Assembly (NCBI GenBank): GCA_038736355.1
Contig: JAVYML010000002.1
Coordinates: 372,001 to 436,000 of the forward strand
Source: Candidatus Hadarchaeales archaeon
GTDB taxonomy: Archaea; Hadarchaeota; Hadarchaeia; Hadarchaeales; WYZ-LMO6
DNA length: 64,000 bases
Direction: 5' to 3'
Numbering within the stretch: the stretch's first letter is position 1; every line of letters begins with the position of its first letter. Below are positions 1 to 64,000 of this stretch, piece by piece. The translations under genes and the position numbers were made by a program. Below the pieces are notes generated by a model that worked only from the letters and a program-made list of their open reading frames with translations, was not told the DNA's origin and did not search any database.

Positions 1-206
1 GGGTCAAAGGGCTCACCAGGTTAGTGTGCAAGAAGTGCGGGTACAAGGAGAAAGCTAGGAGCAGGGAGAGTTACAAGATAAGGGAGAAAGGGGTAGAGCC
101 CAAGGAAATTCCCGTCATCACGGAGTCGAAGAAGAAAAAGAGAAGGCTTGAACAGGAGTACGAGCTGGAACCCGTGGAGTTTTACGAAGAGATGTTCGAG
201 GAGTGA
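1..206 (+). CDS. RNA polymerase subunit M / TFS-like zinc ribbon protein (5' partial)
   Basis: The reading frame is open from the left edge, so the N-terminus is missing. What remains has one half of a zinc ribbon (CKKCGY near the start) followed by a very charged Lys/Glu-rich tail. The pattern matches the N-terminal RPB9-like ribbon of archaeal transcription factor S and its linker. The C-terminal TFIIS-like ribbon expected in a full-length TFS is absent: the protein simply ends in an acidic tail. It could therefore be a short RPB9-only paralogue rather than a true cleavage factor. The stop lies directly against the stop of the convergent phosphorylase gene. Family assignment is moderate because the first CxxC is outside the window. 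Confidence 0.6.
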   Translation, partial: VKGLTRLVCKKCGYKEKARSRESYKIREKGVEPKEIPVITESKKKKRRLEQEYELEPVEFYEEMFEE

Positions 207-1004
207 TCAGACCTTTACCACTGCTCCTTCTAGGGCTTTGGAGCAAGGACAAGACCTCTCCTTGGGGATCTTGGGTAGGGAAGAGCGGAAGAGTCTTCCT
301 ATGGTGTTCAGTCCCCCTTTCATCCTCTCCAACACTTCCGTGTGAGTGAGTTTGGTTCCGGCTAGACCTGCGGCGAAGTTGGTCACCAATCCCACGGCGG
401 CATAGCACATTTCCAATTCCCTAGCGAGCACGCACTCAGGCACGTTGGTCATACCCACCAAATCTGCCCCCAGTTTGCGATAGGCCCTTATCTCCGCGGC
501 CGTTTCGAATCTCGGTCCCTCCGTGCATACATAGGTTCCCCTTGGATGGAGCTTTATTTCCTCCTCCTTTGCCGCTTCCCTCAGCACCCTTCTGAGTTCT
601 GGACAGTAGGGCTCGGTGAGGTCCACATGCACCACTCCTCCCTTCCCACCCTCGTAGAAGGTGGAGATCCTTCCCTTGGTGAAGTCCAGGAACTGATCCA
701 GGAGTACTAGCTCACCAGGTTTCATCTTGGGATTGAGGGAACCGCAGGCGGAAACGGCTAGGATCCTCTTCACCCCGAGGGAGTGAAGGGACCAGAGGTT
801 GGCCCGATAGTTGACCCTGTGGGGAGGAGCCCCGTGCTTCCTTCCGTGTCTGGGTAGGAAGGCTACACGCTTTGGACCCATTAGGCCCAGGAGCACCTCC
901 ACCCTTCCGTAGGGAGTTCTCACCTCCCTCCACTTCCCCTCCGAGACTCCCAATTCGTAGAAGCCCGTTCCGCCTATCACTCCCACTTCCACTCCCTGTT
1001 TCAT
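207..1004 (-). CDS. 6-oxopurine nucleoside / S-methyl-5'-thioinosine phosphorylase
   Basis: 265 residues of the MTAP/PNP family of trimeric phosphorylases, which cleave a purine nucleoside with phosphate to free base and ribose-1-phosphate in the cytoplasm. Visible family motifs are GVIGGTG near the N-terminus, the PRHG loop (about 51-54), TEGPRFET (161-168) and MTNVPE (185-190). The base-recognition residue is Asn209 in VTNF. In this family Asp at that point binds adenine and Asn binds 6-oxopurines, so methylthioinosine, inosine or guanosine is a more likely substrate than methylthioadenosine. This fits archaeal purine salvage in which methylthioadenosine is first deaminated. A TATA-like element sits about 25 bases upstream of the ATG. 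Specificity is inferred from one residue. Confidence 0.88.
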   Translation of the reverse strand: MKQGVEVGVIGGTGFYELGVSEGKWREVRTPYGRVEVLLGLMGPKRVAFLPRHGRKHGAPPHRVNYRANLWSLHSLGVKRILAVSACGSLNPKMKPGELVLLDQFLDFTKGRISTFYEGGKGGVVHVDLTEPYCPELRRVLREAAKEEEIKLHPRGTYVCTEGPRFETAAEIRAYRKLGADLVGMTNVPECVLARELEMCYAAVGLVTNFAAGLAGTKLTHTEVLERMKGGLNTIGRLFRSSLPKIPKERSCPCSKALEGAVVKV

Positions 1005-1026
1005 CCTATCCCCTCACGGAGGAGGA

Positions 1027-1036
1027 AGGATAAAAT
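1027..1036 (-). promoter_or_regulatory. TATA-like promoter of the phosphorylase gene
   Basis: On the minus strand the motif reads TTTTATCC and is centred about 27 bases upstream of the ATG at 1004. Transcription would start at or within a few bases of the start codon, giving a leaderless or nearly leaderless message. Confidence 0.5.
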
Positions 1037-1137
1037 GAATCTCCACCCCTCAGAGGTTTTGTCCACGACCAAATACTTTCCCCCCCGATTTCTGCGAGAT
1101 GGTCCATCTTTTCCTTCCTCGAGGGGAGAAAAAAAGA

Positions 1138-2010
1138 TTAGATTTGGGACTTGAGCTCCCAGAGTTTGTCAGCAAGCTCTTCCAATCTTTCCCTTCTCTC
1201 CACTTTCTCCCTCCACTCCTGCGGTATTCCCTCCTCCCCATGATAGGCGCCGCTTATGGCTCCCGTCATGGCACCTATCGTATCCCTATCGCCTCCAAGT
1301 TCCGTGGCGTAAAGGAGGGAAGCTTTGAAGGAATGGAAATTCAGGAGGAAGGAACAGATGGAGGTGGGAACCGAGCGGTGGGCCTCTACTCCGTTGCCCA
1401 GTTCCCTTATCACCTCCTTCGGACTCCCTCCCTTGAGCAACCTCCCAATCTTCTCCAACTTTTCCTTATAGACGGGATGGGAAGTGAAATTGCGGAGTTC
1501 CTCTAGAAAATCGTAAGGATCGAAGAGGTAGGGGGGTTTGGAAGTGAGGGCAAGGGAAACGGCCCTGGCTTGGAGGACCGCTCCTTCCTTTCCTAGCTCG
1601 TGGTAGTGGGTGAGGAGCGCCTGCTGTTCGGCTACCTCTCTGAGTTTTTCGGGATCGTTGTAGTAAAGGAGGCCCACAGGTGCCACCCTCATGGCAGCCC
1701 CGTTCCCGAAGGACCCCTTTCCTCCAAAGAGCCTCTTGGAAGCCTCGCTCCAAGGAACTCCCTTCTTGACCATGGAGAAAATAGTGGGAGGACCGGAAGC
1801 ATAACCCCTCCAAGGCTCCTCCTCGTAGTTTTTGATGAAGGTCTGCATTAGGTGTTCCCCGTCGAAACCTTTCTTTTCCAGCAGGGATTCTGCCAGAGCT
1901 ATCGTCATGTGAGTGTCATCCGTCCACCGTCCTGAGAACCCACCCCAGGAACTTCCCAAGGCATCTCCCACCGCACATCCCAGCAGGCAGCCCCTGAACT
2001 TAGACCTCAT
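1138..2010 (-). CDS. ADP-ribosylglycohydrolase family protein
   Basis: 290 residues of the ADP-ribosyl-glycohydrolase (ARH/DraG) fold. These all-helical enzymes use a di-magnesium site to remove ADP-ribose from proteins or small molecules. The N-terminal GCLLGCAVGDALG, the metal motif WTDDTHMT (about 29-36) and the C-terminal GGDRDTIGAMTG (about 239-250), which supplies the second metal-binding aspartates, are all present, so it should be active. The length is normal for the family. It starts at the ATG at 2010 and is monocistronic between the phosphorylase and a tRNA-Leu gene. The substrate cannot be read from sequence. No ADP-ribosyltransferase is nearby, although the sirtuin at 43.8 kb is another NAD-linked enzyme in the window. 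Confidence 0.88.
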   Translation of the reverse strand: MRSKFRGCLLGCAVGDALGSSWGGFSGRWTDDTHMTIALAESLLEKKGFDGEHLMQTFIKNYEEEPWRGYASGPPTIFSMVKKGVPWSEASKRLFGGKGSFGNGAAMRVAPVGLLYYNDPEKLREVAEQQALLTHYHELGKEGAVLQARAVSLALTSKPPYLFDPYDFLEELRNFTSHPVYKEKLEKIGRLLKGGSPKEVIRELGNGVEAHRSVPTSICSFLLNFHSFKASLLYATELGGDRDTIGAMTGAISGAYHGEEGIPQEWREKVERRERLEELADKLWELKSQI

Positions 2011-2073
2011 TCAAACATTCTTGGATATGAGGGAAAAAGGGTGCTGACATTTGAGCCGATAAGCCCAACAAGG

Positions 2074-2158
2074 TGCAGGGGGTGGGATTTGAACCCACGA
2101 AGGCCTTCGCCACGGGGTCCTAAGCCCCGCTCCTTAGACCAGGCTTGGATACCCCTGC
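2074..2158 (-). tRNA. tRNA-Leu (anticodon UAG)
   Basis: The minus strand folds as a class II tRNA. It has a 7-bp acceptor stem (GCAGGGG with CCCCTGC), discriminator A, a T arm with GGGTTCAAATCCC, and an anticodon stem CGGGG/CCCCG enclosing CTTAGGA, which gives anticodon UAG. A long variable arm is present, as expected for leucine tRNA. No intron is needed for folding and CCA is not encoded. Confidence 0.93.
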
Positions 2159-2180
2159 TCAAAAAATCTTGGGATTGAGC

Positions 2181-2190
2181 TTATTATTTA
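2181..2190 (-). promoter_or_regulatory. TATA-like promoter of tRNA-Leu
   Basis: An AT-rich block, TAAATAATAA on the minus strand, is centred about 27 bases upstream of the mature 5' end of tRNA-Leu. It overlaps the stop region of the zinc protein gene at 2188, so the promoter is embedded in the end of the upstream gene. Confidence 0.55.
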
Positions 2191-2376
2191 TCTGCCCGGT
2201 ATCCCCCACTGGCGCATCCTTTCGTATCTGGCCTGTTTCTTTCCCTCCTTGTAGCATCCCCTACAGTAAAATCTGCCAAGGATTTTCTTGGCACACTCCC
2301 TGTGGAGGGAAATCCCACAACCACTGCACTTTACGCCCCCTTCAACGGGTTTTCCGCAAACTCCACAGTTTGTCAT
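2188..2376 (-). CDS. small zinc-binding protein, CxxC-rich
   Basis: 62 residues with four CxxC-type pairs and a His: CGVC, CSGC, HRECAK and CRGC, then a basic tail. The spacing resembles a treble-clef or LIM/B-box-like double zinc site rather than a simple ribbon. No catalytic residues are evident, so a role in binding nucleic acid or protein is possible but not shown. It follows a membrane protein gene on the same strand with only one base between stop and start, so the two are probably co-transcribed. Confidence 0.65.
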   Translation of the reverse strand: MTNCGVCGKPVEGGVKCSGCGISLHRECAKKILGRFYCRGCYKEGKKQARYERMRQWGIPGR

Positions 2377-2377
2377 T

Positions 2378-2788
2378 TCACACTCCTGCTTGTACGCTCT
2401 TGTAAGAGGCGAAGAGAGAAACCAAAGAACCTATCGTGCTGAGGTAGAGTCCCCAGGAGTAGTGAGATCCGTTGTCGAATCCCACTAAGCAGGCCACCAA
2501 GGCGAGGAAGCCGCAGACTGCTGAGGTGGAGAAAAGGGGAAAGAGGCGGTTGAGGAGGGGATGGCTTATGTATCCCAAATGGAGGGCAGCCGAAGTGAAG
2601 AAAATGAGGGAGATGAAGAAAAGGATTTTTCCCAGTCCGGTATCCCAACCGTTGATTTTCAGAGAAAAGGGACCGGCAGGAAGGGAGTACCAAGTGCCCA
2701 ACGAACCCACCAACAGCAACAGTGCAGAAATGGCAAGAAGTATTCCGGGATTGCGGGAGACTTCTTCCAGCGTTATGGGTCTTTTCAC
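2378..2788 (-). CDS. four-helix membrane protein of unknown function
   Basis: 136 residues with four predicted membrane segments: about 15-34, 53-73, 79-103 and 109-131. It has no signal peptide, no conserved catalytic motif and few charges in the helices. The GTG start at 2788 is chosen because a TATA-like TTAAAAAT lies about 25 bases upstream on the minus strand. The gene sits directly before the small zinc protein, which suggests a two-gene unit. I do not recognise the family. Confidence 0.65.
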   Translation of the reverse strand: MKRPITLEEVSRNPGILLAISALLLLVGSLGTWYSLPAGPFSLKINGWDTGLGKILFFISLIFFTSAALHLGYISHPLLNRLFPLFSTSAVCGFLALVACLVGFDNGSHYSWGLYLSTIGSLVSLFASYKSVQAGV

Positions 2789-2812
2789 GTTTTTAAATTC
2801 CTTGGGGGATTT

Positions 2813-3346
2813 TTAACCCTTTCCGAGGAAAAGGAAATGGATTCCTCCCAGATGGTATATCAAACCCACCTTCTCAGGATCGAACTTCTCCCCGTCGAAA
2901 AACCTCTCATCGGCGTAGGCCTCCACCACTTCCCCCACGAAAAGGGTGTGGTCACCTACCTCTACCTCCTTTACCACCTTACATTCCAAATGCGCTATTC
3001 CTTCCTTTACTACCGGGACCCTCAGACAGCGGGAAGGTTGGGGAGTGAGCCCCACTTCCTTGAACTTTTCGCATTTTCTACCAGACAACCTTCCACAAGC
3101 CTTCACCTTCTCCAGCAAGGAAGAAGGAGGAATGCTTATGGCGAATTCCTTTGTGCGGGAGAGTAGGTCGTGCGAATATCTGTTTTTTCCTACCGAAATT
3201 CCCACCAGGGGAGGATCGAAGGAAAGTGGAGTGCTCCAGGCAACGGTTAGAAGATTGGGTTTTCCCTTTTCGTCCACACAAGTTACCAATACCACTTGCC
3301 TAGGATGGAGGAGTCTATAGACCAACTCTTTGGGAACCTCCTTCAT
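2813..3346 (-). CDS. flavin reductase-like FMN-binding protein
   Basis: 177 residues of the flavin reductase-like split-barrel family, which binds FMN as a dimer and usually passes electrons from NAD(P)H or another donor to flavin or a partner protein. Supporting features are the PRQVVLVTC strand, the NLLTVAWSTPLSFDPPL segment (about 31-47) and the VGISVG strand, followed by a C-terminal GDHTLFVGEV strand of the barrel. The length is normal. A TATA-like element about 24 bases before the ATG suggests a leaderless message. The electron partner is unknown. The desulfoferrodoxin at 40.2 kb and the five-gene flavin operon show that flavin and redox chemistry are prominent in this genome. Confidence 0.85.
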   Translation of the reverse strand: MKEVPKELVYRLLHPRQVVLVTCVDEKGKPNLLTVAWSTPLSFDPPLVGISVGKNRYSHDLLSRTKEFAISIPPSSLLEKVKACGRLSGRKCEKFKEVGLTPQPSRCLRVPVVKEGIAHLECKVVKEVEVGDHTLFVGEVVEAYADERFFDGEKFDPEKVGLIYHLGGIHFLFLGKG

Positions 3347-3364
3347 CTGGAAAGTTGGGTGAAA

Positions 3365-3375
3365 GGAGCTTTTAA
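3365..3375 (-). promoter_or_regulatory. TATA-like promoter of the flavin reductase-like gene
   Basis: On the minus strand GGTTAAAAGC is centred about 24 bases upstream of the ATG at 3346, which implies a transcription start at the start codon. Confidence 0.5.
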
Positions 3376-3482
3376 CCTCTCCTCAAGAACTCAGAGAATC
3401 GCCATCGTTTGGGGATATGGGCTCGGCCCTTCAGAAGTTTGCAAGGCCCATCTTGAGGTTTTCTAAGAGGAAAAGGTGCAAA

Positions 3483-3680
3483 ATGGAGAAGAAAAGGGCA
3501 CCGGGACCAGTCATAGCGGCCTGTCTGCTGTCTGTGATCCTCCTCCTGGCGGCCCTGGTGGCAATTTATCAGGCCGAAGCCTCGGGTTGGCCTCTCGCTT
3601 ATGGAGGGGGGTTGCTGATAGCGGGACTGGTGCTGATGGTGGTGGCTGGTCGCTTAGCTAAAAAATACAAGACCGGATAA
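3483..3680 (+). CDS. small two-helix membrane protein
   Basis: 65 residues with two hydrophobic segments: about 9-27 and 38-55. They are separated by a short loop and end in a basic tail (KKYKTG). The ATG at 3483 is preferred over an upstream in-frame ATG at 3417 because it follows a GGTG ribosome-binding-like sequence and places the first helix at the N-terminus. It is convergent with the crotonase gene 19 bases downstream. Function unknown. Confidence 0.6.
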   Translation: MEKKRAPGPVIAACLLSVILLLAALVAIYQAEASGWPLAYGGGLLIAGLVLMVVAGRLAKKYKTG

Positions 3681-3699
3681 TGGAGTCCCTCCTTCGATC

Positions 3700-4467
3700 T
3701 CAACGGTGGTCGAAGGAGGGTTTTCTTTTTTCGATGAAGGCCCTTACCCCTTCCACGAAATCATGGGTGCCTAGGATCTTTTCTCCGATCTCCTTTTCCA
3801 GCTTGAGCCCCTCTTCCAGCGGTCTTCCCAGGCCCAGCATCACGGCTTTTTTATCCGCTCTTATGGATCCTTGGGGATACTCACAGAGTTGTTTCGCTAT
3901 CTCCAGGGCCCTTTCCATCAGCTTCTCCCTGGGCACTACCTCGTTTACCAACCCAATCCTATAGGCCTCCCAAGCGTCAATCCTCTTACCGGTGAGAATG
4001 AGTTCCATCGCCCTTCCCAGCCCCACGATTCTGGGAAGTCTCTGGGTGAGCCCATCTATGAGGGGAACATTCCATCTCCTTTCTAAACATCCGAACTCCG
4101 CATTCTCTGAGGCGATCCTGAGGTCCGCCAGGCAGGCGATTTCCAGACCTCCCGCAAAACAATAACCGTTGATGGCAGCTATGATGGGCTTGAAGATGTC
4201 CGTTCCCCTAGTGTAACCCAAGAAACCCATCTCCTTTCCTTCGAACTCCAGTAGACTTTGGAAGTTCTTCAAATCCGCCCCGCTGCAGAAGCTCTTCTCC
4301 CCCGCACCGGTGATGATGGCCACGAAGAGCTCATCATCGTCTCTGAACCTCTGCCAGGCCTCGAAGAGCAATTTGGCAGTTTCCCCATCTATGCAGTTCA
4401 TCACTTCAGGACGGTTAATGGTGATGATGAAGATGCGGTCCCTCACTTCGGTCAGTACCTTTGGCAT
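3700..4467 (-). CDS. enoyl-CoA hydratase/isomerase family (crotonase)
   Basis: 255 residues of the crotonase superfamily, which stabilise an enolate of an acyl-CoA thioester. The two oxyanion-hole segments are CSGADL (about 61-66) and YCFAGGLE (102-109). Both glutamates that activate water in true enoyl-CoA hydratases are conserved: Glu109 in GGLE and Glu129 in CLE. Hydratase activity is therefore plausible rather than only isomerase or hydrolase activity. The C-terminal FVEGVRAFIEKRKP matches the family's C-terminal helix. It lies on the opposite strand from the CoA-transferase, HMGS-like and thiolase genes at 6.2-10 kb and could supply the hydration step of the same pathway. A TATA-like CTTAAAG lies about 24 bases before the ATG. 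Confidence 0.9.
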   Translation of the reverse strand: MPKVLTEVRDRIFIITINRPEVMNCIDGETAKLLFEAWQRFRDDDELFVAIITGAGEKSFCSGADLKNFQSLLEFEGKEMGFLGYTRGTDIFKPIIAAINGYCFAGGLEIACLADLRIASENAEFGCLERRWNVPLIDGLTQRLPRIVGLGRAMELILTGKRIDAWEAYRIGLVNEVVPREKLMERALEIAKQLCEYPQGSIRADKKAVMLGLGRPLEEGLKLEKEIGEKILGTHDFVEGVRAFIEKRKPSFDHR

Positions 4468-4496
4468 CCCTCTTCTTTTTCCTCCAGACCTTTAAG

Positions 4497-5535
4497 CTAT
4501 CCTATTCCTTCTGGGCCCACCACGGCCATCAGCAGGGTCCAATCCTCCTCACTCTTGGCGAAGACATGACAGTTGCCCAGTTTTACCCTCTTCAGGCCCG
4601 CTTCTTTTATTACCAAGTAAGCCCTGAGCATTTCCGTTAAGGAGGGACTCCTCGTTTGGGAAAGTTTGTATTCCGGGAAAAAAGCTAGGAGGGTAAAGGG
4701 GAGGTTGGGATCCACTTCTTTGATCAGCTCGGCAATTTTCCTGAGTTGCTCCTCTTCCACCCAGCCCGGAATGTAGAGGGAAAGGAGCTCCAGCACAAAA
4801 CCCCTATCCCTTATCTCGGCAGGGGTCTTCAGAATCCACTCGTTGGTGGTTCCGCACAGCTTCCTGTACGTACCCTCGTCATAGGCTTTGAGGTCCAACC
4901 AGAAAGAATCCACCCCAGCGCTCGCCAGGAGATCGAGATTGGAGGGGGTTAAACCATAACCGTTGGTCTCCAGCAGGATCCACATTTCTTCCGTGCAGGC
5001 CCCCTTTATTTTCTTCGCCGCCTCAGCATAGAATTCGGCCCTGCATAGAAGGTCCCCCCCCCGTAAAGGATACGATGTTCCTGGCAGGTCCGTAACCCTG
5101 TGAGCTGAGGATGATTTGGTCAGGCTTCAGTTTTTTGGGACAGAGGGGACCCCTTACTCCGAACCTGACGCAAGAACCGCAGTGATGGCAGAGGTCGGTG
5201 GCGTGCCACATGGTCGCCCTTTCCCTGGGCTCCCTAACCGTAACGGTGAGTTCATAGGTGGCAGCCCACTCCGCCATCTCTTCGGTGGAGGCCCAAAAAC
5301 CCTCCGGGCGCTGGGTGAAATACCAGGAATGACATTTTAGACAGGAGTGATTGCATCCACTCTGGTAGATGCTATAGTAGTCTTCTGGTCTGGAGAGTTG
5401 GGCGGAGGCTATGAGCCTGTGCCAAAGGCCCCCTTCCCTTTTCAGGGTGAGTTCACAGGCCCTCCTAGGTCCTGAGGGTGTGGGGAGAAGACAGGAGCCA
5501 GGTTTATAGCCCTGGGTGACCATTGCGCATTCCAT
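4497..5535 (-). pseudogene. radical SAM protein (glycyl-radical activase-like), interrupted by a frameshift in a C/G homopolymer
   Basis: Two overlapping frames encode one protein. The upstream part has the radical SAM motif CNHSCLKC (Cys61, 65 and 68 from the ATG at 5535), a second cysteine set at about 116, 119, 122 and 132, and then SFTGG. The frame is lost in a run of nine C (nine G on the coding strand) at 5054-5062. With eight G the reading continues smoothly as SFTGGDLLCRAEF and joins the 162-residue downstream frame with LETNGYG and LDLKAYD, giving about 345 residues. This is the architecture of PflA-like activases with an inserted cluster domain. No glycyl-radical enzyme is in the window. 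The frameshift may be a sequencing error, a real mutation or phase variation. Confidence 0.75.
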
Positions 5536-5570
5536 CGAGAAAGAGGGGGTTGCGGAATAGATATGGGGAG

Positions 5571-5645
5571 TGCCCCGGGCGGGATTTGAACCCGCGTCGC
5601 AGCCTCGAAAGGGCTGCATGATTGGCCGGTCTACACCACCGGGGC
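5571..5645 (-). tRNA. tRNA-Glu (anticodon UUC)
   Basis: The minus strand folds as a standard cloverleaf. It has acceptor GCCCCGG/CCGGGGC with discriminator A, a T arm around GGTTCAAATCC, and an anticodon stem CAGCC/GGCTG enclosing CTTTCGA, so the anticodon is UUC. There is no intron and no encoded CCA. It lies 35 bases upstream of the radical SAM gene on the same strand. Confidence 0.93.
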
Positions 5646-5666
5646 ACCATATCCTTTTCCCTGGGC

Positions 5667-5694
5667 CTAAATTAAGTTTGGGAAGGAGTTTAAG
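5667..5694. promoter_or_regulatory. divergent TATA-like elements for tRNA-Glu (-) and the gamma-carbonic anhydrase-like gene (+)
   Basis: ACTTAATTTAGG on the minus strand (about 5666-5677) lies about 27 bases before the tRNA-Glu 5' end. GTTTAAGAAA on the plus strand (about 5684-5694) lies about 25 bases before the ATG at 5713. The two transcription units diverge from this short AT-rich block. Confidence 0.5.
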
Positions 5695-5712
5695 AAAAAA
5701 AGGAAATAGTCG

Positions 5713-6234
5713 ATGATGCCCCTTTACGAGTTCGGTGGGAAAAGGCCCTCCATCCATCCCGGAGCCTTGGTGGCCAAGACCGCCTGCCTGGTGGGTGAGG
5801 TGGTGGTGGGGGAGGGTACGAGCATCTGGCCGGGCGCCGTCCTCAGGGGGGATCTGAACGCGGTGAGGGTGGGAAGGTTCACCAGTATTCAGGACAACTG
5901 CGTGCTCCACACCGACATGAGCGTGGAAGTCTACGTGGGTGACTACGTGACGGTGGGACATGGGGCAGTAATCCATGGGGCCTTGGTGGAAGACCATGTG
6001 TTGATAGGGATAGGCTCCATCATCCTCAACGGGGCCAAAATAGGTAGGAACTCCATCATCGCGGCGGGTTCGGTGGTGAGGGAGGGGACGGAGGTTCCCC
6101 CAGGGACGATGTTCGCCGGCGTTCCCGCCAAATTGGTAAAGGAACTGGATCAGGAGGAGCAGAGGATCAGGGCAGAGGCCGGTGCTTTGGGATATTATGA
6201 ACTGGCTAAGCAGCATCCCGAGCTCTTCAGGTGA
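5713..6234 (+). CDS. gamma-class carbonic anhydrase-like left-handed beta-helix protein
   Basis: 173 residues made almost entirely of hexapeptide repeats, the left-handed parallel beta-helix seen in trimeric gamma carbonic anhydrases. The three metal-binding histidines of the Cam/CamH type are present in LHTD and in VGHGAVIHG, so the active-site metal can be held. It lacks the acidic loop and N-terminal secretion signal of Methanosarcina Cam, so it is closer to the cytoplasmic CamH/YrdA group. A second ATG follows the first directly (5716), leaving the start uncertain by one residue. The next gene overlaps its 3' end, suggesting co-transcription with the CoA-transferase. Confidence 0.85.
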   Translation: MMPLYEFGGKRPSIHPGALVAKTACLVGEVVVGEGTSIWPGAVLRGDLNAVRVGRFTSIQDNCVLHTDMSVEVYVGDYVTVGHGAVIHGALVEDHVLIGIGSIILNGAKIGRNSIIAAGSVVREGTEVPPGTMFAGVPAKLVKELDQEEQRIRAEAGALGYYELAKQHPELFR

Positions 6235-7354
6235 GAGGACGCTCGAGGGAGTAAGGATAGTGGATCTCACCAGATATCTTCCCTTCACCACCCTGCTGGC
6301 CGATATGGGGGCGGAGGTAATCAAGGTGGAAGAACCTCGCAGAGGAGATTACGCCCGCACCCTTCCACCTTACTTTTCCGCTGTTCATAGGAACAAGCGA
6401 AGTCTCACCCTCAACCTCAACTCTCCAAAGGGAAGGGAAGTACTCCTGAAGTTGGTGGAGAGGGGGGACGTCCTCGTGGAGAACTTTAGACCTGGGGTGA
6501 TGGAGAAATGGGGATTGGACTATGATACCCTGAGCGGGAGGAACTCCAGGCTGGTCTATTGCTCTATTTCCGGCTACGGGAAGAAGGGACCTTACCGTCT
6601 TCTGTCTGGTCATGATATCAACTACCTTTCCCTCGGAGGTGTTTTGGGCCTCACTAGGGACGAGAACGGAAAACCGGTCATACCCGGAGTACAAATAGCC
6701 GATATGGGGACCTGTCTTCTGACCACGGTGGCCATCCTTTCCGCCCTCTTCCACAGGGAGAGAACTGGAAAGGGGCAATACTTGGAAATCTCTTTCTTGG
6801 GTGCCTCCCTTTTCTTCCTCACCCTTCCTTCCTCCTTACACTTGGAGGGGTGGGAGGTGGGTGAGGAGACCCTTCCCCTCCTAGGCCACTTCCCCTGTTA
6901 TGCCGTCTACAGGACCTCGGACGGAAAATACCTGAGTATCGGGTGCTTGGAGGAGGTCTTCTGGGAGAGGCTGTGTGAGGTACTTGGGAAGAGGGAATAC
7001 CTTGGTCATCAGTGGGACTTGGAAAAGAGAGAGGAGATCTTCGAGGCCTTCCAGCGGATTTTCCTGACGAGGAAAAGGGAGGAGTGGTTCAGGCTTCTGT
7101 CGGAGGCCGATGTCCCCGTTGCCCCCGTCTATTCCTTGGAAGAAGTTTTCTCGGATCCTCAGGTGAAGGAAACGGGGATGTTGGTGGAGGAAGGCGGAAG
7201 GAGGGAACTTGGTTTCCCTTTCCAATCCTCCCTCTTTTCCTACAAGCCCAGGAGGAAAGCCCCCTCCCTTGGTGAACACACGGAGGAAATCCTGAAAGAG
7301 CTTGGGTACACGGAGGAGGAGGTGGAGGAGATGAGAGCGGAGGGTGTGGTTTGA
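6197..7354 (+). CDS. CoA-transferase family III (CaiB/BaiF)
   Basis: About 386 residues of the class III CoA-transferase family, which moves CoA between carboxylic acids through an aspartyl-CoA mixed anhydride. Typical features are LEGVRIVDLTR near the N-terminus, the ADMGAEVIKVEEPRRGD nucleotide-binding stretch, NFRPGVMEKWGLDY and GYGKKGPY. The catalytic Asp lies in VQIADMGT, followed by ALFHRERTGKGQ. The start is uncertain: ATG codons at 6182 and 6197 both lie inside the end of the preceding gene, and the shorter choice fits the family N-terminus. It runs into the HMGS-like gene and thiolase on the same strand, so it may load the CoA ester they act on. The substrate is unknown. Confidence 0.85.
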   Translation: MNWLSSIPSSSGERTLEGVRIVDLTRYLPFTTLLADMGAEVIKVEEPRRGDYARTLPPYFSAVHRNKRSLTLNLNSPKGREVLLKLVERGDVLVENFRPGVMEKWGLDYDTLSGRNSRLVYCSISGYGKKGPYRLLSGHDINYLSLGGVLGLTRDENGKPVIPGVQIADMGTCLLTTVAILSALFHRERTGKGQYLEISFLGASLFFLTLPSSLHLEGWEVGEETLPLLGHFPCYAVYRTSDGKYLSIGCLEEVFWERLCEVLGKREYLGHQWDLEKREEIFEAFQRIFLTRKREEWFRLLSEADVPVAPVYSLEEVFSDPQVKETGMLVEEGGRRELGFPFQSSLFSYKPRRKAPSLGEHTEEILKELGYTEEEVEEMRAEGVV

Positions 7355-7410
7355 ACCTCGAAGAGCAGTTTCTTAGACCAGTCAGTGTGTCGGGTACTTT
7401 CCCGGAGGAG

Positions 7411-7432
7411 GATAATTTTATTTTTTTTTTGG
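7411..7432 (+). promoter_or_regulatory. AT-rich block: T-tract and TATA-like element before the HMGS-like gene
   Basis: GATAATTTTA runs into a tract of about eleven T. It lies 20-40 bases before the GTG at 7453 and after the CoA-transferase stop. It could act as the promoter of the HMGS-like gene, the T-tract terminator of the upstream unit, or both. Its presence argues against the longer in-frame TTG start at 7351. Confidence 0.5.
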
Positions 7433-7452
7433 CGAAAGCTAAAAGAGATTCT

Positions 7453-8886
7453 GTGGTAGGAATAACCTCCTGCGGAGTTTATCTTCCAAGGTACAGGATG
7501 GATAGGGCCGTTCTCTATGAAGCCATAGCTTCCTGGCTCAATCCCGCCGCCCTCCTTCCGGGGGAGAGAACGGTGGCTAACTGGGATGAGGACAGTCTCA
7601 CGATGGGAGTGGAGGCGGCGAGGGACTGTTTGGGTGAAGAAAGGAAAAGTATTTCCTCGGTTTACTTCGCCACCACCACTCCCCCTTTCGCCGAAAGGAT
7701 GAACGCGAGCATCCTGGCCACTGCTCTGGACTTGGAAGAGGGGGTGAGAACGGTGGATGTTACCGGATCTCCCTCCTCCGGTATGAGGGCCTTGCTCATG
7801 GCTTTCGAGGAGGCCGAAAAGGGAAAGAGGGTTTTGGTGGTGGCTTCCGACTGCAGGATGGGAAGACCGGGGAGCGTGCAGGAGGCGATGTATGGCGATG
7901 CGGCTGTTGCCCTCTTGGTGGGGGAAGAAAGAGTGGCGAAGCTGGAAGGTTCCTATTCCCTCTCCCACGATTTCCCCGATTATTGGAGGGTGGAAGGGGA
8001 GGAATTCACCCGCTCCTGGGAGGACAGGTGGATAAGGGAGGAAGGATATCTCAAGTTCATCCGTTCCTCCATCGAGGGTTTGCTGAGGGAGAAAGGTCTC
8101 ACCCCCGAGGATATTTCCAAGGTGGCTTTTCCGGCCCTTTTTCCAAGGGATCATCCACGTCTTGCCAGGGAGATGGGTTTTTCCGAGCAACAACTCCAAC
8201 CGAGTCTTTTCGAGCAGGTGGGAAACACGGGGGCCTCCTATCCCCTCCTTCTCCTGGTGGCGGCCCTGGAGGGAAGGGAGAGGGGAGAGAAGGTGGTGGT
8301 GGCAGGTTATGGGGCCGGGAGTGATTCTCTTCTCTTGACCGTCACGGGCGGAATGGGTGAGAGGAAGGTGGAAAGGGCTCTGGGCAGGAGGAAGGAACTG
8401 AGAAGCTATGAGAAGTACCTGGCTTGGAGGGAAAGCATGCCTGTGGAGAAGGGGATGAGGGGGGAAGAAATAGCCCCCACCTCTTTGTCGCTCGCTTGGA
8501 GGGAGAGGAGGGCTATCCTAGCGTTGGTGGGATCTAGGTGTAGAGCCTGCGGCACTCCCCAATACCCTCCGCAGAGGATCTGTGTGGCCTGCGGTGGAAT
8601 GGACATGGAGCCATACAGGTTCTCGGAGAGGAGGGGGAGGGTCTTCAGCTACACCGAGGACATGCTGGCTTTCTCCGTGGATAGACCCGCCATTTACGGA
8701 ATCGTGGATTTTGAGGGTGGTGGGAGATTTTGGTTCGACTTCACGGATTGTGAGGCCGGGGAGTTGAAGGTGGGAGCTCCCGTTAGGATGAGTTTCAGGA
8801 GGAAGTACCGGGATCCCGTGAGGGGAGTGATAGGATATTTCTGGAAGGCCGTACCGGAGGTGGAGGATGGGGGGAATAAAGGATAA
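7453..8886 (+). CDS. HMG-CoA synthase-like protein lacking the catalytic triad, fused to a DUF35 zinc-ribbon/OB domain
   Basis: 477 residues from a GTG start that matches the archaeal HMG-CoA synthase N-terminus (VGITSCGVYLPRYR). Residues about 1-320 have the HMGS thiolase fold, and the GNTGASYP loop is kept. The triad is gone: the catalytic Cys position is Pro107 in TGSPSSG, the His position is Pro227 in VAFPALFP, and the Glu position is Thr in FATTTPP. From about 345 there is a DUF35 domain with a zinc ribbon (Cys363, 366, 377 and 380) and an OB fold. In the archaeal mevalonate pathway HMGS, thiolase and DUF35 are separate subunits of one complex. Here two are fused and the thiolase gene follows with a 20-base overlap. 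A scaffold role is inference; HMG-CoA synthesis by this protein looks unlikely. Confidence 0.85.
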   Translation: MVGITSCGVYLPRYRMDRAVLYEAIASWLNPAALLPGERTVANWDEDSLTMGVEAARDCLGEERKSISSVYFATTTPPFAERMNASILATALDLEEGVRTVDVTGSPSSGMRALLMAFEEAEKGKRVLVVASDCRMGRPGSVQEAMYGDAAVALLVGEERVAKLEGSYSLSHDFPDYWRVEGEEFTRSWEDRWIREEGYLKFIRSSIEGLLREKGLTPEDISKVAFPALFPRDHPRLAREMGFSEQQLQPSLFEQVGNTGASYPLLLLVAALEGRERGEKVVVAGYGAGSDSLLLTVTGGMGERKVERALGRRKELRSYEKYLAWRESMPVEKGMRGEEIAPTSLSLAWRERRAILALVGSRCRACGTPQYPPQRICVACGGMDMEPYRFSERRGRVFSYTEDMLAFSVDRPAIYGIVDFEGGGRFWFDFTDCEAGELKVGAPVRMSFRRKYRDPVRGVIGYFWKAVPEVEDGGNKG

Positions 8887-10066
8887 GGTGGCCATCATAG
8901 GGATGGGATGCACTCGCTTTGGGGAGAGGTGGGACGCTGGCTATGAGGATCTCATCGTAGAAGCCTTCCAAGAGGCTTTGGAGGATGCGGGGATAGAAAA
9001 GGAAGAAATAGAGATGGCGTGGTTGGGGACCTGCTTCGATGAGGTCTCCACGGGGAAAAGTGCCTTACCCCTTTCCGTCTCCCTGAAGCTTCCCTTCATT
9101 CCCGTGACGAGGGTGGAGAACTTCTGTGCCACAGGTTCAGAGGCCCTGAGGGCAGCATGCTACGCCGTGGCTTCCGGGGCCTGTGAGGTGGCGCTGGCGC
9201 TGGGGGTTGAAAAGCTCAAGGACATAGGATATGGAGGACTTCCCGAATTCGGTTCCGGAATGGGAAGCAGGAACAGGCTCATCTTTCCGAACGTTACGGC
9301 TCCAGGGGCCTTCGCCATGATGGCGGTGAGGTACTTCGATCGTTATGGGCTGACTCCCGAAAGGGGGAAGGAAATTTTGGCCAAGATCTCGGTGAAAAGC
9401 CACAGGAACGGGGCGAGGAATCCCAAGGCCCACCTGAGGAGGGAAATAAGGGTGGAGGATGTTCTGTCCGCCCCCATCATCGCCTGGCCCCTCGGTCTCT
9501 ACGACTGCTGCGGAGTGAGTGACGGGGCGGCAGCCGCTATCGTGGTGAGGGCGGAGAAGGCCAGGGAATACAGGGAGGATCCCATTTATGTGAAGGCGAT
9601 GCAAGTGGCTACCACCTCCGGGGAGGAGCTGCTCTACCGATGGGACGGAACCCATGTGGAAACTACGGTGAGGGCGGCGAGGAGGGCCTATCAGGAGGCG
9701 GGAGTGGAGGATCCGAGAAGGGAGCTGGATCTGCTGGAAGTCCACGACTGTTTCTCCATCACGGAGCTGGTGACCTATGAGGATCTTGGGATTTCCCCCA
9801 GGGGAAAGGCGGCGGAGGATGTGGAGGCGGGTTTCTTTGAGCTAGAGGGTGAACTCCCTTGCCAGCCCGACGGAGGCTTGAAATGCTTTGGACATCCGAT
9901 AGGAGCCTCGGGTCTCAGAATGGTATACGAAATCTACAAACAACTCCAGGGGAAGGCCGGACCCAGGCAATTGAGGGATCCCAGATTGGGACTCACCCAT
10001 AACTTGGGAGGTTTCCCGGCCATGAGCGTGGTCAGTGTTAGCATTTTCGGCTTGGACAGGGGCTAG
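8867..10066 (+). CDS. thiolase (archaeal acetyl-CoA acetyltransferase / SCP2-type)
   Basis: 399 residues of the thiolase subfamily found next to HMGS and DUF35 in archaea. The nucleophilic cysteine is Cys87 in ENFCATGSEA. HDCFS and FGHPIGASG carry the other conserved active-site residues. The canonical second cysteine is replaced by THNLGG, as usual in this subfamily. It either condenses two acetyl-CoA or cleaves a 3-oxoacyl-CoA. The start overlaps the HMGS-like/DUF35 gene by 20 bases, implying translational coupling and a complex. With a CoA-transferase upstream and a crotonase on the other strand, acyl-CoA degradation is as likely as mevalonate synthesis. The gene ends just before the dnaG promoter. 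Confidence 0.88.
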   Translation: MGGIKDKVAIIGMGCTRFGERWDAGYEDLIVEAFQEALEDAGIEKEEIEMAWLGTCFDEVSTGKSALPLSVSLKLPFIPVTRVENFCATGSEALRAACYAVASGACEVALALGVEKLKDIGYGGLPEFGSGMGSRNRLIFPNVTAPGAFAMMAVRYFDRYGLTPERGKEILAKISVKSHRNGARNPKAHLRREIRVEDVLSAPIIAWPLGLYDCCGVSDGAAAAIVVRAEKAREYREDPIYVKAMQVATTSGEELLYRWDGTHVETTVRAARRAYQEAGVEDPRRELDLLEVHDCFSITELVTYEDLGISPRGKAAEDVEAGFFELEGELPCQPDGGLKCFGHPIGASGLRMVYEIYKQLQGKAGPRQLRDPRLGLTHNLGGFPAMSVVSVSIFGLDRG

Positions 10067-10077
10067 GCAGGTCAAAG

Positions 10078-10087
10078 TATTTATAAG
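10078..10087 (+). promoter_or_regulatory. TATA box upstream of the dnaG leader
   Basis: TATTTATAAG is a strong archaeal TATA box 11 bases after the thiolase stop. Transcription should begin near 10108, about 195 bases before the dnaG start, so this gene is not leaderless, unlike many of its neighbours. Confidence 0.65.
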
Positions 10088-10107
10088 GGTAGGAGGGGAG
10101 AAAAAAA

Positions 10108-10305
10108 CGGGTAAGGGCTGGAACAGCCCAAATTTAGCCTGGAGATGGAAGTTGCCCGCAATCTGGTCTACCGGATCGGGCACTCCGTCTTACAGGAAGC
10201 TCAGAAAAGGGCAGTTCCAACCAAAACCCTTCTGGTGAGCACTTGGAAGAGAAATCGCTCAAGGACCTGGTAAAGGAAAGTGCGATCGAAAAGGGAGGTG
10301 AGAGT
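10108..10305 (+). other. long 5' leader of dnaG with a possible structured element and a 42-codon ORF
   Basis: The transcribed leader has a hairpin GGGCTGGAACAGCCC (10123-10137) nested inside a possible longer stem, CGGGTAA with TTGCCCG. From the ATG at 10145 a 42-codon frame runs to a stop at 10271-10273. It has no recognisable domain and no clear ribosome-binding site. The segment ends in GGAGGTG (10294-10300) before the dnaG ATG. It may be a regulatory leader, a small RNA, or the remains of a short gene. I could not match it to a known RNA family. Confidence 0.35.
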
Positions 10306-11445
10306 ATGAAGGAAGAGTTTGGTGGATCGGTAAAATATCTCATCCACGCTAGGATAGAGGCCAACGGAGTGGTGGAGCGTCCAGACGTAGTGGGGGCCAT
10401 CTTCGGGCAGGTAGAAGGCCTCTTGGGAGAGGACCTAGACCTCAGAGAACTACTGAAGTCCGGGAGGATAGGGAGGATCAAGGTGGAACTCACCACCAAT
10501 CAGGGTAAGTCCACGGGTACCATCCTCATTCCCTCCAGTCTCGATAAGGTGGAAACGGCCATCATAGCGGCGGCACTGGAAACGGTGGACAGGGTGGGTC
10601 CCTGCGAGGCCAAGATAAGAACGGAAAAGATCGAGGATGTCAGGGAAGCCAAGCGCAAATACATCGTGAGCCGGGCAAAGGAAATCCTTTCGAAGATGGA
10701 GTTGGAAAGTCCTGAGAGTCAGGAGCTTTCGGAGCAGGTCAAGGAGAACATGAGGGCAGAGGAAATTATAGAATATCAGGGACTTCCAGCCGGCCCAGGA
10801 GTGCTGGATTCGGATGCGATCATCCTCGTGGAAGGGAGAGCGGATGTTCTCAACCTCTTGAGGGCTGGTATACGTAATGCCATCGCGGTGGAGGGAACAA
10901 ACGTGCCCAAGCAGATCGTGGAGCTGTGCAAGAACAAGACGGTTACGGCCTTCCTCGACAGTGATAGAGGAGGGGATCTCATCCTGAAGGAGCTCATGCA
11001 GTTGGTGAAGATAGACTACGTGGCCAGACCTCCCAACGGAAAGAGCGTGGAGGAACTGACGAGGAAGGAAGTTTTGAAAGCCCTCAGGAACAAGGTACCG
11101 GTGGAGGAGCTCAAGGGATTCAAAAAGGAAAAGACGGAGGAAAGGAGGGCCGAGCTTTCCAGACTGAAGGAACTCCTCACGGAAATGGCGGGCTCGCTGA
11201 AGGCTAGGCTCCTCAACCAGGATCTGGAGAAAATCGAGGAGGTACCCGTGAGGGAGCTCAAGGAAAAGTTGATGCAGGCGAACGGAGTACACACGGTGGT
11301 TCTGGATGGCATCATCACCCAGGAGATAGCGGAGTTGGCCTCTGAGCGTGGAATAAAGAACTTGGTGGGAGTTCAATCGAGGGTGGAGAGGGTTCCCCCA
11401 GGCCTGCGCGTTTTCACGCTCAGGGACTTCGAGGGCGGGCGCTAG
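10306..11445 (+). CDS. dnaG: archaeal DnaG (toprim) primase-like protein
   Basis: 379 residues of the archaeal DnaG family, a toprim protein that synthesises short RNA in vitro and also associates with the archaeal exosome. The N-terminal domain starts MKEEFGGSVKYLIHARIEA. The toprim core has the conserved Glu in IILVEGRADV and the DxD-type motif in AFLDSDRGGDL, the metal-binding residues. The C-terminal third is charged and helical and ends with a small globular part. ATG 10306 is chosen over the in-frame upstream ATG (10243) because GGAGGTG sits five bases before it and because it matches the family N-terminus. It is convergent with the acetyltransferase gene. Confidence 0.95.
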   Translation: MKEEFGGSVKYLIHARIEANGVVERPDVVGAIFGQVEGLLGEDLDLRELLKSGRIGRIKVELTTNQGKSTGTILIPSSLDKVETAIIAAALETVDRVGPCEAKIRTEKIEDVREAKRKYIVSRAKEILSKMELESPESQELSEQVKENMRAEEIIEYQGLPAGPGVLDSDAIILVEGRADVLNLLRAGIRNAIAVEGTNVPKQIVELCKNKTVTAFLDSDRGGDLILKELMQLVKIDYVARPPNGKSVEELTRKEVLKALRNKVPVEELKGFKKEKTEERRAELSRLKELLTEMAGSLKARLLNQDLEKIEEVPVRELKEKLMQANGVHTVVLDGIITQEIAELASERGIKNLVGVQSRVERVPPGLRVFTLRDFEGGR

Positions 11446-11446
11446 C

Positions 11447-11905
11447 TCAGGTGGGGTAGGTATACCACATGAGCACAGCGGTTTCCCCGTCCTCGTAATA
11501 ATGGGGGAGCTCTCTTTCTTCTTTGAAACCCAGCACCGAATAGAAGGCCCTTGCTCCAAGGTTACTCTTCCTGGCTTCCAGTCTTACGGCGGTGGCCCCC
11601 TCCTTCCTAAGCCTTTCGAGGGCCTTTTGGATGAGGGCCCTTCCCACCCCCCTCCTTCTGTATTCCGGATCCACGGCTATGGAAAGGATGTGTCCTATTC
11701 CTCCCCATCTCATGGTGCAGATGAGATATCCCACCAATTTTCCGTCCATCTTTACCCCAAAGAAACCCTGGGGGTCGCTCTTGTAGAGATGCTCCAGTAG
11801 GCTGAGGGGATAGGGATCGGGGAAGCACTTGTATCCCAGCTCCATTACTTCCTGCAGGTCTTCCTCCTTTAGGTTGATTACTTTGATTTCTTTCACCACT
11901 ACCAT
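11447..11905 (-). CDS. GNAT-family N-acetyltransferase (RimI-like)
   Basis: 152 residues with a complete GNAT fold. The acetyl-CoA pyrophosphate loop is YRRRGVGRAL (motif A), preceded by the ILSIAVDPE strand and followed by the ARAFYSVLGFKEE motif typical of RimI/Ard1 N-terminal acetyltransferases. Archaeal relatives acetylate protein N-termini, but the substrate cannot be fixed from this sequence. The stop codon is one base from the dnaG stop, so the two genes converge tightly. A TATA-like GATAAAGG lies about 20 bases upstream of the ATG. Confidence 0.85.
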   Translation of the reverse strand: MVVVKEIKVINLKEEDLQEVMELGYKCFPDPYPLSLLEHLYKSDPQGFFGVKMDGKLVGYLICTMRWGGIGHILSIAVDPEYRRRGVGRALIQKALERLRKEGATAVRLEARKSNLGARAFYSVLGFKEERELPHYYEDGETAVLMWYTYPT

Positions 11906-11928
11906 TAAGTGTAACTCTTCCCTTTATC

Positions 11929-12711
11929 TTACTTAAGGTTTGATTTGGAAGGTCTGAGGGGGAGGAGGTGAAAGCCCCACGGTCTCTTTATCCTCTCCAC
12001 TTTCACCCCGTAGACCCTCTCCAAGTTTGAAGGGGTAAGCACTTCCTCCGGTCCTCCGATGGCGAAAATCCTTCCCTTTTTCAGGAGCACGATCCTGTCC
12101 GAGAAGGTCGAAGCCAGGTTGAGATCGTGCAAGGCCATGAGGGCGGAGAGTCCTTTCCGCTTCACTTCCTTCCTTATCAGGTTCAGGAGTTCCAGTTGAT
12201 GCCTCAGGTCCAGGTTACTCGTGGGTTCGTCCAGCAGCAGGATTTCTGGTTCTTGGGCCAGGACCCTTGCCAAGAGGACCTTTTGTTTTTCTCCCCCGCT
12301 CAACTCGTTGAAGGGTCTGAGCGCCAGCTTTTCCAGACCCACCCTTTCCAAGATCTCCGAAACCACTTTCAAGTCCTTCTCTCCCACCCTCCAGCCCAAG
12401 TAAGGTTTTCTTCCGAGCAAGACGGTGTCGAAGACGGTGAGGGGGAAAGAGGGGGAAGGACCTTGGGGAAGATAGCCGATTTTCCTCGAAAGTTCCCTGG
12501 GAGTGAATTCCCCCATCTCTTTACCATCCAAGAAGATGGAACCTCGCTGGGGCTTTAGGATCCCGGCCACGCACCTGAGGAGAGTAGTCTTGCCCGAGCC
12601 GTTGGGTCCCACCAAGCTGGTGATTTCACCCTTTTCGGCTTCCAGCTCCACTCCCTCAAGGATGGAGAGAGACCCATATCCAAAGAAAAGTCCTTTTATC
12701 ACGATCTTCAT
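11929..12711 (-). CDS. ABC importer ATPase, FecE/BtuD type
   Basis: 260 residues forming the nucleotide-binding subunit of a FecCD/BtuCD-type importer for iron-siderophore, haem, cobalamin or a related metal complex. It has Walker A GPNGSGKTT (about 35-43), the Q-loop in YLPQGPSP, the signature LSGGEKQKVLLAR, Walker B ILLLDEPTSNLD and the switch His in ALHDLN. The ATG at 12711 overlaps the permease stop by four bases (ATGA). A longer in-frame extension upstream lies inside the permease gene and is not part of this protein. It is the last gene of the importer operon. Confidence 0.93.
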   Translation of the reverse strand: MKIVIKGLFFGYGSLSILEGVELEAEKGEITSLVGPNGSGKTTLLRCVAGILKPQRGSIFLDGKEMGEFTPRELSRKIGYLPQGPSPSFPLTVFDTVLLGRKPYLGWRVGEKDLKVVSEILERVGLEKLALRPFNELSGGEKQKVLLARVLAQEPEILLLDEPTSNLDLRHQLELLNLIRKEVKRKGLSALMALHDLNLASTFSDRIVLLKKGRIFAIGGPEEVLTPSNLERVYGVKVERIKRPWGFHLLPLRPSKSNLK

Positions 12712-13751
12712 GACCAGAACTCCTTCCTTTTCTTCATGAGGAGGTGCAGGAAGAAGGGTATGCCCAGAAGGGAAGTCACCGCACCCACCGGGATTTCGGT
12801 GGGGGCGATGAGGCTTCTGGCCAAGGTATCGGAGGCTAGGAGGAGGAGGGCGCCCATCAGGCAGGAACAGGGAAGGACGAACCTGTGATCGCCCCCCACG
12901 AGCATGCGGGCCAGGTGGGGCGAAACTAGACCTATGAATCCTATCGTACCCGTGAAGGATACGATACCCGCCGTGAGGAGGGAGAAGAGGACCAATCCCA
13001 CTCCCCTCACCCTTCCCACGTTTACCCCCAACCCTTTCGCCGTTTCGTCTCCCATGGCAAGGGCATTCAAATCCCAAGAATACCTCAGAAGGGGTGGAAA
13101 ACAGAAAAGGGTGATGAAGAAAACGGGGAAGAACCTTTCCCAGGTGGCATGGTACAGACCGCCCATCAGCCAGAAAACCACTCCTTGTAGGGCCCTGGGT
13201 TCAGCCATGTACTGCAGGATCGAGGTAAGGGAGGAGAAGAGGTACATCACGGCGATTCCGGCGAGGATGATGCTTTCCGAGCTCATTCCCTTTTTGATGC
13301 TCAGACCCCATACCAAGAAGGTGGAGAGGAGGGCGAAGAGGAAGGCGTTGATCACCACCAGATATTCTCCACCCCAAACACCAAGGCCCAACACCAGACC
13401 GAGAGAGGCCCCGAAACCAGCAGCCGAGGAAACACCGAGGGTGTAGGGACTTGCGAGTGGGTTGCGCAGCAAACCTTGACAAACGGCTCCGGCTAGGGCC
13501 AAGCCAGCTCCAGCGGAAAGGGCTAGGAGGATCCTGGGAAGCCTTAACTCCCAGACGATGACTTCGGAGAGGTGATCGGAGGAGAGGGGGAAGATCCTGG
13601 AGAAGAAGGCACGCCAAACCCTTCCCGGACTCAGGTTCACCGCTCCAACGGAGAGTGCTAGGAGGAAAAGGAAGAAGAGGAGGAGGGAAAGGATGAAGAT
13701 TACCAGAAGTTTGCTACGGGTATAGCGGAGGTAGACTTTTTCTATTCCCAT
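12708..13751 (-). CDS. ABC importer permease, FecCD family
   Basis: 347 residues with about ten membrane helices. Family motifs are RLPRILLALSAGAGLALAGA with GLLRNPLASPYTLGVSSAAG near the N-terminus, and GTIGFIGLVSPHLARMLVG near the C-terminus, the region that contacts the ATPase. It transports the ligand delivered by the lipoprotein-like binding protein encoded just upstream. It overlaps the ATPase gene by four bases. Confidence 0.93.
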   Translation of the reverse strand: MGIEKVYLRYTRSKLLVIFILSLLLFFLFLLALSVGAVNLSPGRVWRAFFSRIFPLSSDHLSEVIVWELRLPRILLALSAGAGLALAGAVCQGLLRNPLASPYTLGVSSAAGFGASLGLVLGLGVWGGEYLVVINAFLFALLSTFLVWGLSIKKGMSSESIILAGIAVMYLFSSLTSILQYMAEPRALQGVVFWLMGGLYHATWERFFPVFFITLFCFPPLLRYSWDLNALAMGDETAKGLGVNVGRVRGVGLVLFSLLTAGIVSFTGTIGFIGLVSPHLARMLVGGDHRFVLPCSCLMGALLLLASDTLARSLIAPTEIPVGAVTSLLGIPFFLHLLMKKRKEFWS

Positions 13752-13795
13752 CCGATCATCCGCTCAAGCTTTGCCCAGCCTTTTGGGTTGGGACA

Positions 13796-14866
13796 TCAGG
13801 GGTAGGTGTATATCCCTCCACTCTCCAGCCCCCAGAAGTTCACGAGTTCCCTATGGATGGAAGACGGATCGAGATCGCCGAAGAGCTGGGGATAGAAGAA
13901 TTTGGCGGCATAGCAAATGGTCACTATCTGGGAGCCTCCTCCCCAGAGATCCCAGGCTATCACGTAGACCCTGTTTTCTTTCACGGCTTTTAGTTCTCCC
14001 CATCCGGGTCTGCTAACGAGTGTCTCCCAGACTCTTTTCAGGGGTTCCGGGTTGGTCAGGGCCCTTCCCCCTCCCGGTAAAGCGCTCTTCCCGGCGTTTT
14101 TGAGGATCACGTCAGGGTTTTTCTGCAGTACCCATTCCGGGGATACTATCGGGTAGGAAACGGGTTCCCCTGCTGCCAGGTTAAGACCACCCGCGGCCGT
14201 CACGATGCCATGGGCCATGGTACCGTAGGAAGCCGTTTGGTAGTCCTTGTGTCCTTCGACGTACACACGTACTTTGTTTTCCAGACCAGAAACCCTATTT
14301 TCTATGAGCTTCAGGAGATTTTCGAAGAAGCCAGCATACTTCTCCGCCTCGTTCTCCTTCCGCAGCACGAGTCCCAAAAGTCTTATGTCCCTGGGGATGA
14401 GTTCCAGCTTGTAGGCATCCACACAGAGGATCTTGATACCTAGGGGTTCCAGCCTCTTCTTGAGTTCCTCCTCCGAACCCACCTTTCCACTGTAAGTGAT
14501 CACCACTTCTGGTTGGAGTCCCAAGATCGCTTCGTAGTTGGGGGAGGAACTGCTCCCCACTTCTGGAAGGTTGTCGAACTTGGGCGCCATCTTTTGTTTG
14601 GTGGTGGGGCTTACTCCGACCACCAGGTTTTCAGCACCCAAGGCACAGAGGATTTCCCCCGCATCGCTCTGCAGGACGACTATCCTCCGTACGGGCTGGG
14701 GAAGCCTAACGAGTTTTCCCGAGTCATCTATTACGGTCAGAACGTTTTCTGGACTTACGAGGGTTCTGGTTTCCCTCGAATAGCCTAAGTAGCCGAGGAG
14801 GAGAAGGAGGACCGCGAGGACGGCTACCAAACCAACGGTGCTAGTTTTCATCTCGGTTTTTCTCAC
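13796..14866 (-). CDS. ABC importer substrate-binding protein (BtuF/FepB family)
   Basis: About 356 residues with an N-terminal hydrophobic segment (about 8-26) that anchors the protein in the membrane, followed by a two-lobed periplasmic-binding fold. Family features are RIVVLQSDAGEILCALGA in lobe one, LQPEVVITYSG, and a long linker helix. The GTG at 14866 is preferred because AGGTGA lies five bases upstream; an in-frame GTG three codons earlier overlaps that site. No cysteine follows the hydrophobic segment, so it is probably a membrane-anchored protein rather than a lipoprotein. The ligand (haem, siderophore, cobalamin or another metal complex) cannot be deduced. An 18-bp palindrome lies directly upstream. 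Confidence 0.88.
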   Translation of the reverse strand: MRKTEMKTSTVGLVAVLAVLLLLLGYLGYSRETRTLVSPENVLTVIDDSGKLVRLPQPVRRIVVLQSDAGEILCALGAENLVVGVSPTTKQKMAPKFDNLPEVGSSSSPNYEAILGLQPEVVITYSGKVGSEEELKKRLEPLGIKILCVDAYKLELIPRDIRLLGLVLRKENEAEKYAGFFENLLKLIENRVSGLENKVRVYVEGHKDYQTASYGTMAHGIVTAAGGLNLAAGEPVSYPIVSPEWVLQKNPDVILKNAGKSALPGGGRALTNPEPLKRVWETLVSRPGWGELKAVKENRVYVIAWDLWGGGSQIVTICYAAKFFYPQLFGDLDPSSIHRELVNFWGLESGGIYTYP

Positions 14867-14888
14867 GGATTTCACCTTTTATTCTTTG

Positions 14889-14906
14889 TTGTTTCATATG
14901 AAACAA
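14889..14906. promoter_or_regulatory. 18-bp perfect palindrome, candidate operator of the first importer operon
   Basis: TTGTTTCATATGAAACAA is an uninterrupted dyad located 22-40 bases upstream of the binding-protein GTG. A TATA-like block on the minus strand (about 14924-14934) would put the transcription start inside the dyad, an ideal place for a dimeric repressor such as a metal-sensing DtxR-type protein. The regulator itself is not identified. Confidence 0.6.
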
Positions 14907-14923
14907 GAAAGGTAAATCCCGTC

Positions 14924-14936
14924 GATTTTTTAGCCT
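14924..14936. promoter_or_regulatory. shared AT-rich promoter block for tRNA-Thr (+) and the importer operon (-)
   Basis: GATTTTTTAGCC on the plus strand is about 27 bases before the 5' end of tRNA-Thr. The same block reads GGCTAAAAAATC on the minus strand and can serve as the TATA-like element of the importer operon. Confidence 0.45.
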
Positions 14937-14955
14937 GTAAGAGAGAAAGAAAAAG

Positions 14956-15045
14956 GCCCCGGTAGCTCAGTAGGTAAGAGCGCGCGCTTGGTATTCCTCG
15001 TGAACGAAGAGCGCGAGGTCGCGGGTTCAATTCCCGCCCGGGGCT
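14956..15045 (+). tRNA. tRNA-Thr (anticodon GGU) with a 16-base intron
   Basis: The acceptor stem GCCCCGG/CCGGGGC, the D arm GCTC/GAGC and a T arm with GGGTTCAATTCCC fold cleanly. The anticodon stem CGCGC/GCGCG encloses 23 bases instead of seven. Removing 14994-15009 leaves TTGGTAA with anticodon GGU and an intron at the usual 37/38 position. The intron can pair in a bulge-helix-bulge-like shape (TCGT with ACGA). The discriminator base is U, which fits archaeal threonine tRNA. Confidence 0.85.
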
Positions 15046-15096
15046 TAGTCTTACACGTATTTCTCTTTAAGCTTTCAGGATTGCCAAGATTTTAGT

Positions 15097-15957
15097 ATGG
15101 CTTCCTTAGGTAAGCGGTGTGTGGCTTTACTTGAGGTTTGTCTAGTCTCTCTAATCCTAACCTTTGTTTGGTGGTTTTGCGAGCTTTACTTAGAGCATGG
15201 CATGTTCGGGTATTTTGGCCTCCAAAAATTTATTATGATACTTGTAGCCCTACTCGCCATCATCTTACCTGGGAGGAGTTTTAGGATTTACGGCTTCCTG
15301 CCCAGAAACCAGCGCATCACATTGAAGTGGAGCTCAGGATTTATAGCCGTCTTCATTCTTCCCGCGACGTTCTCAATTGTGGTATCGACCGCTCTGGGCG
15401 TGGCCAAGCCTGCCGGGCTTTCGCCGCTCGGCATAATTTTAAACTTGATCTTCAACATGGTCCTCATCGGGCTTGTTGAGGAGGCTTATTTTAGGGGTTA
15501 TGTGCAGTCCAGGCTCAATGAGGCCTTTGAGAGACGCTGGCGGAGGCTCATCTTTAGGGCTTGGAAAGTCGATTATGGAATGGGTTTACTTTTAACCTCC
15601 ACAATCTTCGCCTCGATGCACTTGGTCAATTACTGGAACCCGATTGCATCGAGGTGGGAGCCCACCTGGTGGATGCCCATACACATCCTAGGGTGCTTCG
15701 CCTTCGGATGCCTGGCCGGGGCTCTGAGGGAGGCATCAGACATTTATGTTTCGGCTTCACTGCACGGAGGCATAATGACCTCCTACACGTTTCTATCCAT
15801 TTATACAAGCGAATGGATCCTGAACATCACCCTATTCATCAGCTGGTTCATCTTCTTCTACCTTCTGGCTATCTTCCTCCAAGAATCCGAGGAATCCAAA
15901 AATCCAAGTGGCCTGGATTTGAGAAGAAAGAAAAAAGGAAAAAGAAATGGGGATTAG
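15097..15957 (+). CDS. CPBP-family intramembrane glutamic protease
   Basis: 286 residues with about eight membrane segments. The ABI/CAAX-protease motifs are in order: EE with R in LVEEAYFRGY (motif 1), FASMH (motif 2) and SASLHGG (motif 3), all inside helices as required for Rce1-like catalysis. The C-terminal tail is very basic (RRKKKGKRNG). The gene stands directly after tRNA-Thr with its own TATA-like CTTTAAGC. Its codon choice (more AT-ending, mixed codons) looks different from neighbouring genes, which suggests it may have been acquired next to the tRNA. It overlaps the next gene, on the opposite strand, by four bases. The substrate is unknown. Confidence 0.88.
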   Translation: MASLGKRCVALLEVCLVSLILTFVWWFCELYLEHGMFGYFGLQKFIMILVALLAIILPGRSFRIYGFLPRNQRITLKWSSGFIAVFILPATFSIVVSTALGVAKPAGLSPLGIILNLIFNMVLIGLVEEAYFRGYVQSRLNEAFERRWRRLIFRAWKVDYGMGLLLTSTIFASMHLVNYWNPIASRWEPTWWMPIHILGCFAFGCLAGALREASDIYVSASLHGGIMTSYTFLSIYTSEWILNITLFISWFIFFYLLAIFLQESEESKNPSGLDLRRKKKGKRNGD

Positions 15958-16304
15958 GCGGCTTTGGCCAGCTGGTAGATGGCCTTTAAGGCGATGATGA
16001 CCACTCCAGCCCCTATCAGAACGGTGATGTTGGTTGCCAGGTTTACGATTTCGTCCGCCAGGTGCACACCCGTAGCCTCTATCATGGAATACATTCCGAA
16101 GGCGGCTATGATGAAGGCCACGGAGCCCATGATGAACTTCTCGCTCTCTTCCGCCGTGATGTTGCACAGGGCCACGATGATTCCCAGAATCGCCAGTACT
16201 CCGTAGAGCTTGCCGGAAGGATCCACCGCTACCGCCGCCACCAGGGCTATCAGCAGTCCTATGTAGAAGGCTATCGGTCCGAGCAGTTTCTTCAAATCCT
16301 TCAT
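15954..16304 (-). CDS. four-helix membrane protein of unknown function
   Basis: 116 residues with four membrane helices: about 8-26, 33-50, 57-75 and 90-110. Loops are short and there are no metal or catalytic motifs. ATG 16304 is chosen because GGGAG lies about four bases before it and because an upstream in-frame GTG at 16331 would sit on the TATA-like TTTAAAAAG (16329-16338). It is convergent with the CPBP protease gene, overlapping its stop. I do not recognise the family. Confidence 0.65.
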   Translation of the reverse strand: MKDLKKLLGPIAFYIGLLIALVAAVAVDPSGKLYGVLAILGIIVALCNITAEESEKFIMGSVAFIIAAFGMYSMIEATGVHLADEIVNLATNITVLIGAGVVIIALKAIYQLAKAA

Positions 16305-16405
16305 TTTTCTCCCATTTTCCTTCTTAGCCACCCTTTTTAAACCATCCGTTTTCGGGGGAAGCCTAACCCTTTAAGGGAAGGTACCGAGGAAATTCTGGTG
16401 AGGAA

Positions 16406-16957
16406 ATGGAAAAGACCACGAAAACCCTTTTGTTTCAGATCCTTTCGGTGCTCACCTTTTGCGCCGTGGCCGATTTCAGCGCCGGTTCGGTCTTGGAGGG
16501 AATGAAGGAAAAGTTCTATGTTATTCCTGGCCTCCTAACGATAGTTCCCCCTTTGGTAGGCCTGAGGGGAAACATAGGCTGTGCACTCGGGTCCAGACTG
16601 GGAACGGCCTTACATCTGGGAACCCTCAGGCCCAAGTTTTCTAGGGATTGGGAGCTGGTGGGCAATGCCTTTGCAGCCATTTTCTTGAGCATCGTGGGTT
16701 CCCTGACCGTGGTGACGGTGTCCCTGGTGGTAAGGGGTCTCGTGGGGCTTCCCTCCCTTTTTGGGGATTTGGTGGTCATAGCCCTCCTTTCCGGGATCCT
16801 GGCCGGTATCCCTATCACCTTCCTGACCATCCTCGTCGCCTTTCTTTCCTTCAGGAGGAGGTGGGATCCAGACAACGTCACGGGGCCCGTGATGACCACG
16901 CTGGGCGATATCGTTACCATGCTCAGCATCTACCTGGTGGTCCTCTGGTGGGGGTGA
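16406..16957 (+). CDS. MgtE/SLC41-type divalent cation transporter, half protein A
   Basis: 183 residues with about five membrane helices, equal to one copy of the MgtE integral-membrane domain. Hallmarks are VPPLVGLRGNIGCALGSRL, where polar residues line the ion path, and the DPDNVTGPVMTTLGD motif near the C-terminus. The cytoplasmic N and CBS domains of bacterial MgtE are absent. A second, homologous half follows four bases downstream, so the functional unit is probably a heterodimer importing Mg2+ or another divalent ion. An SD-like GGTGAGG precedes the ATG. Confidence 0.85.
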   Translation: MEKTTKTLLFQILSVLTFCAVADFSAGSVLEGMKEKFYVIPGLLTIVPPLVGLRGNIGCALGSRLGTALHLGTLRPKFSRDWELVGNAFAAIFLSIVGSLTVVTVSLVVRGLVGLPSLFGDLVVIALLSGILAGIPITFLTILVAFLSFRRRWDPDNVTGPVMTTLGDIVTMLSIYLVVLWWG

Positions 16958-16961
16958 GCGG

Positions 16962-17492
16962 GTGCGCTTCTGGAGGACGGTGGCTGAAACCTACCTCGCC
17001 GTAGTCATATGTGCCTTCATCTCCCTTTTTTCCGGTCTGCTGGCAGAGCATTCCCTGAGCCTCTTCTACACCTTCCCCTTCCTCTTGGTCATGGTTCCCC
17101 CCATCAACGATATCGCGGGTAATGTGGGAACCATTTTGGGGGCCAGGCTTAGCTCAGCCCTCCATCTGGGTACCATAGCCCCTAGACAGAAGGGGGAGCT
17201 CTACTTCAACATGAAAATAGTTTCGGTTTCCAGTTTGCTGATGTATGCCGTGGTCTCCCTTGTTTTCTTCCTCTACTTGATGGTGGCAGGCGGATCCGGA
17301 AGACTTGCGCTGGTCATGCTCCTCAGCGGTCTCATCCTCACTCCCATGGTGGTCCTTTCTTCCACCCTTCTCTCCCTGCTTTCCTTCGCCAAGGGTCTGG
17401 ATCCGGACAACATCACCGGTCCCCTCATCACCTCCCTCTGCGATGTGTTGGGGATGTGTAGTTTACTCCTTTCCGCCAGGCTCCTTCTTTGA
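16962..17492 (+). CDS. MgtE/SLC41-type divalent cation transporter, half protein B
   Basis: 176 residues, homologous to the preceding gene over its whole length: VPPINDIAGNVGTILGARL aligns with the first-half motif and DPDNITGPLITSLCD with the second. It starts at a GTG five bases after the stop of half A. The pair equals the duplicated SLC41 domain of eukaryotic transporters split into two chains. The polar motif differs slightly between halves (GLRGN in A, DIAGN in B), which would suit an asymmetric dimer. Confidence 0.85.
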   Translation: MRFWRTVAETYLAVVICAFISLFSGLLAEHSLSLFYTFPFLLVMVPPINDIAGNVGTILGARLSSALHLGTIAPRQKGELYFNMKIVSVSSLLMYAVVSLVFFLYLMVAGGSGRLALVMLLSGLILTPMVVLSSTLLSLLSFAKGLDPDNITGPLITSLCDVLGMCSLLLSARLLL

Positions 17493-17537
17493 ACATCCGC
17501 GGGAAGGGATTCTTAAGTTCCCAAGCTTAGAACGACG

Positions 17538-18164
17538 ATGGACAAAACCGCAGGCATCCTTTACCGTGGGGTGGGGGAAGAGATTCTGAGGACTTTTTAC
17601 CGTGGAAGGGAATTCCTCGTTCTTCCCGGAGTCTACGAGCCGGCTGAGGACACCTTCCTCCTCGCCGAAAACTTGAGGGTCGAAAGGGGGGAAAGGGTGC
17701 TGGAGCTGGGAACGGGTTGCGGGATTCTAGCCGTATTGGCGGCGGAGAGAGGGGGAAAGGTAGTGGCCACGGATGTCAGCGAGGAGGCCATTAGGTGTGC
17801 TTGGCTCAATGCTTGGAAGCACGGGGTGGGAAGGAGGGTGGAACTGAGGAAGGGGTGGCTTTTCGAACCGGTGAAAAAAATGAAGTTTGATCTCATCCTC
17901 TTCAATCCACCCTATCTTCCTGTCGAAGAGGAAGATCCAAGATGGGGTGGGGGGAAAGATGGAAGGAAGGTGCTGGATCCCTTCCTCTCTTCCCTTTCCT
18001 CCCATCTTTCCGAAAGGGGAAGGGCCCTTTTCGTTCAATCCTCCCTTTCTGGGATGGGGGAAACACTCGAGAAGGCGAGGGAGCGGGGATTGGGGGTTCG
18101 TCTCCTTTCCAGTCTCAGGAGGTTCTTCGAGGAATTGTGGGTGGTGGAGGTTAGACCTTTTTAG
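17538..18164 (+). CDS. HemK/Mtq2-like SAM-dependent methyltransferase
   Basis: 208 residues of the HemK2/Mtq2 group, which methylates the glutamine of the GGQ motif in release factor aRF1. The SAM site is LELGTGCGIL (about 55-64) with DVSEEA downstream, and the substrate-Gln motif is NPPYLP (about 118-123). The N-terminal helical domain of bacterial PrmC is absent, as in archaeal and eukaryotic homologues. A TATA-like TTCTTAAG lies about 24 bases before the ATG. Archaeal Mtq2 needs a Trm112-like zinc partner; several small zinc proteins are present in this window but none is clearly Trm112. Confidence 0.85.
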   Translation: MDKTAGILYRGVGEEILRTFYRGREFLVLPGVYEPAEDTFLLAENLRVERGERVLELGTGCGILAVLAAERGGKVVATDVSEEAIRCAWLNAWKHGVGRRVELRKGWLFEPVKKMKFDLILFNPPYLPVEEEDPRWGGGKDGRKVLDPFLSSLSSHLSERGRALFVQSSLSGMGETLEKARERGLGVRLLSSLRRFFEELWVVEVRPF

Positions 18165-18191
18165 TCTCCTCTTCCGAAAAGGGATGATAAA

Positions 18192-18479
18192 ATGGAGTTC
18201 AAGACCAAAGCTTCCCTTCCCTTCATGGCCTTCGGGGCCATAGCCGGCCTCCTGTCTGGCCTCCTGTCAGCCGAGTCCGGTTCCTCTTCCCCCGCCCTCC
18301 TCCTCTTCCTCCTCCTCTTCCTCCTCGCCTACAAGCTCACCCCGCCCCTGCTGAGACTCCCCCCTTCTCAGTTTCCGGAGGGGGGATGGTCGGTGATGAA
18401 AGCCCTCAAGCTGGGCTTTTGGTCTTTCTTGGCCTGCTGGTTGCTGGTATGGATTCTAGCCTACAACCTCGCCCTCTGA
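18192..18479 (+). CDS. small membrane protein, possibly EMC6-like
   Basis: 95 residues with three hydrophobic segments: about 11-27, 34-47 and 72-92. The last segment has an aromatic helix, GFWSFLACWLLVWILAYN, reminiscent of archaeal EMC6-like proteins that assist membrane protein insertion. That link is tentative. The end of the gene overlaps the start of the XPD helicase gene by about 30 bases, so the two are co-transcribed. Confidence 0.55.
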   Translation: MEFKTKASLPFMAFGAIAGLLSGLLSAESGSSSPALLLFLLLFLLAYKLTPPLLRLPPSQFPEGGWSVMKALKLGFWSFLACWLLVWILAYNLAL

Positions 18480-20374
18480 GGGAATATCCCGAACTGCTTT
18501 CGATCTTTCCCTACCGGGAAATCAGGGAGCCCCAGCTGGAATTGATGGTGGCTGTGAGGAGGGCCGTGGAGAGGTCCGTTCCCCTCGTGGTGGAAGGTCC
18601 CACGGGTATGGGAAAGACGGTGGCTCTCCTGTGCGGACTCCTCTCCTCTCCAGAGCTGAGGGGGGTAAAGATAGTGTACTGCTCTAGGACCCACGGCCAG
18701 CTGGACAGAGTGGTGGAGGAGCTCAGAATGCTCTCTTCCCGTCTCAACGTACCCGGTCTTTCCCTTAGGGGAAGGAGGGAGATGTGTCTCCATCCCCTCC
18801 TCAGGAGGTTCACTTCCGGGGCGGGTGAAGCCTCACACCTCTGCACGGTGCTTAGGAAGGAAGGAAGGTGCGAATTCTTCAGGGAATGGGAGGAAAGGGG
18901 GGAAGAGCTGCTTCCAGAATTCTTGGGAGAACAGGTCAAGGCAGGGGAGTTACTGCGAAGATGCAGGGAAGAGGGCCTTTGTCCCTATGAGATCTCCAAG
19001 CATTTGATGCCGAGCATGAGGGTGGTGGCATGTAGCTATCTCTATTTGCTCGATCCTTCCATCCGTCCCCCCTTCCTGAGGTCCCTGGGTGCGGGCCTCC
19101 CAGAACTTGCGGTTGTTTTCGACGAGGCCCATAACCTTCCGGAGTTGGCAGTGGAACTGGCGAGCGATAGGCTGACCTTGAACTCCATTCTCCAAGCGAA
19201 GAGGGAAGCTAGGGAGCTGGAGGATGGAGAAGCGGAGGAAATCTGTTCGAGGATGGAAGAGGCGATGGGGGAACTCTCCCGTGGTCTGGGGGAGGGGGAG
19301 GAAAGGATCTTGGAGGAGGGGGAGCTCGAGGAAAGGATGGAGAAAAAAGTGGGGGGATGGGAGGGGGCGGGTGAACTCCTCTTGGAAGTGGGTGAAAGAA
19401 TGCTGCTTCTCAAGTTGAGGGAAGGAAAGGCTCCCCGCTCATACTTGAGGGGAATGGGGAAGTTTCTCCTCCAGTTGGGGATGACGAGGAAGAGGAGGGA
19501 TTTCATGAGGATCGTTTCGGTGGGGGAAGGTGGGGTACCCGTGCTCGAGGTACAGGCACTCGATCCCAGGTATCTCACTTCCCCCGTCTTGGAAGGGGTG
19601 AAGGTGGCGATCTGTACTTCCGGGACCCTCTCCCCGTTGGAGGCCTATGCGGATGTGGTGGGTCTTCCCCACTCCCTAAAGCTCAGGTGCTCCTCACCCT
19701 TCCCACCCGAGAACGTGCTTGCCCTCGTGGTGAGGGGGTTAACGACCAGAGAACAAAACAGGGGTCCGGAGATGTATGGTAGAATGGTGAAGGCCATCGT
19801 GCAGGTGGAAGGGGCCACGCCGGGAAACGTGGGTGTTTTCACGGCCAGCTATGAGGTTCTGGAAGGACTTTTGGAAGCGGGCTTGAGGGAAGCCCTCTCC
19901 AAGCCCCTCATCGTGGAAGAAAGGGAGTGCTCTTCTGAGGAAAACGAGAGGAAGATCAGGGAGTTCAAGGCATACGCGGAGAAAGGGGGTGCAGTCCTCT
20001 TGGGGGTGATGGGTGGCAGGAACGCGGAAGGTGGAGATTATCCAGGCCACCAAATGGACTCCGTGGTGGCGGTGGGGATACCCTATGCCCCTCCAAGCCA
20101 AAGGTTGGAGAGGACGATCGGATACTGGGAGGAGCAGTTCCCCGGATTGGGGAGAAGGTATGGGTATTATCTCCCGGCCCACAGGCGTTTGGCCCAAGCG
20201 GCGGGAAGGGCCCACAGGCTCCTTTCCGATCGAGCCGCCATCATCTTCCTGGATGAAAGGGTCTTCTCCCCCTTCGTGAGGGGAAGTCTGCCAGGTTGGA
20301 TGGCGGAGAGGTTGAGGAGGGTGGGGGAGGGAGAATTACGGAAGAGACTGGAAGAGTTCTTCCGGGAAAACTGA
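18449..20374 (+). CDS. xpd: XPD/Rad3-family iron-sulfur DNA helicase
   Basis: About 641 residues of the superfamily 2 XPD/DinG helicases, which unwind DNA 5' to 3' in repair. Walker A is GPTGMGKT (about 49-57), then YCSRTHGQ (motif Ia) and the DEAH box VVFDEAHNLPE (about 222). Cysteines near 112, 131, 140 and 171/177 are placed to hold the 4Fe4S cluster between motifs Ia and II. C-terminal helicase motifs are GTLSP, GVMGGRNAEGGDYPG and QAAGRAHR. The ATG at 18449 is chosen because it begins just before the EYPELLSIFPYREIREPQ Q-motif-like segment. The next gene, an XPF-type nuclease, overlaps the stop, suggesting coupled repair functions. Confidence 0.93.
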   Translation: MDSSLQPRPLREYPELLSIFPYREIREPQLELMVAVRRAVERSVPLVVEGPTGMGKTVALLCGLLSSPELRGVKIVYCSRTHGQLDRVVEELRMLSSRLNVPGLSLRGRREMCLHPLLRRFTSGAGEASHLCTVLRKEGRCEFFREWEERGEELLPEFLGEQVKAGELLRRCREEGLCPYEISKHLMPSMRVVACSYLYLLDPSIRPPFLRSLGAGLPELAVVFDEAHNLPELAVELASDRLTLNSILQAKREARELEDGEAEEICSRMEEAMGELSRGLGEGEERILEEGELEERMEKKVGGWEGAGELLLEVGERMLLLKLREGKAPRSYLRGMGKFLLQLGMTRKRRDFMRIVSVGEGGVPVLEVQALDPRYLTSPVLEGVKVAICTSGTLSPLEAYADVVGLPHSLKLRCSSPFPPENVLALVVRGLTTREQNRGPEMYGRMVKAIVQVEGATPGNVGVFTASYEVLEGLLEAGLREALSKPLIVEERECSSEENERKIREFKAYAEKGGAVLLGVMGGRNAEGGDYPGHQMDSVVAVGIPYAPPSQRLERTIGYWEEQFPGLGRRYGYYLPAHRRLAQAAGRAHRLLSDRAAIIFLDERVFSPFVRGSLPGWMAERLRRVGEGELRKRLEEFFREN

Positions 20375-21048
20375 AGATCCTCGCCGATCCCCAGGAAATG
20401 GGGGGGGAGCTGGAAAGGGAGCTGAGGAAGAGGGGGGTGGAGGTGGAAGTGGTGAGGCTTGAAGTTGGAGATTTCGTGGTGAGCGACAGGGTGGTCGTGG
20501 AGAGGAAGAGCACGAGGGATTTCCTGAGGTCCATCTTGGATGGGAGACTCATGGACCAGGCGGAGAGGATGAGGGAGAAGTTCGAAAAACCGGTGCTGGT
20601 GGTGGAGGGAAAGGAGGACCCTGAGGAGTTGGGGAAGCTTCATCCGCACGCGGTACAGGGCGCGATCCTCCACCTCGTGATGGAATTGGGAATACCCGTC
20701 CTCAGGACCGTGGATAGTTCCCAAACGGCTTCCCTCCTCTGGCTTCTCGCTAGGAGGGAAAGGGAAGAGGGGAGGAGACCACCTCCCTTGAGGAGGAAGA
20801 GGGGGGATCTCCCCCTCCCCCTCCAACAGAGGTTCGTGGTGGAAGGACTCCCAGGAGTCTCCTCCGTTTTGGCCGAGAGGTTGCTCCAGCATTTCGGGAG
20901 TGTGGAGGCCGTGATGAGGGCTTCCGAAGAGGAACTGATGAGGGTAAAGGGGATAGGGAGGGTAAAGGCTAGGAGGATAAGGGAGCTCCTCACCCTGAGA
21001 TATGGTGATGCTGTAGGAACTCCCCCAACCTCTGAAGGGTCTCCTTGA
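20371..21048 (+). CDS. XPF/Mus81-type (ERCC4) structure-specific nuclease with helix-hairpin-helix domain
   Basis: About 225 residues: an ERCC4 nuclease domain with the GDFVVSDRVVVERKSTRDF motif (catalytic D and ERKxxxD), a linker rich in Arg/Pro, and a C-terminal double helix-hairpin-helix (EGLPGVSS and VKGIGRVKARRI). It lacks a helicase domain, like crenarchaeal XPF, which needs PCNA. The start is unusual: homology begins at the CTG (20371-20373) that overlaps the XPD stop TGA. The alternatives are a TTG at 20296 inside XPD or an ATG at 20398 that would cut into the fold. The 3' end overlaps the convergent aminotransferase gene by 59 bases. Confidence 0.85.
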   Translation: MKILADPQEMGGELERELRKRGVEVEVVRLEVGDFVVSDRVVVERKSTRDFLRSILDGRLMDQAERMREKFEKPVLVVEGKEDPEELGKLHPHAVQGAILHLVMELGIPVLRTVDSSQTASLLWLLARREREEGRRPPPLRRKRGDLPLPLQQRFVVEGLPGVSSVLAERLLQHFGSVEAVMRASEEELMRVKGIGRVKARRIRELLTLRYGDAVGTPPTSEGSP

Positions 21049-22147
21049 GCACTTCCATCGAACAGGCGAAGCTGAACCTCACATGGCCCTCCCCAAAGGG
21101 TCCAAAGCCTATTCCGGGAACGGAGGCTATTCCCACCTCTTGGAGCAGATGCTCGCAGAAGCTCGTGGAATCCTTCCATCCCTCCGGCAGACGGGGGAAG
21201 AGGTAGAAGGCGCCCTTGGGCGGAAGGCACTTCAGACCTAGGGAAGAAAGTCCCTTCACCATGAAATCCCTCCTCCTCCTGAATTCTTCCCTCATCCTCT
21301 CCACGAAGTCTTGGGGTCCCCTCAGGGCTTCCAGTCCCGCCATCTGCACGAAACCTGGTACGCAGGAGGTGGAGGCCTGCTGGATCTTGTTCATTTCCGC
21401 TATCAGTTCTTTGGGTGCTACCGCGTATCCCAGCCTCCATCCCGTCATGGCATAGGTCTTGGAGAAACCGTTGATGTAAACGATGCCCTCTATGGATCCA
21501 GCGAGGGAGAGAAGGCTCGTGCTTTTTCCCTCGTAGACCAAACGATCGTAGATTTCGTCGGTGAGGATCCAGAGGTCCCTTTCCCTAGCGAAGTCGAGGA
21601 TGGCCTTCAGGTTCTCCTCGTCGAGGATGGCCCCGGTAGGGTTGGAGGGGGAGTTGAGGACGAGGAGCTTGGTCCTTGGGGTGAGGGCCTTTTCCAGCCT
21701 CTCCACATCCACCCTGAAACCCTCCTCCATCCTGGTTTCCAAGAAGACGGGTTTTCCCCCCACGCTCAACACGATACCGTCGTAGGTCCAACAGGGGGAA
21801 GGAAGGATCACCTCCTCCCCGGGATCCAGGATGGCCTCCATGGCACAGAAGATGGCATGCTTGGCGCCGGGAGTGATCAGCACATTTTCCCTCTCCGCTC
21901 CCACCCTCTCCGCCACCGCTTCCCTGAGTTCGGGCAATCCCTCCGAGGGGGTGTACTTGGTCATTCCCTTCTGAAGGGCCTCCCAGGCAGCCCTCTTCAC
22001 GTGCTCTGGGGTGTCGAAGTCCGGTTCCCCTACTTCCAGATGGAGGATGTTTCTTCCTTCCCTCTCCAGTTTTTTGGCCAGTGAAAGGACCCTGAGGGTG
22101 CTCGAGGGGGGGATCTCCTTCATCCTTTCTGCCGGCCTAGGGGACAC
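20990..22147 (-). CDS. class I aminotransferase (AspC-like, PLP-dependent)
   Basis: 385 residues of fold-type I aminotransferases. The PLP lysine lies in NGFSKTYAMTGWRLGY, preceded by NSPSNPTGA (binding phosphate and the substrate carboxylate) and ILTDEIYDRL (Asp and Tyr contacting PLP). The C-terminal HVRFSFAC contains the substrate-carboxylate Arg. It resembles archaeal aspartate/aromatic aminotransferases; the amino-group donor is not certain. A GTG start at 22147 is used. It diverges from lysS over a 35-base gap and its 3' end overlaps the nuclease gene. Confidence 0.9.
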   Translation of the reverse strand: MSPRPAERMKEIPPSSTLRVLSLAKKLEREGRNILHLEVGEPDFDTPEHVKRAAWEALQKGMTKYTPSEGLPELREAVAERVGAERENVLITPGAKHAIFCAMEAILDPGEEVILPSPCWTYDGIVLSVGGKPVFLETRMEEGFRVDVERLEKALTPRTKLLVLNSPSNPTGAILDEENLKAILDFARERDLWILTDEIYDRLVYEGKSTSLLSLAGSIEGIVYINGFSKTYAMTGWRLGYAVAPKELIAEMNKIQQASTSCVPGFVQMAGLEALRGPQDFVERMREEFRRRRDFMVKGLSSLGLKCLPPKGAFYLFPRLPEGWKDSTSFCEHLLQEVGIASVPGIGFGPFGEGHVRFSFACSMEVLKETLQRLGEFLQHHHISG

Positions 22148-22182
22148 AGTACATTTTAGAGGCTGCGAATAAAATTTTGCGG

Positions 22183-23760
22183 ATGCACTGGATAGACGAA
22201 GTAGCGGAGGAGCTGCTCGCTAGGGGAAAGAAGCATCTGGTAGCGAGTGGGATCTCCATTTCGGGGCACATCCACATCGGGCATTCCAACGACGTCTTCA
22301 TCGCCGATGGGGTGAGGAGGGCAATAGAGGAGAGGGGAGGGGAGGTGGAGGCCATCTGGTATGCGGATGATTTCGATCCCCTGAGGCGTGTCCCCTGGCC
22401 CCTCCCTCCTTCCTACCAGCGCTACCTTGGAATGCCCTACGCCAACCTTCCCTCACCGGAGAGAGGTTTCGAGGACTTCGTGGACTACTTCACACGGGAT
22501 TTTCTGGCTTCCTTCAAGGATTTCGGTCTCAAGCTGAAGGTGATGAGGGGGAGTGAGGTCTACAGGAGCGGGGAGATGGCCCCCCTCATAAGGCTCTCCC
22601 TGGAAAAGGCCGGGGAAATAAGGGAAATCCTCAACAAGTACAGGGACAAACCCCTCCCCGAAGATTGGTTGCCTTACGATCCCCTTTGCGAAAATTGTGG
22701 CAGGATCTCCACCACCAGGGCTTACGGGTGGTCGGGAGATTACGTGAAGTACGTGTGTGAAGGGTGCGACTACGTCGGGGGATGCGGGCACGAGGGAAAG
22801 GCGGATTACACGAAGGGGGAAGGAAAACTCACTTGGAGGGTGGAATGGCCTGCCCGATGGAAGCTCCTGGGAGTGACCTGTGAACCCTTTGGAAAGGACC
22901 ATGCGGTAAGGGGCGGGAGTTACGAAACGGGAAAGGAGATCGTGGAGAAGGTCTTTGGGGGGAAGGCCCCTTATCCCATCCCCTATGAATGGGTGAGCCT
23001 CTCGGGAAAACGCATGTCTTCCTCCAAGGGGGTGGTCTTTACCCTTTCCCAATGGCTTTCCATAGCGGAGCCCGAGCTCCTCAGGTACTTCATCTTCAGG
23101 AGCAAGGCCATGAAGAGCAAATCCTTCGATCCGGGACTCCCCCTCCTCGACCTCTACGACGAGTACGATAGGGTGGAGGAGCTCTACTTCTCCAAGGCAG
23201 AGGAGGGTAAGAGGGAAAGGCAGCTTTCCAGAATTTACGAGCTTTCCCAAGTGGAAAGGATACCGACCACCAAGCCCCAGAGAGTTCCCTTCAGGTTTGC
23301 GGTCGTGCTGAGCCAAGTGGTGGGTGGAAGGGAGGAGAGGGGATTGGAGATCATGCAGAGGAAAGGGTTCCTCGTTCAGCCCACGGAAGAAGACATACAG
23401 AGGGCTCTGGGAAGGCTCAGGAGGGCTAGGAGGTGGGTGGAGGAATACGCTCCGGACTGGATGAGGTTCAAAGTGCTGGAGGTCCTTCCGGAGGAAGTGA
23501 AGGGAAGGTTGACGGAGGGTCAGAGGAAGGGTCTTTCCAAGTTGGCCTCAGACTTGAGGGAAAGGGAATACGATCCCGTGGCCCTCCACAACAGGGTCTA
23601 TGAAGTGGCCAAGGAGGTGGGGGCGGATCCCCCAGAGCTTTTCAAGGCCATCTATTTGGTGTTCATAGGGAGGGAGGAAGGACCCAGGGTGGGGAACTTC
23701 CTCTCCGCCATGGAAAGGGAGTTCGTCATTTCCAGATTGGAAGAGGCTTCTAGGATTTGA
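22183..23760 (+). CDS. lysS: class I lysyl-tRNA synthetase
   Basis: 525 residues of the archaeal-type class I LysRS, a Rossmann-fold enzyme unrelated to bacterial class II LysRS. The HIGH motif is GHIHIGHSND (about 28-37) and the KMSKS motif is GKRMSSSKG (about 275). A zinc-binding insertion has CENCGR and CEGCDYVGGC. The C-terminal helical anticodon-binding domain is complete. ATG 22183 is used; an in-frame TTG six bases earlier is also possible. A TATA-like ATTTTAGAG in the 35-base divergent gap serves it. Confidence 0.95.
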   Translation: MHWIDEVAEELLARGKKHLVASGISISGHIHIGHSNDVFIADGVRRAIEERGGEVEAIWYADDFDPLRRVPWPLPPSYQRYLGMPYANLPSPERGFEDFVDYFTRDFLASFKDFGLKLKVMRGSEVYRSGEMAPLIRLSLEKAGEIREILNKYRDKPLPEDWLPYDPLCENCGRISTTRAYGWSGDYVKYVCEGCDYVGGCGHEGKADYTKGEGKLTWRVEWPARWKLLGVTCEPFGKDHAVRGGSYETGKEIVEKVFGGKAPYPIPYEWVSLSGKRMSSSKGVVFTLSQWLSIAEPELLRYFIFRSKAMKSKSFDPGLPLLDLYDEYDRVEELYFSKAEEGKRERQLSRIYELSQVERIPTTKPQRVPFRFAVVLSQVVGGREERGLEIMQRKGFLVQPTEEDIQRALGRLRRARRWVEEYAPDWMRFKVLEVLPEEVKGRLTEGQRKGLSKLASDLREREYDPVALHNRVYEVAKEVGADPPELFKAIYLVFIGREEGPRVGNFLSAMEREFVISRLEEASRI

Positions 23761-24472
23761 GCCTCAGTCTTAGGGAGGAATGGGAGCGGACTAGGGAGGC
23801 GAAGACCTTCTCGAAGTTCTCGGTGGGTGAGAGTTCCCTCTTGAGGAAGAGACCCGTGTGGCCTTCCTCCTTTCTGGAAACGAGGACCTGCACCCTTTCC
23901 CTCACGATTTCCAGGCTCACACCCAGTTTTTTGGCCACTTCCCCCTCCCTTCCCCTCACGGGACTCTCCACATGTCCTGCAGGGGTGGGTTCGATGAGCA
24001 TGAGCCTCTTGTCCACTCCTGGGACCCTCTCCCCTTTCTCCAGTCCTTTCCTCTCGAGAGCTCCGCCGAAGTAGTAGAACTCCAGCTCGAGGGGTTTGGG
24101 TTTTAGGAGGGGGAAGGTGACTACCGTTCTTTCGTCCAGATAGAGGTGGGCTTTGGGGAGCTGCCAAGGGGTGGCCATCACCAGTTCCCTCTTTTCGGGA
24201 AGAAAACCTGCCTCCATCAGGGCCGTTTCCACCAGAAAGGAGGGAAAGGGTTGGGGAAGGAAGAGATCGATGTCGCTTTCCTCGTTCACGTCCCCTCTGG
24301 CGAGGCTTCCGTGGGCGAGGGCCTCCATTCCCCTTTTCGAAAGGGCCACCATCACTTCCAGCGCCCTCTTCCTTAGCTCCGCGAGGAGCTCCCATCTGCG
24401 GGGAGGATAGACCACCTCCCTCCTGTCGGCCCTTGCGGGAGCGGGGTTTACTCCACCACTTCCCTTGCCCAT
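23750..24472 (-). CDS. nucleotidyltransferase-domain protein
   Basis: 240 residues with a DNA polymerase beta-like nucleotidyltransferase core: HGSLARGDVNEESDIDLF (about 54-71), carrying the GS and the two metal-binding aspartates (DxD). It belongs with archaeal predicted nucleotidyltransferases fused to a C-terminal helix-turn-helix-like part (EVAKKLGVSLEIVRERVQ, about 178-195). The reaction is unknown. The start overlaps the cutA gene on the same strand by 25 bases, and the stop overlaps lysS on the other strand by 11 bases. Confidence 0.8.
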   Translation of the reverse strand: MGKGSGGVNPAPARADRREVVYPPRRWELLAELRKRALEVMVALSKRGMEALAHGSLARGDVNEESDIDLFLPQPFPSFLVETALMEAGFLPEKRELVMATPWQLPKAHLYLDERTVVTFPLLKPKPLELEFYYFGGALERKGLEKGERVPGVDKRLMLIEPTPAGHVESPVRGREGEVAKKLGVSLEIVRERVQVLVSRKEEGHTGLFLKRELSPTENFEKVFASLVRSHSSLRLRLKS

Positions 24473-24750
24473 CTCAGGTACTCCTCCGAGACCGCGGAGG
24501 CCCTCAGAACTAAGAGCTCCGGAACCTCGTATGGGTGTAGCTCCTTCAGTCTCTCCATCAGCTTCTCCGGACTCAGGGTCTTCATGAGGAGCAGGAGCTC
24601 CTCCGCTTCCTCCCTCTTCCCCTTCCAGAAATAGAAGGATTTGGCCCCAGGGAGCACGGTCACGCAGGAAGCCAGCTTCTCCTCCACTACCCTTCTCGCC
24701 AGTTCTTCCGCCTTTTCCTTTCTATCCACGGTGGTGAGGAGGATGTACAT
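24448..24750 (-). CDS. cutA: CutA1 divalent cation tolerance protein
   Basis: 100 residues of the trimeric CutA1 family, ferredoxin-like proteins that bind copper and other divalent ions. Diagnostic stretches are KLASCVTVLPGAKSFYFWKGK (about 26-46) and LHPYEVPELLVL (about 70-81), with the conserved Cys and Tyr. Its physiological role is uncertain even in well-studied organisms. It is the first gene of a two-gene unit with the nucleotidyltransferase. Confidence 0.93.
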   Translation of the reverse strand: MYILLTTVDRKEKAEELARRVVEEKLASCVTVLPGAKSFYFWKGKREEAEELLLLMKTLSPEKLMERLKELHPYEVPELLVLRASAVSEEYLRWAREVVE

Positions 24751-24789
24751 CAGTTCTCGAAGGAGGCTGGGGGTATTAGGATTGAGGTG

Positions 24790-24800
24790 GGCTTATACAG
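24790..24800 (+). promoter_or_regulatory. TATA-like promoter of the site-2 protease gene
   Basis: GCTTATACAG is centred about 26 bases upstream of the ATG at 24821, implying a leaderless transcript. Confidence 0.5.
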
Positions 24801-24820
24801 GGGGCAGGGAAAAGGGAAAG

Positions 24821-26017
24821 ATGGAGCTCTCCCAATCCCTTCTCCTCCTCCTCCTGGGTTTGGGTTCCTTCTGGGCGATCTTTCTCCTCTTCTACCGGGA
24901 GGGTCATCTGAAGAAGTACGGATTTTCGTTGGAAGGGGGAATGCTCCTCTGGAGGACCGAAAGGGGTCTGAGGATCATCGATCGTGTCGCCAAGAAGAGG
25001 AGAAAGGGATGGATTTGGTTCGGGGAAGTTGGGACCTATGTGGGTCTCTTCCTCATGTTTTTCGTCTTCTTCAACCTCCTCCTCAACGCCTACTTCATAC
25101 TGAGGAGGCCCGAACTTTCCGTGGCCGGGGCGAGGTTCGTACTTCCAGGGGTAATCCCAGGACTCACCGTTTACTGGTGGTTGATTTCGGTGGCCGTGGT
25201 TCTCCTGGTTCACGAGGTCTCCCACGGTCTCCTGATGAGGGCCCAGGGAATCCCCACGAAGTCAGTTGGTCTCCTCCTCTTCATCGCCCTTCCAGGGGCT
25301 TTCGTGGAGCCAGATGAGAAAAAACTGAATGCTTCCCCCCTCAAGAAAAGGCTGAGGATTTTCGCAGCGGGTTCCTTCGCCAACATTTTGGTGGGCCTCC
25401 TAACCTTCTTCTTTCTTTTCCTCCTCCTTTCCCCCCTCCCCGGTGTGCGCGTGTGGGGGGTAAGGGAGAACGGTCCCTGCGAAAACTTGGAGCTCGGTAC
25501 CCTCCTCCTCTCTTTGAACGGTAAACCCCTGCACACCTGGAGGGATTACGTGGAAGGGGTGGAGAACTTGAAACCGGGGGAAGAAGTGGTTCTGGAGACG
25601 GATAGGGGGACCTTCGTGGTTACAGCCGACAATAGGGACAACAGGGGGAGTCTGGGAATATGGCCCGTCTCCTCCCCCCCGCGCTCTGAGCTCCTCCATC
25701 CCCTCTCCATGTTGGGGCTCATGGTGAACGAGTTGCTGGGAAGACCCGCCCTCCCACCCTATACCCTCCTCCATCCCTACTTCTACCGTTCTCCCCTTCC
25801 CTGGCCCTTGGTGGACCTCCTGAAATGGATCTTCGTCCTCGATTTGGGAATAGGGATGTTCAACCTCCTCCCCCTCGTGCCCTTGGATGGGGGTTACATG
25901 TTCAGGGGTCTGCTGGAGCTGAAGATGTCCAAGAAGAGGGCCAGGCAGTTCTCCAATTTCTTCTCCCTCTTCCTCCTCTTTATCCTCCTCTTGAATCTTT
26001 TCCCTTCCCTCCTGTAG
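24821..26017 (+). CDS. site-2 protease-like intramembrane metalloprotease (M50)
   Basis: 398 residues with about seven membrane helices. The zinc motif is HEVSHG (near residue 130) in a helix, and the third ligand is in VPLDGGYM (LDG motif, about 350). Between them is a PDZ-like domain (about 210-275) with CENLELGTLLLSLNGKPL and the DFVV-like strands. This is the S2P class that cuts transmembrane substrates to release regulators. The ATG at 24821 is supported by a TATA-like element about 26 bases upstream. The gene ends just before the SRP RNA promoter. The substrate is unknown. Confidence 0.9.
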   Translation: MELSQSLLLLLLGLGSFWAIFLLFYREGHLKKYGFSLEGGMLLWRTERGLRIIDRVAKKRRKGWIWFGEVGTYVGLFLMFFVFFNLLLNAYFILRRPELSVAGARFVLPGVIPGLTVYWWLISVAVVLLVHEVSHGLLMRAQGIPTKSVGLLLFIALPGAFVEPDEKKLNASPLKKRLRIFAAGSFANILVGLLTFFFLFLLLSPLPGVRVWGVRENGPCENLELGTLLLSLNGKPLHTWRDYVEGVENLKPGEEVVLETDRGTFVVTADNRDNRGSLGIWPVSSPPRSELLHPLSMLGLMVNELLGRPALPPYTLLHPYFYRSPLPWPLVDLLKWIFVLDLGIGMFNLLPLVPLDGGYMFRGLLELKMSKKRARQFSNFFSLFLLFILLLNLFPSLL

Positions 26018-26022
26018 GCAAG

Positions 26023-26030
26023 GTTATAAG
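26023..26030 (+). promoter_or_regulatory. TATA box of the SRP RNA gene
   Basis: GTTATAAG is centred about 26 bases before the G that begins the SRP RNA at 26052, the standard archaeal spacing. Confidence 0.7.
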
Positions 26031-26051
26031 ATGGATGGGGAAGGTTTGAAT

Positions 26052-26365
26052 GGCGGCGGGCTAGGCGGGGGGCTAGCGGTCCCCTGTAACCGGAAATCCG
26101 CTCATGCCGGGCCGAAGTCGGGGGGCGGCGCTGGAACCTCGCACCGCCCGGTCCCGGGTGTGGAAGTCCCGCCCCGCAGGGTCGGCGGCGGAGGGGCCCC
26201 GACCGGAGGGCCGGGGAGAACCTCCCTTACCTGCTGAATCCCCCAGGGGCGGAAGTCAGCAAGGGTAGGCAGGACGCACGGCGCTTGCGGAAAGCGGGAT
26301 GGAGCCTGAGGGGCCGGTCAACGGTGTGCAGGGGAAGGCGTCCACCTTCGACGCGCCCGCCGCCT
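26052..26365 (+). ncRNA. ffs: signal recognition particle (7S) RNA
   Basis: The very GC-rich transcript begins GGCGGCGGGCTAGG and ends CCCGCCGCC, so the two ends pair as helix 1, a feature of archaeal SRP RNA. Inside are the conserved CCCCTGTAACCGGAAA segment of the Alu domain, and the S-domain helix 8 with its GGAA tetraloop (CTTGCGGAAAGC) and GAGCCTGAGGGGCCGGTCAA asymmetric-loop region that binds SRP54. The length of about 314 is normal. Ends are set by pairing and by the TATA box, and are uncertain by a few bases. Confidence 0.93.
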
Positions 26366-26388
26366 CTCACGCTTCCCGAGCAGTTTCA

Positions 26389-26401
26389 GTTTTTGTTCTT
26401 T
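26389..26401 (+). terminator. T-rich terminator after SRP RNA
   Basis: AGTTTTTGTTCTTTC follows the SRP RNA by about 25 bases. Archaeal transcription commonly ends in such T tracts. The stretch from here to 26454 holds nothing else that I can recognise. Confidence 0.5.
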
Positions 26402-26454
26402 CCCAAGGCTATTCCGCTGGCAAGCTGTTTCAATCCCTTCACCGAGGAAAGATC

Positions 26455-27117
26455 TTATTTGGCGCTTTTGGTGGCGAGGAAATGGGCCAGCCTCAGGGGT
26501 TGTGGGATCCTGAAGGAGGTGGAGGTCCTGAGCGTGAGTTCTATGGCCGTTGGGAGGGAGAGTTTGTGACCCACGCTCACGTACACTGGTTTGACTCCCG
26601 TTTTGGTTCTCACGGCAGCTCCCACCACTTCTCCCCCTTCCCTCAACAGGGAGTATCCCCCCCTTTGGAGGGGAGGTTCTTCACCCTCTCCGCAGAGCTT
26701 GGATTTCGCCACTCCAAGGGTTGGTTTTTCGAGCACCACCCCTAGATGGGAAGCTAGGCCCGCCCTCCTGGGATGGGCCACTCCGTGACCGTCCACCATG
26801 TACACGTCGGCCTCCACCTCCCTTGCCACCTCCAGCATCCCTTCCAACTCCCTGAAGGCTAGGAAGGTGGGGAGATAGGGAAATTTTATCCTGACTTTTT
26901 TCACCCTCTTTTCAAGGATCTCCAGGGAGCTGAGGTCCAATACCACACAGGAGGAGTACCCACGGTCTTTTCCCGCATAGGCCAGATCGAGGCCTGCTAT
27001 TCTCTCGAGTTTCTTCCATTCGTCCTTGATCAGTACTCTTTCGGCCACCCTTCTTTGGATCTCTATTAGTTGACGTAAATCCACCGTTCTGTGGGGTTTC
27101 AGGAGGGGAAGCATCAT
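26455..27117 (-). CDS. nfi: endonuclease V (deoxyinosine-specific)
   Basis: 220 residues of endonuclease V, which nicks DNA or RNA one base 3' of deoxyinosine or inosine. The catalytic carboxylates are in AGLDLAY (Asp about 44), FRELEG (Glu about 89) and VDGHGVAHPRRAGLASHLG (Asp about 108); PYLPTFLAFRE is the family hallmark that recognises inosine. ATG ATG doublets at 27117 and 27114 leave the start uncertain by one codon. A TATA-like AGATAAAAG on the minus strand lies about 23 bases upstream and is shared with the divergent zinc-ribbon gene. Confidence 0.93.
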   Translation of the reverse strand: MMLPLLKPHRTVDLRQLIEIQRRVAERVLIKDEWKKLERIAGLDLAYAGKDRGYSSCVVLDLSSLEILEKRVKKVRIKFPYLPTFLAFRELEGMLEVAREVEADVYMVDGHGVAHPRRAGLASHLGVVLEKPTLGVAKSKLCGEGEEPPLQRGGYSLLREGGEVVGAAVRTKTGVKPVYVSVGHKLSLPTAIELTLRTSTSFRIPQPLRLAHFLATKSAK

Positions 27118-27134
27118 GAGCTTTTGGAGAGAGA

Positions 27135-27146
27135 ACTTTTATCTTG
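27135..27146. promoter_or_regulatory. bidirectional TATA-like block between nfi and the zinc ribbon/primase unit
   Basis: AACTTTTATCTT on the plus strand, or AAGATAAAAGTT on the minus strand, is placed about 25-30 bases from both start regions (27117 on minus, 27171 on plus) and can serve both directions. Confidence 0.5.
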
Positions 27147-27170
27147 AAGAGGAAAAGGGAGAGGGAAAAA

Positions 27171-27335
27171 ATGCGAGCCAAAGGACCGAAATGTAAGTCC
27201 TGTGGAAAACAGATCCAGCTCATGAGCTATAGTACGGGTTATCTCAAGGTGGTGGTTCCGGGAGAGGCCAAGGCCAAGTTCCTTTGCCAGGAGTGTGCCG
27301 AGAAACTGTTGGGCAAAAAGCTAGCCGAACTCTAA
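27171..27335 (+). CDS. small zinc-ribbon protein
   Basis: 54 residues with CKSCGK (about 7-12) and CQECAE, one four-cysteine zinc ribbon, with basic ends. ATG 27171 is preferred to an in-frame upstream start at 27144 because of the distance from the promoter block and a purine-rich GGGAGAGGG just before it. Its stop is only five bases before the primase-like gene, so the two are co-transcribed. A role as a DNA- or RNA-binding accessory is conceivable but not shown. Confidence 0.65.
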   Translation: MRAKGPKCKSCGKQIQLMSYSTGYLKVVVPGEAKAKFLCQECAEKLLGKKLAEL

Positions 27336-27340
27336 TCAGC

Positions 27341-28435
27341 ATGGCGGAGCCAAGGGACCACATCCTGATGACGTTGGCGATAAAACCGAAGGGGAAGTTG
27401 GTGGATTTAGAGCATATAAGGGAAAAGGTGAGCCGCGATTCCAGAAGGGAATTTTCGGAGAAGGAGGTTTTGGACCTCTTGAAGGAATTGATGGAAGAGA
27501 AACTGGTGGAAGAAAGGGAGGGGAACTACGCCCTTACGGAAAGGGGGAGGGAGTACTTCGAACGCAGATGGAGGGAGATAGGGAAAGAGCTGAACCAGGA
27601 CTACTTGAAGGTCTATAGGGCCAAAAGATACTACCCCGTGGTTGCTCCCACCCTTCTCGAGTTCTGCAGGGGGAGATGGGTTTCGGTTTTCAGACTCTTT
27701 ACGGGAAGGGCATGGTTGCAACGGAAGATGGGACCCAGATACATCACCATCCAAAGCCTCTCTGACCTGCAGAAATGGCTCGATCTCCATGGCATAGATT
27801 TCATCCCTTATATCCATCGGGTGGGTTCCGATCGACCGGACTGGTTTGTGCTGGATTTGGATGCTGGTAAGGAGGTGAAGGATGCGGAGGTCAGGAAGGC
27901 GGTGGAAGTCACGATGGAGAAGATGGAAGACTTGGGCTTGGAGCCCAAGCTGAAGTACAGCGGTTCTAGGGGATTCCAGCTCTGGACGAGGTTCAAACCC
28001 CACGAGCTTCCCAAGGATTATCGTCCCCTGGAACTACAGGCTGGAAAAAGGGAGAAAAATTTCTTCAGCTTTTACGCCGATCTCATAAGGTTTCTGGAGG
28101 CGGAAGTCTCCAACAAGCTTCCCGGTCTCACCACCTCCGATGTGGCCCACAAGGAGAAAAGAAGGGGAAAGGTGCTTTTCGATCCTTCGGTGATGAAGCC
28201 CATGGGTGATGTGCGGGCACCCTACTCGATGCATTACAAAACGGGACTCATCTCCATGCCTTTGACTAGAGAGGAGCTGAAGGGTTTCACCCCAGAGCAG
28301 GCCGATCCCGAAAGGGTGGCGGAGAGGTACGAGGAAAGGGGAAACGAGTTTGAACTGGAGCCCGTCGATGGGGAGGATTTCTTCAGGGAAGCCATTGAAT
28401 GGTTCAAGCAGAATCCTGGAGGTAGAAAGGAATGA
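27341..28435 (+). CDS. LigD polymerase-like archaeo-eukaryotic primase with N-terminal winged helix
   Basis: 364 residues. Residues about 1-75 form a winged-helix domain. From about 150 the sequence follows LigD-Pol/AEP enzymes, which add nucleotides or primers during end joining: GSDRPDWFVLDLDAG with catalytic Asp172 and Asp174, KYSGSRGFQ (207-213), KVLFDPS with the third Asp (281), then VRAPYSMHYKTGLISMPL, which aligns with the LigD APYS-RxxPGxPVSTPL segment. The zinc motif of replicative PriS is absent. Gln213 replaces the histidine usual after the RGxH/KGLH motif, which contacts the incoming nucleotide. The stop overlaps the next start (ATGA). A LigD phosphoesterase gene is at 42951; no Ku or ligase gene is in the window. 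Confidence 0.8.
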   Translation: MAEPRDHILMTLAIKPKGKLVDLEHIREKVSRDSRREFSEKEVLDLLKELMEEKLVEEREGNYALTERGREYFERRWREIGKELNQDYLKVYRAKRYYPVVAPTLLEFCRGRWVSVFRLFTGRAWLQRKMGPRYITIQSLSDLQKWLDLHGIDFIPYIHRVGSDRPDWFVLDLDAGKEVKDAEVRKAVEVTMEKMEDLGLEPKLKYSGSRGFQLWTRFKPHELPKDYRPLELQAGKREKNFFSFYADLIRFLEAEVSNKLPGLTTSDVAHKEKRRGKVLFDPSVMKPMGDVRAPYSMHYKTGLISMPLTREELKGFTPEQADPERVAERYEERGNEFELEPVDGEDFFREAIEWFKQNPGGRKE

Positions 28436-29472
28436 TCCTCACGGCGGATAGGGAAAGGGAGGTGATACGCACCCTCCTCCTGAAGAGCGGGGCGGGTGAG
28501 GAGGAAGCGGAGGACGTGGCGGAGGTATTGACGGAAGGGGATCTCAGGGGTTTCCATTCCCATGGGATGTTGAGGCTTCCATACATCCTCAGGGCCTTGA
28601 GGAGGGGAACCATCCTCCCCAGGGCGAAGGTGAGGGTGGTGAGGGAGAGTCCGGCCACCGCGCTCTTGGACGGGGGACATGGGTTGGGACACCATGTGGC
28701 AAAGAGGGCCATGCTTCTGGCCATCGAGAAGGCTAGGGAGGTGGGGGTGGGGGCGGTGGGGGTATTCAACTCCAATCATTTCGGTATCGCCGGGTACTAT
28801 GCGGAGATGGCCATGAGGGAGGGCATGGTTGGGATAGTGGCCACCACCACCGATCCCTTGGTGCACCCCTGGGGCGGGTGCGAGCCCCTCTTGGGAACCA
28901 ATGCCCTCGCGGTGGGCATACCCACCCGTCCACCCGTCCTTCTGGACATGGCCATGAGCGTGGCGGCTAGGGGAAAACTGGTGGAGGCGGCGAAGAAGGG
29001 GGAGAGGATACCCGAGGGATGGGCGGTGGATAGGGAGGGAAGACCCACCACGGATCCCGAGGAGGGATTGAAGGGTGCACTCAGCCCCTTTGGGGGGCCG
29101 AAGGGATATGGGTTGGCCTTTGTACTGGAGCTCCTGGCGGGTCCTATGGTCAACGCCGCGGCCGGCAGGAAGGTCAGGGGAACGCTTGAGCCCGTGGAGG
29201 GTTTTTGTACCAAGGGGGATCTGATGATGGTTTTGGATCCCTCTGCCTTCACCGATAGGGAGAGATTCCTGAGGGAGGCAGAAGAGTTTATTCTGGAAGT
29301 GAAAGCCTCCAGGAGGGCCGAGGGTTTTCAGGAGATCCTCCTTCCAGGGGAGCCGGAGTTCAGGAAGAGGGAGAGGTATCTCAGGGAGGGAATACCCCTT
29401 CCGGACGAAATATGGGAGGAAGTGAGGAGCACGGCGAAGGAATTGGGCCTCTGGCCTGAGGAATGGGGTTGA
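28432..29472 (+). CDS. Ldh2-family malate/L-lactate/sulfolactate dehydrogenase
   Basis: 346 residues of the Ldh2 NAD(P)H-dependent 2-hydroxyacid dehydrogenase family, distinct from Rossmann-type malate dehydrogenases. Hallmarks are the RGFHSHGM motif (about 38-45) with the catalytic His, the VFNSNHFGIAGYYA stretch and the NALAVGIPT/LLDMAMSVAARGK region for cofactor and substrate. Archaeal members act on malate, sulfolactate (ComC) or related acids, and the substrate cannot be settled here. It overlaps the primase-like gene by four bases and is convergent with pgk. Confidence 0.9.
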   Translation: MILTADREREVIRTLLLKSGAGEEEAEDVAEVLTEGDLRGFHSHGMLRLPYILRALRRGTILPRAKVRVVRESPATALLDGGHGLGHHVAKRAMLLAIEKAREVGVGAVGVFNSNHFGIAGYYAEMAMREGMVGIVATTTDPLVHPWGGCEPLLGTNALAVGIPTRPPVLLDMAMSVAARGKLVEAAKKGERIPEGWAVDREGRPTTDPEEGLKGALSPFGGPKGYGLAFVLELLAGPMVNAAAGRKVRGTLEPVEGFCTKGDLMMVLDPSAFTDRERFLREAEEFILEVKASRRAEGFQEILLPGEPEFRKRERYLREGIPLPDEIWEEVRSTAKELGLWPEEWG

Positions 29473-30681
29473 TCAGCCGGTTTTGAGGAGGAGATCCACC
29501 ACGGGCATGGGTTCTCCGGCAAGGAAACTTATGCACGCACCCCCTCCCGTGCTCACGTGACTCAGCTTGGAGAGCACCCCTGCCTTTTCGGCGGCGGCCA
29601 CCATGTGACCTCCTCCCACGATGGTGTAGGCTCCGGAGTCCACCATCGCCCGCAACACCTCCACGGTCCCCTTCTCGAATTCCTTTTCCTCGAATACTCC
29701 CAGCGGACCGTTGGCCACCACCGTTTTCGCCCCCTTTATGATTTCGGAGTACTCCCTGATAGTCCTGCTTCCTATGTCCTTGATGGGGGCATTCACGGGA
29801 AGGCTGGAAACTTCCACCTCCTCCCTCTTGTTTCCCCTTTCCACGGCAACATCCACCGGGAGCTTGATCTTCCCCCCATAGGTCGACAGCAACTTCTTTG
29901 CCCTCTCCCTTTCCTTCTCGAATCCCTTCTCCCTCAACACTTGAAAGCTGGGTTCTCCCAGGTCTATCCCGGAGGCGGAGAGGAAGAGCAATGCCACCAG
30001 ACCCCCAGTCAATACCATGTCGGCAATTCCCTTGGAGAGTACATTTTCGATCATGCTCATGGAGTCCTTCGATTTTCCTCCCCCGAGCACGTAGATGCAG
30101 GGTCTCTCCGGTTCCCTGGCCCTGCTCAATCCCCTCAGTTCCCTTTCCATCAGCCTCCCGGCGTAGGTGGGAAGCACGGCCCCAAAGCCCACCAAGGAGG
30201 GTTGCCCCCTGTGTGCCGCCCCGAAGGCATCGTTCACGTAAAGGTCGGCGAGGGAGGAGAGTTCCCTCACCAAAAAAGTCTTGGCCATCTGCTCGGGGGT
30301 ACCGGTAAGGGACTCCTCAGCGTAGAACCTGACGTTTTCCAGTAAAAGGACCTCTCCTTCCTTCAGTCCCTTTATGGCCTCTTTCGCCGAAGGTCCAAGC
30401 AAGTCCGGGACATATTTGATGCGCATGCCAAGGATTTCTTCCATCCTTTTCGCATGTTTTTCCAACCTGGAGAAGTCCTCATCCCCGGGCCTGCCCTGAT
30501 GGGCCAGGACCACCACCTTCGCCCCTTTTCCCGCCAGTTCCTTGATGGTGGGAGCACACTCCCTTATCCTGGAGTCTTCCAGGATTTCTCCAGTTTTGGG
30601 ATCCAGGGGGGAATTGATGTCCACCCTGAGGAGAACGGTTTTACCCTTCACTTCTACCCGATCCAGGGTGGGGAGCGACAT
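29473..30681 (-). CDS. pgk: phosphoglycerate kinase
   Basis: 402 residues. It transfers phosphate between 1,3-bisphosphoglycerate and ADP in glycolysis and in reverse for gluconeogenesis. The N-terminal lobe has LLRVDINSPLD and LAHQGRPGDEDF, and the C-terminal lobe has YVLGGGKSKDS, NGPLGVFE and the glycine loop GGGHMVAAA. The ATG at 30681 lies one base after the GAPDH stop, so gap and pgk are an operon with gap first. This arrangement puts two consecutive enzymes of the pathway together. Confidence 0.95.
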   Translation of the reverse strand: MSLPTLDRVEVKGKTVLLRVDINSPLDPKTGEILEDSRIRECAPTIKELAGKGAKVVVLAHQGRPGDEDFSRLEKHAKRMEEILGMRIKYVPDLLGPSAKEAIKGLKEGEVLLLENVRFYAEESLTGTPEQMAKTFLVRELSSLADLYVNDAFGAAHRGQPSLVGFGAVLPTYAGRLMERELRGLSRAREPERPCIYVLGGGKSKDSMSMIENVLSKGIADMVLTGGLVALLFLSASGIDLGEPSFQVLREKGFEKERERAKKLLSTYGGKIKLPVDVAVERGNKREEVEVSSLPVNAPIKDIGSRTIREYSEIIKGAKTVVANGPLGVFEEKEFEKGTVEVLRAMVDSGAYTIVGGGHMVAAAEKAGVLSKLSHVSTGGGACISFLAGEPMPVVDLLLKTG

Positions 30682-30682
30682 T

Positions 30683-33567
<2,885 letters not shown>

Positions 33568-33574
33568 GAAACTG

Positions 33575-33985
33575 GTGAAGCTGGGACTGGTGGCCAGCGA
33601 GTTCTCTTGGGATGTGGTGGGTCCCATGGTGGAGTTTGCGAAGAGGCACATAGAGTTCTTGGGAGCGACGCTGGAGAGGGAAGTGCTGGTTCCTGGGGTC
33701 TGGGAAATACCAGTGGCCGTGAAGAAGCTGCTTTCCGAGGGAAAGGTGGATGCCGTGGTGACGCTGGGGGCTGTGATAGAGGGAGAAACCGAACACGATG
33801 AGGTGATCATGCAGCAGACCACTAGGAAACTGATGGATTTGGCCCTGGAGTACGGCAAACCCGTGGCTTTGGGCATCTCAGGGCCAGGCATGACCAGACT
33901 CCAAGCGCTGGACAGGGTGAATGAGTACGCTAGGAGAGCGGTGGAGAGTGCGGTCAAAACGGCGAAAAGGCTGGGAATCGGCTGA
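33575..33985 (+). CDS. ribH: 6,7-dimethyl-8-ribityllumazine synthase
   Basis: 136 residues. It joins the four-carbon unit with the ribitylaminopyrimidine. Motifs are PGVWEIPVAVKKLL (about 40-53), VTLGAVIEGETEHDEVI (about 64-80) and LGISGPGMT. The GTG start at 33575 is preceded by AAGGAGGTGAG with good spacing, a clear ribosome-binding site. The stop is seven bases before the arfB start. Confidence 0.92.
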   Translation: MKLGLVASEFSWDVVGPMVEFAKRHIEFLGATLEREVLVPGVWEIPVAVKKLLSEGKVDAVVTLGAVIEGETEHDEVIMQQTTRKLMDLALEYGKPVALGISGPGMTRLQALDRVNEYARRAVESAVKTAKRLGIG

Positions 33986-33992
33986 AGGCCGG

Positions 33993-34640
33993 GTGGGGAT
34001 ACTGGCTTTGGGTTCCCACCAGGAGAGACATGGAGCTGTGCTTCCCCCAGATACCGATGCCAAGCTGGCAGCCCATGTGGCCTTAGAAGCGGCCAAGAGG
34101 AGCGGTGCCAAATTCTTGGGGATCCTCCTCACCTCCTACGAGCTTCCCCTCATAAGGACGGGAAAACACCACTCCCTGAAGAAGGTGATGGGGGAACTGT
34201 GTAGGAGGCTGGGGGAGGCCAAGGAAGTTCTGGGAGTGAAGGCCGTGGTGCTCGTGAACGCCCATGGAGGAAATAAGCCCCTCAGGGAACACCTACACAA
34301 GCTGGAGAAGAGGATGGGGGTGAGGTTAGCTTTCACCACCCTTCTGGTCGACCTCGAAGGGCCACACGCTGGAACGGGGGAAGTAAGCGCGGCTGCTGCT
34401 GCTGGATTGGCCGACCTTTCGAGGCTGGATGAGCACTTGGATTTCCAGAAGTATCCGGAGGTGGGTTTCGTGGGGATGGAGAGGGTACGCAGGAAATACA
34501 CATGGGCGGAGAGGCATGCTAGGGAAGTTATGGAAAGGGGAGTGAAGGCGGATCTGGAGCTGGGAAGGAAAATCTTGGAAGGGGCGGTGGAGGAGGCGGT
34601 AGGGGAGGTGAGGAGATTGGTTTCCGAGCTAGGGGGTTGA
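33993..34640 (+). CDS. arfB: creatininase-family FAPy deformylase
   Basis: 215 residues of the creatininase/ArfB family. ArfB removes formate from the formamidopyrimidine made from GTP, an early step shared by archaeal riboflavin and F420 synthesis. Metal-binding motifs are LGSHQERHGAVLPPDTD (about 5-21), NAHGGNKPL (about 88-96) and GPHAGTGEVSAA (about 123-134). The GTG start at 33993 matches the family N-terminus. An in-frame ATG at 33921 lies inside ribH. Its place at the end of the rib operon supports the ArfB assignment over creatininase. Confidence 0.88.
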   Translation: MGILALGSHQERHGAVLPPDTDAKLAAHVALEAAKRSGAKFLGILLTSYELPLIRTGKHHSLKKVMGELCRRLGEAKEVLGVKAVVLVNAHGGNKPLREHLHKLEKRMGVRLAFTTLLVDLEGPHAGTGEVSAAAAAGLADLSRLDEHLDFQKYPEVGFVGMERVRRKYTWAERHAREVMERGVKADLELGRKILEGAVEEAVGEVRRLVSELGG

Positions 34641-34874
34641 GAGACAACCGAACTCCTTCCCCATTTCCAACAGGGCCCAAGCCCAAACCAAACATTCGAA
34701 ACTCTTCACGAGGGAACGGGAGCGGAAGTGGAGAGAATCCTGGTAATAAGCTTTGATGTTTTCCAGCAGTTTTTCTCCCCTCCTATCCAAAGATTTTACA
34801 CCCTTAAGGGCCTCCTCCAGTTTCTTCGACCAGACCTCTATCTCCGTTCGCAGTTCTTCCTCTAGGTCCTTCAC
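34629..34874 (-). CDS. DUF357-family helical protein
   Basis: 81 residues, all helical and charged, with KAYYQDSLHF and SLVKSFECLVWAWALLEMGKEFG in the last third. This is the pattern of the archaeal DUF357 family, whose function is unknown. The GTG start overlaps the dphB stop by four bases (GTGA), so it is translationally coupled to diphthamide synthesis. A longer frame upstream lies inside dphB. It is convergent with arfB, overlapping its last 12 bases. Confidence 0.8.
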   Translation of the reverse strand: MKDLEEELRTEIEVWSKKLEEALKGVKSLDRRGEKLLENIKAYYQDSLHFRSRSLVKSFECLVWAWALLEMGKEFGCLSTP

Positions 34875-35641
34875 AATTCCGCCCCCGCCAGGATTCTCAG
34901 GGCTTCTTCCTCCAAGAAATGCAGTTTTCCCGGGACCACCAGCGCGTGGGGTGGAGGTCCAAAGTCCTCCTCCCTCAACTTCTTCACCCTCCCTGCCTTG
35001 ACCCTGCCGTCGGGGCATCCGGCGCGGGCCAGGACCACCACCAGGGTCTCCGGGGTGAAAACTCCCCTTCCCATCCTAGCTTCCAGCTCCAGCATGATCT
35101 CCATTCCTTCTTTCGCCGTCATGTACCTCTTTTCCTCCGCCCTGAGATCCAGCAGGAGGAGGGTATGGAGTCCCCTCGCCAAATTCTCGACCAAGGTATC
35201 GTAGGGGACTGTAGAAGGATGATCCCGGAAGGGTATGGTGGCAGAGCGGCCGAACTTGTAGCTCTGCAAACCCGTTAGGCCAGGCGCGGCAGAAAGGATG
35301 GAAGAGGAAGGGACCACCAGAGTGGGAATTCCCCTTTTTTCGGCCCTGAGCCTGAGATCCACGTGGGTAGTGGCCACCATGGAGTCCCCCGGAACCAGCA
35401 GGACCACCTTCCCCTTTCTTGCCCTTTCCAAGATTTCCTCAGGATTTTCCTCCAGGGTTTGGCGGTCCACCACTTTTATGGGTTTTCCCACCCATCCTTC
35501 CAGTTCCTTGAGGTCAAGTTCGGGGAGGAGGCTGGTATAGTGCTCCATGTAAACCCAGTCAGAATCCTTGGCGAGTTCCAATCCACGTAGGGGAAGACCC
35601 TTGTGGCTGCAGAGACCCAGTCCTACGAAGATGAGCATCAT
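34871..35641 (-). CDS. dphB: diphthine synthase
   Basis: 256 residues of the tetrapyrrole-methylase-like DphB family, which trimethylates the modified histidine of elongation factor aEF2 with SAM. LIFVGLGLCSHKGLPLRGLE begins the N-terminal SAM-binding lobe; LLVPGDSMVATTH and SSSILSAAPGLTGLQSYKFGRSATIPF are diagnostic. Tandem ATG codons at 35641 and 35638 leave the start uncertain by one residue. A TATA-like AATAAAAAAAAG lies about 30 bases upstream and also serves the divergent PIN gene. Confidence 0.93.
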   Translation of the reverse strand: MMLIFVGLGLCSHKGLPLRGLELAKDSDWVYMEHYTSLLPELDLKELEGWVGKPIKVVDRQTLEENPEEILERARKGKVVLLVPGDSMVATTHVDLRLRAEKRGIPTLVVPSSSILSAAPGLTGLQSYKFGRSATIPFRDHPSTVPYDTLVENLARGLHTLLLLDLRAEEKRYMTAKEGMEIMLELEARMGRGVFTPETLVVVLARAGCPDGRVKAGRVKKLREEDFGPPPHALVVPGKLHFLEEEALRILAGAEL

Positions 35642-35659
35642 TTTTTTAAGGAATCCCTT

Positions 35660-35672
35660 CTTTTTTTTATTG
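35660..35672. promoter_or_regulatory. bidirectional TATA-like block between dphB and the PIN nuclease gene
   Basis: CTTTTTTTTATTG on the plus strand is about 25 bases from the ATG at 35691. The same block on the minus strand is about 25 bases from the dphB ATG. Confidence 0.5.
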
Positions 35673-35690
35673 AGAAGGTCTCCCAGAGTG

Positions 35691-36101
35691 ATGGGATTGA
35701 AGTACTTGAAGGTAATAGCGGATACTAGTTTCTTAATGATACCTGGAACCTTTGGGGTAGATATCATTAGCGAACTCAACAGGCTCCTGGAAAGGAGATA
35801 TAAGCTCCTCATCCCCTCTCCCGTCTTGAAGGAACTGGAATATTTGGCTAAGAAGGGAACCCCGAGCGAGAGATCTTCAGCTAGGATGGGTATGGTTTTG
35901 GCGGAGCAGGGAGAAATCGTGGAGTGGGAGGGAGAGGATGCCGACGAGGCCATCCTAAAGCTGGTCCAGAAGGAAGGAGTAAAGGGATGTGTGGTGGGCA
36001 CCAACGACAGGGCCCTTCAGAAGAAACTGGAAAAGATAGGAGTACCAGTGGCCCGTTTGAGGCATCGTTCCTATCTGATGTTGACCAAAGATTTGGAATG
36101 A
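35691..36101 (+). CDS. PIN-domain nuclease (FCF1/Utp24-like)
   Basis: 136 residues with a complete PIN fold. The acidic metal ligands are in VIADTSFLM (first Asp), LKELEYLA (Glu) and VVGTNDRALQKK (Asp). It is of the archaeal type encoded beside rpo7-spt4, related to FCF1/Utp24 endonucleases that process rRNA, rather than a toxin of a VapBC pair, since no antitoxin gene adjoins it. It is followed by rpo7 on the same strand after 76 bases with its own promoter. Confidence 0.85.
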   Translation: MGLKYLKVIADTSFLMIPGTFGVDIISELNRLLERRYKLLIPSPVLKELEYLAKKGTPSERSSARMGMVLAEQGEIVEWEGEDADEAILKLVQKEGVKGCVVGTNDRALQKKLEKIGVPVARLRHRSYLMLTKDLE

Positions 36102-36127
36102 AATTTTCATATTTTGAGAAAAAGCAA

Positions 36128-36137
36128 CCTTTTAATA
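36128..36137 (+). promoter_or_regulatory. TATA-like element and ribosome-binding site before rpo7
   Basis: CCTTTTAATAG (36128-36138) places transcription start near 36160, and AAGGAGG at 36169-36175 sits immediately before the ATG at 36178. The spacing of the site to the start is unusually short. Confidence 0.5.
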
Positions 36138-36177
36138 GACTCTCCGATGAGGATGATTAGGCTTTCGACAAGGAGGA

Positions 36178-36735
36178 ATGAACTTGCACTGGAGGGTGAC
36201 TTTAAAGGACACGGTTAGGGTTCCTCCCCATCGGTTCGGCGAACCACTCGAGAAAGTAGTGGCGGAAATCCTCCAGCAGACCTATGAGGGTGTAATAGAC
36301 AAGGATGTTGGAATGGTGGTGGCCATTACGGATGTGAAGGAGATAGGGGTGGGGAGGATAATAATGGGGGATGGGGCGAGCTATCACGACGTAGTTTTTG
36401 AGGCCCTTACCTACCGCCCCGAGCTAAACGAAGTGGTATTGGGGGAGGTGGTGGAGGTGGTAAGTTTCGGGAGTTTCGTGAGGGTGGGACCTTTGGATGC
36501 TCTCCTTCACATCTCCCAAGTGATGGACGATTACGTATCCTACGATGAGAAGAAGGGAGCCCTAGTGGGAAAAGAGACGGGGAAAACGCTGAAGGAGGGA
36601 GATAGGGTTAGGGCCAGGGTAGTATCGGTGAGTTTGAAGAGGGATTACAGGGGAAAGATTGGACTGACCATGAGACAGCCTGGGCTGGGCAAGCTGGAGT
36701 GGCTGGCAGAAGGGAAAAAGGAGGGTAAGAAGTGA
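36178..36735 (+). CDS. rpo7: RNA polymerase subunit Rpo7 (RpoE')
   Basis: 185 residues. Rpo7 forms the stalk of archaeal RNA polymerase with Rpo4. Residues about 1-80 are the tip domain (VRVPPHRFGEPLEKVVAEILQQTYEG) and residues 81-185 are the S1/OB RNA-binding domain (GEVVEVVSFGSFVRVGPLDALLHISQVMDDY, about 81-111). The length is normal. It overlaps spt4 by four bases (GTGA), the usual archaeal rpo7-spt4 pairing. Confidence 0.95.
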   Translation: MNLHWRVTLKDTVRVPPHRFGEPLEKVVAEILQQTYEGVIDKDVGMVVAITDVKEIGVGRIIMGDGASYHDVVFEALTYRPELNEVVLGEVVEVVSFGSFVRVGPLDALLHISQVMDDYVSYDEKKGALVGKETGKTLKEGDRVRARVVSVSLKRDYRGKIGLTMRQPGLGKLEWLAEGKKEGKK

Positions 36736-36920
36736 AGGAGTTGGCTTGCAAGAAGTGCCACAGGATAGTGAGCAAGGAAGAGGTTTGTCCCGTTTGTAAG
36801 GGGACTTCCTTCTCAGCCGAGTGGAAGGGATACGTGGTGGTGAGGGATCCCGAAAAATCACAGATAGCCAAAGCCCTGAAGATAACGCAAGAAGGTAGTT
36901 ATGCTTTGAGGGTCCGCTGA
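36732..36920 (+). CDS. spt4: transcription elongation factor Spt4 (RpoE'')
   Basis: 62 residues with the four-cysteine zinc site CKKCHRIV and CPVCKG, then WKGYVVVRDPEKSQIAKAL, the Spt5-contacting surface. Spt4/5 clamps RNA polymerase for processivity. The GTG start overlaps the rpo7 stop. In many archaea ribosomal proteins S24e and S27ae follow, but here the FBP aldolase/phosphatase gene follows with its own TATA box. Confidence 0.95.
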   Translation: MKELACKKCHRIVSKEEVCPVCKGTSFSAEWKGYVVVRDPEKSQIAKALKITQEGSYALRVR

Positions 36921-36930
36921 ATTTATTTAT
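36919..36930 (+). promoter_or_regulatory. TATA-like promoter of the FBP aldolase/phosphatase gene
   Basis: GAATTTATTTAT overlaps the spt4 stop and is about 26 bases before the ATG at 36951, so the transcript should be leaderless. Confidence 0.55.
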
Positions 36931-36950
36931 GGGCGGAATAAAAGAGAAAG

Positions 36951-38069
36951 ATGGCCAAGACGACCGTATCGGTGATTAAGGCGGATGTCGGTTCGCTGGT
37001 GGGACACCACACGGTGCCCGAACCCCTCTTGAAGATAGCCAGGGAGGAACTGAAGAAGGCGAAGGAGACGGGCTTGATCAACAGTTATTATGTGTTCAAT
37101 GCAGGGGACGATCTGGAGCTTCTCATGGTGCACCGAAAGGGGGAGGACAACCCGGAGATCCATGGCTTGGCCTGGGAAACCTTCAAAAAGGCGGCGGAGA
37201 AATCGAGGAGCCTAAAGCTCTATGCGGCAGGGCAGGATATCCTGAAGACGGCTTTCAGTGGTAACGTTAAGGGAATGGGGCCAGGAGTGGCCGAAATGGA
37301 ATTTGAAGAGCGCCCTTCCGATCCCGTGTTGGTGCTGGCTATGGACAAGACGGAGCCCGGAGCCTTCAACTATCCTCTCTTCAAGGCCTTTGCCGACCCC
37401 TTCAACACAGCGGGATTGATCATAGACCCAGCGATGGTTGGAGGCTTCAAGTTTGAGGTATTCGATCTCATAGAGAGCAAGAAGATCGTGTTGAAGTGTC
37501 CGGAGGAAATGTACGAGCTCTTGGCTCTGATAGGAAGCCCGGGCAGGTATGTGGTTTCCAGGATTTGGAGGGCCTCCGATGACATGGTTTGCGCTTCCAC
37601 GAGCACCACCAGGCTTTCCCTGATTGCGGGTAAGTATGTGGGCAAGGACGACCCGGTATGTGTGGTGAGGGCCCAGCATGGTCTGCCAGCAGTGGGAGAG
37701 ATTTTGGCACCCTTCATGCACAGCTACTTTGTGGAGGGATGGATGAGGGGAAGCCACTGGGGACCTCTCATGCCGGTGGGTTTGAAGGATTCCAGATGCA
37801 CGGTCTTCGATGGGCCGCCCAGATTGGTGGGATTGGGGTTCCAAATATGCGATGGGGCTATAGCCACTGACGACTCGGGTAATCCTATGGTGGTGGATCT
37901 CTTCGAAGATGTGGCCTTCGACTTGGCGAGAAGGGAGGCAATGGAGTATATGGCAGTGCTGAGGAGGATGGGGGAGTTCGAGCCTGCTCGCCTAGCACAT
38001 GATGCCATGGAATACACCACCCTACCGAAAGTTTTGGAGAAACTGAAGGACAGGTTCAAGTCCGTTTAA
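36951..38069 (+). CDS. fbp: bifunctional fructose-1,6-bisphosphate aldolase/phosphatase
   Basis: 372 residues of the archaeal type V FBPase, a single-site enzyme that condenses triose phosphates and then removes the C1 phosphate, driving gluconeogenesis one way. The Schiff-base Lys is at 232 and the partner Tyr at 229 in AGKYVGKDD, matching the numbering of characterised homologues. Mg-binding aspartates appear in ADVGSLVGHH (about 11-20), FNAGDD (50-54) and ATDDSGNP. Together with gap and pgk this indicates a gluconeogenic lifestyle, typical of anaerobic archaea. Confidence 0.96.
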   Translation: MAKTTVSVIKADVGSLVGHHTVPEPLLKIAREELKKAKETGLINSYYVFNAGDDLELLMVHRKGEDNPEIHGLAWETFKKAAEKSRSLKLYAAGQDILKTAFSGNVKGMGPGVAEMEFEERPSDPVLVLAMDKTEPGAFNYPLFKAFADPFNTAGLIIDPAMVGGFKFEVFDLIESKKIVLKCPEEMYELLALIGSPGRYVVSRIWRASDDMVCASTSTTRLSLIAGKYVGKDDPVCVVRAQHGLPAVGEILAPFMHSYFVEGWMRGSHWGPLMPVGLKDSRCTVFDGPPRLVGLGFQICDGAIATDDSGNPMVVDLFEDVAFDLARREAMEYMAVLRRMGEFEPARLAHDAMEYTTLPKVLEKLKDRFKSV

Positions 38070-38073
38070 AGGT

Positions 38074-38634
38074 TCATTGGAAATGGCCGAAGAGGAGGGA
38101 GGCGAAGAGCCCAGCTACGAGAGAGAAACCCAGCACGAGGGGTAGAGGGGAAAGGGTAGAGGATCCCTCACCGGGACGAACGGGTTTGCCCATGAGCCTG
38201 TATCTAAGATAGGTAGCCCTTGAGGTACCGAGGTGAGAGGCCCACATGCAGAGCGGGAGGTTGATGGAAAGAACGAGGAGGATGAAGAGAACGGAAAAAA
38301 GCGAGGGAGGGGAGAGCTGGGGGAAGGAAAGCTCCGAGAGGGAGACTTCCAAGGCCCTTATGAGGATACCCCCATCATAAGTTCCCCGCAGGAAGAGGAG
38401 AAAGGGAGCACTGGCTCCGAAGAAAAGTTGGGAAAATAGGTAGAAAGAGAGGGGGGTCAGGGTGAAGAAGAGGAGGGGTTCCCACCACCCTCCCATTTCG
38501 GAAGGTAAGGGAATGTCCATGATCAAGCTGAGCTCCCTCGAGAGATCTTTTCCCATCCAATAACCGCAAGAAACCCCTGCCACCCAACCCGCCAGGATCA
38601 AGAACCAGAAAAGCTGGTCGAGGAGCTTTTCCAT
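38074..38634 (-). CDS. membrane protein of unknown function
   Basis: 186 residues with four to five membrane segments (about 8-25, 51-70, 73-85, 113-130, 164-183) and a cytoplasmic basic loop, ATYLRYRLMGKPVRPG. It has some general resemblance to SpoIIM-like integral membrane proteins, but no diagnostic motif is visible, so the family is left open. GGGAG precedes the ATG. It is convergent with the FBP aldolase/phosphatase gene. Confidence 0.6.
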   Translation of the reverse strand: MEKLLDQLFWFLILAGWVAGVSCGYWMGKDLSRELSLIMDIPLPSEMGGWWEPLLFFTLTPLSFYLFSQLFFGASAPFLLFLRGTYDGGILIRALEVSLSELSFPQLSPPSLFSVLFILLVLSINLPLCMWASHLGTSRATYLRYRLMGKPVRPGEGSSTLSPLPLVLGFSLVAGLFASLLFGHFQ

Positions 38635-38683
38635 TTTCTCCCACTTGGATGGGCTGGGTCCTCTTTATTTGGAAGGAAATCCC

Positions 38684-38896
38684 TCAAAGGGTTTTTTGAT
38701 ATTCCCTTTTGGCAATGGCAATGGTTTTGCTCAGATAGCCCATACGCATTTCGTTCTTTTCGTTTTTCTCGGCTTCCTGTTGGGCGGGTGGGGGGATAAG
38801 GAACCTTCTTTCCAACATTTCCAAACGTTTTTCCAACTCGTCCAAACGTCTGCTTAAGGAGGAGAGTTTCAGTTCCAGCTCGGAAAGCTTTTCCAC
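38684..38896 (-). CDS. small coiled-coil protein
   Basis: 70 residues. Positions about 1-32 have a clear heptad pattern (LSELELKLSSLSRRLDELEK), followed by a Pro-rich turn and a second charged helix. It lies 22 bases after the winged-helix gene on the same strand, so the pair is probably an operon. It may give the regulator a dimerisation partner, but that is inference. Confidence 0.55.
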   Translation of the reverse strand: MEKLSELELKLSSLSRRLDELEKRLEMLERRFLIPPPAQQEAEKNEKNEMRMGYLSKTIAIAKREYQKTL

Positions 38897-38918
38897 GATT
38901 ATGTTTGGAATTTTGAGG

Positions 38919-39188
38919 TTAATAATAGATAGTGTCCGGGAAGCGCTCGTTTATTACCCAGACCGAGCTTCTTCCCACCTTTAAACACTTGATCCTTCCC
39001 CATCCCTCCAGTCTTTTCAGGAGGGGCTGGATGGTGGCTGGCTTGCATCCTAGGATCTCGGCTAGGTCCTTGGCCCTTAGGTTACCGTATCTACGCAGAA
39101 GGTACTCCAGGATTTCCAACCTGGCCATGGTTATCCAGTCTTCTTCTTCCTCTTCTTCCTCTTCTTCCAGTATTTCGGGGAATTCCAT
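38919..39188 (-). CDS. winged-helix transcriptional regulator with acidic N-terminus
   Basis: 89 residues. The first 18 are nearly all Glu (EILEEEEEEEEEDW), then comes a winged helix from about 21 with YLLRRYGNLRAKDLAEILGCKPATIQPLLKRLEGWGRI (helix-turn-helix about 38-60). A second ATG at 39128 would remove the acidic tail. An AATTTAAAATG element about 26 bases upstream supports the longer form. The acidic tail may mimic DNA or bind a basic partner. The target is unknown. Confidence 0.75.
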   Translation of the reverse strand: MEFPEILEEEEEEEEEDWITMARLEILEYLLRRYGNLRAKDLAEILGCKPATIQPLLKRLEGWGRIKCLKVGRSSVWVINERFPDTIYY

Positions 39189-39280
39189 CTTTTTTCTTTA
39201 TTTTTCGCACATTTTAAATTCTATTCTCGGGAGGGCCTCACCCTTAGAAGGTATTTAGGAAGAAAGGAAAAGGGGAAGCG

Positions 39281-40213
39281 ATGTACAGGTTCTTTCTTCT
39301 TCCTTTAATTTTCTTCCTTTTCTTGGTCCCGGTGGAGGCCGCAGAACTGAACGTAGAGAACCTCCAACTTCATTTGGAATTCACTTCCCAAGCCAGAGTT
39401 CTCGTGGAAGCTTCGGCCTTTTTCCAGAGTGATCAGATCCTTCCCCACCTTCAGCTGGAACTCCAGGCCCTTTCTTCGGATTCTTCCTTGAAGGCAACGC
39501 TTAGGGGAGAAATGAAGGGATTGCCGGAGGAGTTGGAGAATCTGCTCCTCTCCTTCTCCCCTCAATTCCTCAATATTTTTCTTTCCCAGTACGAGGGTAA
39601 GACCCTGCGGGAGATAAGGGAAGGCTCCGGAGGTCTTCCCGCCATAGAGCTCAGGGACTTGGAGTTTCTTCCCGAAATAGAAAACTTGGTGTTGAAAGAA
39701 ATAGAGATCAGGGAATTGAGGGGACTTCATCCCGGTGTAGAGTTTTCCCTTTTCTTGGTACTGAAAGGGGTGAGGAGGGAATATCTCCCCTTGAGTTTTT
39801 GGCTTTCACTAAAAAATGCAGAAGATGGAGCCTTCCTTCATCTACGTGCTGAGTCCGGTCTTCCGCATGAAAGAAATCGTGTGGTGTTGAATTCCCTCCC
39901 CTTGGGGAGGTTTTTGAAAGGGATTTCCCCAGGAAACTTCCTTTTGACCCTCAAAATACCCGAAGGGGCAGAGATTTCAGGCCTGCCTGAGGGTTTCGAG
40001 AACGAGGGAGGTGTTTACGTTTTTTCTGGGGAGAACATGGAACTGTTTCAAACTTTGGTCAGCGAACTGGAGGGAACTGGCCTCTATTACGAATATTTCC
40101 CCCCCTCTTCCTCCCTTCCCATCCTTCCCCTCGTGGTGCTTGCTTTGGTGGTTCTTGCTTCTTTCCTTTTCCTCAAAAGTTTTATACTCCCTAGAAAGAA
40201 TGTGAAAATATGA
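39281..40213 (+). CDS. secreted, membrane-anchored protein of unknown function
   Basis: 310 residues with an N-terminal signal peptide ([20 protein letters not shown], likely cut after EAA), an extracellular beta-rich region of about 245 residues with no cysteines, and a C-terminal membrane helix (about 283-302) followed by a short basic tail. This is a type I topology. I do not recognise the family. GTATTTAGG about 26 bases upstream may be the promoter. Its stop overlaps the desulfoferrodoxin start, but that gene also has its own TATA box. Confidence 0.65.
40175..40186 (+). promoter_or_regulatory. TATA box of the desulfoferrodoxin gene
   Basis: AAGTTTTATACT lies inside the 3' end of the preceding gene and is centred about 28 bases before the ATG at 40210. 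The desulfoferrodoxin can therefore be transcribed on its own, as expected for a stress gene. Confidence 0.55.
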
Positions 40214-40590
40214 CAGAGAGAAAGCAAATTTATAGGTGCAACATTTGTGGCAACATCGTGATGGTATTACATGCGGGTAAGGGACAGCTGGTTTGTTGCG
40301 GCCAACCCATGGAGCTCCTGCAAGAGAGAACAGAGGAAGTGGGGAGAGAAAAACATGTGCCGGTGATCGAGACCAAGGAAAGGGGGGTAAAGGTGAAGGT
40401 GGGTTCGGTGCCACATCCGATGGAGGAGAAGCATTATATCGAATGGGTGGAAGTGGAAGGAGAAGGTCTTCTCTGCCTAAAGTTCCTCCAACCTGGTGAG
40501 GCACCTGAAGCCGACTTCCAAGTGAGGGCCACCAAGGCTAGGGAGTACTGCAATGTTCATGGTCTCTGGAAGGGCGAGCGGAAAGAATGA
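40210..40590 (+). CDS. dfx: desulfoferrodoxin (superoxide reductase, class I)
   Basis: 126 residues in two parts. Residues about 1-37 are a desulforedoxin-like domain with a rubredoxin-type iron site (YRCNICGN and VCCGQPM, four Cys). Residues about 40-126 are the superoxide reductase domain, whose Fe(His)4Cys site uses His residues in [20 protein letters not shown] and the C-terminal CNVHGLW, with the conserved Glu/Lys loop. It reduces superoxide to peroxide without making oxygen, typical of anaerobes. It overlaps the next zinc-ribbon gene by four bases. Confidence 0.95.
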
Positions 40591-40853
40591 TAGATGTCTG
40601 TCCTGGGATAAGGAAGCTGATAGAACCACAGATAGTGGTAAGGACTTGCCCGGCTTGTGGTGAGGAAGTGGAGTTCTTCGAATACGAAATCGAAACCAAG
40701 TGTCCCAAGTGTGGAAAGAAGGTTCACAGGGAGGCTTCTCCCTCTTGCGTGGTCTGGTGCAAGTATGCGGAAAAATGTCTGGAAGATTTGGAGAAAAGGA
40801 AGATGGTTCCACCTTCTAGGATAGAGGAACTCCGGAAGCTGATAAGACGTTAG
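40587..40853 (+). CDS. zinc-ribbon protein of unknown function
   Basis: 88 residues. [14 protein letters not shown] and [10 protein letters not shown] make one zinc ribbon, followed by a second Cys cluster ([11 protein letters not shown]) that could hold another metal or cluster, and a C-terminal helix. It is translationally coupled to the superoxide reductase (ATGA overlap), so a redox-stress or metal-sensing role is possible. Small proteins of this type are common in anaerobic archaea without assigned function. Confidence 0.7.
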
Positions 40854-40890
40854 GACTACTTTTTAGGTTCCGGGTGTAGAGAAATCTGAA

Positions 40891-42795
40891 ATGGCGACCC
40901 TGCTCGAAAGGATAGTACGAAAACACTTGGTGGAAGGAAGACCCTGTCCGGGTGAGGAAGTGGCGATAAAGGTGGATCAGACCCTCACCCAGGATGCGAC
41001 GGGTACTTTGGCCTATCTGGAGTTCGAGGCGCTGGGCCTTTCTAGGGTTCGGACAGAACTGAGTGTGAGTTATGTGGATCATAATACCCTCCAGACCGAT
41101 TTCAGGAACGCCGACGACCACCGTTACCTACTCTCCGTGGCCAAAAGGTACGGGATTTACTTCTCCCCCCCAGGTAATGGTATCTGCCACCAACTACATC
41201 TGGAACGCTTTGCTTCTCCCGGAAAGACCCTGTTGGGCTCCGACAGTCATACTCCAACGGCTGGAGCGATAGGTTGTTTGGGGATGGGGGCGGGGGGATT
41301 GGACGTGGCTTTGGCCATGGCCGGTTTGCCCTACTCTTTCACCTATCCCGAGGTGCTTGGATTCAGGCTGTCCGGCGAGCTCCCTGAATGGGTATCCGCC
41401 AAGGACCTGGCTTTGGAGGTCCTCAGGAGACTGGGGGTGAGAGGGGGTAGGGGTAAGGCGCTCGAATATTTTGGTCCAGGGTTAAGGGGACTGAGTGTAC
41501 CCGAGAGGGCCACCGTGGCCAACTTGGGTACGGAGACAGGTGCCACCACCAGCCTCTTTCCCAGCGATGCAATTACCAAACATTTCCTCAGGGCCCAAGG
41601 AAGGGAAGAGGATTGGGTATACCTTCCCGAGGAAGGAGGGTATGAGGAGGTGGAGGAAGTAGAGCTCGAGAGGTTGGAACCGCTCGTAGCCCTCCCCCAT
41701 AGTCCTGGCAACGTAAAGCCAGTGAGGGAGGTGGAGGGTGAGGAAATACACCAAGTGGTGATAGGTTCCTGTACCAATTCCTCGCTCAGGGATCTGAAGG
41801 TAGTAGCCCACATCCTGAAGGGAAAAAAGGTGGCAGAAGGGGTGGATTTGCTCATAAGTCCTGGTTCCCGACAGGTGGTGGAGCATCTGGTGAAGAGCGG
41901 AGAGATGAGATATCTCCTTCAAGCAGGTGCTAGGATTTTGGAATGTGCCTGCGGCCCTTGTATAGGGATGGGAGGTGCCCCCCCCTCCGGCGCAGCTTCC
42001 CTCAGGACCTTCAACCGCAACTTCGAAGGTAGAAGCGGAACTCCAGATGCCAGAGTTTTCTTGGTGAGCCCGGAAGTGGCAGCCGCTTCTGCCCTCAAGG
42101 GAAAGCTCACGGACCCTCGCGGAATGGGTAAATATCCTAGGGTGAGAATGCCTGGACGTTTCCTTTCCTCCGGATTTTTCGTTCGTCCCCTTCCCCAAGA
42201 AGAGGCGGAGAGGGTGGAAGTGGTGAGGGGGCCAAACATTCGCCCCCTTCCCGAGTTCTCTCCGCTCCCCCTAGTAGTGGAGGGAAAAATTCTGCTGAAG
42301 GTGGGGGATGACGTCAGCACCGACCACATCCTTCCGGCAGGCTCAGAGGTTCTTCCCCTCAGGAGCAACATACCAGAGCTGGCCAAGTATACCTTTTCGC
42401 GCCTTGATCCCACCTTTTATCAAAGGGCTAAACAGGAAGGAGGAGGTTTCGTGGTAGGAGGGGAGAACTATGGACAGGGATCCAGCAGGGAACACGCAGC
42501 CCTTGTTTTGAGGTATTTGGGAGTGAGGGCAGTTCTGGCGAAGTCCTTTGCCCGTATTCACCTCGACAACTTGATCAATTTCGGAATCCTCCCTCTGGTT
42601 CTTGATTCCTCTCAGTACGAGAGACTGAAGGAAGGGGAAATGCTCAGGTTGGAAACGGGAGACTTGCGGAAAGTCGTGGTGAGGTGGAAGGAAGGGGAAA
42701 TGGTTCTCTCCTCCCTCCTCTCTGAGAAGGAAGGAGAAATGGTGAGGATGGGTGGGAAGCTGGCTTGGGCAAGGAAAATCCTCGGAAGAGATTAA
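40891..42795 (+). CDS. aconitase-family hydratase, single-chain (Aquifex type)
   Basis: 634 residues with both the large and small aconitase domains in one chain. The 4Fe4S cysteines are in VIGSCTNSSLRD and ECACGPCIGMGG; substrate residues appear in LGSDSHTPTAGAIGCLGMGAGG and GGENYGQGSSREHAA (swivel domain, about 525-545). Length and domain order match the monomeric Aquifex-type aconitase, which isomerises citrate to isocitrate. Isopropylmalate and homoaconitate dehydratases are usually two-chain enzymes in archaea, which favours aconitase here. A TATA-like CTTTTTAGG lies about 27 bases before the ATG. Confidence 0.9.
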   Translation: MATLLERIVRKHLVEGRPCPGEEVAIKVDQTLTQDATGTLAYLEFEALGLSRVRTELSVSYVDHNTLQTDFRNADDHRYLLSVAKRYGIYFSPPGNGICHQLHLERFASPGKTLLGSDSHTPTAGAIGCLGMGAGGLDVALAMAGLPYSFTYPEVLGFRLSGELPEWVSAKDLALEVLRRLGVRGGRGKALEYFGPGLRGLSVPERATVANLGTETGATTSLFPSDAITKHFLRAQGREEDWVYLPEEGGYEEVEEVELERLEPLVALPHSPGNVKPVREVEGEEIHQVVIGSCTNSSLRDLKVVAHILKGKKVAEGVDLLISPGSRQVVEHLVKSGEMRYLLQAGARILECACGPCIGMGGAPPSGAASLRTFNRNFEGRSGTPDARVFLVSPEVAAASALKGKLTDPRGMGKYPRVRMPGRFLSSGFFVRPLPQEEAERVEVVRGPNIRPLPEFSPLPLVVEGKILLKVGDDVSTDHILPAGSEVLPLRSNIPELAKYTFSRLDPTFYQRAKQEGGGFVVGGENYGQGSSREHAALVLRYLGVRAVLAKSFARIHLDNLINFGILPLVLDSSQYERLKEGEMLRLETGDLRKVVVRWKEGEMVLSSLLSEKEGEMVRMGGKLAWARKILGRD

Positions 42796-42803
42796 TTGGG
42801 TAC

Positions 42804-42834
42804 CGGGGCTTGTCCCCGTTCGTCCTGATTTTTT
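42804..42834 (+). terminator. hairpin plus T-run terminator after the aconitase gene
   Basis: CGGGG at 42804-42808 pairs with CCCCG at 42814-42818, followed by a T-run at 42829-42834. It begins 9 bases after the aconitase stop. The rest of the gap to 42950 shows only a TATA-like CCTTATAGC near 42909-42917. Confidence 0.5.
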
Positions 42835-42950
42835 CAAAATCCCTTGAAGAGCTTCAGCCCGCGGTTTTTGCCAACGATCCCTAGTCCACACATCCATCCT
42901 TGCCTCCCCCTTATAGCTAAAAGGTTCCCTCGCAGAGAAAGCATGAGGGC

Positions 42951-43352
42951 TTGATCTACGTCATCCAAAAACATAGGGCGAGGCGTCTCCACTACGACCT
43001 CAGGCTAGAGATGGATGGCGTGCTGAAGAGTTGGGCAGTTCCCAAGGAGCCACCCCTGGAAGAAGGAATAAAGAGGTTAGCCGTGCAGGTGGAGGATCAT
43101 CCCCTTGGTTATGAAAATTTTGAGGGTATCATCCCCGAGGGACAGTATGGGGCTGGAGAAGTGGAAATTTGGGATAAGGGGGAATACGTGTTAAAGGAGA
43201 GGAGAGAGGATAGGCTAGTCTTCGAACTGAAGGGAAAGAAGCTGAAAGGAACCTATTGCTTGCTGAGGTTCAAGAAGGGGGAACCAAAGAATTGGTTGTT
43301 TTTCAAAATCAAGACCCCAAAACTTGAAGAAAAAGAAAAAGGGAAAAGATAG
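42951..43352 (+). CDS. LigD-type 3'-phosphoesterase (stand-alone)
   Basis: 133 residues corresponding to the phosphoesterase domain of bacterial DNA ligase D, which trims 3'-phosphate or ribonucleotide ends during end joining. Diagnostic residues are in QKHRARRLHYDLRLEMDG (His, His and Asp of the Mn2+ site, about 6-23), WAVPKEPP, VEDHPLGYENFEG (about 46-58) and GQYGAGEVEIWDKG. It starts at a TTG, with a TATA-like CTTATAGC about 38 bases upstream. The polymerase-like module is a separate gene at 27341; the ligase module and Ku are not in this window. Confidence 0.92.
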   Translation: MIYVIQKHRARRLHYDLRLEMDGVLKSWAVPKEPPLEEGIKRLAVQVEDHPLGYENFEGIIPEGQYGAGEVEIWDKGEYVLKERREDRLVFELKGKKLKGTYCLLRFKKGEPKNWLFFKIKTPKLEEKEKGKR

Positions 43353-43377
43353 GGCGGGAACGAAGGTTGTTCCTTCC

Positions 43378-43536
43378 CTATCTCCTGCGGCGCCTATCCC
43401 AGCACTCTCTGCAGTAGACGGGCCTACCCTCCGTCGGCTTGAAGGGAACTTCACACTCCCTTCCGCAATCGGAGCACACGGCCTTGTGCATCTCCCTAGG
43501 CCTGAAGCCCCGACGCATGCCCCTGCTCACGTCCAT
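43378..43536 (-). CDS. 52-residue CxxC zinc protein
   Basis: A short gene read from the minus strand. It encodes 52 residues with MRRGFRPREMHKAV, then CSDCGREC, a VPFKPTEGRPVYC core and CRECW, ending in a run of Arg. The CxxC, VPFKPTEGRPVYC and CxxC layout is a recurrent small zinc-finger type in archaea and bacteria whose role is unknown. An ideal AGGAGG sits eight bases before the ATG. Upstream is a 90-base leader with a strong predicted fold, so expression may be controlled at the RNA level. Confidence 0.8.
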   Translation of the reverse strand: MDVSRGMRRGFRPREMHKAVCSDCGRECEVPFKPTEGRPVYCRECWDRRRRR

Positions 43537-43560
43537 TTCCTAACCTCCTTTCGTTTTTTT

Positions 43561-43626
43561 GGATATACCACCAAGAAACTCTCGTTTCTCGGTTTCTCCT
43601 GGACAAGTCCAGAAGACGGTATATCC
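43561..43626 (-). ncRNA. structured 5' leader (three-way junction), candidate riboswitch or regulatory RNA
   Basis: On the minus strand the leader starts at the closing stem P1 (nine pairs, 43618-43626 with 43561-43569). P2 (43599-43612) is CTGGA/TCCAG capped by a CTTG tetraloop. P3 (43592-43597 with 43574-43579) is six pairs with a 12-base loop. Joining segments are five, one and four bases. A seven-A run follows P1, then AGGAGG (43544-43549) and the ATG at 43536. P1 begins exactly where transcription should start. I could not assign it to a known riboswitch class. Confidence 0.5.
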
Positions 43627-43647
43627 GCGTTTCTCTCGTAGGACCAG

Positions 43648-43656
43648 TATAAAAAA
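43648..43656 (-). promoter_or_regulatory. TATA box for the structured leader and small zinc gene
   Basis: CTTTTTTATACTGG on the minus strand is centred about 26 bases upstream of 43626. Transcription would therefore begin at the first base of stem P1. The stretch from 43657 to 43769 has no further element that I recognise. Confidence 0.6.
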
Positions 43657-43769
43657 GTATCAGTGGGCAGGGGTACCCTTCTTCCCCCCTTTGGAGCAGT
43701 ACACCCGCTTTAGAGGACTTCAGCCCCAAGCAGAAACATGAAAACTCTAGAGAGTGTCCGTTCGCGCTC

Positions 43770-44555
43770 TCATCCCTTTAGCTCCTTGATTCTCTTCACC
43801 AGCGCGGGGAGGATTTCTCCCACCTTTCCACGTAAGGAGAGATCGGAGAGAGGTGTGAGGGGGGTGGGTTCCAGATTTACCTCAACCAACAAAGCACCCT
43901 TTTCTTTGGCCAAACGGGGAAGATGGGCGAAGGGATAGACCACCGCCGAAGTACCGCATACCAGCGCGAGGTCACACTTCCTTACCTCTTCCAGGCTCTC
44001 TTCCATCACATCTTCGGGAATGGGTTCCCCAAAATAGACCACATCGGACTTCAGCGGTCCTCCGCATCTGCACCTTGGTGGAAGTTCCCCCCTTTCCCTC
44101 ATACCCTTCAAGTCAAATTCTTTCCTGGAATACCTAGTACCGCACCTTGGACATCTGAGCTTGAAGGCGTTGCCGTGATATTCCAGTACCCTCTTGTTCC
44201 CGGCCTTACGGTGCAGGTCATCTATGTTTTGGGTGATCACGCACTTGAGGATTCCTATTTCCTCCAGCTCGGCTAAAGCAAGGTGTCCAGGATTGGGAGA
44301 GTAAGAGTCCAGGTCCCCGAAGGGAGAGGGTCTGCTCAAGACTTCCTCCCAGTATGCCTTGGGATCGGAAAGGAACTTGGGGTAGAGCAGATAGGCCCTA
44401 GCCTCTTCTTCGGGGTACTTGGTCCAGATTCCGGAGGGTCCTCTGAAATCCGGAATCCCCGACTCCGTGGACATTCCAGCCCCGGTGAGGGCAATGGCAT
44501 AACGGGAGGAAAGTAGGAGCCGGGCACCCCTCCTGAGCAGTTCCTCCTGCCCCAA
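43770..44555 (-). CDS. sirtuin (Sir2 NAD-dependent protein deacylase)
   Basis: 261 residues. The NAD site is ALTGAGMSTESGIPDFRG (about 22-39), the TQNIDDLHRKAG motif (about 118-129) supplies Gln, Asn and Asp, and the catalytic His is in LEYHGNAF. The zinc module has CPRCG and CRCGG. ATG is absent at the start; TTG 44555 is used and GGGAG lies upstream. Archaeal Sir2 proteins deacetylate Alba and other chromatin proteins; the target here is not known. It is divergent from an XRE-CBS regulator, with an inverted repeat between them. Confidence 0.93.
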   Translation of the reverse strand: MGQEELLRRGARLLLSSRYAIALTGAGMSTESGIPDFRGPSGIWTKYPEEEARAYLLYPKFLSDPKAYWEEVLSRPSPFGDLDSYSPNPGHLALAELEEIGILKCVITQNIDDLHRKAGNKRVLEYHGNAFKLRCPRCGTRYSRKEFDLKGMRERGELPPRCRCGGPLKSDVVYFGEPIPEDVMEESLEEVRKCDLALVCGTSAVVYPFAHLPRLAKEKGALLVEVNLEPTPLTPLSDLSLRGKVGEILPALVKRIKELKG

Positions 44556-44561
44556 AGCGAT

Positions 44562-44580
44562 CTCCCGGATTTTTCGGGAG
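44562..44580. promoter_or_regulatory. inverted repeat in the sirtuin/XRE-CBS divergent promoter
   Basis: CTCCCG (44562-44567) and CGGGAG (44575-44580) are separated by seven bases, next to a TATATA-containing block (44585-44592) that can serve both directions. The repeat lies between that block and the sirtuin start, where a bound dimer would block transcription. On the sirtuin RNA the same bases could also hide its GGGAG ribosome-binding site. Confidence 0.5.
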
Positions 44581-44621
44581 AATTCTATATACTTTTGCTC
44601 CTTAAAATAACTGATAGGAAT

Positions 44622-45197
44622 ATGAGAATCCTTAGGCCTTCAGAGCTAAGGACGTTGCGTCTTGAGAAGGGTTTGACCCAGGCCAAATTGGCTGAGCTCA
44701 CCGGTCTTACCCAAGCCTATATTGCGAAAATAGAAGCGGGAAAAGCCGACCCAAGATTTTCCACTTTAGAGAAGCTTTCTTCCGTGCTCCTCCGAACGGA
44801 GGAAGAACCCCTGCTTAGGGCAGGAGAGATGATGACTTCCCCCGTGCTCTATGTGAGACCCTCCGATTCCCTCGAAAAGGCGATCAAACTCATGGGAGCC
44901 AAAGGTATTTCCCAGCTCCCCGTGCTGGAGGAGGGAGTGCAAGTGGGTTCTCTCTCGGAGGCGGACGTAGTGCGGAAGGTGGCAGAGGGGGAAGGTAAGG
45001 AGCTCTTGAAGAAAAAGGTTGGAGAGGTAATGGGTGGGCCCTTTCCCGTGGTAGGACCAGAGCTCCCTGCCCCCGCCATTCTCTCAATGCTGGAACATGC
45101 ACCCGCTGTTTTGGTGGTGGAAAGGGGGAAAGTGAAGGGGATCGTCACCAAAGCTGATGTTTTAAGGGCCCTAGTGGAAAGGGCGGAAGCCAAATAA
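44622..45197 (+). CDS. XRE-family regulator with two CBS domains
   Basis: 191 residues. Residues about 1-60 are a helix-turn-helix (LRTLRLEKGLTQAKLAELTGLTQAYIAKIEAGKADPR) of the XRE type. Residues about 66-120 and 130-186 form a CBS pair (MTSPVLYVRPSDSLEKAI and VMGGPFPVVGPELPA), which binds adenine nucleotides or SAM in other proteins. The ATG at 44622 follows an AGGAAT purine stretch. It is divergent from the sirtuin gene across an inverted repeat, and the next membrane genes lie 28 bases downstream. Sensing of energy or NAD state is possible but unproven. Confidence 0.9.
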   Translation: MRILRPSELRTLRLEKGLTQAKLAELTGLTQAYIAKIEAGKADPRFSTLEKLSSVLLRTEEEPLLRAGEMMTSPVLYVRPSDSLEKAIKLMGAKGISQLPVLEEGVQVGSLSEADVVRKVAEGEGKELLKKKVGEVMGGPFPVVGPELPAPAILSMLEHAPAVLVVERGKVKGIVTKADVLRALVERAEAK

Positions 45198-45225
45198 AGT
45201 CGAGCAACAACTTCTTATAGGAAAA

Positions 45226-45786
45226 ATGGGTGAAAGAGCGCTCCATATAGGTCTCCTGCTTCTCTCTTTAGCACTCTCGGTGGGTCCCTTTCTGGTGGCC
45301 TTTGCCTCGGAGAGCTGGGATGTACGTTCCACCTTGTTGGGAGATCTTGGACCCTTTGAGGAACTGACTTCGGAAGGTAAGGAGCCGAAGATGGAGACGG
45401 GGGACACCACCTTTCTTGCCCCCGTGACCAGAGAAAATGATCTACCTACCCTGCTTTCGTGCGTCACCCTCGCCAACTCCTATTCCTTCAAGTTGGGGGT
45501 AAGGGAAATTTCCTTAAAGATCTTCTGCTCGGAGGATGGTTTTGAGGTGGGAAGGGGAAGGCTGGAGGAAGCCGTAGTGGTTGGGCCAGCGTCGAGGGAG
45601 AACCTGAAAATTTTGTTGACTTTCACATCCGAAGGCTCCCGTCACCTCTTGGAAAGGCACGTGGTTGGTTCTTACCTCCAGGTACGCTTGGATCTGAAGG
45701 GGGACTTCACGCTGGACATTTACGGTTTGGAGATCAAGGCGCGCGTGGAGGATTCGATAGAGCTCTATCAGGAGGTGGAGGGATGA
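45226..45786 (+). CDS. secreted or membrane-anchored beta-rich protein, unknown function
   Basis: 186 residues with an N-terminal signal anchor (about 7-28, ILLLLS-type) and an extracellular beta-rich region. GDTTFLAPVTREND, KLGVREISLKIFC and VGSYLQVRLDLKGDFTLDIYGLEIKARV suggest an Ig/LEA-like sandwich. It overlaps the next membrane protein by four bases, so the two probably act together. I do not recognise a named family. Confidence 0.65.
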   Translation: MGERALHIGLLLLSLALSVGPFLVAFASESWDVRSTLLGDLGPFEELTSEGKEPKMETGDTTFLAPVTRENDLPTLLSCVTLANSYSFKLGVREISLKIFCSEDGFEVGRGRLEEAVVVGPASRENLKILLTFTSEGSRHLLERHVVGSYLQVRLDLKGDFTLDIYGLEIKARVEDSIELYQEVEG

Positions 45787-46367
45787 AATCCTCCTCGAGA
45801 GTTGGTAGAAGGAGTATGAACTGGTTTGGACTCGTGGCTGGACCCCTCATGATCCTCCTTCCCTTCTTGGGTTTTTGGTGGAACTTGAGGATCGGTATGG
45901 GAGCTGTGGATCTCTCCTTCTCCCCCTTCAACTTCAGGCTGATGGCACTAGAACAACCCATCTCCTCCCCGCTGATAAGGTTCATATGTTTGGGGGCCAC
46001 CCTTACCCTTGTCATCTCAGGGATCTTCCTTATTCTGGCTTCCCTCTACCCCAAGAGGTGGTGGTCGAGGAGGCTGCTGAAGTTCGGGGCCACCAAGCTG
46101 CTCTGGATGTGGGTAAGCTTCCTCGTCCTGCTCTTGGCACTTTCCTTGCTGGGCAACTTCCTTGCAGGAAAGGTCCCCGAACTGCGGGGCTTCAGCCTGC
46201 CCTACCTCTCGGGAAGCTCCACCGCCGTGCTGGAGATGGAGAACACGACCATCACCCTTCCGCTCAGAATGTCCTTGGGCTGGCCCTTCTTCTTTGCCCT
46301 CGTTCCGGCGGTGCTGGGTGTACTGGCAAGGATTTACCACCGCAGGTTCTCATCTCCTGAGGAGTGA
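45783..46367 (+). CDS. four-helix membrane protein, unknown function
   Basis: 194 residues with membrane helices at about 14-33, 61-83, 102-123 and 165-185, and an extracellular loop between the third and fourth (about 125-160) rich in Ser and Thr. It starts at the ATG that overlaps the stop of the preceding secreted protein, so the pair is likely a membrane complex. No enzyme or transporter motif is visible. Confidence 0.65.
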   Translation: MKSSSRVGRRSMNWFGLVAGPLMILLPFLGFWWNLRIGMGAVDLSFSPFNFRLMALEQPISSPLIRFICLGATLTLVISGIFLILASLYPKRWWSRRLLKFGATKLLWMWVSFLVLLLALSLLGNFLAGKVPELRGFSLPYLSGSSTAVLEMENTTITLPLRMSLGWPFFFALVPAVLGVLARIYHRRFSSPEE

Positions 46368-46408
46368 GCTGCGGAGGGCGAAAAGCACGGCACACGGAAA
46401 CCCATGCC

Positions 46409-47173
46409 TCACGCGGGCACGATTATCCTGTGTGTGGGCAGCACGAGCATTCTCACCCCGTATACCTTGAGGAGGTTTCCCGGAGTCAATACTTCCTCCG
46501 GGCTACCCAAGGCAAAGACCCTGCCTCCTTTTAACATGAGGACTTTATCCGAAACCCTGTAAGCATGGGTCAGGTCATGGGTGGCCAAAACAAGGCAAAG
46601 ACCATGGGAGCGCAGTTCTTCCAGCAGCTCCAGGGTCTCCAGCTGATGTTTGGGGTCTAGGTTTGCCGTGGGCTCGTCTAGCAACAGGATTTCTGGATCC
46701 CCAGCCAGTGCCCTGGCTAAGTACACCCTCTGGAGTTCCCCCCCGCTGAGTTCCTCCAGCGTTCTTCCTGCCAACCGCAGTGCTCCCACCTTCCGAAGGC
46801 TCTCGTAGGCTTTTTTCTCGTCCTCTCTGGAAGGCGCCCATTTCATGTATGGCCTTCTACCGGTCAGCACGAAGTCGAAGACCGTGAGCATCCCAGTGGG
46901 CAGAGTTTTTTGGGGTACCATTCCCATTCTCCTCGCCACCTCCCTCCTGGGCATCTCCTCCACCGCTCTCCCGTCCAAGAACACCACTCCCCTGTGGGGT
47001 CTCAGCACTCCATCGATTACCTTAAGGAGGGTGGTTTTTCCCGCCCCGTTGGGTCCCACCAGCGAGAGGATTTCACCTGCCCCCACCTCCAGCGAGACTC
47101 CCTCTAGGGCCCTGAAGCTCCGGTAGAGGACACTCACCCCCTTTACTCTAATATCCACCGCCAAGCCTTCCAC
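46409..47173 (-). CDS. ABC importer ATPase of the fmdE-linked FecCD-type system
   Basis: 254 residues. Walker A GPNGAGKTT (about 39-47), Q-loop in MVPQKTLP, signature LSGGELQRVYLAR, Walker B EILLLDEPTANLD and switch His in ATHDLT are all intact. It is the third gene of the operon fmdE, binding protein, permease, ATPase, and overlaps the permease by 26 bases. It is about half identical by eye to the ATPase at 11929, a separate importer. Confidence 0.93.
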   Translation of the reverse strand: MEGLAVDIRVKGVSVLYRSFRALEGVSLEVGAGEILSLVGPNGAGKTTLLKVIDGVLRPHRGVVFLDGRAVEEMPRREVARRMGMVPQKTLPTGMLTVFDFVLTGRRPYMKWAPSREDEKKAYESLRKVGALRLAGRTLEELSGGELQRVYLARALAGDPEILLLDEPTANLDPKHQLETLELLEELRSHGLCLVLATHDLTHAYRVSDKVLMLKGGRVFALGSPEEVLTPGNLLKVYGVRMLVLPTHRIIVPA

Positions 47174-48203
47174 CCCTCATGAGCAGGTAGACTAGGAGGG
47201 GGGCACCCACCAGCGAGGTCATGATGCCCACGGGTATAATCGTTGGCGAAAGGATGGTTCTCCCCACGGTGTCCGAGAGGAGGAGGATGAGGGCACCCAT
47301 GACCATGGAGGCTGGCATCAGGTATCTGTGTCCTCCCCCCAACAGAAGCCTACAGGCGTGAGGTGCCACTAGGCAAACAAAACCTATGACGCCCGCGAAG
47401 GAAGTGGCCAGGGCCGTGCCCAAGGCCGCCACTATACATGTTTCCAGTCTTATCCTTTCAGGGCTCACCCCGCTCGAGCGGGTGAGTTCGTCACCGCTGG
47501 TCAGAAGGTCGTAGTCCAAGCTGCGGTACAGGAAATAGGGGAGCACAAGGAGCAGGGAGGGTAGGGAGAGGAACCAGAGTTCCGTCCAGCTTACCCTCCC
47601 CAAATCCCCGAAGGTCCAAAAAATCACGGTGGAGACCAGGACCTCGTTGAGGACGAAATATTGCAGCAGGTAGAGGAGGGCCTGGTAGAGGAAGGAAATG
47701 GCGATAGCGGAGAGGATCACGGCCCTGGTGTCAAGCCCGGCCCTGCGGGCGAGGAGGAGGATGAGGGCCACTTGCAGGAGGGAAAAGGAGAAGGCGGAGG
47801 CGGAGACTAGAAAGGGGTTGTACACGGAGATGGTGAACCTGCTCACGTTTCCGCCGTGCATGAAGAGGAGAGCCACCGCTACTCCCAAAGAGGCAGCGAA
47901 GGAAAGGCCGAAGGTGAAGGGGGAGGCGAGCGGGTTCCTCATGGAGGCCTGTACGGCAGCTCCCGAGGAGCCAAGCACCGCACCTATGAGAAGGGCTGCC
48001 AGAATCCTTCGGAGCCGTAGATCCCAGATGACGGTCGAGAGGGGACTACCGTCGGGCCTGAGAAGCACCCTCAGGACGTCGAGGGGCGAGGCCCTGTAGG
48101 TGCCGAGGCTCAGGGAGAGGGGAATGAGGAGGAGGACGAATAGGATCAGGGAGAGGAGGACAAGCCTCTTCCTGCGGATTAGCCTTCTGAACTTTGGGTC
48201 CAT
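47148..48203 (-). CDS. ABC importer permease, FecCD family (fmdE-linked)
   Basis: 351 residues with about ten membrane helices. RRILAALLIGAVLGSSGAAVQ with SMRNPLASPFTFGLSFAAS near the N-terminus and GVIGFVCLVAPHACRLLLGG near the C-terminus are the FecCD signatures. It pairs with the binding protein upstream and the ATPase downstream. Members of this permease family carry siderophores, haem and cobalamin, and in some bacteria molybdate or tungstate. Confidence 0.93.
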   Translation of the reverse strand: MDPKFRRLIRRKRLVLLSLILFVLLLIPLSLSLGTYRASPLDVLRVLLRPDGSPLSTVIWDLRLRRILAALLIGAVLGSSGAAVQASMRNPLASPFTFGLSFAASLGVAVALLFMHGGNVSRFTISVYNPFLVSASAFSFSLLQVALILLLARRAGLDTRAVILSAIAISFLYQALLYLLQYFVLNEVLVSTVIFWTFGDLGRVSWTELWFLSLPSLLLVLPYFLYRSLDYDLLTSGDELTRSSGVSPERIRLETCIVAALGTALATSFAGVIGFVCLVAPHACRLLLGGGHRYLMPASMVMGALILLLSDTVGRTILSPTIIPVGIMTSLVGAPLLVYLLMRGGRLGGGY

Positions 48204-48206
48204 GAT

Positions 48207-49340
48207 TCAGGAAGGTGGAAAGAGGGCGGAGAGGTTGCGGAAGCCCCCATAGGCGTTCTCGTAGGCTGAGTAGAGAGGTTTACCCACAAAAGTTCTGAAG
48301 ATTTCGTCGGCTTTCTTCACTGGGTCCACGTCGGCGAAGCGGTCTGGGTATAGTATTTTCCCCAAGTAGTAAGCGTTGGCGAGGGCCACGCTGAAGTTGG
48401 TGGCATAGTAGTTGTATGGTAGAAGGCCGTAAACCCTCCCCTCTCGGAAGGCGGAGAGATGCCGGTACTTCGCCGGGTCCTTGTTGAAGTCCTGTAGTAC
48501 GGTGTTCAGATTGTTCTGGTCTATGAAGACGAAGTTCGGATCCTTCTGGAGGATGAATTCGAAATCGACGGTGGGTGGTTCGCCACTGGTTGCGTTATCC
48601 GCTATGCTTGGCGTGTTGAGGAGCTGGAGGGGAGGGTAGGGCGACTGGGTGGTGGTGAAGGGCTGGGGCCCCTTGTAGGAAATGGCACCTACGTAAACGC
48701 TCGGCCTGTTTTCCAGACCCGCGGTTCTGAGGTCCAAGTCCCGGCGCAGTCCCTCGATGAAATCCACCAGCTCTTTGGCCCTTTCTTCCCTGCGGAGGGC
48801 CCTCCCCAGGGTACTGATCATGTTTTCCAAGGCCTCCAGCGCCACTCCGGTAGCCCCGTACCCCGTCACCATCACGACGGCCCCGGTTTCGTTCTGGAGG
48901 CGGTCGGGATCATACATGCTGGCGTAAGTGGGGGAGAGGAGAATGAGCTGGGGCTGCACGGCCAGCAGTAGTTCGGGAGAGGGGGGTCTGCCCGGACCTC
49001 CTGGGCCTATCACAGGGAGGTTCTCAAACCGCTGGCCATAGGCCATGGCGTAGTCACGGCCCGTGAAGCCCCAGTTCTTCTCCGCCTCCTCCACACCTAC
49101 GAGCAGGTCGGTGGCATCTAGGTAGCAGAGAAGCCTGAGCGCGCCCGGTCCTGCCGCCACCACCCTGTTGAGGTTTTCGGGTATTACCACTTCCCTTCCC
49201 AAAAGGTCTTGGATTACTACAGGTCCTACAGTTTCTTTTTTCTCCGCCGGACTGATTAGGAGAAAGACCGCGGAAGAGAGGAGAATGAGGGCGAGAGCGC
49301 CCACCAAAACCACGGGGATGTTCAGGCCTCCTTTCTCCAT
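48207..49340 (-). CDS. ABC importer substrate-binding protein (fmdE-linked)
   Basis: 377 residues with an N-terminal signal anchor (about 8-28) and the two-lobed fold of FecB/BtuF-type proteins. DLLGREVVIPENLNRVVAAGPGALRLLCYL opens lobe one. The C-terminal lobe has FSVALANAYYLGKILYPDRF. The ATG at 49340 overlaps the fmdE stop (TGATG), the tightest possible coupling. The ligand is unknown; linkage to FmdE and to Ni/CO genes makes a metal complex plausible. No lipobox is evident. Confidence 0.88.
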   Translation of the reverse strand: MEKGGLNIPVVLVGALALILLSSAVFLLISPAEKKETVGPVVIQDLLGREVVIPENLNRVVAAGPGALRLLCYLDATDLLVGVEEAEKNWGFTGRDYAMAYGQRFENLPVIGPGGPGRPPSPELLLAVQPQLILLSPTYASMYDPDRLQNETGAVVMVTGYGATGVALEALENMISTLGRALRREERAKELVDFIEGLRRDLDLRTAGLENRPSVYVGAISYKGPQPFTTTQSPYPPLQLLNTPSIADNATSGEPPTVDFEFILQKDPNFVFIDQNNLNTVLQDFNKDPAKYRHLSAFREGRVYGLLPYNYYATNFSVALANAYYLGKILYPDRFADVDPVKKADEIFRTFVGKPLYSAYENAYGGFRNLSALFPPS

Positions 49341-50023
49341 CAACTTCCCCTCCTGAGGGGTACCTCCATTCCCACCACTATCCCCCTTCCCATCACGGCG
49401 TTGCACCTCCCTTCACAACCGAGGCAGAGGTTCTTTCCTTCCCTTTTCTTGATCCTGGTTTTCATGACCAGCTCACCACATTCTTCGCACCTCACGCTGT
49501 CAAAGATGGGGGCCAGCTCCAGCTCCTTAACCCCCACTTCCTCGATCTTGAACTCCTCCTCCGGGAGTTCTGCCATCTTGTAACCTATCTTTTCCCACAG
49601 CTCACCCAGTTTTCTTGCCTCCTCTTCCGTTCCTTCCCTCCTGCTCACCACCTTCTCGAAGAGTTCCAGCGCCTCCCTGCTGAAGTGCTTCGCCCTGAGG
49701 TACTCAGGGTCCACGCACACCCTTATCCCCTTCCACTCCCCCCTCTTCACCAGCGTGACTGCAGTTTTCCCTAAATCCAGGTAGATCAGGCAGTTGTTCC
49801 CCAGCGTGCATCCCGTGGCCACCTGTACCCCGTCCGTGAAGCAGCTGTTGCACTCCACTAGGGCCAGGAGCCTTTCCCCCACCGTTTCCCCCTCTCCGGC
49901 CCTTTTCACCCCCAGCCTTTTCATGGCGATCTCGGAGGCTCTCACTCCCAGAGAGAGGAAGGGACAGAGATGTCCGTGAAACCTTTTGGCCTCCTCTACC
50001 AGTTCCCTAGTCCTGCTCAGCAA
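49340..50023 (-). CDS. fmdE: FmdE-family protein (formylmethanofuran dehydrogenase subunit E-like) with zinc ribbon
   Basis: 227 residues. The FmdE fold spans about 1-160, with KRFHGHLCPFLSLGVRASEIAM (about 13-34), VECNSCFTDGVQVATGCTLGNNCL (about 56-79, several metal-binding Cys) and helical closure. The C-terminal part is a zinc ribbon (CEECGE and CLGCEGRC). It is first in an operon with a FecCD-type importer, an arrangement that ties FmdE to metal or cofactor uptake. A TTG start at 50023 fits the predicted transcription start. The biochemical role of FmdE is not established, so formylmethanofuran dehydrogenase activity should not be assumed. Confidence 0.88.
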   Translation of the reverse strand: MLSRTRELVEEAKRFHGHLCPFLSLGVRASEIAMKRLGVKRAGEGETVGERLLALVECNSCFTDGVQVATGCTLGNNCLIYLDLGKTAVTLVKRGEWKGIRVCVDPEYLRAKHFSREALELFEKVVSRREGTEEEARKLGELWEKIGYKMAELPEEEFKIEEVGVKELELAPIFDSVRCEECGELVMKTRIKKREGKNLCLGCEGRCNAVMGRGIVVGMEVPLRRGS

Positions 50024-50030
50024 TGGAATC

Positions 50031-50084
50031 GATACACTGTATCATCCACTCTATTTAAAGATTACTTTTTTACAAAAAAGTAAT
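50031..50084. promoter_or_regulatory. fmdE-importer promoter with two palindromes
   Basis: GATACACTGTATC (50031-50043) lies over the expected transcription start. ATTACTTTTTT (50061-50071) and AAAAAAGTAAT (50074-50084) form an 11-base inverted repeat two bases apart, just upstream of the TATA-like TTTAAATA (about 50052-50059, minus strand). The two dyads flank the TATA box, as expected for a repressor or activator pair. The longer dyad starts 24 bases after the cooT stop and could alternatively be a terminator for cooC-cooT. Confidence 0.55.
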
Positions 50085-50107
50085 ACTAACTTTCTTGAAT
50101 TCTCAAG

Positions 50108-50275
50108 CTATTCCAAGAGCACCAAGTGCTGTTCCATGTCTATCTTACGAATTTTGCCCTTGATTTCCACCCTTTCTCCCAGCAGGGTGGTGACCACGTA
50201 TCCCCCCTCCCTCTCCTCTATCAGCACCACGTCCTTGATTTCCCTCTCCCCCGACTTAACGGTGGCAATACACAT
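50108..50275 (-). CDS. cooT: CooT-family nickel-binding protein
   Basis: 55 residues, MCIATVKSGEREIKDVVLIE at the start and KIRKIDMEQHLVLLE at the end. The conserved Cys2 after the initiator Met is the nickel ligand of CooT. This small homodimeric protein supports CO dehydrogenase nickel insertion with CooC and CooJ. It overlaps the end of cooC by 20 bases on the same strand, which confirms the assignment. A second ATG two codons upstream (50281) is possible, but the form starting MC matches the family. Confidence 0.85.
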   Translation of the reverse strand: MCIATVKSGEREIKDVVLIEEREGGYVVTTLLGERVEIKGKIRKIDMEQHLVLLE

Positions 50276-51038
50276 CTTCATTCACCCCGAGCAGGAAGTC
50301 CAGCACCTTCCCGGCCTCCTCCCAGGCCTTTCCCGCTCTCAGTTCCCTCCCCTCCAGTTCGGATTCGAAGAGCTCTCGGTCCTCGTGGATCACTCCTGCC
50401 ACCCTCAGCCCCCTCCTCTCCACCTCTGCCCTAAGCCTTTCCTCCATCCTTCCCTGCCTTACCTTGTTGAGCACGGCGTAAACCCTTTTCTCCATTCTCT
50501 CCACCATCTGCGCCGTTCTGCCCGCCAGCACGATCGAGTCGAAGGAAGGGTCCACCACCACCAGCACCACGTCCACCCCTTCCTCCACCCCTCTCCCGAG
50601 GTGCTCCACCCCAGCCTCCAGGTCGGCCAGCAGCAGCTCCCCTTCCGCCAGCCTCAGCCTCCGCAGGACCTCCCTAGCCAGCGCTCCCAGGGGGCAGGCG
50701 CACCCCTCCTTTACCATCGTGATTTTCCCCACGCACAGGAGGGAAAGCCCTTCCTTCCTCCCCACATACTCAGGTGGGAGTTCCTCCACTCCGAAACTTT
50801 CCTTTGCCAGCACTCCCTTTCCACCCTCCAGAGTCTCCCACACACCCTTCCTTCCTCCCGCAAGCTCCAGCAGGGGGGAGGGAGGCCTCTCGAAACCTAG
50901 CAACCTGAAGAGTCCCGGGTTGGATTCGTCGGAGTCCACCACCACCACGCGAAACTTTCTGGAGAGGGCTTCTTGGGACAGGAGGGCCACCAGGGTACTT
51001 TTACCGCTTCCACCTTTCCCACACACTGCCAGCTTCAC
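50256..51038 (-). CDS. cooC: CooC-type nickel insertion ATPase (CODH maturation)
   Basis: 260 residues of the MinD/CooC deviant Walker A ATPases that load nickel into the CO dehydrogenase C-cluster. The P-loop is GKGGSGKSTLVALLSQ (about 7-22, with the signature Lys), followed by VVVDSDESNPGL and the CxC-type motif EGCACPLG (about 111-118) that binds Ni/Zn between subunits. The GTG at 51038 fits a TATA-like CTTTAAATC about 27 bases upstream. It forms an operon with cooT. It implies that a nickel CODH (Wood-Ljungdahl pathway) exists elsewhere in the genome. Confidence 0.93.
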   Translation of the reverse strand: MKLAVCGKGGSGKSTLVALLSQEALSRKFRVVVVDSDESNPGLFRLLGFERPPSPLLELAGGRKGVWETLEGGKGVLAKESFGVEELPPEYVGRKEGLSLLCVGKITMVKEGCACPLGALAREVLRRLRLAEGELLLADLEAGVEHLGRGVEEGVDVVLVVVDPSFDSIVLAGRTAQMVERMEKRVYAVLNKVRQGRMEERLRAEVERRGLRVAGVIHEDRELFESELEGRELRAGKAWEEAGKVLDFLLGVNEDVYCHR

Positions 51039-51082
51039 GTTTTGTGCTTTTGGGAGGGAGATTTAAAGGTTGGGGGTTGGTA

Positions 51083-51093
51083 TCGTTAAATAG
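51083..51093 (+). promoter_or_regulatory. TATA-like promoter of the HMG-CoA reductase gene
   Basis: TCGTTAAATAG is about 28 bases before the TTG start at 51118. The cooC promoter (TTTAAATC on the minus strand, about 51060-51068) is back to back with it. Confidence 0.5.
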
Positions 51094-51117
51094 CCAGAAG
51101 GAAGAAAGGTTGAGAGC

Positions 51118-52383
51118 TTGAGGTCCTCCCGACTACCAGGCTTCCACGAAATCCCTCCAGAGGAGAGGCTGAAGCTGGTGAAAGAATTCGCGAATTTAAC
51201 GGATGAAGAAGTGGAAATCCTGAGGAACACAGGCTCCCTCCCTCTCGACCTGGCCGACCGGATGATAGAGAACGTGATAGGAGCCACGCACCTCCCGCTG
51301 GGCATAGCCACCAACTTCCTCATCAATGGAAAGGATTACCTCATACCCATGGCTATAGAGGAGCCAAGCGTGGTGGCCGCCGCCTCCAACGCTGCCCGTA
51401 TGGCCAGGATGAAGTACGGTTTTAGGGCCAGCGCCGATGAACCCATCATGATAGGACAGATTCAGGTTTGCAAACTTTCCAATCCCGAGGAGGCCAGGAG
51501 AAAGATCTTGGAGAACAAGGAAAAAATTTTGGAAAAAGCCAACGAGAAGGACCCCCTTTTGGTGAAGGTTGGGGGAGGGGCGAGGGATTTGGAGGCAAGG
51601 GTGTTGGAGACCTACATGGGCCCTATGATAGTAGTACACCTGTTGGTGGATGTGAGGGATGCGATGGGAGCCAATGCCGTGAATACGATGTGTGAGGCCG
51701 TGGCTCCCGTGATAGAGCAACTCACGGGTGGAAAGGTCTATCTCCGAATCATCTCCAATCTAGCTGTTTACAGAAAGGCCAGAGCTGAGGCCTCCTTTCC
51801 CAAGGAAGCCTTGGGTGGGGAAGAGGTGGTGGAAGGTATTCTTTATGCTCACGCCTTGGCGGTTGCGGATCCTTACCGCTGTGCCACTCACAACAAAGGA
51901 ATTATGAACGGAATCGTGGCGGTAGGTCTAGCCCTTTCAAACGATGTAAGGGCATTGGAGGCTGGAGCCCACAGCTATGCTGCCTTGGGGGGTTACAAGC
52001 CCCTCACCACCTGGGAAAGGGAGGAAAATGGAGACCTCAGGGGAAGAATAGAACTACCGCTGGCGGTGGGCATCGTAGGTGGAGCAGTGGGTGTGCATCC
52101 CGTAGCTAAGGTGTGCAGGAAAATCCTTGGCGTTAGTTCTTCGAAAGAACTTGCAGAGGTAATGGCAGCAGTAGGTCTGGCTCAAAACCTTGCTGCCCTC
52201 AGGGCACTGGTGGCAGAGGGCATCCAGCGCGGACACATGAAGCTTCACGCCAGGAACATAGCGATAGCGGCTGGGGCCAAGGGTAAGCAGGTAGAAGAGG
52301 TGGTTAGGAGAATGGTGGAGGAAGGATGCGTCAGGATGGACAGGGCAAAGGAGATCCTTGCCGAGCTAGAAACACGCCAGTAG
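51118..52383 (+). CDS. hmgA: HMG-CoA reductase, class II type
   Basis: 421 residues. It reduces HMG-CoA to mevalonate for isoprenoid lipids. IENVIGATHLPLGIATNFLINGKDYLIPMAIEEPSVVAA is the class II signature (as in Archaeoglobus and Pseudomonas mevalonii), and the catalytic Glu lies in that segment. DAMGANAVNTMCEA contains the catalytic Asp-rich NAD(H) site, and GLAQNLAALRAL with a C-terminal helical flap follows. Most archaea use class I; a class II enzyme with likely NAD(H) preference points to acquisition from bacteria. A functional HMG-CoA synthase should lie elsewhere, since the HMGS-like gene here has lost its triad. Confidence 0.93.
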   Translation: MRSSRLPGFHEIPPEERLKLVKEFANLTDEEVEILRNTGSLPLDLADRMIENVIGATHLPLGIATNFLINGKDYLIPMAIEEPSVVAAASNAARMARMKYGFRASADEPIMIGQIQVCKLSNPEEARRKILENKEKILEKANEKDPLLVKVGGGARDLEARVLETYMGPMIVVHLLVDVRDAMGANAVNTMCEAVAPVIEQLTGGKVYLRIISNLAVYRKARAEASFPKEALGGEEVVEGILYAHALAVADPYRCATHNKGIMNGIVAVGLALSNDVRALEAGAHSYAALGGYKPLTTWEREENGDLRGRIELPLAVGIVGGAVGVHPVAKVCRKILGVSSSKELAEVMAAVGLAQNLAALRALVAEGIQRGHMKLHARNIAIAAGAKGKQVEEVVRRMVEEGCVRMDRAKEILAELETRQ

Positions 52384-52390
52384 TCTTTTT

Positions 52391-52400
52391 CCTTTATAAG
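52391..52400 (+). promoter_or_regulatory. TATA box of the RPA-radA operon
   Basis: CCTTTATAAG is a near-consensus TATA box centred about 29 bases before the ATG at 52425. Confidence 0.6.
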
Positions 52401-52424
52401 ACTGTCCGGACGAAGTGGGAAGAG

Positions 52425-54485
52425 ATGGGATTGGGGTTTGAGCGCGTGGTGGAAGAGATAGTTAGGCAGACTGGTGTGAGCAGAGAAGAGGTAATGGCTA
52501 GGATAAGGGAAAAGGAAAGGGAGTTCGGCTCCATCACCACCCCCGAGGGCTTGGCCAAGATGGTGGCGGCTGAGCTTGGGGTAAGGCTCCCCGGGGAGAA
52601 GCTCAAACCCAGGGAGATCACCTTGAAAGATCTGGTTCCTGGTATGTCGAATGTGAATTTATTGGCAAGGGTGGTGAGAGTATATGAGCCCAGGAGTTTT
52701 CCCCGCTGGGATGGGTCGGTGGGGAGGGTAGCTTCCCTCATCCTTCAGGATAGCACGGGAAGGGTTAGGGCTTCCCTTTGGGACAACAAGGCTTCGCTGG
52801 TGGAGACGGGTGCCATCCAGAAGGGGGATCTGCTCAGAATCAGCGGGGCCTACGTACAGGAAGGAAGGGAGGGGGAACCAGAACTGAAGCTTGCTGCTAG
52901 GAGCACGGTGGAAGTAGTCAAGGATCCTTCTCTGGAGGCCAAGTTCCCCCTTCCGGAAGAGGATTTGGTGAGGATCTCGGACTTGAAAGAGGGACACAGG
53001 GAAGTGGATTTGGTGGGAAGGGTGGCGGCGGTGGGAGAGGTGAGGGTCTTTGAGCGCCCAGATGGAAGTACCGATAAGTTCGCCTCTTTCGTTTTACTCG
53101 ATGAGACGGGAAAGATCAAGGTCTTTCTCTGGGGAGAAAAGGCAGACTTGGTAAAGAACCTACGCAGGGGTGAAGTGGTTAAGCTTGAAAATGCGCAGGT
53201 TAGGGTGGATCCCAGTGGAAAGCCCTACTTGAGAGTGGGGAGTGGTGGTAGGGTAATCCTTTCACCCGATTCACCCAGAGCTTCTCAGTTGCCCGAAGTG
53301 GATGGAAAGTTGTTGAAGCTCGAAGAGGTGGAGCCGGGTATGCCTTGGGTGGAGGTGGCTGCCAGGGTGAGGAGGAAATATCCGGAGCGCGAGTTCAAGC
53401 GTCAGGATGGAAGCGTGGGGAAGGTAGTGGGGATGATGCTCGAGGACGAGACGGGATTGATGAGGGTCTCCTTCTGGGACGGAGCAATCGAAAGGGCTGG
53501 GAGTTTGAAGGTGGGAGATGTGGTACTTTTGAGAGGTGCTTACACGAGGGAAAGTCCCTCGGGGAGACCGGAGCTACACGTGAGTAGATCTGCCTCCGTT
53601 GAAGTGAATCCCCCCGGTGTGGAAGTGGGGGAGTTCAAACCCAAGAGGGTAAGGGTGGGTGAGTTGGAGCCAGGTATGGATGGGGTGGAGGTAGTGGGGA
53701 GAGTGGTGGAAGTGGAGGGGGTAAGGGAATTCGTAAGGGAAGGGAGGAAAGGAAAGGTAGCCAGCCTGATCTTGGGGGATACGACGGGGAAAGTGAGAGT
53801 CCTCCTCTGGCAGGAGCACGCCGAGCGGGTTCCCAAGGTGGGGGAAATTCTGCTTCTGAGAAACGCCTACACACCGCTGGGCTCACCCCAGCTGGAACTG
53901 CACCTGGGAAGAATGGGTCAGCTGGAAATCAATCCCCCGATGGAGGAAGAACTCCCACCGGCTGAAATCCTCTCCCGTCTCTCCCAGGTTCCAGAGACGA
54001 GGGACATAGGGGAAATTCAAGAACCAAATCTACAAGTAAGGGTGAGGGGAACGATAGTACAGGTAATCAAGCGGCGCCCCATCTTCGATCTCTGTCCCTT
54101 GTGTGGGAGGACTTTGGGTACGGTGGATACCAGTCTTTTCTGCGAGGAATGTGGTAAGGTAGTTTCTCCAGAGCACAGGGCAGTGTTAAACCTACTCCTG
54201 GACGATGGAACGGGTGTAATCAGAGCAGTTCTCTTTGGGAAGGTGGCGGAGGAGTTGGTGGGTATGAACTCCACGAGGATTTTTGAGGAGTACAGGAAAT
54301 CGCCCAATCTGATCGAGTTCTATCGATCGCTTGGATTGGAGGGAAGGGAAGTGATCTTTTCAGGTACTACTAGAAGGGATGAATATTTGGATCAACTGGA
54401 GTTGAGGGTTACCTCCGTGGAGTTTCCGGATGCCAGGGAGGAGGCAGAACGTTTGCTGGAAAGGGTTAAAGCGTTGAGAAGTTGA
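52425..54485 (+). CDS. replication protein A-like single-strand DNA-binding protein with four OB repeats and a zinc OB
   Basis: 686 residues. After a helical N-terminal domain (about 1-50) come four tandem OB folds: about 60-165, 170-280, 300-400 and 410-505. Each carries a DGSxGKVASLxLxDxTGxVRVxLW-like strand set. A fifth region at about 545-650 contains a four-cysteine zinc finger (CPLCGR and CEECGK) in an OB fold, as in RPA70 and methanogen RPA. The long single-chain form is like that of Methanothermobacter. It is followed by radA 14 bases downstream, so binding protein and recombinase are co-expressed. An in-frame extension upstream lies across the TATA box and is not used. Confidence 0.93.
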   Translation: MGLGFERVVEEIVRQTGVSREEVMARIREKEREFGSITTPEGLAKMVAAELGVRLPGEKLKPREITLKDLVPGMSNVNLLARVVRVYEPRSFPRWDGSVGRVASLILQDSTGRVRASLWDNKASLVETGAIQKGDLLRISGAYVQEGREGEPELKLAARSTVEVVKDPSLEAKFPLPEEDLVRISDLKEGHREVDLVGRVAAVGEVRVFERPDGSTDKFASFVLLDETGKIKVFLWGEKADLVKNLRRGEVVKLENAQVRVDPSGKPYLRVGSGGRVILSPDSPRASQLPEVDGKLLKLEEVEPGMPWVEVAARVRRKYPEREFKRQDGSVGKVVGMMLEDETGLMRVSFWDGAIERAGSLKVGDVVLLRGAYTRESPSGRPELHVSRSASVEVNPPGVEVGEFKPKRVRVGELEPGMDGVEVVGRVVEVEGVREFVREGRKGKVASLILGDTTGKVRVLLWQEHAERVPKVGEILLLRNAYTPLGSPQLELHLGRMGQLEINPPMEEELPPAEILSRLSQVPETRDIGEIQEPNLQVRVRGTIVQVIKRRPIFDLCPLCGRTLGTVDTSLFCEECGKVVSPEHRAVLNLLLDDGTGVIRAVLFGKVAEELVGMNSTRIFEEYRKSPNLIEFYRSLGLEGREVIFSGTTRRDEYLDQLELRVTSVEFPDAREEAERLLERVKALRS

Positions 54486-54499
54486 GGAGGTAGGAGAGT

Positions 54500-55444
54500 G
54501 TGGAAGACGATAAGAACTTGGAAGAGCTTCCCGGGGTGGGACCGGCCATTGCGGAGAGGTTGAGAGAAGCAGGATACAGGACCATTTCCTCGCTTGCCGT
54601 GGCGACCGTGGAGGAGCTGAGGGAAGTGGCGGAAATAGGGGAAGCACAGGCTCGAAGGATCATAGAAGCGGCCAAGCAGATGGCGGACATAGGTAAGTTC
54701 ATTACGGGAGAAGAGGTCCTAGAACTGAGGAAAAAGCTTGGATGGATCACCACTGGGAGCAAACAGTTGGATGTTTTACTGGGAGGGGGGATACCTACTA
54801 GGTCGGTCACCGAGGTCTTTGGGGAGTTTGGGACGGGAAAAACTCAACTGGCCCATCAGCTCTGCGTTAATGTACAACTACCCGAGGAGAGGGGAGGTCT
54901 GAACGGTAAGGCGGTCTTCATCGACACGGAAAACACGTTCAGACCGGAGCGTATTCAGGATATGGCAAGAGCTTTAGATTTGGACGAAAGGGAGGCCGTG
55001 AGAAACATCTTTTTCGCCAGAGCCTACAACACGGACCAGCAACTCCTCCTGGCCGAGAAGGTGGAGGAGCTGGCAGAAAGGGAAAACATCAAGTTGTTGG
55101 TGGTGGATTCCCTCACCTCCCTTTTCAGGGCGGAGTTCGTGGGAAGGGAAGCCCTAGCGGCCAGACAGCAGAAGCTAGCCAGACATCTCCTGACCCTCCA
55201 CAGGCTTTCGGAGTTCAAGGACTTGGCAGTACTGGTGACCAACCAAGTACAGGCTAGGCCAGACATGTTCTTTGGAGACCCCACCAAGCCCATAGGAGGA
55301 CACGTGCTGGCCCATTCCGTGACCACTAGGGTATACCTGAGGAGGAGCAAAGGGAACAAGCGTATAGCCAGGGTGGTGGATAGCCCCTCCCTTCCGGAGG
55401 CCGAAGCCATTTTCTCCGTCTCCGAAGTGGGTATAAGGGACTGA
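54500..55444 (+). CDS. radA: DNA repair and recombination protein RadA
   Basis: 314 residues. An N-terminal helix-hairpin-helix ([20 protein letters not shown], about 8-27) precedes the recombinase core with Walker [10 protein letters not shown] (about 110-118), [13 protein letters not shown], Walker [16 protein letters not shown] and the polymerisation and DNA loops ([11 protein letters not shown]). RadA forms filaments on single-stranded DNA for strand exchange. The GTG start at 54500 has GGAGG upstream. Confidence 0.96.
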
Positions 55445-55445
55445 G

Positions 55446-55682
55446 ATGCGGTTGAAGGCCAAGGTATGTTGTTACTATTCTCAGGATAAGAAAGCCGAAG
55501 CCGTGGCTAAAGCCCTTTCCCCAGACAACGTTGGAGGGAAGGGAGTGAAAGTTTGCACGGTTAGAAGGGGAAAGAAGGTGGTAACCACCATCGAAATGGA
55601 AGGGAGGATAGAGACCCTTCTGGCTACCCTAGATGACCTTCTCGCCTGTACGGAGGTGGCGGAGAGTCTAAGCACCCTGTGA
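55446..55682 (+). CDS. KEOPS complex subunit Pcc1
   Basis: 78 residues of the Pcc1/CTAG family, the dimerisation subunit of KEOPS, which makes t6A37 on tRNAs reading ANN codons. AKALSPDN at about 22-29 is the hallmark, followed by two strands and the helix LLATLDDLLACTEVAESL. It starts one base after the radA stop. Confidence 0.88.
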   Translation: MRLKAKVCCYYSQDKKAEAVAKALSPDNVGGKGVKVCTVRRGKKVVTTIEMEGRIETLLATLDDLLACTEVAESLSTL

Positions 55683-55683
55683 A

Positions 55684-55696
55684 ATACTTATTTTCA
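55684..55696 (+). promoter_or_regulatory. TATA-like promoter of serS
   Basis: ATACTTATTTTC is centred about 27 bases before the TTG start at 55716. serS can be transcribed apart from the radA operon. Confidence 0.5.
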
Positions 55697-55715
55697 GAGG
55701 ACAAAGGGGACCGGC

Positions 55716-57194
55716 TTGAGGTTCCTTTTAAAAGCGAGGCTGAGGTTCAGCGGAGGGCTGGAGGGACTAAGGGAAGAAATAGGTGAGCTGCTGGAAGGAT
55801 CATCCGATCTTTTGAGGAAGGGTGCCCCGCCGGGAAGGGAGGGGGCAAGGGTGGAGAGATGGGAGGTGAAAGGTGAAGAGTTAGAACTCTGGTTGGTCTC
55901 CGATAGATATGTGAGGGCCCATAGCGCCCTCCTTCGTTTGGCGAAGGAGCTGAGAGAAAAACTGGGGAAGCATAGGCTAGGGCTCAGAGAAGTGAAGGGG
56001 GAAGAATACAGGATAGAGTTACCCTTCGTTCCCGAGGTGAAGGATCTGGGAGGTCTCAAGTGTAGGGTGGAGAGGGTAAAAGAGAACGCCCTTTTGGTTC
56101 TGGAGGATCTCTCCGAAGGTGATCTGAGGAGGGGGACGGTGGATCGCCTGCTTTCCCTGCTGGAGAAACAACCTCCCCAACCAGAGAGGATCCAGGAGAT
56201 TCCAAAGGTGGTGAAAGAAGAGGAGGGAACTCCCCCCCTTTTCTCAGACAATCCGACGGAGGAAATGGAAAAGAGAGGATGGATTCAGGAGTTCCCCGGA
56301 AGGGGGCAGTGGCTTTATGGTCCTCCCTTCACCTCCCTACTGTTGGCTTTGGAAGAGCTGATTTTGGAAGAGGTGGTAAGACCTTTGGGCTTTGTGGAGG
56401 TCATGCTTCCAAAGCTCATCCCCTTGGAAGTGATGAGGAACATGCCTGGTTACCTCGACGGTATACCAGAGGGAATGTATTATGTTTGCTCCCCGCCCAG
56501 GGATCCTCAGGCCTTCGCAGACTTCAAGAGTGAAATAAGGCTCCGCAAGAGGGTGGCTTCAGAACTGCTCAAGGAAGCGGTGGAGGCCCCCTCCTATGTC
56601 TTGGCGCCCGCCCAATGCGAGCCCTTTTATCAGATGTTCAGTAGGAAGCTGGTGAAGCTGGAGGAACTTCCTGTCAAGTTCTTCGACAGGAGCGGTTGGA
56701 CGTACAGATGGGAGGGAGGGGGGGCGGAAGGTCTAATCCGTACCCATGAATTCAGGAGGATAGAGCTGGTTTTCTTGGGCTCCCCCCAACAGGTGGTGGA
56801 GATAAGGGAGGGGGTGAGGGAGAGGAGCGAGAATCTTTTGAGGAAGTTGGGAATGAGGTGGAGGTTGACCGTAGCCACTCCCTTCTACCTCAGGGAAGGT
56901 GAGAAAGAAAGGGGAGGACCAGAAGTGGCAACCTATGACTTGGAGGTGAGGCTACCCTACAAACAGGACTGGTTGGAGGTGGCTTCTTTGAACGTCCATG
57001 GGGAGAAGTTCGTGAAATCCTTCGGGATAAGGGAGATGAAGGGAAGGGAGATTTGGACGGGATGTTGTGGTTTCGGAACCACGCGTTGGGCGGTGGGTTT
57101 TTTGGCTCATTATGGCCTGGAAAAGGGGTCTTGGCCAGAGCCCGTGAGGGCACGCGTGAGGGTTTTATCCGGTGGAGAGAAAGATGAGGGATAG
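55716..57194 (+). CDS. serS: seryl-tRNA synthetase, methanogenic (type 2, zinc) form
   Basis: 492 residues of the rare SerRS confined mainly to methanogenic archaea. Instead of the usual coiled-coil arm it has a distinct N-terminal tRNA-binding domain (about 1-165). The class II core (about 200-490) has LAPAQCEPFYQMF, RTHEFRRIELVF (motif 2) and GCCGFGTTRW (motif 3). The zinc ligands of this form (Cys, Glu, Cys) fit Cys in APAQCEP, Glu in YRWEGG or THEF, and Cys in GCCGF. The TTG start is supported by the promoter. Its presence ties this archaeon to methanogen-related lineages. Confidence 0.93.
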   Translation: MRFLLKARLRFSGGLEGLREEIGELLEGSSDLLRKGAPPGREGARVERWEVKGEELELWLVSDRYVRAHSALLRLAKELREKLGKHRLGLREVKGEEYRIELPFVPEVKDLGGLKCRVERVKENALLVLEDLSEGDLRRGTVDRLLSLLEKQPPQPERIQEIPKVVKEEEGTPPLFSDNPTEEMEKRGWIQEFPGRGQWLYGPPFTSLLLALEELILEEVVRPLGFVEVMLPKLIPLEVMRNMPGYLDGIPEGMYYVCSPPRDPQAFADFKSEIRLRKRVASELLKEAVEAPSYVLAPAQCEPFYQMFSRKLVKLEELPVKFFDRSGWTYRWEGGGAEGLIRTHEFRRIELVFLGSPQQVVEIREGVRERSENLLRKLGMRWRLTVATPFYLREGEKERGGPEVATYDLEVRLPYKQDWLEVASLNVHGEKFVKSFGIREMKGREIWTGCCGFGTTRWAVGFLAHYGLEKGSWPEPVRARVRVLSGGEKDEG

Positions 57195-57196
57195 GC

Positions 57197-57847
57197 TTGC
57201 CAGAGAAAGCGAGCTCGGCTAAGGAGTGGAAGAAGAAGACCTGGTACGAGCTTTATGCTCCCCCGATGTTTGGGGGAGCTAGGATAGGGGAGACTCCGGC
57301 ATCCGATCCCCAAAAGGTCCTGGGGAGAAGGGTAGAGGTCTCTTTGGGGGACCTAGTTCAGGACCCTTCGAGGACCTATCTGAAACTCTTTTTCCAAGTG
57401 GTGAAAGTGGATGGGGAAAAGGCTTATACGGACTTCGTGGGCCATGATATGGCCCAATACTTCATCAGGAGCCAAGTAAGGAGGAGGGCCACCAAGATTA
57501 CCCATATCCTCACCGTGAAGACCAAGGATGGAAGGGAGATCCAGATCACTGCCGTGGTGTTAACGTTGAAGAAAATTTCGAGATCGCAGGTGAAGGCCAT
57601 TCGTTCGGAGATAACCAATCTCCTCACGACAAGGGCTTCGGAGCGCACCTTCGATCAGTTCGTTCAGGAGGCCGTGCTAGGCAAGCTCTCAGCCGATATC
57701 TACAAGGTGGCGAAGAAGTATTGTCCTATCAGAAGGGTTGAAATTCAAAAAACAGAAGTTCTCAAGACTCCGAAAAGGGAAGTGGCCGAGCCGGGTACTC
57801 CAGTTCCTCAGGTTCCGGTTGCGGGGGTTACCGAGTCTGGAGCTTAA
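57197..57847 (+). CDS. rps3ae: ribosomal protein S3Ae (eS1)
   Basis: 216 residues. eS1 is a small-subunit protein shared by archaea and eukaryotes, near the mRNA exit channel. KKTWYELYAPPMFGGARIGETPASDPQKVLGRRVE and RRRATKITHILTVKTKDGREIQI are diagnostic. The C-terminal 25 residues are Pro/Val-rich and disordered. It starts at a TTG two bases after the serS stop. Confidence 0.95.
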   Translation: MPEKASSAKEWKKKTWYELYAPPMFGGARIGETPASDPQKVLGRRVEVSLGDLVQDPSRTYLKLFFQVVKVDGEKAYTDFVGHDMAQYFIRSQVRRRATKITHILTVKTKDGREIQITAVVLTLKKISRSQVKAIRSEITNLLTTRASERTFDQFVQEAVLGKLSADIYKVAKKYCPIRRVEIQKTEVLKTPKREVAEPGTPVPQVPVAGVTESGA

Positions 57848-57861
57848 GCTGTTCTACCAAA

Positions 57862-57872
57862 CGTATATTACG
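57862..57872 (+). promoter_or_regulatory. TATA-like promoter of glmM
   Basis: CGTATATTACG is centred about 27 bases before the GTG at 57894. Confidence 0.5.
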
Positions 57873-57893
57873 GTTTGGGGGAGGGTTTGAAGG

Positions 57894-59225
57894 GTGCCAC
57901 ATCTTTTCGGTACTTCCGGTATTAGGGGCTTAGCCAACCTTGAGGTGGATTCTACCCTCGCCATGAGGGTGGGATTGGGCCTAGCCCATCTACTGGGGAA
58001 TTCCGGAAAAGTGGTGGTGGGAAGAGATAACCGGACTTCCAGCGAAATGCTTGAGAGCGCCCTCCTTTCCGGCCTCCTCTCCGGAGGATGTACGGTGGTG
58101 AGGGCGGGAATGATCCCTACACCCGTGCTGGCCTTCGCCACCAAGAAGTGGAAGGCAAAGGCTGGGGTGATGATTACCGCCTCCCACAATCCTCCGGAGT
58201 ACAATGGCCTGAAATGCTGGGATGGGGAGGGTGCAGCCTTCACGCCCGAAAAAGAGGAGGAACTGGAAAGGGAAATGGAAGGGGCGAAGGGCGTGGAATG
58301 GGGGAGAGTGGGAAGGGTGGAGGAGAGAGATCCTGTGGCGGAATATCTGGAGTGGGCCCTGGACCGTTTCACCCCCGGGGAAAGGCATAGGGTAGTGGTG
58401 GACGGTGGAAACGGTGCGGCTTCTAGGGTGACCCCCCTCCTCCTCAGGAGGGGAGGGTGTGAAGTTTTATCCCTCAACTGTTTTCCCAGTGGGGAATTTC
58501 CGGGAAGGGATCCGGAGCCTTCTCCCGAGAGCCTTCAGGATCTTTCGAGGGTGGTGGTATCGAGTGGGGCAGAGCTTGGGTTTGCCCATGATGGTGATGC
58601 CGATAGGATAGCCGTAGTGGATGACAGGGGAAGATTCGTACATCCTGACAGGTTACTCGCTCTGGTGGCCTCCCACTTGGTGGGAAAAGGGGAAAGGATG
58701 GTGACTACCGTGGATGCTTCCACCGTGATAGAGGAATGGGTGGAAAGGAAGGGTGGGAAGGTGGTGAGGACGAAGGTAGGGGATGTGAACGTGGCTAAGA
58801 CCCTCAGAGAAGTGGGGGGAAAGTTCGGTGGGGAGCCCAGCGGGGCTTGGATCTTTCCTGAGGCCCACCTAGCACCCGATGGTCCTCTAGCCACCCTCCT
58901 CATCCTCAGGATGCTGGAGGAGGAGGGAAGGAGGCTTTCTGAACTCCTGGAAGAAGTTCCCTGTTATCCCCTCCTCAGGAAAAAGGTGATGTGTGGTCAG
59001 GCGGAGAAGGGGGAGAAAATGGAGAAGTTGAAAAGGGACCATGTGAAGCTGAAGGGGGTGAAGGGAGTGGAGGAAGTGGATGGCCTCAGAATCCTTTTCG
59101 AGGAGGGAAGCTGGGTGCTGGTGAGACCTTCTGGAACTGAACCATGCTTGAGGCTAACCTGCGAGGCGAGGAAGGAGGAGGATGCCAAGAAGAGGATGGA
59201 GGAGATTCTTTCCCTTCTTTCCTGA
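57894..59225 (+). CDS. glmM: phosphoglucosamine/phosphohexomutase
   Basis: 443 residues of the alpha-D-phosphohexomutase family. The phosphoserine is in ITASHNPPEYNG (about 92-103), the metal loop is AHDGDADRIAVVDD (about 234-247), sugar recognition is GGEPSGAWIFP, and the phosphate loop RPSGTEPCLRL lies at the C-terminus. The four domains are complete. It is followed by a GlmU-like gene, which favours glucosamine-phosphate as substrate (GlmM) over mannose or glucose, leading to UDP-GlcNAc for glycoproteins. Confidence 0.9.
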   Translation: MPHLFGTSGIRGLANLEVDSTLAMRVGLGLAHLLGNSGKVVVGRDNRTSSEMLESALLSGLLSGGCTVVRAGMIPTPVLAFATKKWKAKAGVMITASHNPPEYNGLKCWDGEGAAFTPEKEEELEREMEGAKGVEWGRVGRVEERDPVAEYLEWALDRFTPGERHRVVVDGGNGAASRVTPLLLRRGGCEVLSLNCFPSGEFPGRDPEPSPESLQDLSRVVVSSGAELGFAHDGDADRIAVVDDRGRFVHPDRLLALVASHLVGKGERMVTTVDASTVIEEWVERKGGKVVRTKVGDVNVAKTLREVGGKFGGEPSGAWIFPEAHLAPDGPLATLLILRMLEEEGRRLSELLEEVPCYPLLRKKVMCGQAEKGEKMEKLKRDHVKLKGVKGVEEVDGLRILFEEGSWVLVRPSGTEPCLRLTCEARKEEDAKKRMEEILSLLS

Positions 59226-59273
59226 TCTATCCATTTAGGTAAAAATAAATCCGGAGGTGGAAGAGGAGAGTTG

Positions 59274-60578
59274 ATGAAGGCAGTGGTATTGGCAGCGGGG
59301 TTGGGGAAGAGGATGCGTCCCCTCACCTTCACCCGCCCAAAGTTCCTCCTTCCGGTGGCGGGTAAGCCAGCTTTGGATCGGGTTCTGGAACTCCTCATCG
59401 ATGCCTTTGACGAAGTTGGAATGGTGGTGGGATACGGAAAGGAACAAATCATGGAGAGGTATGGGGATGGTTCATCGCTGGGACTGAAGATAACCTACTT
59501 CCACCAGCAGCAGCTCTTGGGCACGGCACAGGCCGTTTCACTGGTGAGGGAATGGGTGGGAAAGGAGGATTTCTTGGTCATCAATGGGGATACCCTCACG
59601 GATGAGGCCTCCATCCGACGCCTTTTGGACCTTCATGCGGAGAAGGCTTCTTCCCCGGACTTCGGGGGGTGTTTGGCCATCTCCGAGGTGGAGGATGCAA
59701 GCCAGTATGGGGTGGTCTTTTTGGAGGGGGAGAGGGTGGTGGGGGTGGAGGAGAAGCCCAAAGTGTGTGAAGTCAAAACCGTTAATGCAGGGGTTTACAT
59801 CTTCACTCCCGAAATCTTTAGGGCCATAGAGAGGACGGAGAGATCTGAGAGGGGGGAATACGAGATCACCACCTCCCTGCAGTTGCTCCTCGATGAGGGG
59901 AAGAAGATCTATGCTTCCCCCCTGAACTTTTGGGCCGATCTCGGAAGACCTTGGGACCTTTTGGTGGCCAACGAACACTTCCTGAAGAGACAGAAGGGGG
60001 AAGTCCATGGAAAGATAGAATTTGGAGTGCACATAGAGGAAAACGTCTATGTGGGGGAAGGAACTAGGATAAGATCTGGTTCTTACATAGAGGGTCCGGT
60101 TTACATAGGAAGATACTGTGATATAGGACCAAACTGTTACATAAGGCCCTGTACTTATATAGGAGATTACGTGAGGATTGGGCATGGAGTGGAGATCAAG
60201 AACAGCATCATCATGGATCATACGCACATCGCCCACCTTTCGTATGTGGGTGATTCCGTGATAGGAAGCAGGTGCAACCTTGGTGCCGGGACCACCATTG
60301 CCAACCTGCGTTTGGATGAGGCGGAGGTGGAGATGGAAGTGGAGGGAAACAGGGTGGGGACCAGGAGAAGGAAGCTCGGGACCATCATAGCCGATTATGT
60401 GAAGACGGGAGTGAACTGCATGATCAATCCCGGAGTGAAGATTGGTCCTTATTCGGCGATAGGACCTGGAGCGGTGATCTACGAGGACGTTCCCCCCAGA
60501 CAGATCTTCCTCGCTAGGCCCTTCATAGAAAAGAGGAGCTGGGGAGGGGAGGCCGAGGCGGGGACTTCGGAGGAATAA
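59274..60578 (+). CDS. bifunctional sugar-1-phosphate nucleotidylyltransferase/acetyltransferase (GlmU-like)
   Basis: 434 residues. Residues about 1-230 are a nucleotidyltransferase (LAAGLGKRMRPLTFTRPKFLLPVAGKPALD, GTAQAV, INGDTL). Residues 245-425 are a left-handed beta-helix of hexapeptide repeats (VHIEENVYVGEGTRIRSGSYIEGPVYIG) with LGAGTTIANLR, typical of archaeal Sulfolobus/Methanocaldococcus GlmU-like enzymes acting on GlcN-1-P. ATG 59274 follows an in-frame TTG by one codon. It lies 48 bases after glmM on the same strand. Confidence 0.92.
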   Translation: MKAVVLAAGLGKRMRPLTFTRPKFLLPVAGKPALDRVLELLIDAFDEVGMVVGYGKEQIMERYGDGSSLGLKITYFHQQQLLGTAQAVSLVREWVGKEDFLVINGDTLTDEASIRRLLDLHAEKASSPDFGGCLAISEVEDASQYGVVFLEGERVVGVEEKPKVCEVKTVNAGVYIFTPEIFRAIERTERSERGEYEITTSLQLLLDEGKKIYASPLNFWADLGRPWDLLVANEHFLKRQKGEVHGKIEFGVHIEENVYVGEGTRIRSGSYIEGPVYIGRYCDIGPNCYIRPCTYIGDYVRIGHGVEIKNSIIMDHTHIAHLSYVGDSVIGSRCNLGAGTTIANLRLDEAEVEMEVEGNRVGTRRRKLGTIIADYVKTGVNCMINPGVKIGPYSAIGPGAVIYEDVPPRQIFLARPFIEKRSWGGEAEAGTSEE

Positions 60579-60579
60579 C

Positions 60580-60918
60580 TTGGAGTTCACCCCGGAGCAG
60601 TTCAAGAAACTCTTCCCCCATCTGGCGAGGGAGATGGGGAAAGAAGGTACGGTGAGGATTTCGGGGAGCAGAACGGATGAAGGGGAGGCGGAAAAAGCGG
60701 CGATGGGTGAGGGGTTTTCCCCCTCCGCGGTGGACTTCCTGCGCAGGTGTGACACGGAGAGGGAGGCTGAAGAGATCATCGATTACTTGGAGAAAAGAGG
60801 AGAGATCACGCACGAGTATGCGGAGGCACTGAGGAAGCAGCTGAAGGAAAAGGGAGTGAGGAGCTTCGGGAGCAAAAAGGAACCTGGTTATTACTTTGAG
60901 CACTTCGGTTTTCCATGA
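60580..60918 (+). CDS. DUF2095-family protein
   Basis: 112 residues of a small archaeal family of unknown function. FTPEQFKKLFPHLAREM at the N-terminus and the C-terminal SAVDFLRRCDTEREAEEIIDYLEKRGEIT and GVRSFGSKKEPGYYFEHFG (the GxYEHF ending) are characteristic. The TTG start is one base after the preceding stop, and it overlaps the GTPase gene by four bases. The conserved neighbourhood with a translation-linked GTPase suggests a translation role, but this is not established. Confidence 0.85.
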   Translation: MEFTPEQFKKLFPHLAREMGKEGTVRISGSRTDEGEAEKAAMGEGFSPSAVDFLRRCDTEREAEEIIDYLEKRGEITHEYAEALRKQLKEKGVRSFGSKKEPGYYFEHFGFP

Positions 60919-62093
60919 TAGAACTGGGTTTAGTGGGGAAGCCCAACACGGGTAAGAGTACCTTTTTCAATGCCGTCACCCTCGCCAATGTGCCAGTGGC
61001 CAACTATCCCTTCACCACCATCGAACCCAACGTGGGAGTGGCTTACGTGAGGGGGAAATGTCCATGCGTGGAATTTGGGGTAAAATGCCATCCGAGAAAC
61101 TCCACCTGCATGGGAGGAGTGAGGTACATACCCGTGAGGATAATAGATGTGGCTGGTCTGGTGAAGGGGGCGCATCAGGGAAAGGGGTTGGGGAACAGGT
61201 TCTTGGATAGCCTTCGCATGGCCTCGGCCCTGCTACACGTGGTGGATGCAGCTGGTTCCACCGATGAAAACGGAAGGCCCTGTCCCCCCGGAACCCACGA
61301 TCCCCTCGAGGACCTGGCTTTCCTGGAAGAGGAAATAGATCTTTGGTTGTGCGGTATTCTGGAGAGGGGATGGAAGAAATTCACCAGGACGGTGGAGCTC
61401 AGAGGAGAAGATTTGGAAAAGGAACTTTCAAGGAGGTTGAGCGGATTGGGCATCACGGAGGAGCAGGTTTCTTTGGCCCTTCAGCGGGCACCCCTGGATC
61501 CCTCCCATCCGCTTGAGCTGGCGAGGGAGCTCAGGAAGCTGAGCAAGCCCATCATGGTGGTGGCCAACAAGGCCGACCTAGAACCAGCCCAAAGAAATGT
61601 GGAGAGGATGCGCGCGGCAGGTTATGTGGTGGTTCCCGTAAGTTCGGAGGCCGAATTGCTCCTCAGAAGGGCCGCGGTCAAGGGCCTCATCTCCTATCGT
61701 CCGGGCGATTCTTCCTTTTCCATCCTCAAACCGGAGGTCCTCACTCCAGAACAGCTCAAGGCGCTGGAGGCCGTGAAGAGATACCTAGAAAAATGGGGGA
61801 GTACGGGGGTGCAGGAATGCCTGGATACTGCCGTTTATAAGTTCCTGAATCTGATAGCGGTATATCCCGTGGAGGACGAGAACAAGCTTACGGATAAGGA
61901 AGGAAATGTTCTCCCTGATGCCTTTTTGGTTCCGCGGGGGACCACGGCCAGACAATTAGCCTATAAAATCCACACAGAGTTGGGAGAATCCTTTCTCTAC
62001 GCCATAGATGCGAGAACGAAACGTAGGGTTGGGGAAGACTATCAGTTGAAGGACGGTGACGTGATAAGCATCGTGGCCGCCAAGGGTAGATAG
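60915..62093 (+). CDS. YchF/OLA1-like TGS-domain GTPase/ATPase
   Basis: 392 residues. G1 is LVGKPNTGKSTFFNAV (about 5-20), G3 is IIDVAGLVKGAHQGKGLGNRFL, and G4 is VVANKADL. The C-terminal 80 residues are a TGS domain (LPDAFLVPRGTTARQLAYKIH). The family is the archaeal arm of YchF/OLA1, ribosome-associated ATPases. CPCVEFGVKCHPRNSTCMGGVRYIPV is a lineage-specific insert with three Cys. It is co-transcribed with the DUF2095 gene. Confidence 0.93.
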   Translation: MIELGLVGKPNTGKSTFFNAVTLANVPVANYPFTTIEPNVGVAYVRGKCPCVEFGVKCHPRNSTCMGGVRYIPVRIIDVAGLVKGAHQGKGLGNRFLDSLRMASALLHVVDAAGSTDENGRPCPPGTHDPLEDLAFLEEEIDLWLCGILERGWKKFTRTVELRGEDLEKELSRRLSGLGITEEQVSLALQRAPLDPSHPLELARELRKLSKPIMVVANKADLEPAQRNVERMRAAGYVVVPVSSEAELLLRRAAVKGLISYRPGDSSFSILKPEVLTPEQLKALEAVKRYLEKWGSTGVQECLDTAVYKFLNLIAVYPVEDENKLTDKEGNVLPDAFLVPRGTTARQLAYKIHTELGESFLYAIDARTKRRVGEDYQLKDGDVISIVAAKGR

Positions 62094-62096
62094 CCT

Positions 62097-62213
62097 CTAG
62101 GAAGATTCGGCCTTTCCCATGGGCTCCTCCGTCTTATAACGGCGGAGGAGGAGATAAAGGCCCAAGAAGAAGAAGGCAAGGAGTAAGTAAATCAAACCCT
62201 TCAGGACCATCAT
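62097..62213 (-). CDS. 38-residue single-pass membrane protein
   Basis: One membrane helix (about 3-22, VLKGLIYLLLAFFFLGLYLL) and a basic C-terminal tail (RRYKTEEPMGK). The ATG at 62213 overlaps the stop of the upstream gene (ATGA), which supports it as a real coupled gene despite its size. Convergent with the GTPase gene. Function unknown. Confidence 0.5.
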   Translation of the reverse strand: MMVLKGLIYLLLAFFFLGLYLLLRRYKTEEPMGKAESS

Positions 62214-62407
62214 CCCATCCCCAGTTCTTCCAGCAACCTCTTGCTCTTCTCCCTTCCCACCAACCTCTCCAGTTCTTCCCTCCATCCCTCCCCTTGAACC
62301 CTCAAGAGCTCCTCCACCTTCTCCGCGGTTTCGGGGCTCAAATCCCTCAGGGCCTTCCTTATCCAGTCCCTCCTCCTCACGTCTTCCGGTCTGAAAACCG
62401 CTCCCAT
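62210..62407 (-). CDS. small helical protein of unknown function
   Basis: 65 residues, predicted all helical and charged (PEDVRRRDWIRKALRDLSPETAEKVEELL). It lies two bases after the stop of the phosphoesterase gene on the same strand, so it is the middle gene of an operon with the phosphoesterase and the tiny membrane protein. I do not recognise the family. Confidence 0.55.
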   Translation of the reverse strand: MGAVFRPEDVRRRDWIRKALRDLSPETAEKVEELLRVQGEGWREELERLVGREKSKRLLEELGMG

Positions 62408-62410
62408 CTT

Positions 62411-63202
62411 TTATCCTTCTTCCTCAGGATAGTTATTCCTTGCTGGAAGGGACTTCACCCTTCCCAGATAGGTACCATCCAAAAGGAAGGCCTCCATCTC
62501 TTCCAGGCGCACGGCGCCGCATCTGAAGAGGGGACCCAAGAGTTCTTCCGAAGAAGGTCCGTTCACGGCATACCCTCCTACCAGCTCCCCGAAGGCAGGC
62601 ATCACGATGAGTTCCCTTTCGCCCTCCACCCCCTTCTTCCTTTTCGGGGGGAGGAGGGAGGTGTCCACCCTTCCCTTCAGCCAGACTGGGGCCACCAGTC
62701 TGCCCCCTAGGGAATCCCTGAACTCCACGGCAGGGTGGCTATGGGCACAAACCAGTACTCCCGCATTCCACAGCTCGGGGGAAGGCCAGGTGTGGCCATG
62801 CAGGAGTCCTACCTTTCCCACCCTTATCCCCTCAGGGTCATGTACTTTTATCCCCGGAGGTACCATCCCTTCTATGTCTCCGTCATGGTTTCCCTTCACC
62901 ACTTCTACCTCCACCAGTTCCGACAACGCTTCGAAAAAGGAGGGAAGTTCGGCCCATTCCCTCCAGGTGCTGGTAGGAACGTTGTGTTTCACGTCTCCTA
63001 GGAAGATCAACTTGTCGGGTTTTTTCCTCCTTATGAGCTCCTCCAGTTTTCTTCGTGCGGAGGGAATTTGGCTGGGAAGAGAAATACCTTGTTCTGCCAG
63101 CTCCCCTTCTATCCCCAAATGGAGATCGGCCACTACCAGTACCCGCATGCCTTCGGAGGAGAGAAAGAGCGCAGGAGAGCCCACGACAGGGCAAATCTTC
63201 AA
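62411..63202 (-). CDS. calcineurin-like metallophosphoesterase
   Basis: 263 residues with all motifs of the two-metal phosphoesterase fold: VVADLHLGIEGE (Asp and His), FLGDVKHN, VKGNHDGD and LLHGHTWP, then CAHSHPAVE. It belongs to the archaeal/bacterial group sometimes linked to DNA-repair ligases (COG1407-like), but no ligase adjoins it here. The substrate is unknown. A GTG/ATG start at 63202 places the first motif about 20 residues in. Confidence 0.88.
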   Translation of the reverse strand: MKICPVVGSPALFLSSEGMRVLVVADLHLGIEGELAEQGISLPSQIPSARRKLEELIRRKKPDKLIFLGDVKHNVPTSTWREWAELPSFFEALSELVEVEVVKGNHDGDIEGMVPPGIKVHDPEGIRVGKVGLLHGHTWPSPELWNAGVLVCAHSHPAVEFRDSLGGRLVAPVWLKGRVDTSLLPPKRKKGVEGERELIVMPAFGELVGGYAVNGPSSEELLGPLFRCGAVRLEEMEAFLLDGTYLGRVKSLPARNNYPEEEG

Positions 63203-63206
63203 GGTC

Positions 63207-63494
63207 TTAGAGCTTCCAGAGCCCTAGCAGCAGGCCTAGGATGAAGCTCAGGGAAGTGTAGGGAAGGATGTCTTTAATGGTGTTTCCCGTTTTCAGGAGA
63301 TTGGGTAGGTAATCCATGGCCCTTTCCAGCAGGTTTTCGACGGAGAAGGCGATGGATCCAGTCACGGCAAGAATGGCCACCAGCACCAGCAAGAGGATGA
63401 TGAACTTTGCAGCCGCTTTGATCATAGCTCCCACTACTAGTCCTATCAGGAAAGGAGCAACGAGGGGAACGAGCCAGCTGGGGTCGACTCCCAT
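63207..63494 (-). CDS. FUN14-like small membrane protein
   Basis: 95 residues with three membrane segments. The pattern IGLVVGAMIKAAAK near the first helix and a Gly-rich FILGLLLGLWKL last helix match the FUN14 family, whose prokaryotic role is unknown. It ends four bases before the phosphoesterase gene on the same strand, so it is upstream in the same unit. Confidence 0.6.
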   Translation of the reverse strand: MGVDPSWLVPLVAPFLIGLVVGAMIKAAAKFIILLLVLVAILAVTGSIAFSVENLLERAMDYLPNLLKTGNTIKDILPYTSLSFILGLLLGLWKL

Positions 63495-63528
63495 CTTTTC
63501 TCTTTTCCTTCAAGGAATTTAAAAAAGT

Positions 63529-64000
63529 TCAGTAAGCGATTTGAAGTGGGGCGAGTTTCATTTCCCTCTTTCTTTCCCTGAGCAGTTCCCTAGCTGTCTT
63601 GAAGGCATAGTCCAAGTCGTAAACCCCTTTTCCCATCGTCTTGGCCCTGGTGAGTATCTCCTTCTCCGTCTTGTTCTTGAGCTTGCCCACTGCCAGCGCT
63701 CCTATGCCGAAGATTCTTGGGCGGAACTCCTGTAGATCGTAGTCAGGTCTCAGTCCCGCGATTCCACTCGGTGGAACGGCGTTAACATCAGCCATGATTT
63801 TCTCGCTTCCCTCCAACCTCTCCAGGGTTTGCTCGGAGACCAGCTCCACTCCGGGTGCTCCACTCGCTACCACCACGTAAGCATCCCTGAGAAGCTCGAA
63901 GGTTTTTTCTTGATCGTCCACTTGTATTCCTTCCACTTTGACACCCCACCTCTCCAGGATTTCCTGGGCGCTTTTTCTGGCCCTCTCTTCTTTTCTAGAG
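63529..64000 (-). CDS. mtdB: NAD(P)-dependent methylene-tetrahydromethanopterin dehydrogenase (partial)
   Basis: The reading frame is open through the right edge, so the N-terminus is missing; about 157 C-terminal residues are seen. VVASGAPGVELV, IMADVNAVPPSGIAGL and the C-terminal GIGALAVGKLKNKTEKEIL match MtdA/MtdB dehydrogenases of the tetrahydromethanopterin C1 pathway, which interconvert methylene- and methenyl-H4MPT with NAD(P). Archaeal C1 pathways more often use F420-dependent Mtd, so an MtdB-like enzyme is notable. With CooC, CooT and FmdE in the window it points to an active H4MPT pathway. Confidence 0.85.
   Translation of the reverse strand, partial: SRKEERARKSAQEILERWGVKVEGIQVDDQEKTFELLRDAYVVVASGAPGVELVSEQTLERLEGSEKIMADVNAVPPSGIAGLRPDYDLQEFRPRIFGIGALAVGKLKNKTEKEILTRAKTMGKGVYDLDYAFKTARELLRERKREMKLAPLQIAY

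What the first reader, a model, noticed from the sequence alone, without database searches (positions are those of the whole stretch)
7453..10066. HMG-CoA synthase fold without its catalytic triad, fused to DUF35 and coupled to a thiolase
By reading against archaeal HMGS, Cys, His and Glu of the active site are replaced by Pro107, Pro227 and Thr, while the fold and the DUF35 zinc cysteines are kept. The thiolase gene overlaps by 20 bases. In the archaeal mevalonate complex HMGS, DUF35 and thiolase are separate and active. Here a fused pair appears to have become a scaffold or channel for a thiolase, possibly serving acyl-CoA degradation with the CoA-transferase upstream and the crotonase at 3.7 kb.
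Basis: partly seen in the sequence, partly recalled or inferred. Interest (0 to 1): 0.68.

Follow-up and report, generated by a model that had tools for sequence, protein, structure and literature searches.

The report
Dead HMG-CoA-synthase scaffold for a thiolase
In an archaeon from an alkane-oxidising family, a protein shaped like the enzyme HMG-CoA synthase but lacking its catalytic residues is fused to a zinc adaptor and encoded with an acyl-CoA-cleaving thiolase; the same two-gene unit occurs in many bacteria and a few other archaea, so it is a real, conserved and still untested variant of a known three-part enzyme complex.

Summary
Confirmed. Window 7453-8886 encodes a 477-aa HMGS-like + DUF35 fusion; 8867-10066 encodes a PRK06157 thiolase, overlapping by 20 bases. 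Cys, His and Glu of HMGS are Pro107, Pro227 and Thr75; the DUF35 Cys4 is kept. The genome (Hadarchaeota, family WYZ-LMO6 / Ca. Cerberiarchaeaceae) has a separate intact mevalonate HMGS-thiolase-DUF35 operon. The fusion is not local: it is in all 4 sampled members of this family, none of 24 other Hadarchaeota, five other archaea, Dehalococcoidia (50-53% identity) and proteobacterial plasmids (35-41%). In 34 fusions the triad is never intact and the Cys column is highly variable, yet dN/dS is about 0.1. Among 394 archaeal genomes, the 9 with the triad-less fusion are exactly the 9 with PRK06157 above cut-off, and all have acyl-CoA dehydrogenases. Neighbours are often beta-oxidation genes. Best explanation: the fusion is the non-catalytic half of a 3-oxoacyl-CoA thiolase complex built like PhlABC, whose PhlA also lacks the triad.

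The parts
7453..8886 (+). HMGS-like + DUF35 fusion gene (477 aa, GTG start)
7453..8370 (+). HMGS-like (thiolase-superfamily fold) domain, about residues 1-306; Thr75, Pro107 and Pro227 replace Glu, Cys and His
   Evidence: best PDB fold 6esq_I
8494..8862 (+). DUF35 domain, about residues 348-470: zinc ribbon C363-C366-C377-C380 and OB fold
   Evidence: (6esq_E, E 5e-14)
8867..10066 (+). PRK06157 thiolase (399 aa); Cys87, His293, His343 present; 20-base overlap with the fusion gene
   Evidence: 628 bits, cut-off 403
6182..7354 (+). class III (CaiB-like) CoA-transferase upstream, same strand; conserved in the other genus of the family
5713..6234 (+). gamma-carbonic-anhydrase-like hexapeptide protein (PaaY/CaiE-like); conserved upstream in both genera
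3700..4467 (-). crotonase / enoyl-CoA hydratase family gene, opposite strand, weakly linked

Best explanation
The two genes make one enzyme: a 3-oxoacyl-CoA thiolase of beta-oxidation in which only the PRK06157 subunit is catalytic (Cys87, His293, His343). The HMGS-like domain has lost HMGS chemistry and serves, with the fused DUF35 adaptor, as a structural partner that holds and completes the thiolase's substrate/CoA cavity, as PhlA and PhlB do for PhlC. Shown here: the fold, the loss of the triad across the family, strong purifying selection, near-obligate pairing with the thiolase, and an acyl-CoA degradation neighbourhood in most carriers examined. Inferred: physical complex, thiolytic direction and substrate. 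Because the same genome has a classical FadA-type thiolase, the complex probably handles an unusual (branched, cyclic, aryl or otherwise bulky) 3-oxoacyl-CoA; this last point is a guess.
For: Triad absent in all 34 fusions from Hadarchaeota, Chloroflexota, other bacteria and five other archaea: Glu->Thr in 32, Cys column P/T/I/A/V/S/L/Q/F at the 91st percentile of variability, His column P/C/G/A/Y/S. HMGS-like domain dN/dS 0.107, DUF35 0.074, thiolase 0.030. The thiolase keeps its catalytic motifs and is the better conserved subunit (about 64-72% to Dehalococcoidia against about 50-52% for the fusion). In 394 archaeal genomes the 9 carriers of the triad-less fusion are exactly the 9 with PRK06157 above cut-off, adjacent in each; all 9 are among the 74 with strong acyl-CoA dehydrogenase hits. 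Neighbours: a FadB-like 3HCDH+ECH gene overlapping the fusion in G291; CoA-transferase, acyl-CoA dehydrogenase and ETF in G001; MaoC pair, two SDRs and acyl-CoA dehydrogenase in Dehalococcoidia; CoA-transferase, SDR, MaoC, aromatic dioxygenases in Proteobacteria. Precedent: PhlABC crystal structure and mutants (PMC6392133). In Hadarchaeota the pair is confined to the one family reported to have beta-oxidation (PMC10811742).
Against: No complex was modelled (single-chain prediction only) and no activity is known. PhlABC and MucABC are acyltransferases in natural-product synthesis, so acyl transfer rather than thiolysis is possible. Thr75 and several charged residues (Arg135, Asp149, Glu190) are conserved in fusions but not in HMGS, so a new binding or catalytic role for the HMGS-like domain is not excluded. 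The co-occurrence ignores shared ancestry (four families only). The genome has a FadA-type thiolase (PRK06445, 626 bits), so the pair is not needed for ordinary chains. In G138, G119 and G242 the neighbours tested are not beta-oxidation genes.
Confidence: 0.7

Rival explanations
1. The pair is a PhlABC/MucABC-like C-acyltransferase that transfers acyl groups to a non-CoA acceptor, not a degradative thiolase.
For: Same three-domain make-up; PhlA and MucA are among the nearest solved relatives by fold and sequence and also lack the HMGS Cys.
Against: Neighbours are mostly beta-oxidation genes, not biosynthetic ones; PhlC scores far below the 6esq thiolase against P0002 (92 against 211 bits); P0002 keeps the HDCF His.
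Confidence: 0.1
2. The HMGS-like domain is a substrate-binding or channelling module that receives the 3-oxoacyl-CoA (or holds CoA) in its old pocket and hands it to the thiolase, as the mevalonate complex shares one CoA site.
For: Fold is kept; Thr75 is fixed at the old Glu; in the M. thermolithotrophicus complex CoA sits at the junction of all three proteins (described).
Against: The Cys and His columns drift freely; PpATase, the nearest characterised triad-less case, is reported to lack CoA-binding residues there. No co-structure.
Confidence: 0.14
3. The HMGS-like domain catalyses another reaction with other residues, such as hydrolysis, aldol cleavage or decarboxylation.
For: Conserved Thr75, Arg135, Asp149, Glu190 and mostly conserved Cys59 are new relative to HMGS.
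Against: No conserved nucleophile at the active-site position; the characterised sister-type complex is non-catalytic at this subunit.
Confidence: 0.05
4. The fusion is a decaying copy of the mevalonate HMGS.
For: An intact HMGS exists elsewhere in the genome.
Against: Open frames and dN/dS about 0.1; a deep clade across two domains of life, 100/100 support.
Confidence: 0.01

Closest known systems
PhlABC (PpATase), 2,4-diacetylphloroglucinol acyltransferase, PDB 5M3K/5MG5 (PMC6392133)
   Same: HMGS-like subunit without Cys and Glu, DUF35 subunit, catalytic thiolase-like subunit; all three needed for activity
   Different: Three separate genes, biosynthetic C-acylation; here two subunits are fused, the thiolase is of PRK06157 type and the context is beta-oxidation
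Archaeal acetoacetyl-CoA thiolase/HMGS/DUF35 complex, PDB 6ESQ/6ET9
   Same: Best solved match for the thiolase by sequence, for the HMGS-like domain by fold, and for DUF35 by sequence
   Different: HMGS there is active (Cys114, Glu82), subunits are separate, pathway is mevalonate; this genome has that operon separately
MucABC tetramate acetyltransferase, PDB 9VBO/9VBT
   Same: HMGS-like subunit without the Cys (Glu at that position in the alignment) with a thiolase-like partner
   Different: Unfused, natural-product acetylation
BbsAB benzoylsuccinyl-CoA thiolase, PDB 7PXP
   Same: DUF35 + thiolase acting in beta-oxidation of a bulky aryl substrate
   Different: No HMGS-like partner
Annotated bacterial proteins 'OB-fold domain-containing protein' or '3-oxoacyl-ACP synthase III C-terminal domain-containing protein' next to 'acetyl-CoA acetyltransferase' (e.g. 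Variovorax, Sphingomonas, Azoarcus)
   Same: Same fusion, same adjacent thiolase, same missing triad
   Different: 35-41% identity; no characterised member was found in the papers searched
ChsH2-Ltp2 and Shy-Sal steroid side-chain complexes (PMC12329534)
   Same: DUF35 fused to another domain docks a thiolase-fold enzyme
   Different: The fused domain is a MaoC-type hydratase and the reaction is retro-aldol

Membership tests
HMG-CoA synthase | catalytic Glu-Cys-His | tested here: not met
   Thr/Pro/Pro in P0001; never intact in 34 relatives
HMG-CoA synthase | score over curated model cut-off | tested here: not met
   TIGR00748 129.8 against 353; PRK04262 187.2 against 244
HMG-CoA synthase | HMGS fold | tested here: met
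   6esq_I best match, TM 0.84
Triad-less HMGS-like/DUF35/thiolase complexes (PhlABC kind) | all three domains encoded together, HMGS-like without Cys/Glu/His, thiolase Cys kept | tested here: met
Triad-less HMGS-like/DUF35/thiolase complexes (PhlABC kind) | physical complex, catalysis by the thiolase only | not testable with these tools
   needs co-purification and mutants
Triad-less HMGS-like/DUF35/thiolase complexes (PhlABC kind) | acyltransferase to phenolic or tetramate acceptor | not testable with these tools
   gene context argues against it
DUF35 (ChsH2 type) | Cys4 zinc ribbon plus OB fold | tested here: met
   PF12172 and PF01796 over cut-off; C363/366/377/380
PRK06157 thiolase | curated model score | tested here: met
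   628 against cut-off 403
PRK06157 thiolase | nucleophilic Cys and active-site His motifs | tested here: met
   NFC87ATG, H293DCF, GH343PIG

The most novel reading that the evidence does not exclude
A widespread, uncharacterised class of beta-oxidation thiolase complex, shared between bacteria and alkane-oxidising archaea by gene transfer, in which a retired HMG-CoA synthase fused to DUF35 is an obligate part of the active-site cavity and sets specificity for unusual 3-oxoacyl-CoAs.
Probability: 0.45. Interest if true: 0.6.

Novelty: new variant of a known kind. Interest (0 to 1): 0.45.

Why it matters
It extends the thiolase/HMGS/DUF35 architecture from mevalonate and antibiotic synthesis to acyl-CoA breakdown, gives a clear case of an enzyme fold kept after its chemistry was lost, and puts a testable function on a protein pair that recurs in bacterial aromatic- and lipid-degradation clusters and in an archaeal family (Ca. 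Cerberiarchaeaceae) that oxidises alkanes.

Tried and rejected
Pseudogene or decaying paralogue: rejected (dN/dS about 0.1, deep clade). Shifted catalytic residues: no conserved alternative Cys or His at the site. Lineage-specific invention in this archaeon: rejected, bacterial and other archaeal homologues exist. A link to alkane oxidation itself: Mcr/Acr alpha is found in 3 of the 4 carriers of this family but in none of the five other archaeal carriers, so the pair follows acyl-CoA oxidation, not Acr. That fusion goes with triad loss: rejected, since two fused HMGS-DUF35 proteins keep the triad (L091, L104) and one unfused triad-less locus exists (L103). A literature search for a characterised member, including a guess at VceA/VceB, found none. 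The PNAS paper on the archaeal complex is not held, so its CoA contacts were not checked residue by residue. A survey centred on Chloroflexota was not possible.

Full report
WHAT IS THERE. The window lies in a 1.27-Mb, four-contig archaeal genome. Named relatives of the fusion place it in Hadarchaeota, beside WYZ-LMO6 and S4B3_HD70; the family was named Ca. [quoted passage not shown] The genome carries Mcr/Acr alpha matches. Gene 7453-8886 encodes an HMGS-like domain followed by DUF35; gene 8867-10066 encodes a thiolase and starts 20 bases before the fusion ends.

THE TRIAD. Against 18 archaeal HMGS with intact Glu-Cys-His, the fusion has Thr75, Pro107 and Pro227. In 34 fusions the Cys is never present; that column holds nine different residues and is more variable than 91% of the shared columns, the His column is P/C/G/A/Y/S, and Glu is Thr in 32. 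No other Cys or His in the domain clearly takes over: Cys59 (29/34) is at a helix end away from the catalytic positions in sequence, Cys134 and His234 are partial. The DUF35 cysteines are nearly invariant. The predicted structure matches 6esq_I best, then PhlA and MucA.

IT IS UNDER SELECTION. Between two species of the same genus (84% identity) dN/dS is 0.107 for the HMGS-like part, 0.074 for DUF35 and 0.030 for the thiolase. A working HMGS, thiolase and DUF35 operon lies elsewhere (C3:83750-86333).

WHERE ELSE. All four sampled members of the family have the fusion and 24 other Hadarchaeota do not. Homologues: Dehalococcoidia and other Chloroflexota at about 50-53%, single Desulfobacterales and Deltaproteobacteria, plasmids of Variovorax, Sphingomonas, Niveispirillum, Azoarcus, Novosphingobium, Rhodococcus and others. 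Among 394 archaeal genomes five more carry the triad-less fusion. The nine carriers are exactly the nine genomes with PRK06157 above its cut-off, with the two genes adjacent; G242 has one extra PRK06157 copy without a fusion beside it. All nine have strong acyl-CoA dehydrogenase hits, as do 74 of 394. These coincidences are not independent events: four families are involved.

HISTORY. A tree of the HMGS domain alone makes the triad-less fusions one clade (100/100). Just outside are an unfused triad-less locus (L103: HMGS-like, DUF35 and thiolase as three genes; 98/95) and a PhlA-like protein of another Hadarchaeon (L045, with Cys, Gly, Gln at the Glu, Cys, His positions; 100/95). So the triad was most simply lost before the fusion. 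Two fusions with intact triads (L091, L104) fall among HMGS and are separate fusion events. Hadarchaeal copies group with bacterial ones (99/97), away from the other archaeal copies, which suggests transfer; direction is not resolved. Some branches are long, so the exact order outside the clade is less sure than the clade itself.

CONTEXT. In the window a CaiB-type CoA-transferase and a hexapeptide protein precede the pair. In the other genus (G001) the order is hexapeptide, CoA-transferase, acyl-CoA dehydrogenase, a protein that looks like MarC by eye, fusion, thiolase, with ETF genes and a second thiolase nearby. In G291 a FadB-like gene overlaps the fusion. In Dehalococcoidia the thiolase is followed by two MaoC genes, two SDRs and an acyl-CoA dehydrogenase. 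Proteobacterial copies lie with CoA-transferases, SDRs, MaoC, crotonases and aromatic dioxygenases. In G138, G119 and G242 the close neighbours tested are not of this kind.

MECHANISM. Shown: thiolase motifs intact, HMGS motifs lost, conserved pairing, mostly degradative context. From the literature: in PhlABC the HMGS-like PhlA lacks Cys and Glu, PhlC alone contributes to catalysis, and a functional enzyme is obtained only from the whole operon (PMC6392133); DUF35 holds such complexes together (PMC12329534). Inferred: the fusion is the non-catalytic half of a 3-oxoacyl-CoA thiolase. The genome's FadA-type thiolase (PRK06445) suggests that this one serves unusual substrates. Channelling is possible but untested.

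VERDICT. Observation confirmed; interpretation right in substance, but the case is neither local nor without precedent. New variant of a known kind.

Noticed in passing
L045 (G013:C148) and G010:C38: Other Hadarchaeota carry an unfused PhlA-like HMGS homologue with Cys, Gly, Gln at the Glu, Cys, His positions (checked in L045), as in PhlA, with a DUF35 match nearby; possibly a PhlABC-type acyltransferase in archaea.
   Followed up: partly
L104:4493-6013 (G138:C96) and L091 (G052): HMGS-DUF35 fusions with intact Glu-Cys-His: independent fusions of a probably active HMGS.
   Followed up: partly
L103:3567-6289 (G138:C30): Unfused triad-less HMGS-like, DUF35 and thiolase genes in a row, sister to the fusion clade; looks like the pre-fusion state.
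   Followed up: yes
L002 (G000:C2:225275-228457): A second thiolase + DUF35 pair without an HMGS-like partner, next to a small Fe-S protein gene that looks HdrC-like by eye; G001 has a similar thiolase with CCG-domain genes about 10 kb from its fusion.
   Followed up: no
window 4497-5570, - strand: A gene that looks like a radical-SAM activase is split between two frames near a run of nine C (5054-5062): a frameshift by sequencing error or a broken gene.
   Followed up: partly
window 14955-15046, + strand: ARAGORN reports a tRNA of undetermined isotype with a four-base anticodon (ggta), perhaps an intron-containing gene or a false call.
   Followed up: no
L102:4394-6018 (G242:C27): A PRK06157 thiolase next to a 130-aa ORF (the size of a stand-alone DUF35, not tested) and no HMGS-like gene beside it.
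   Followed up: no
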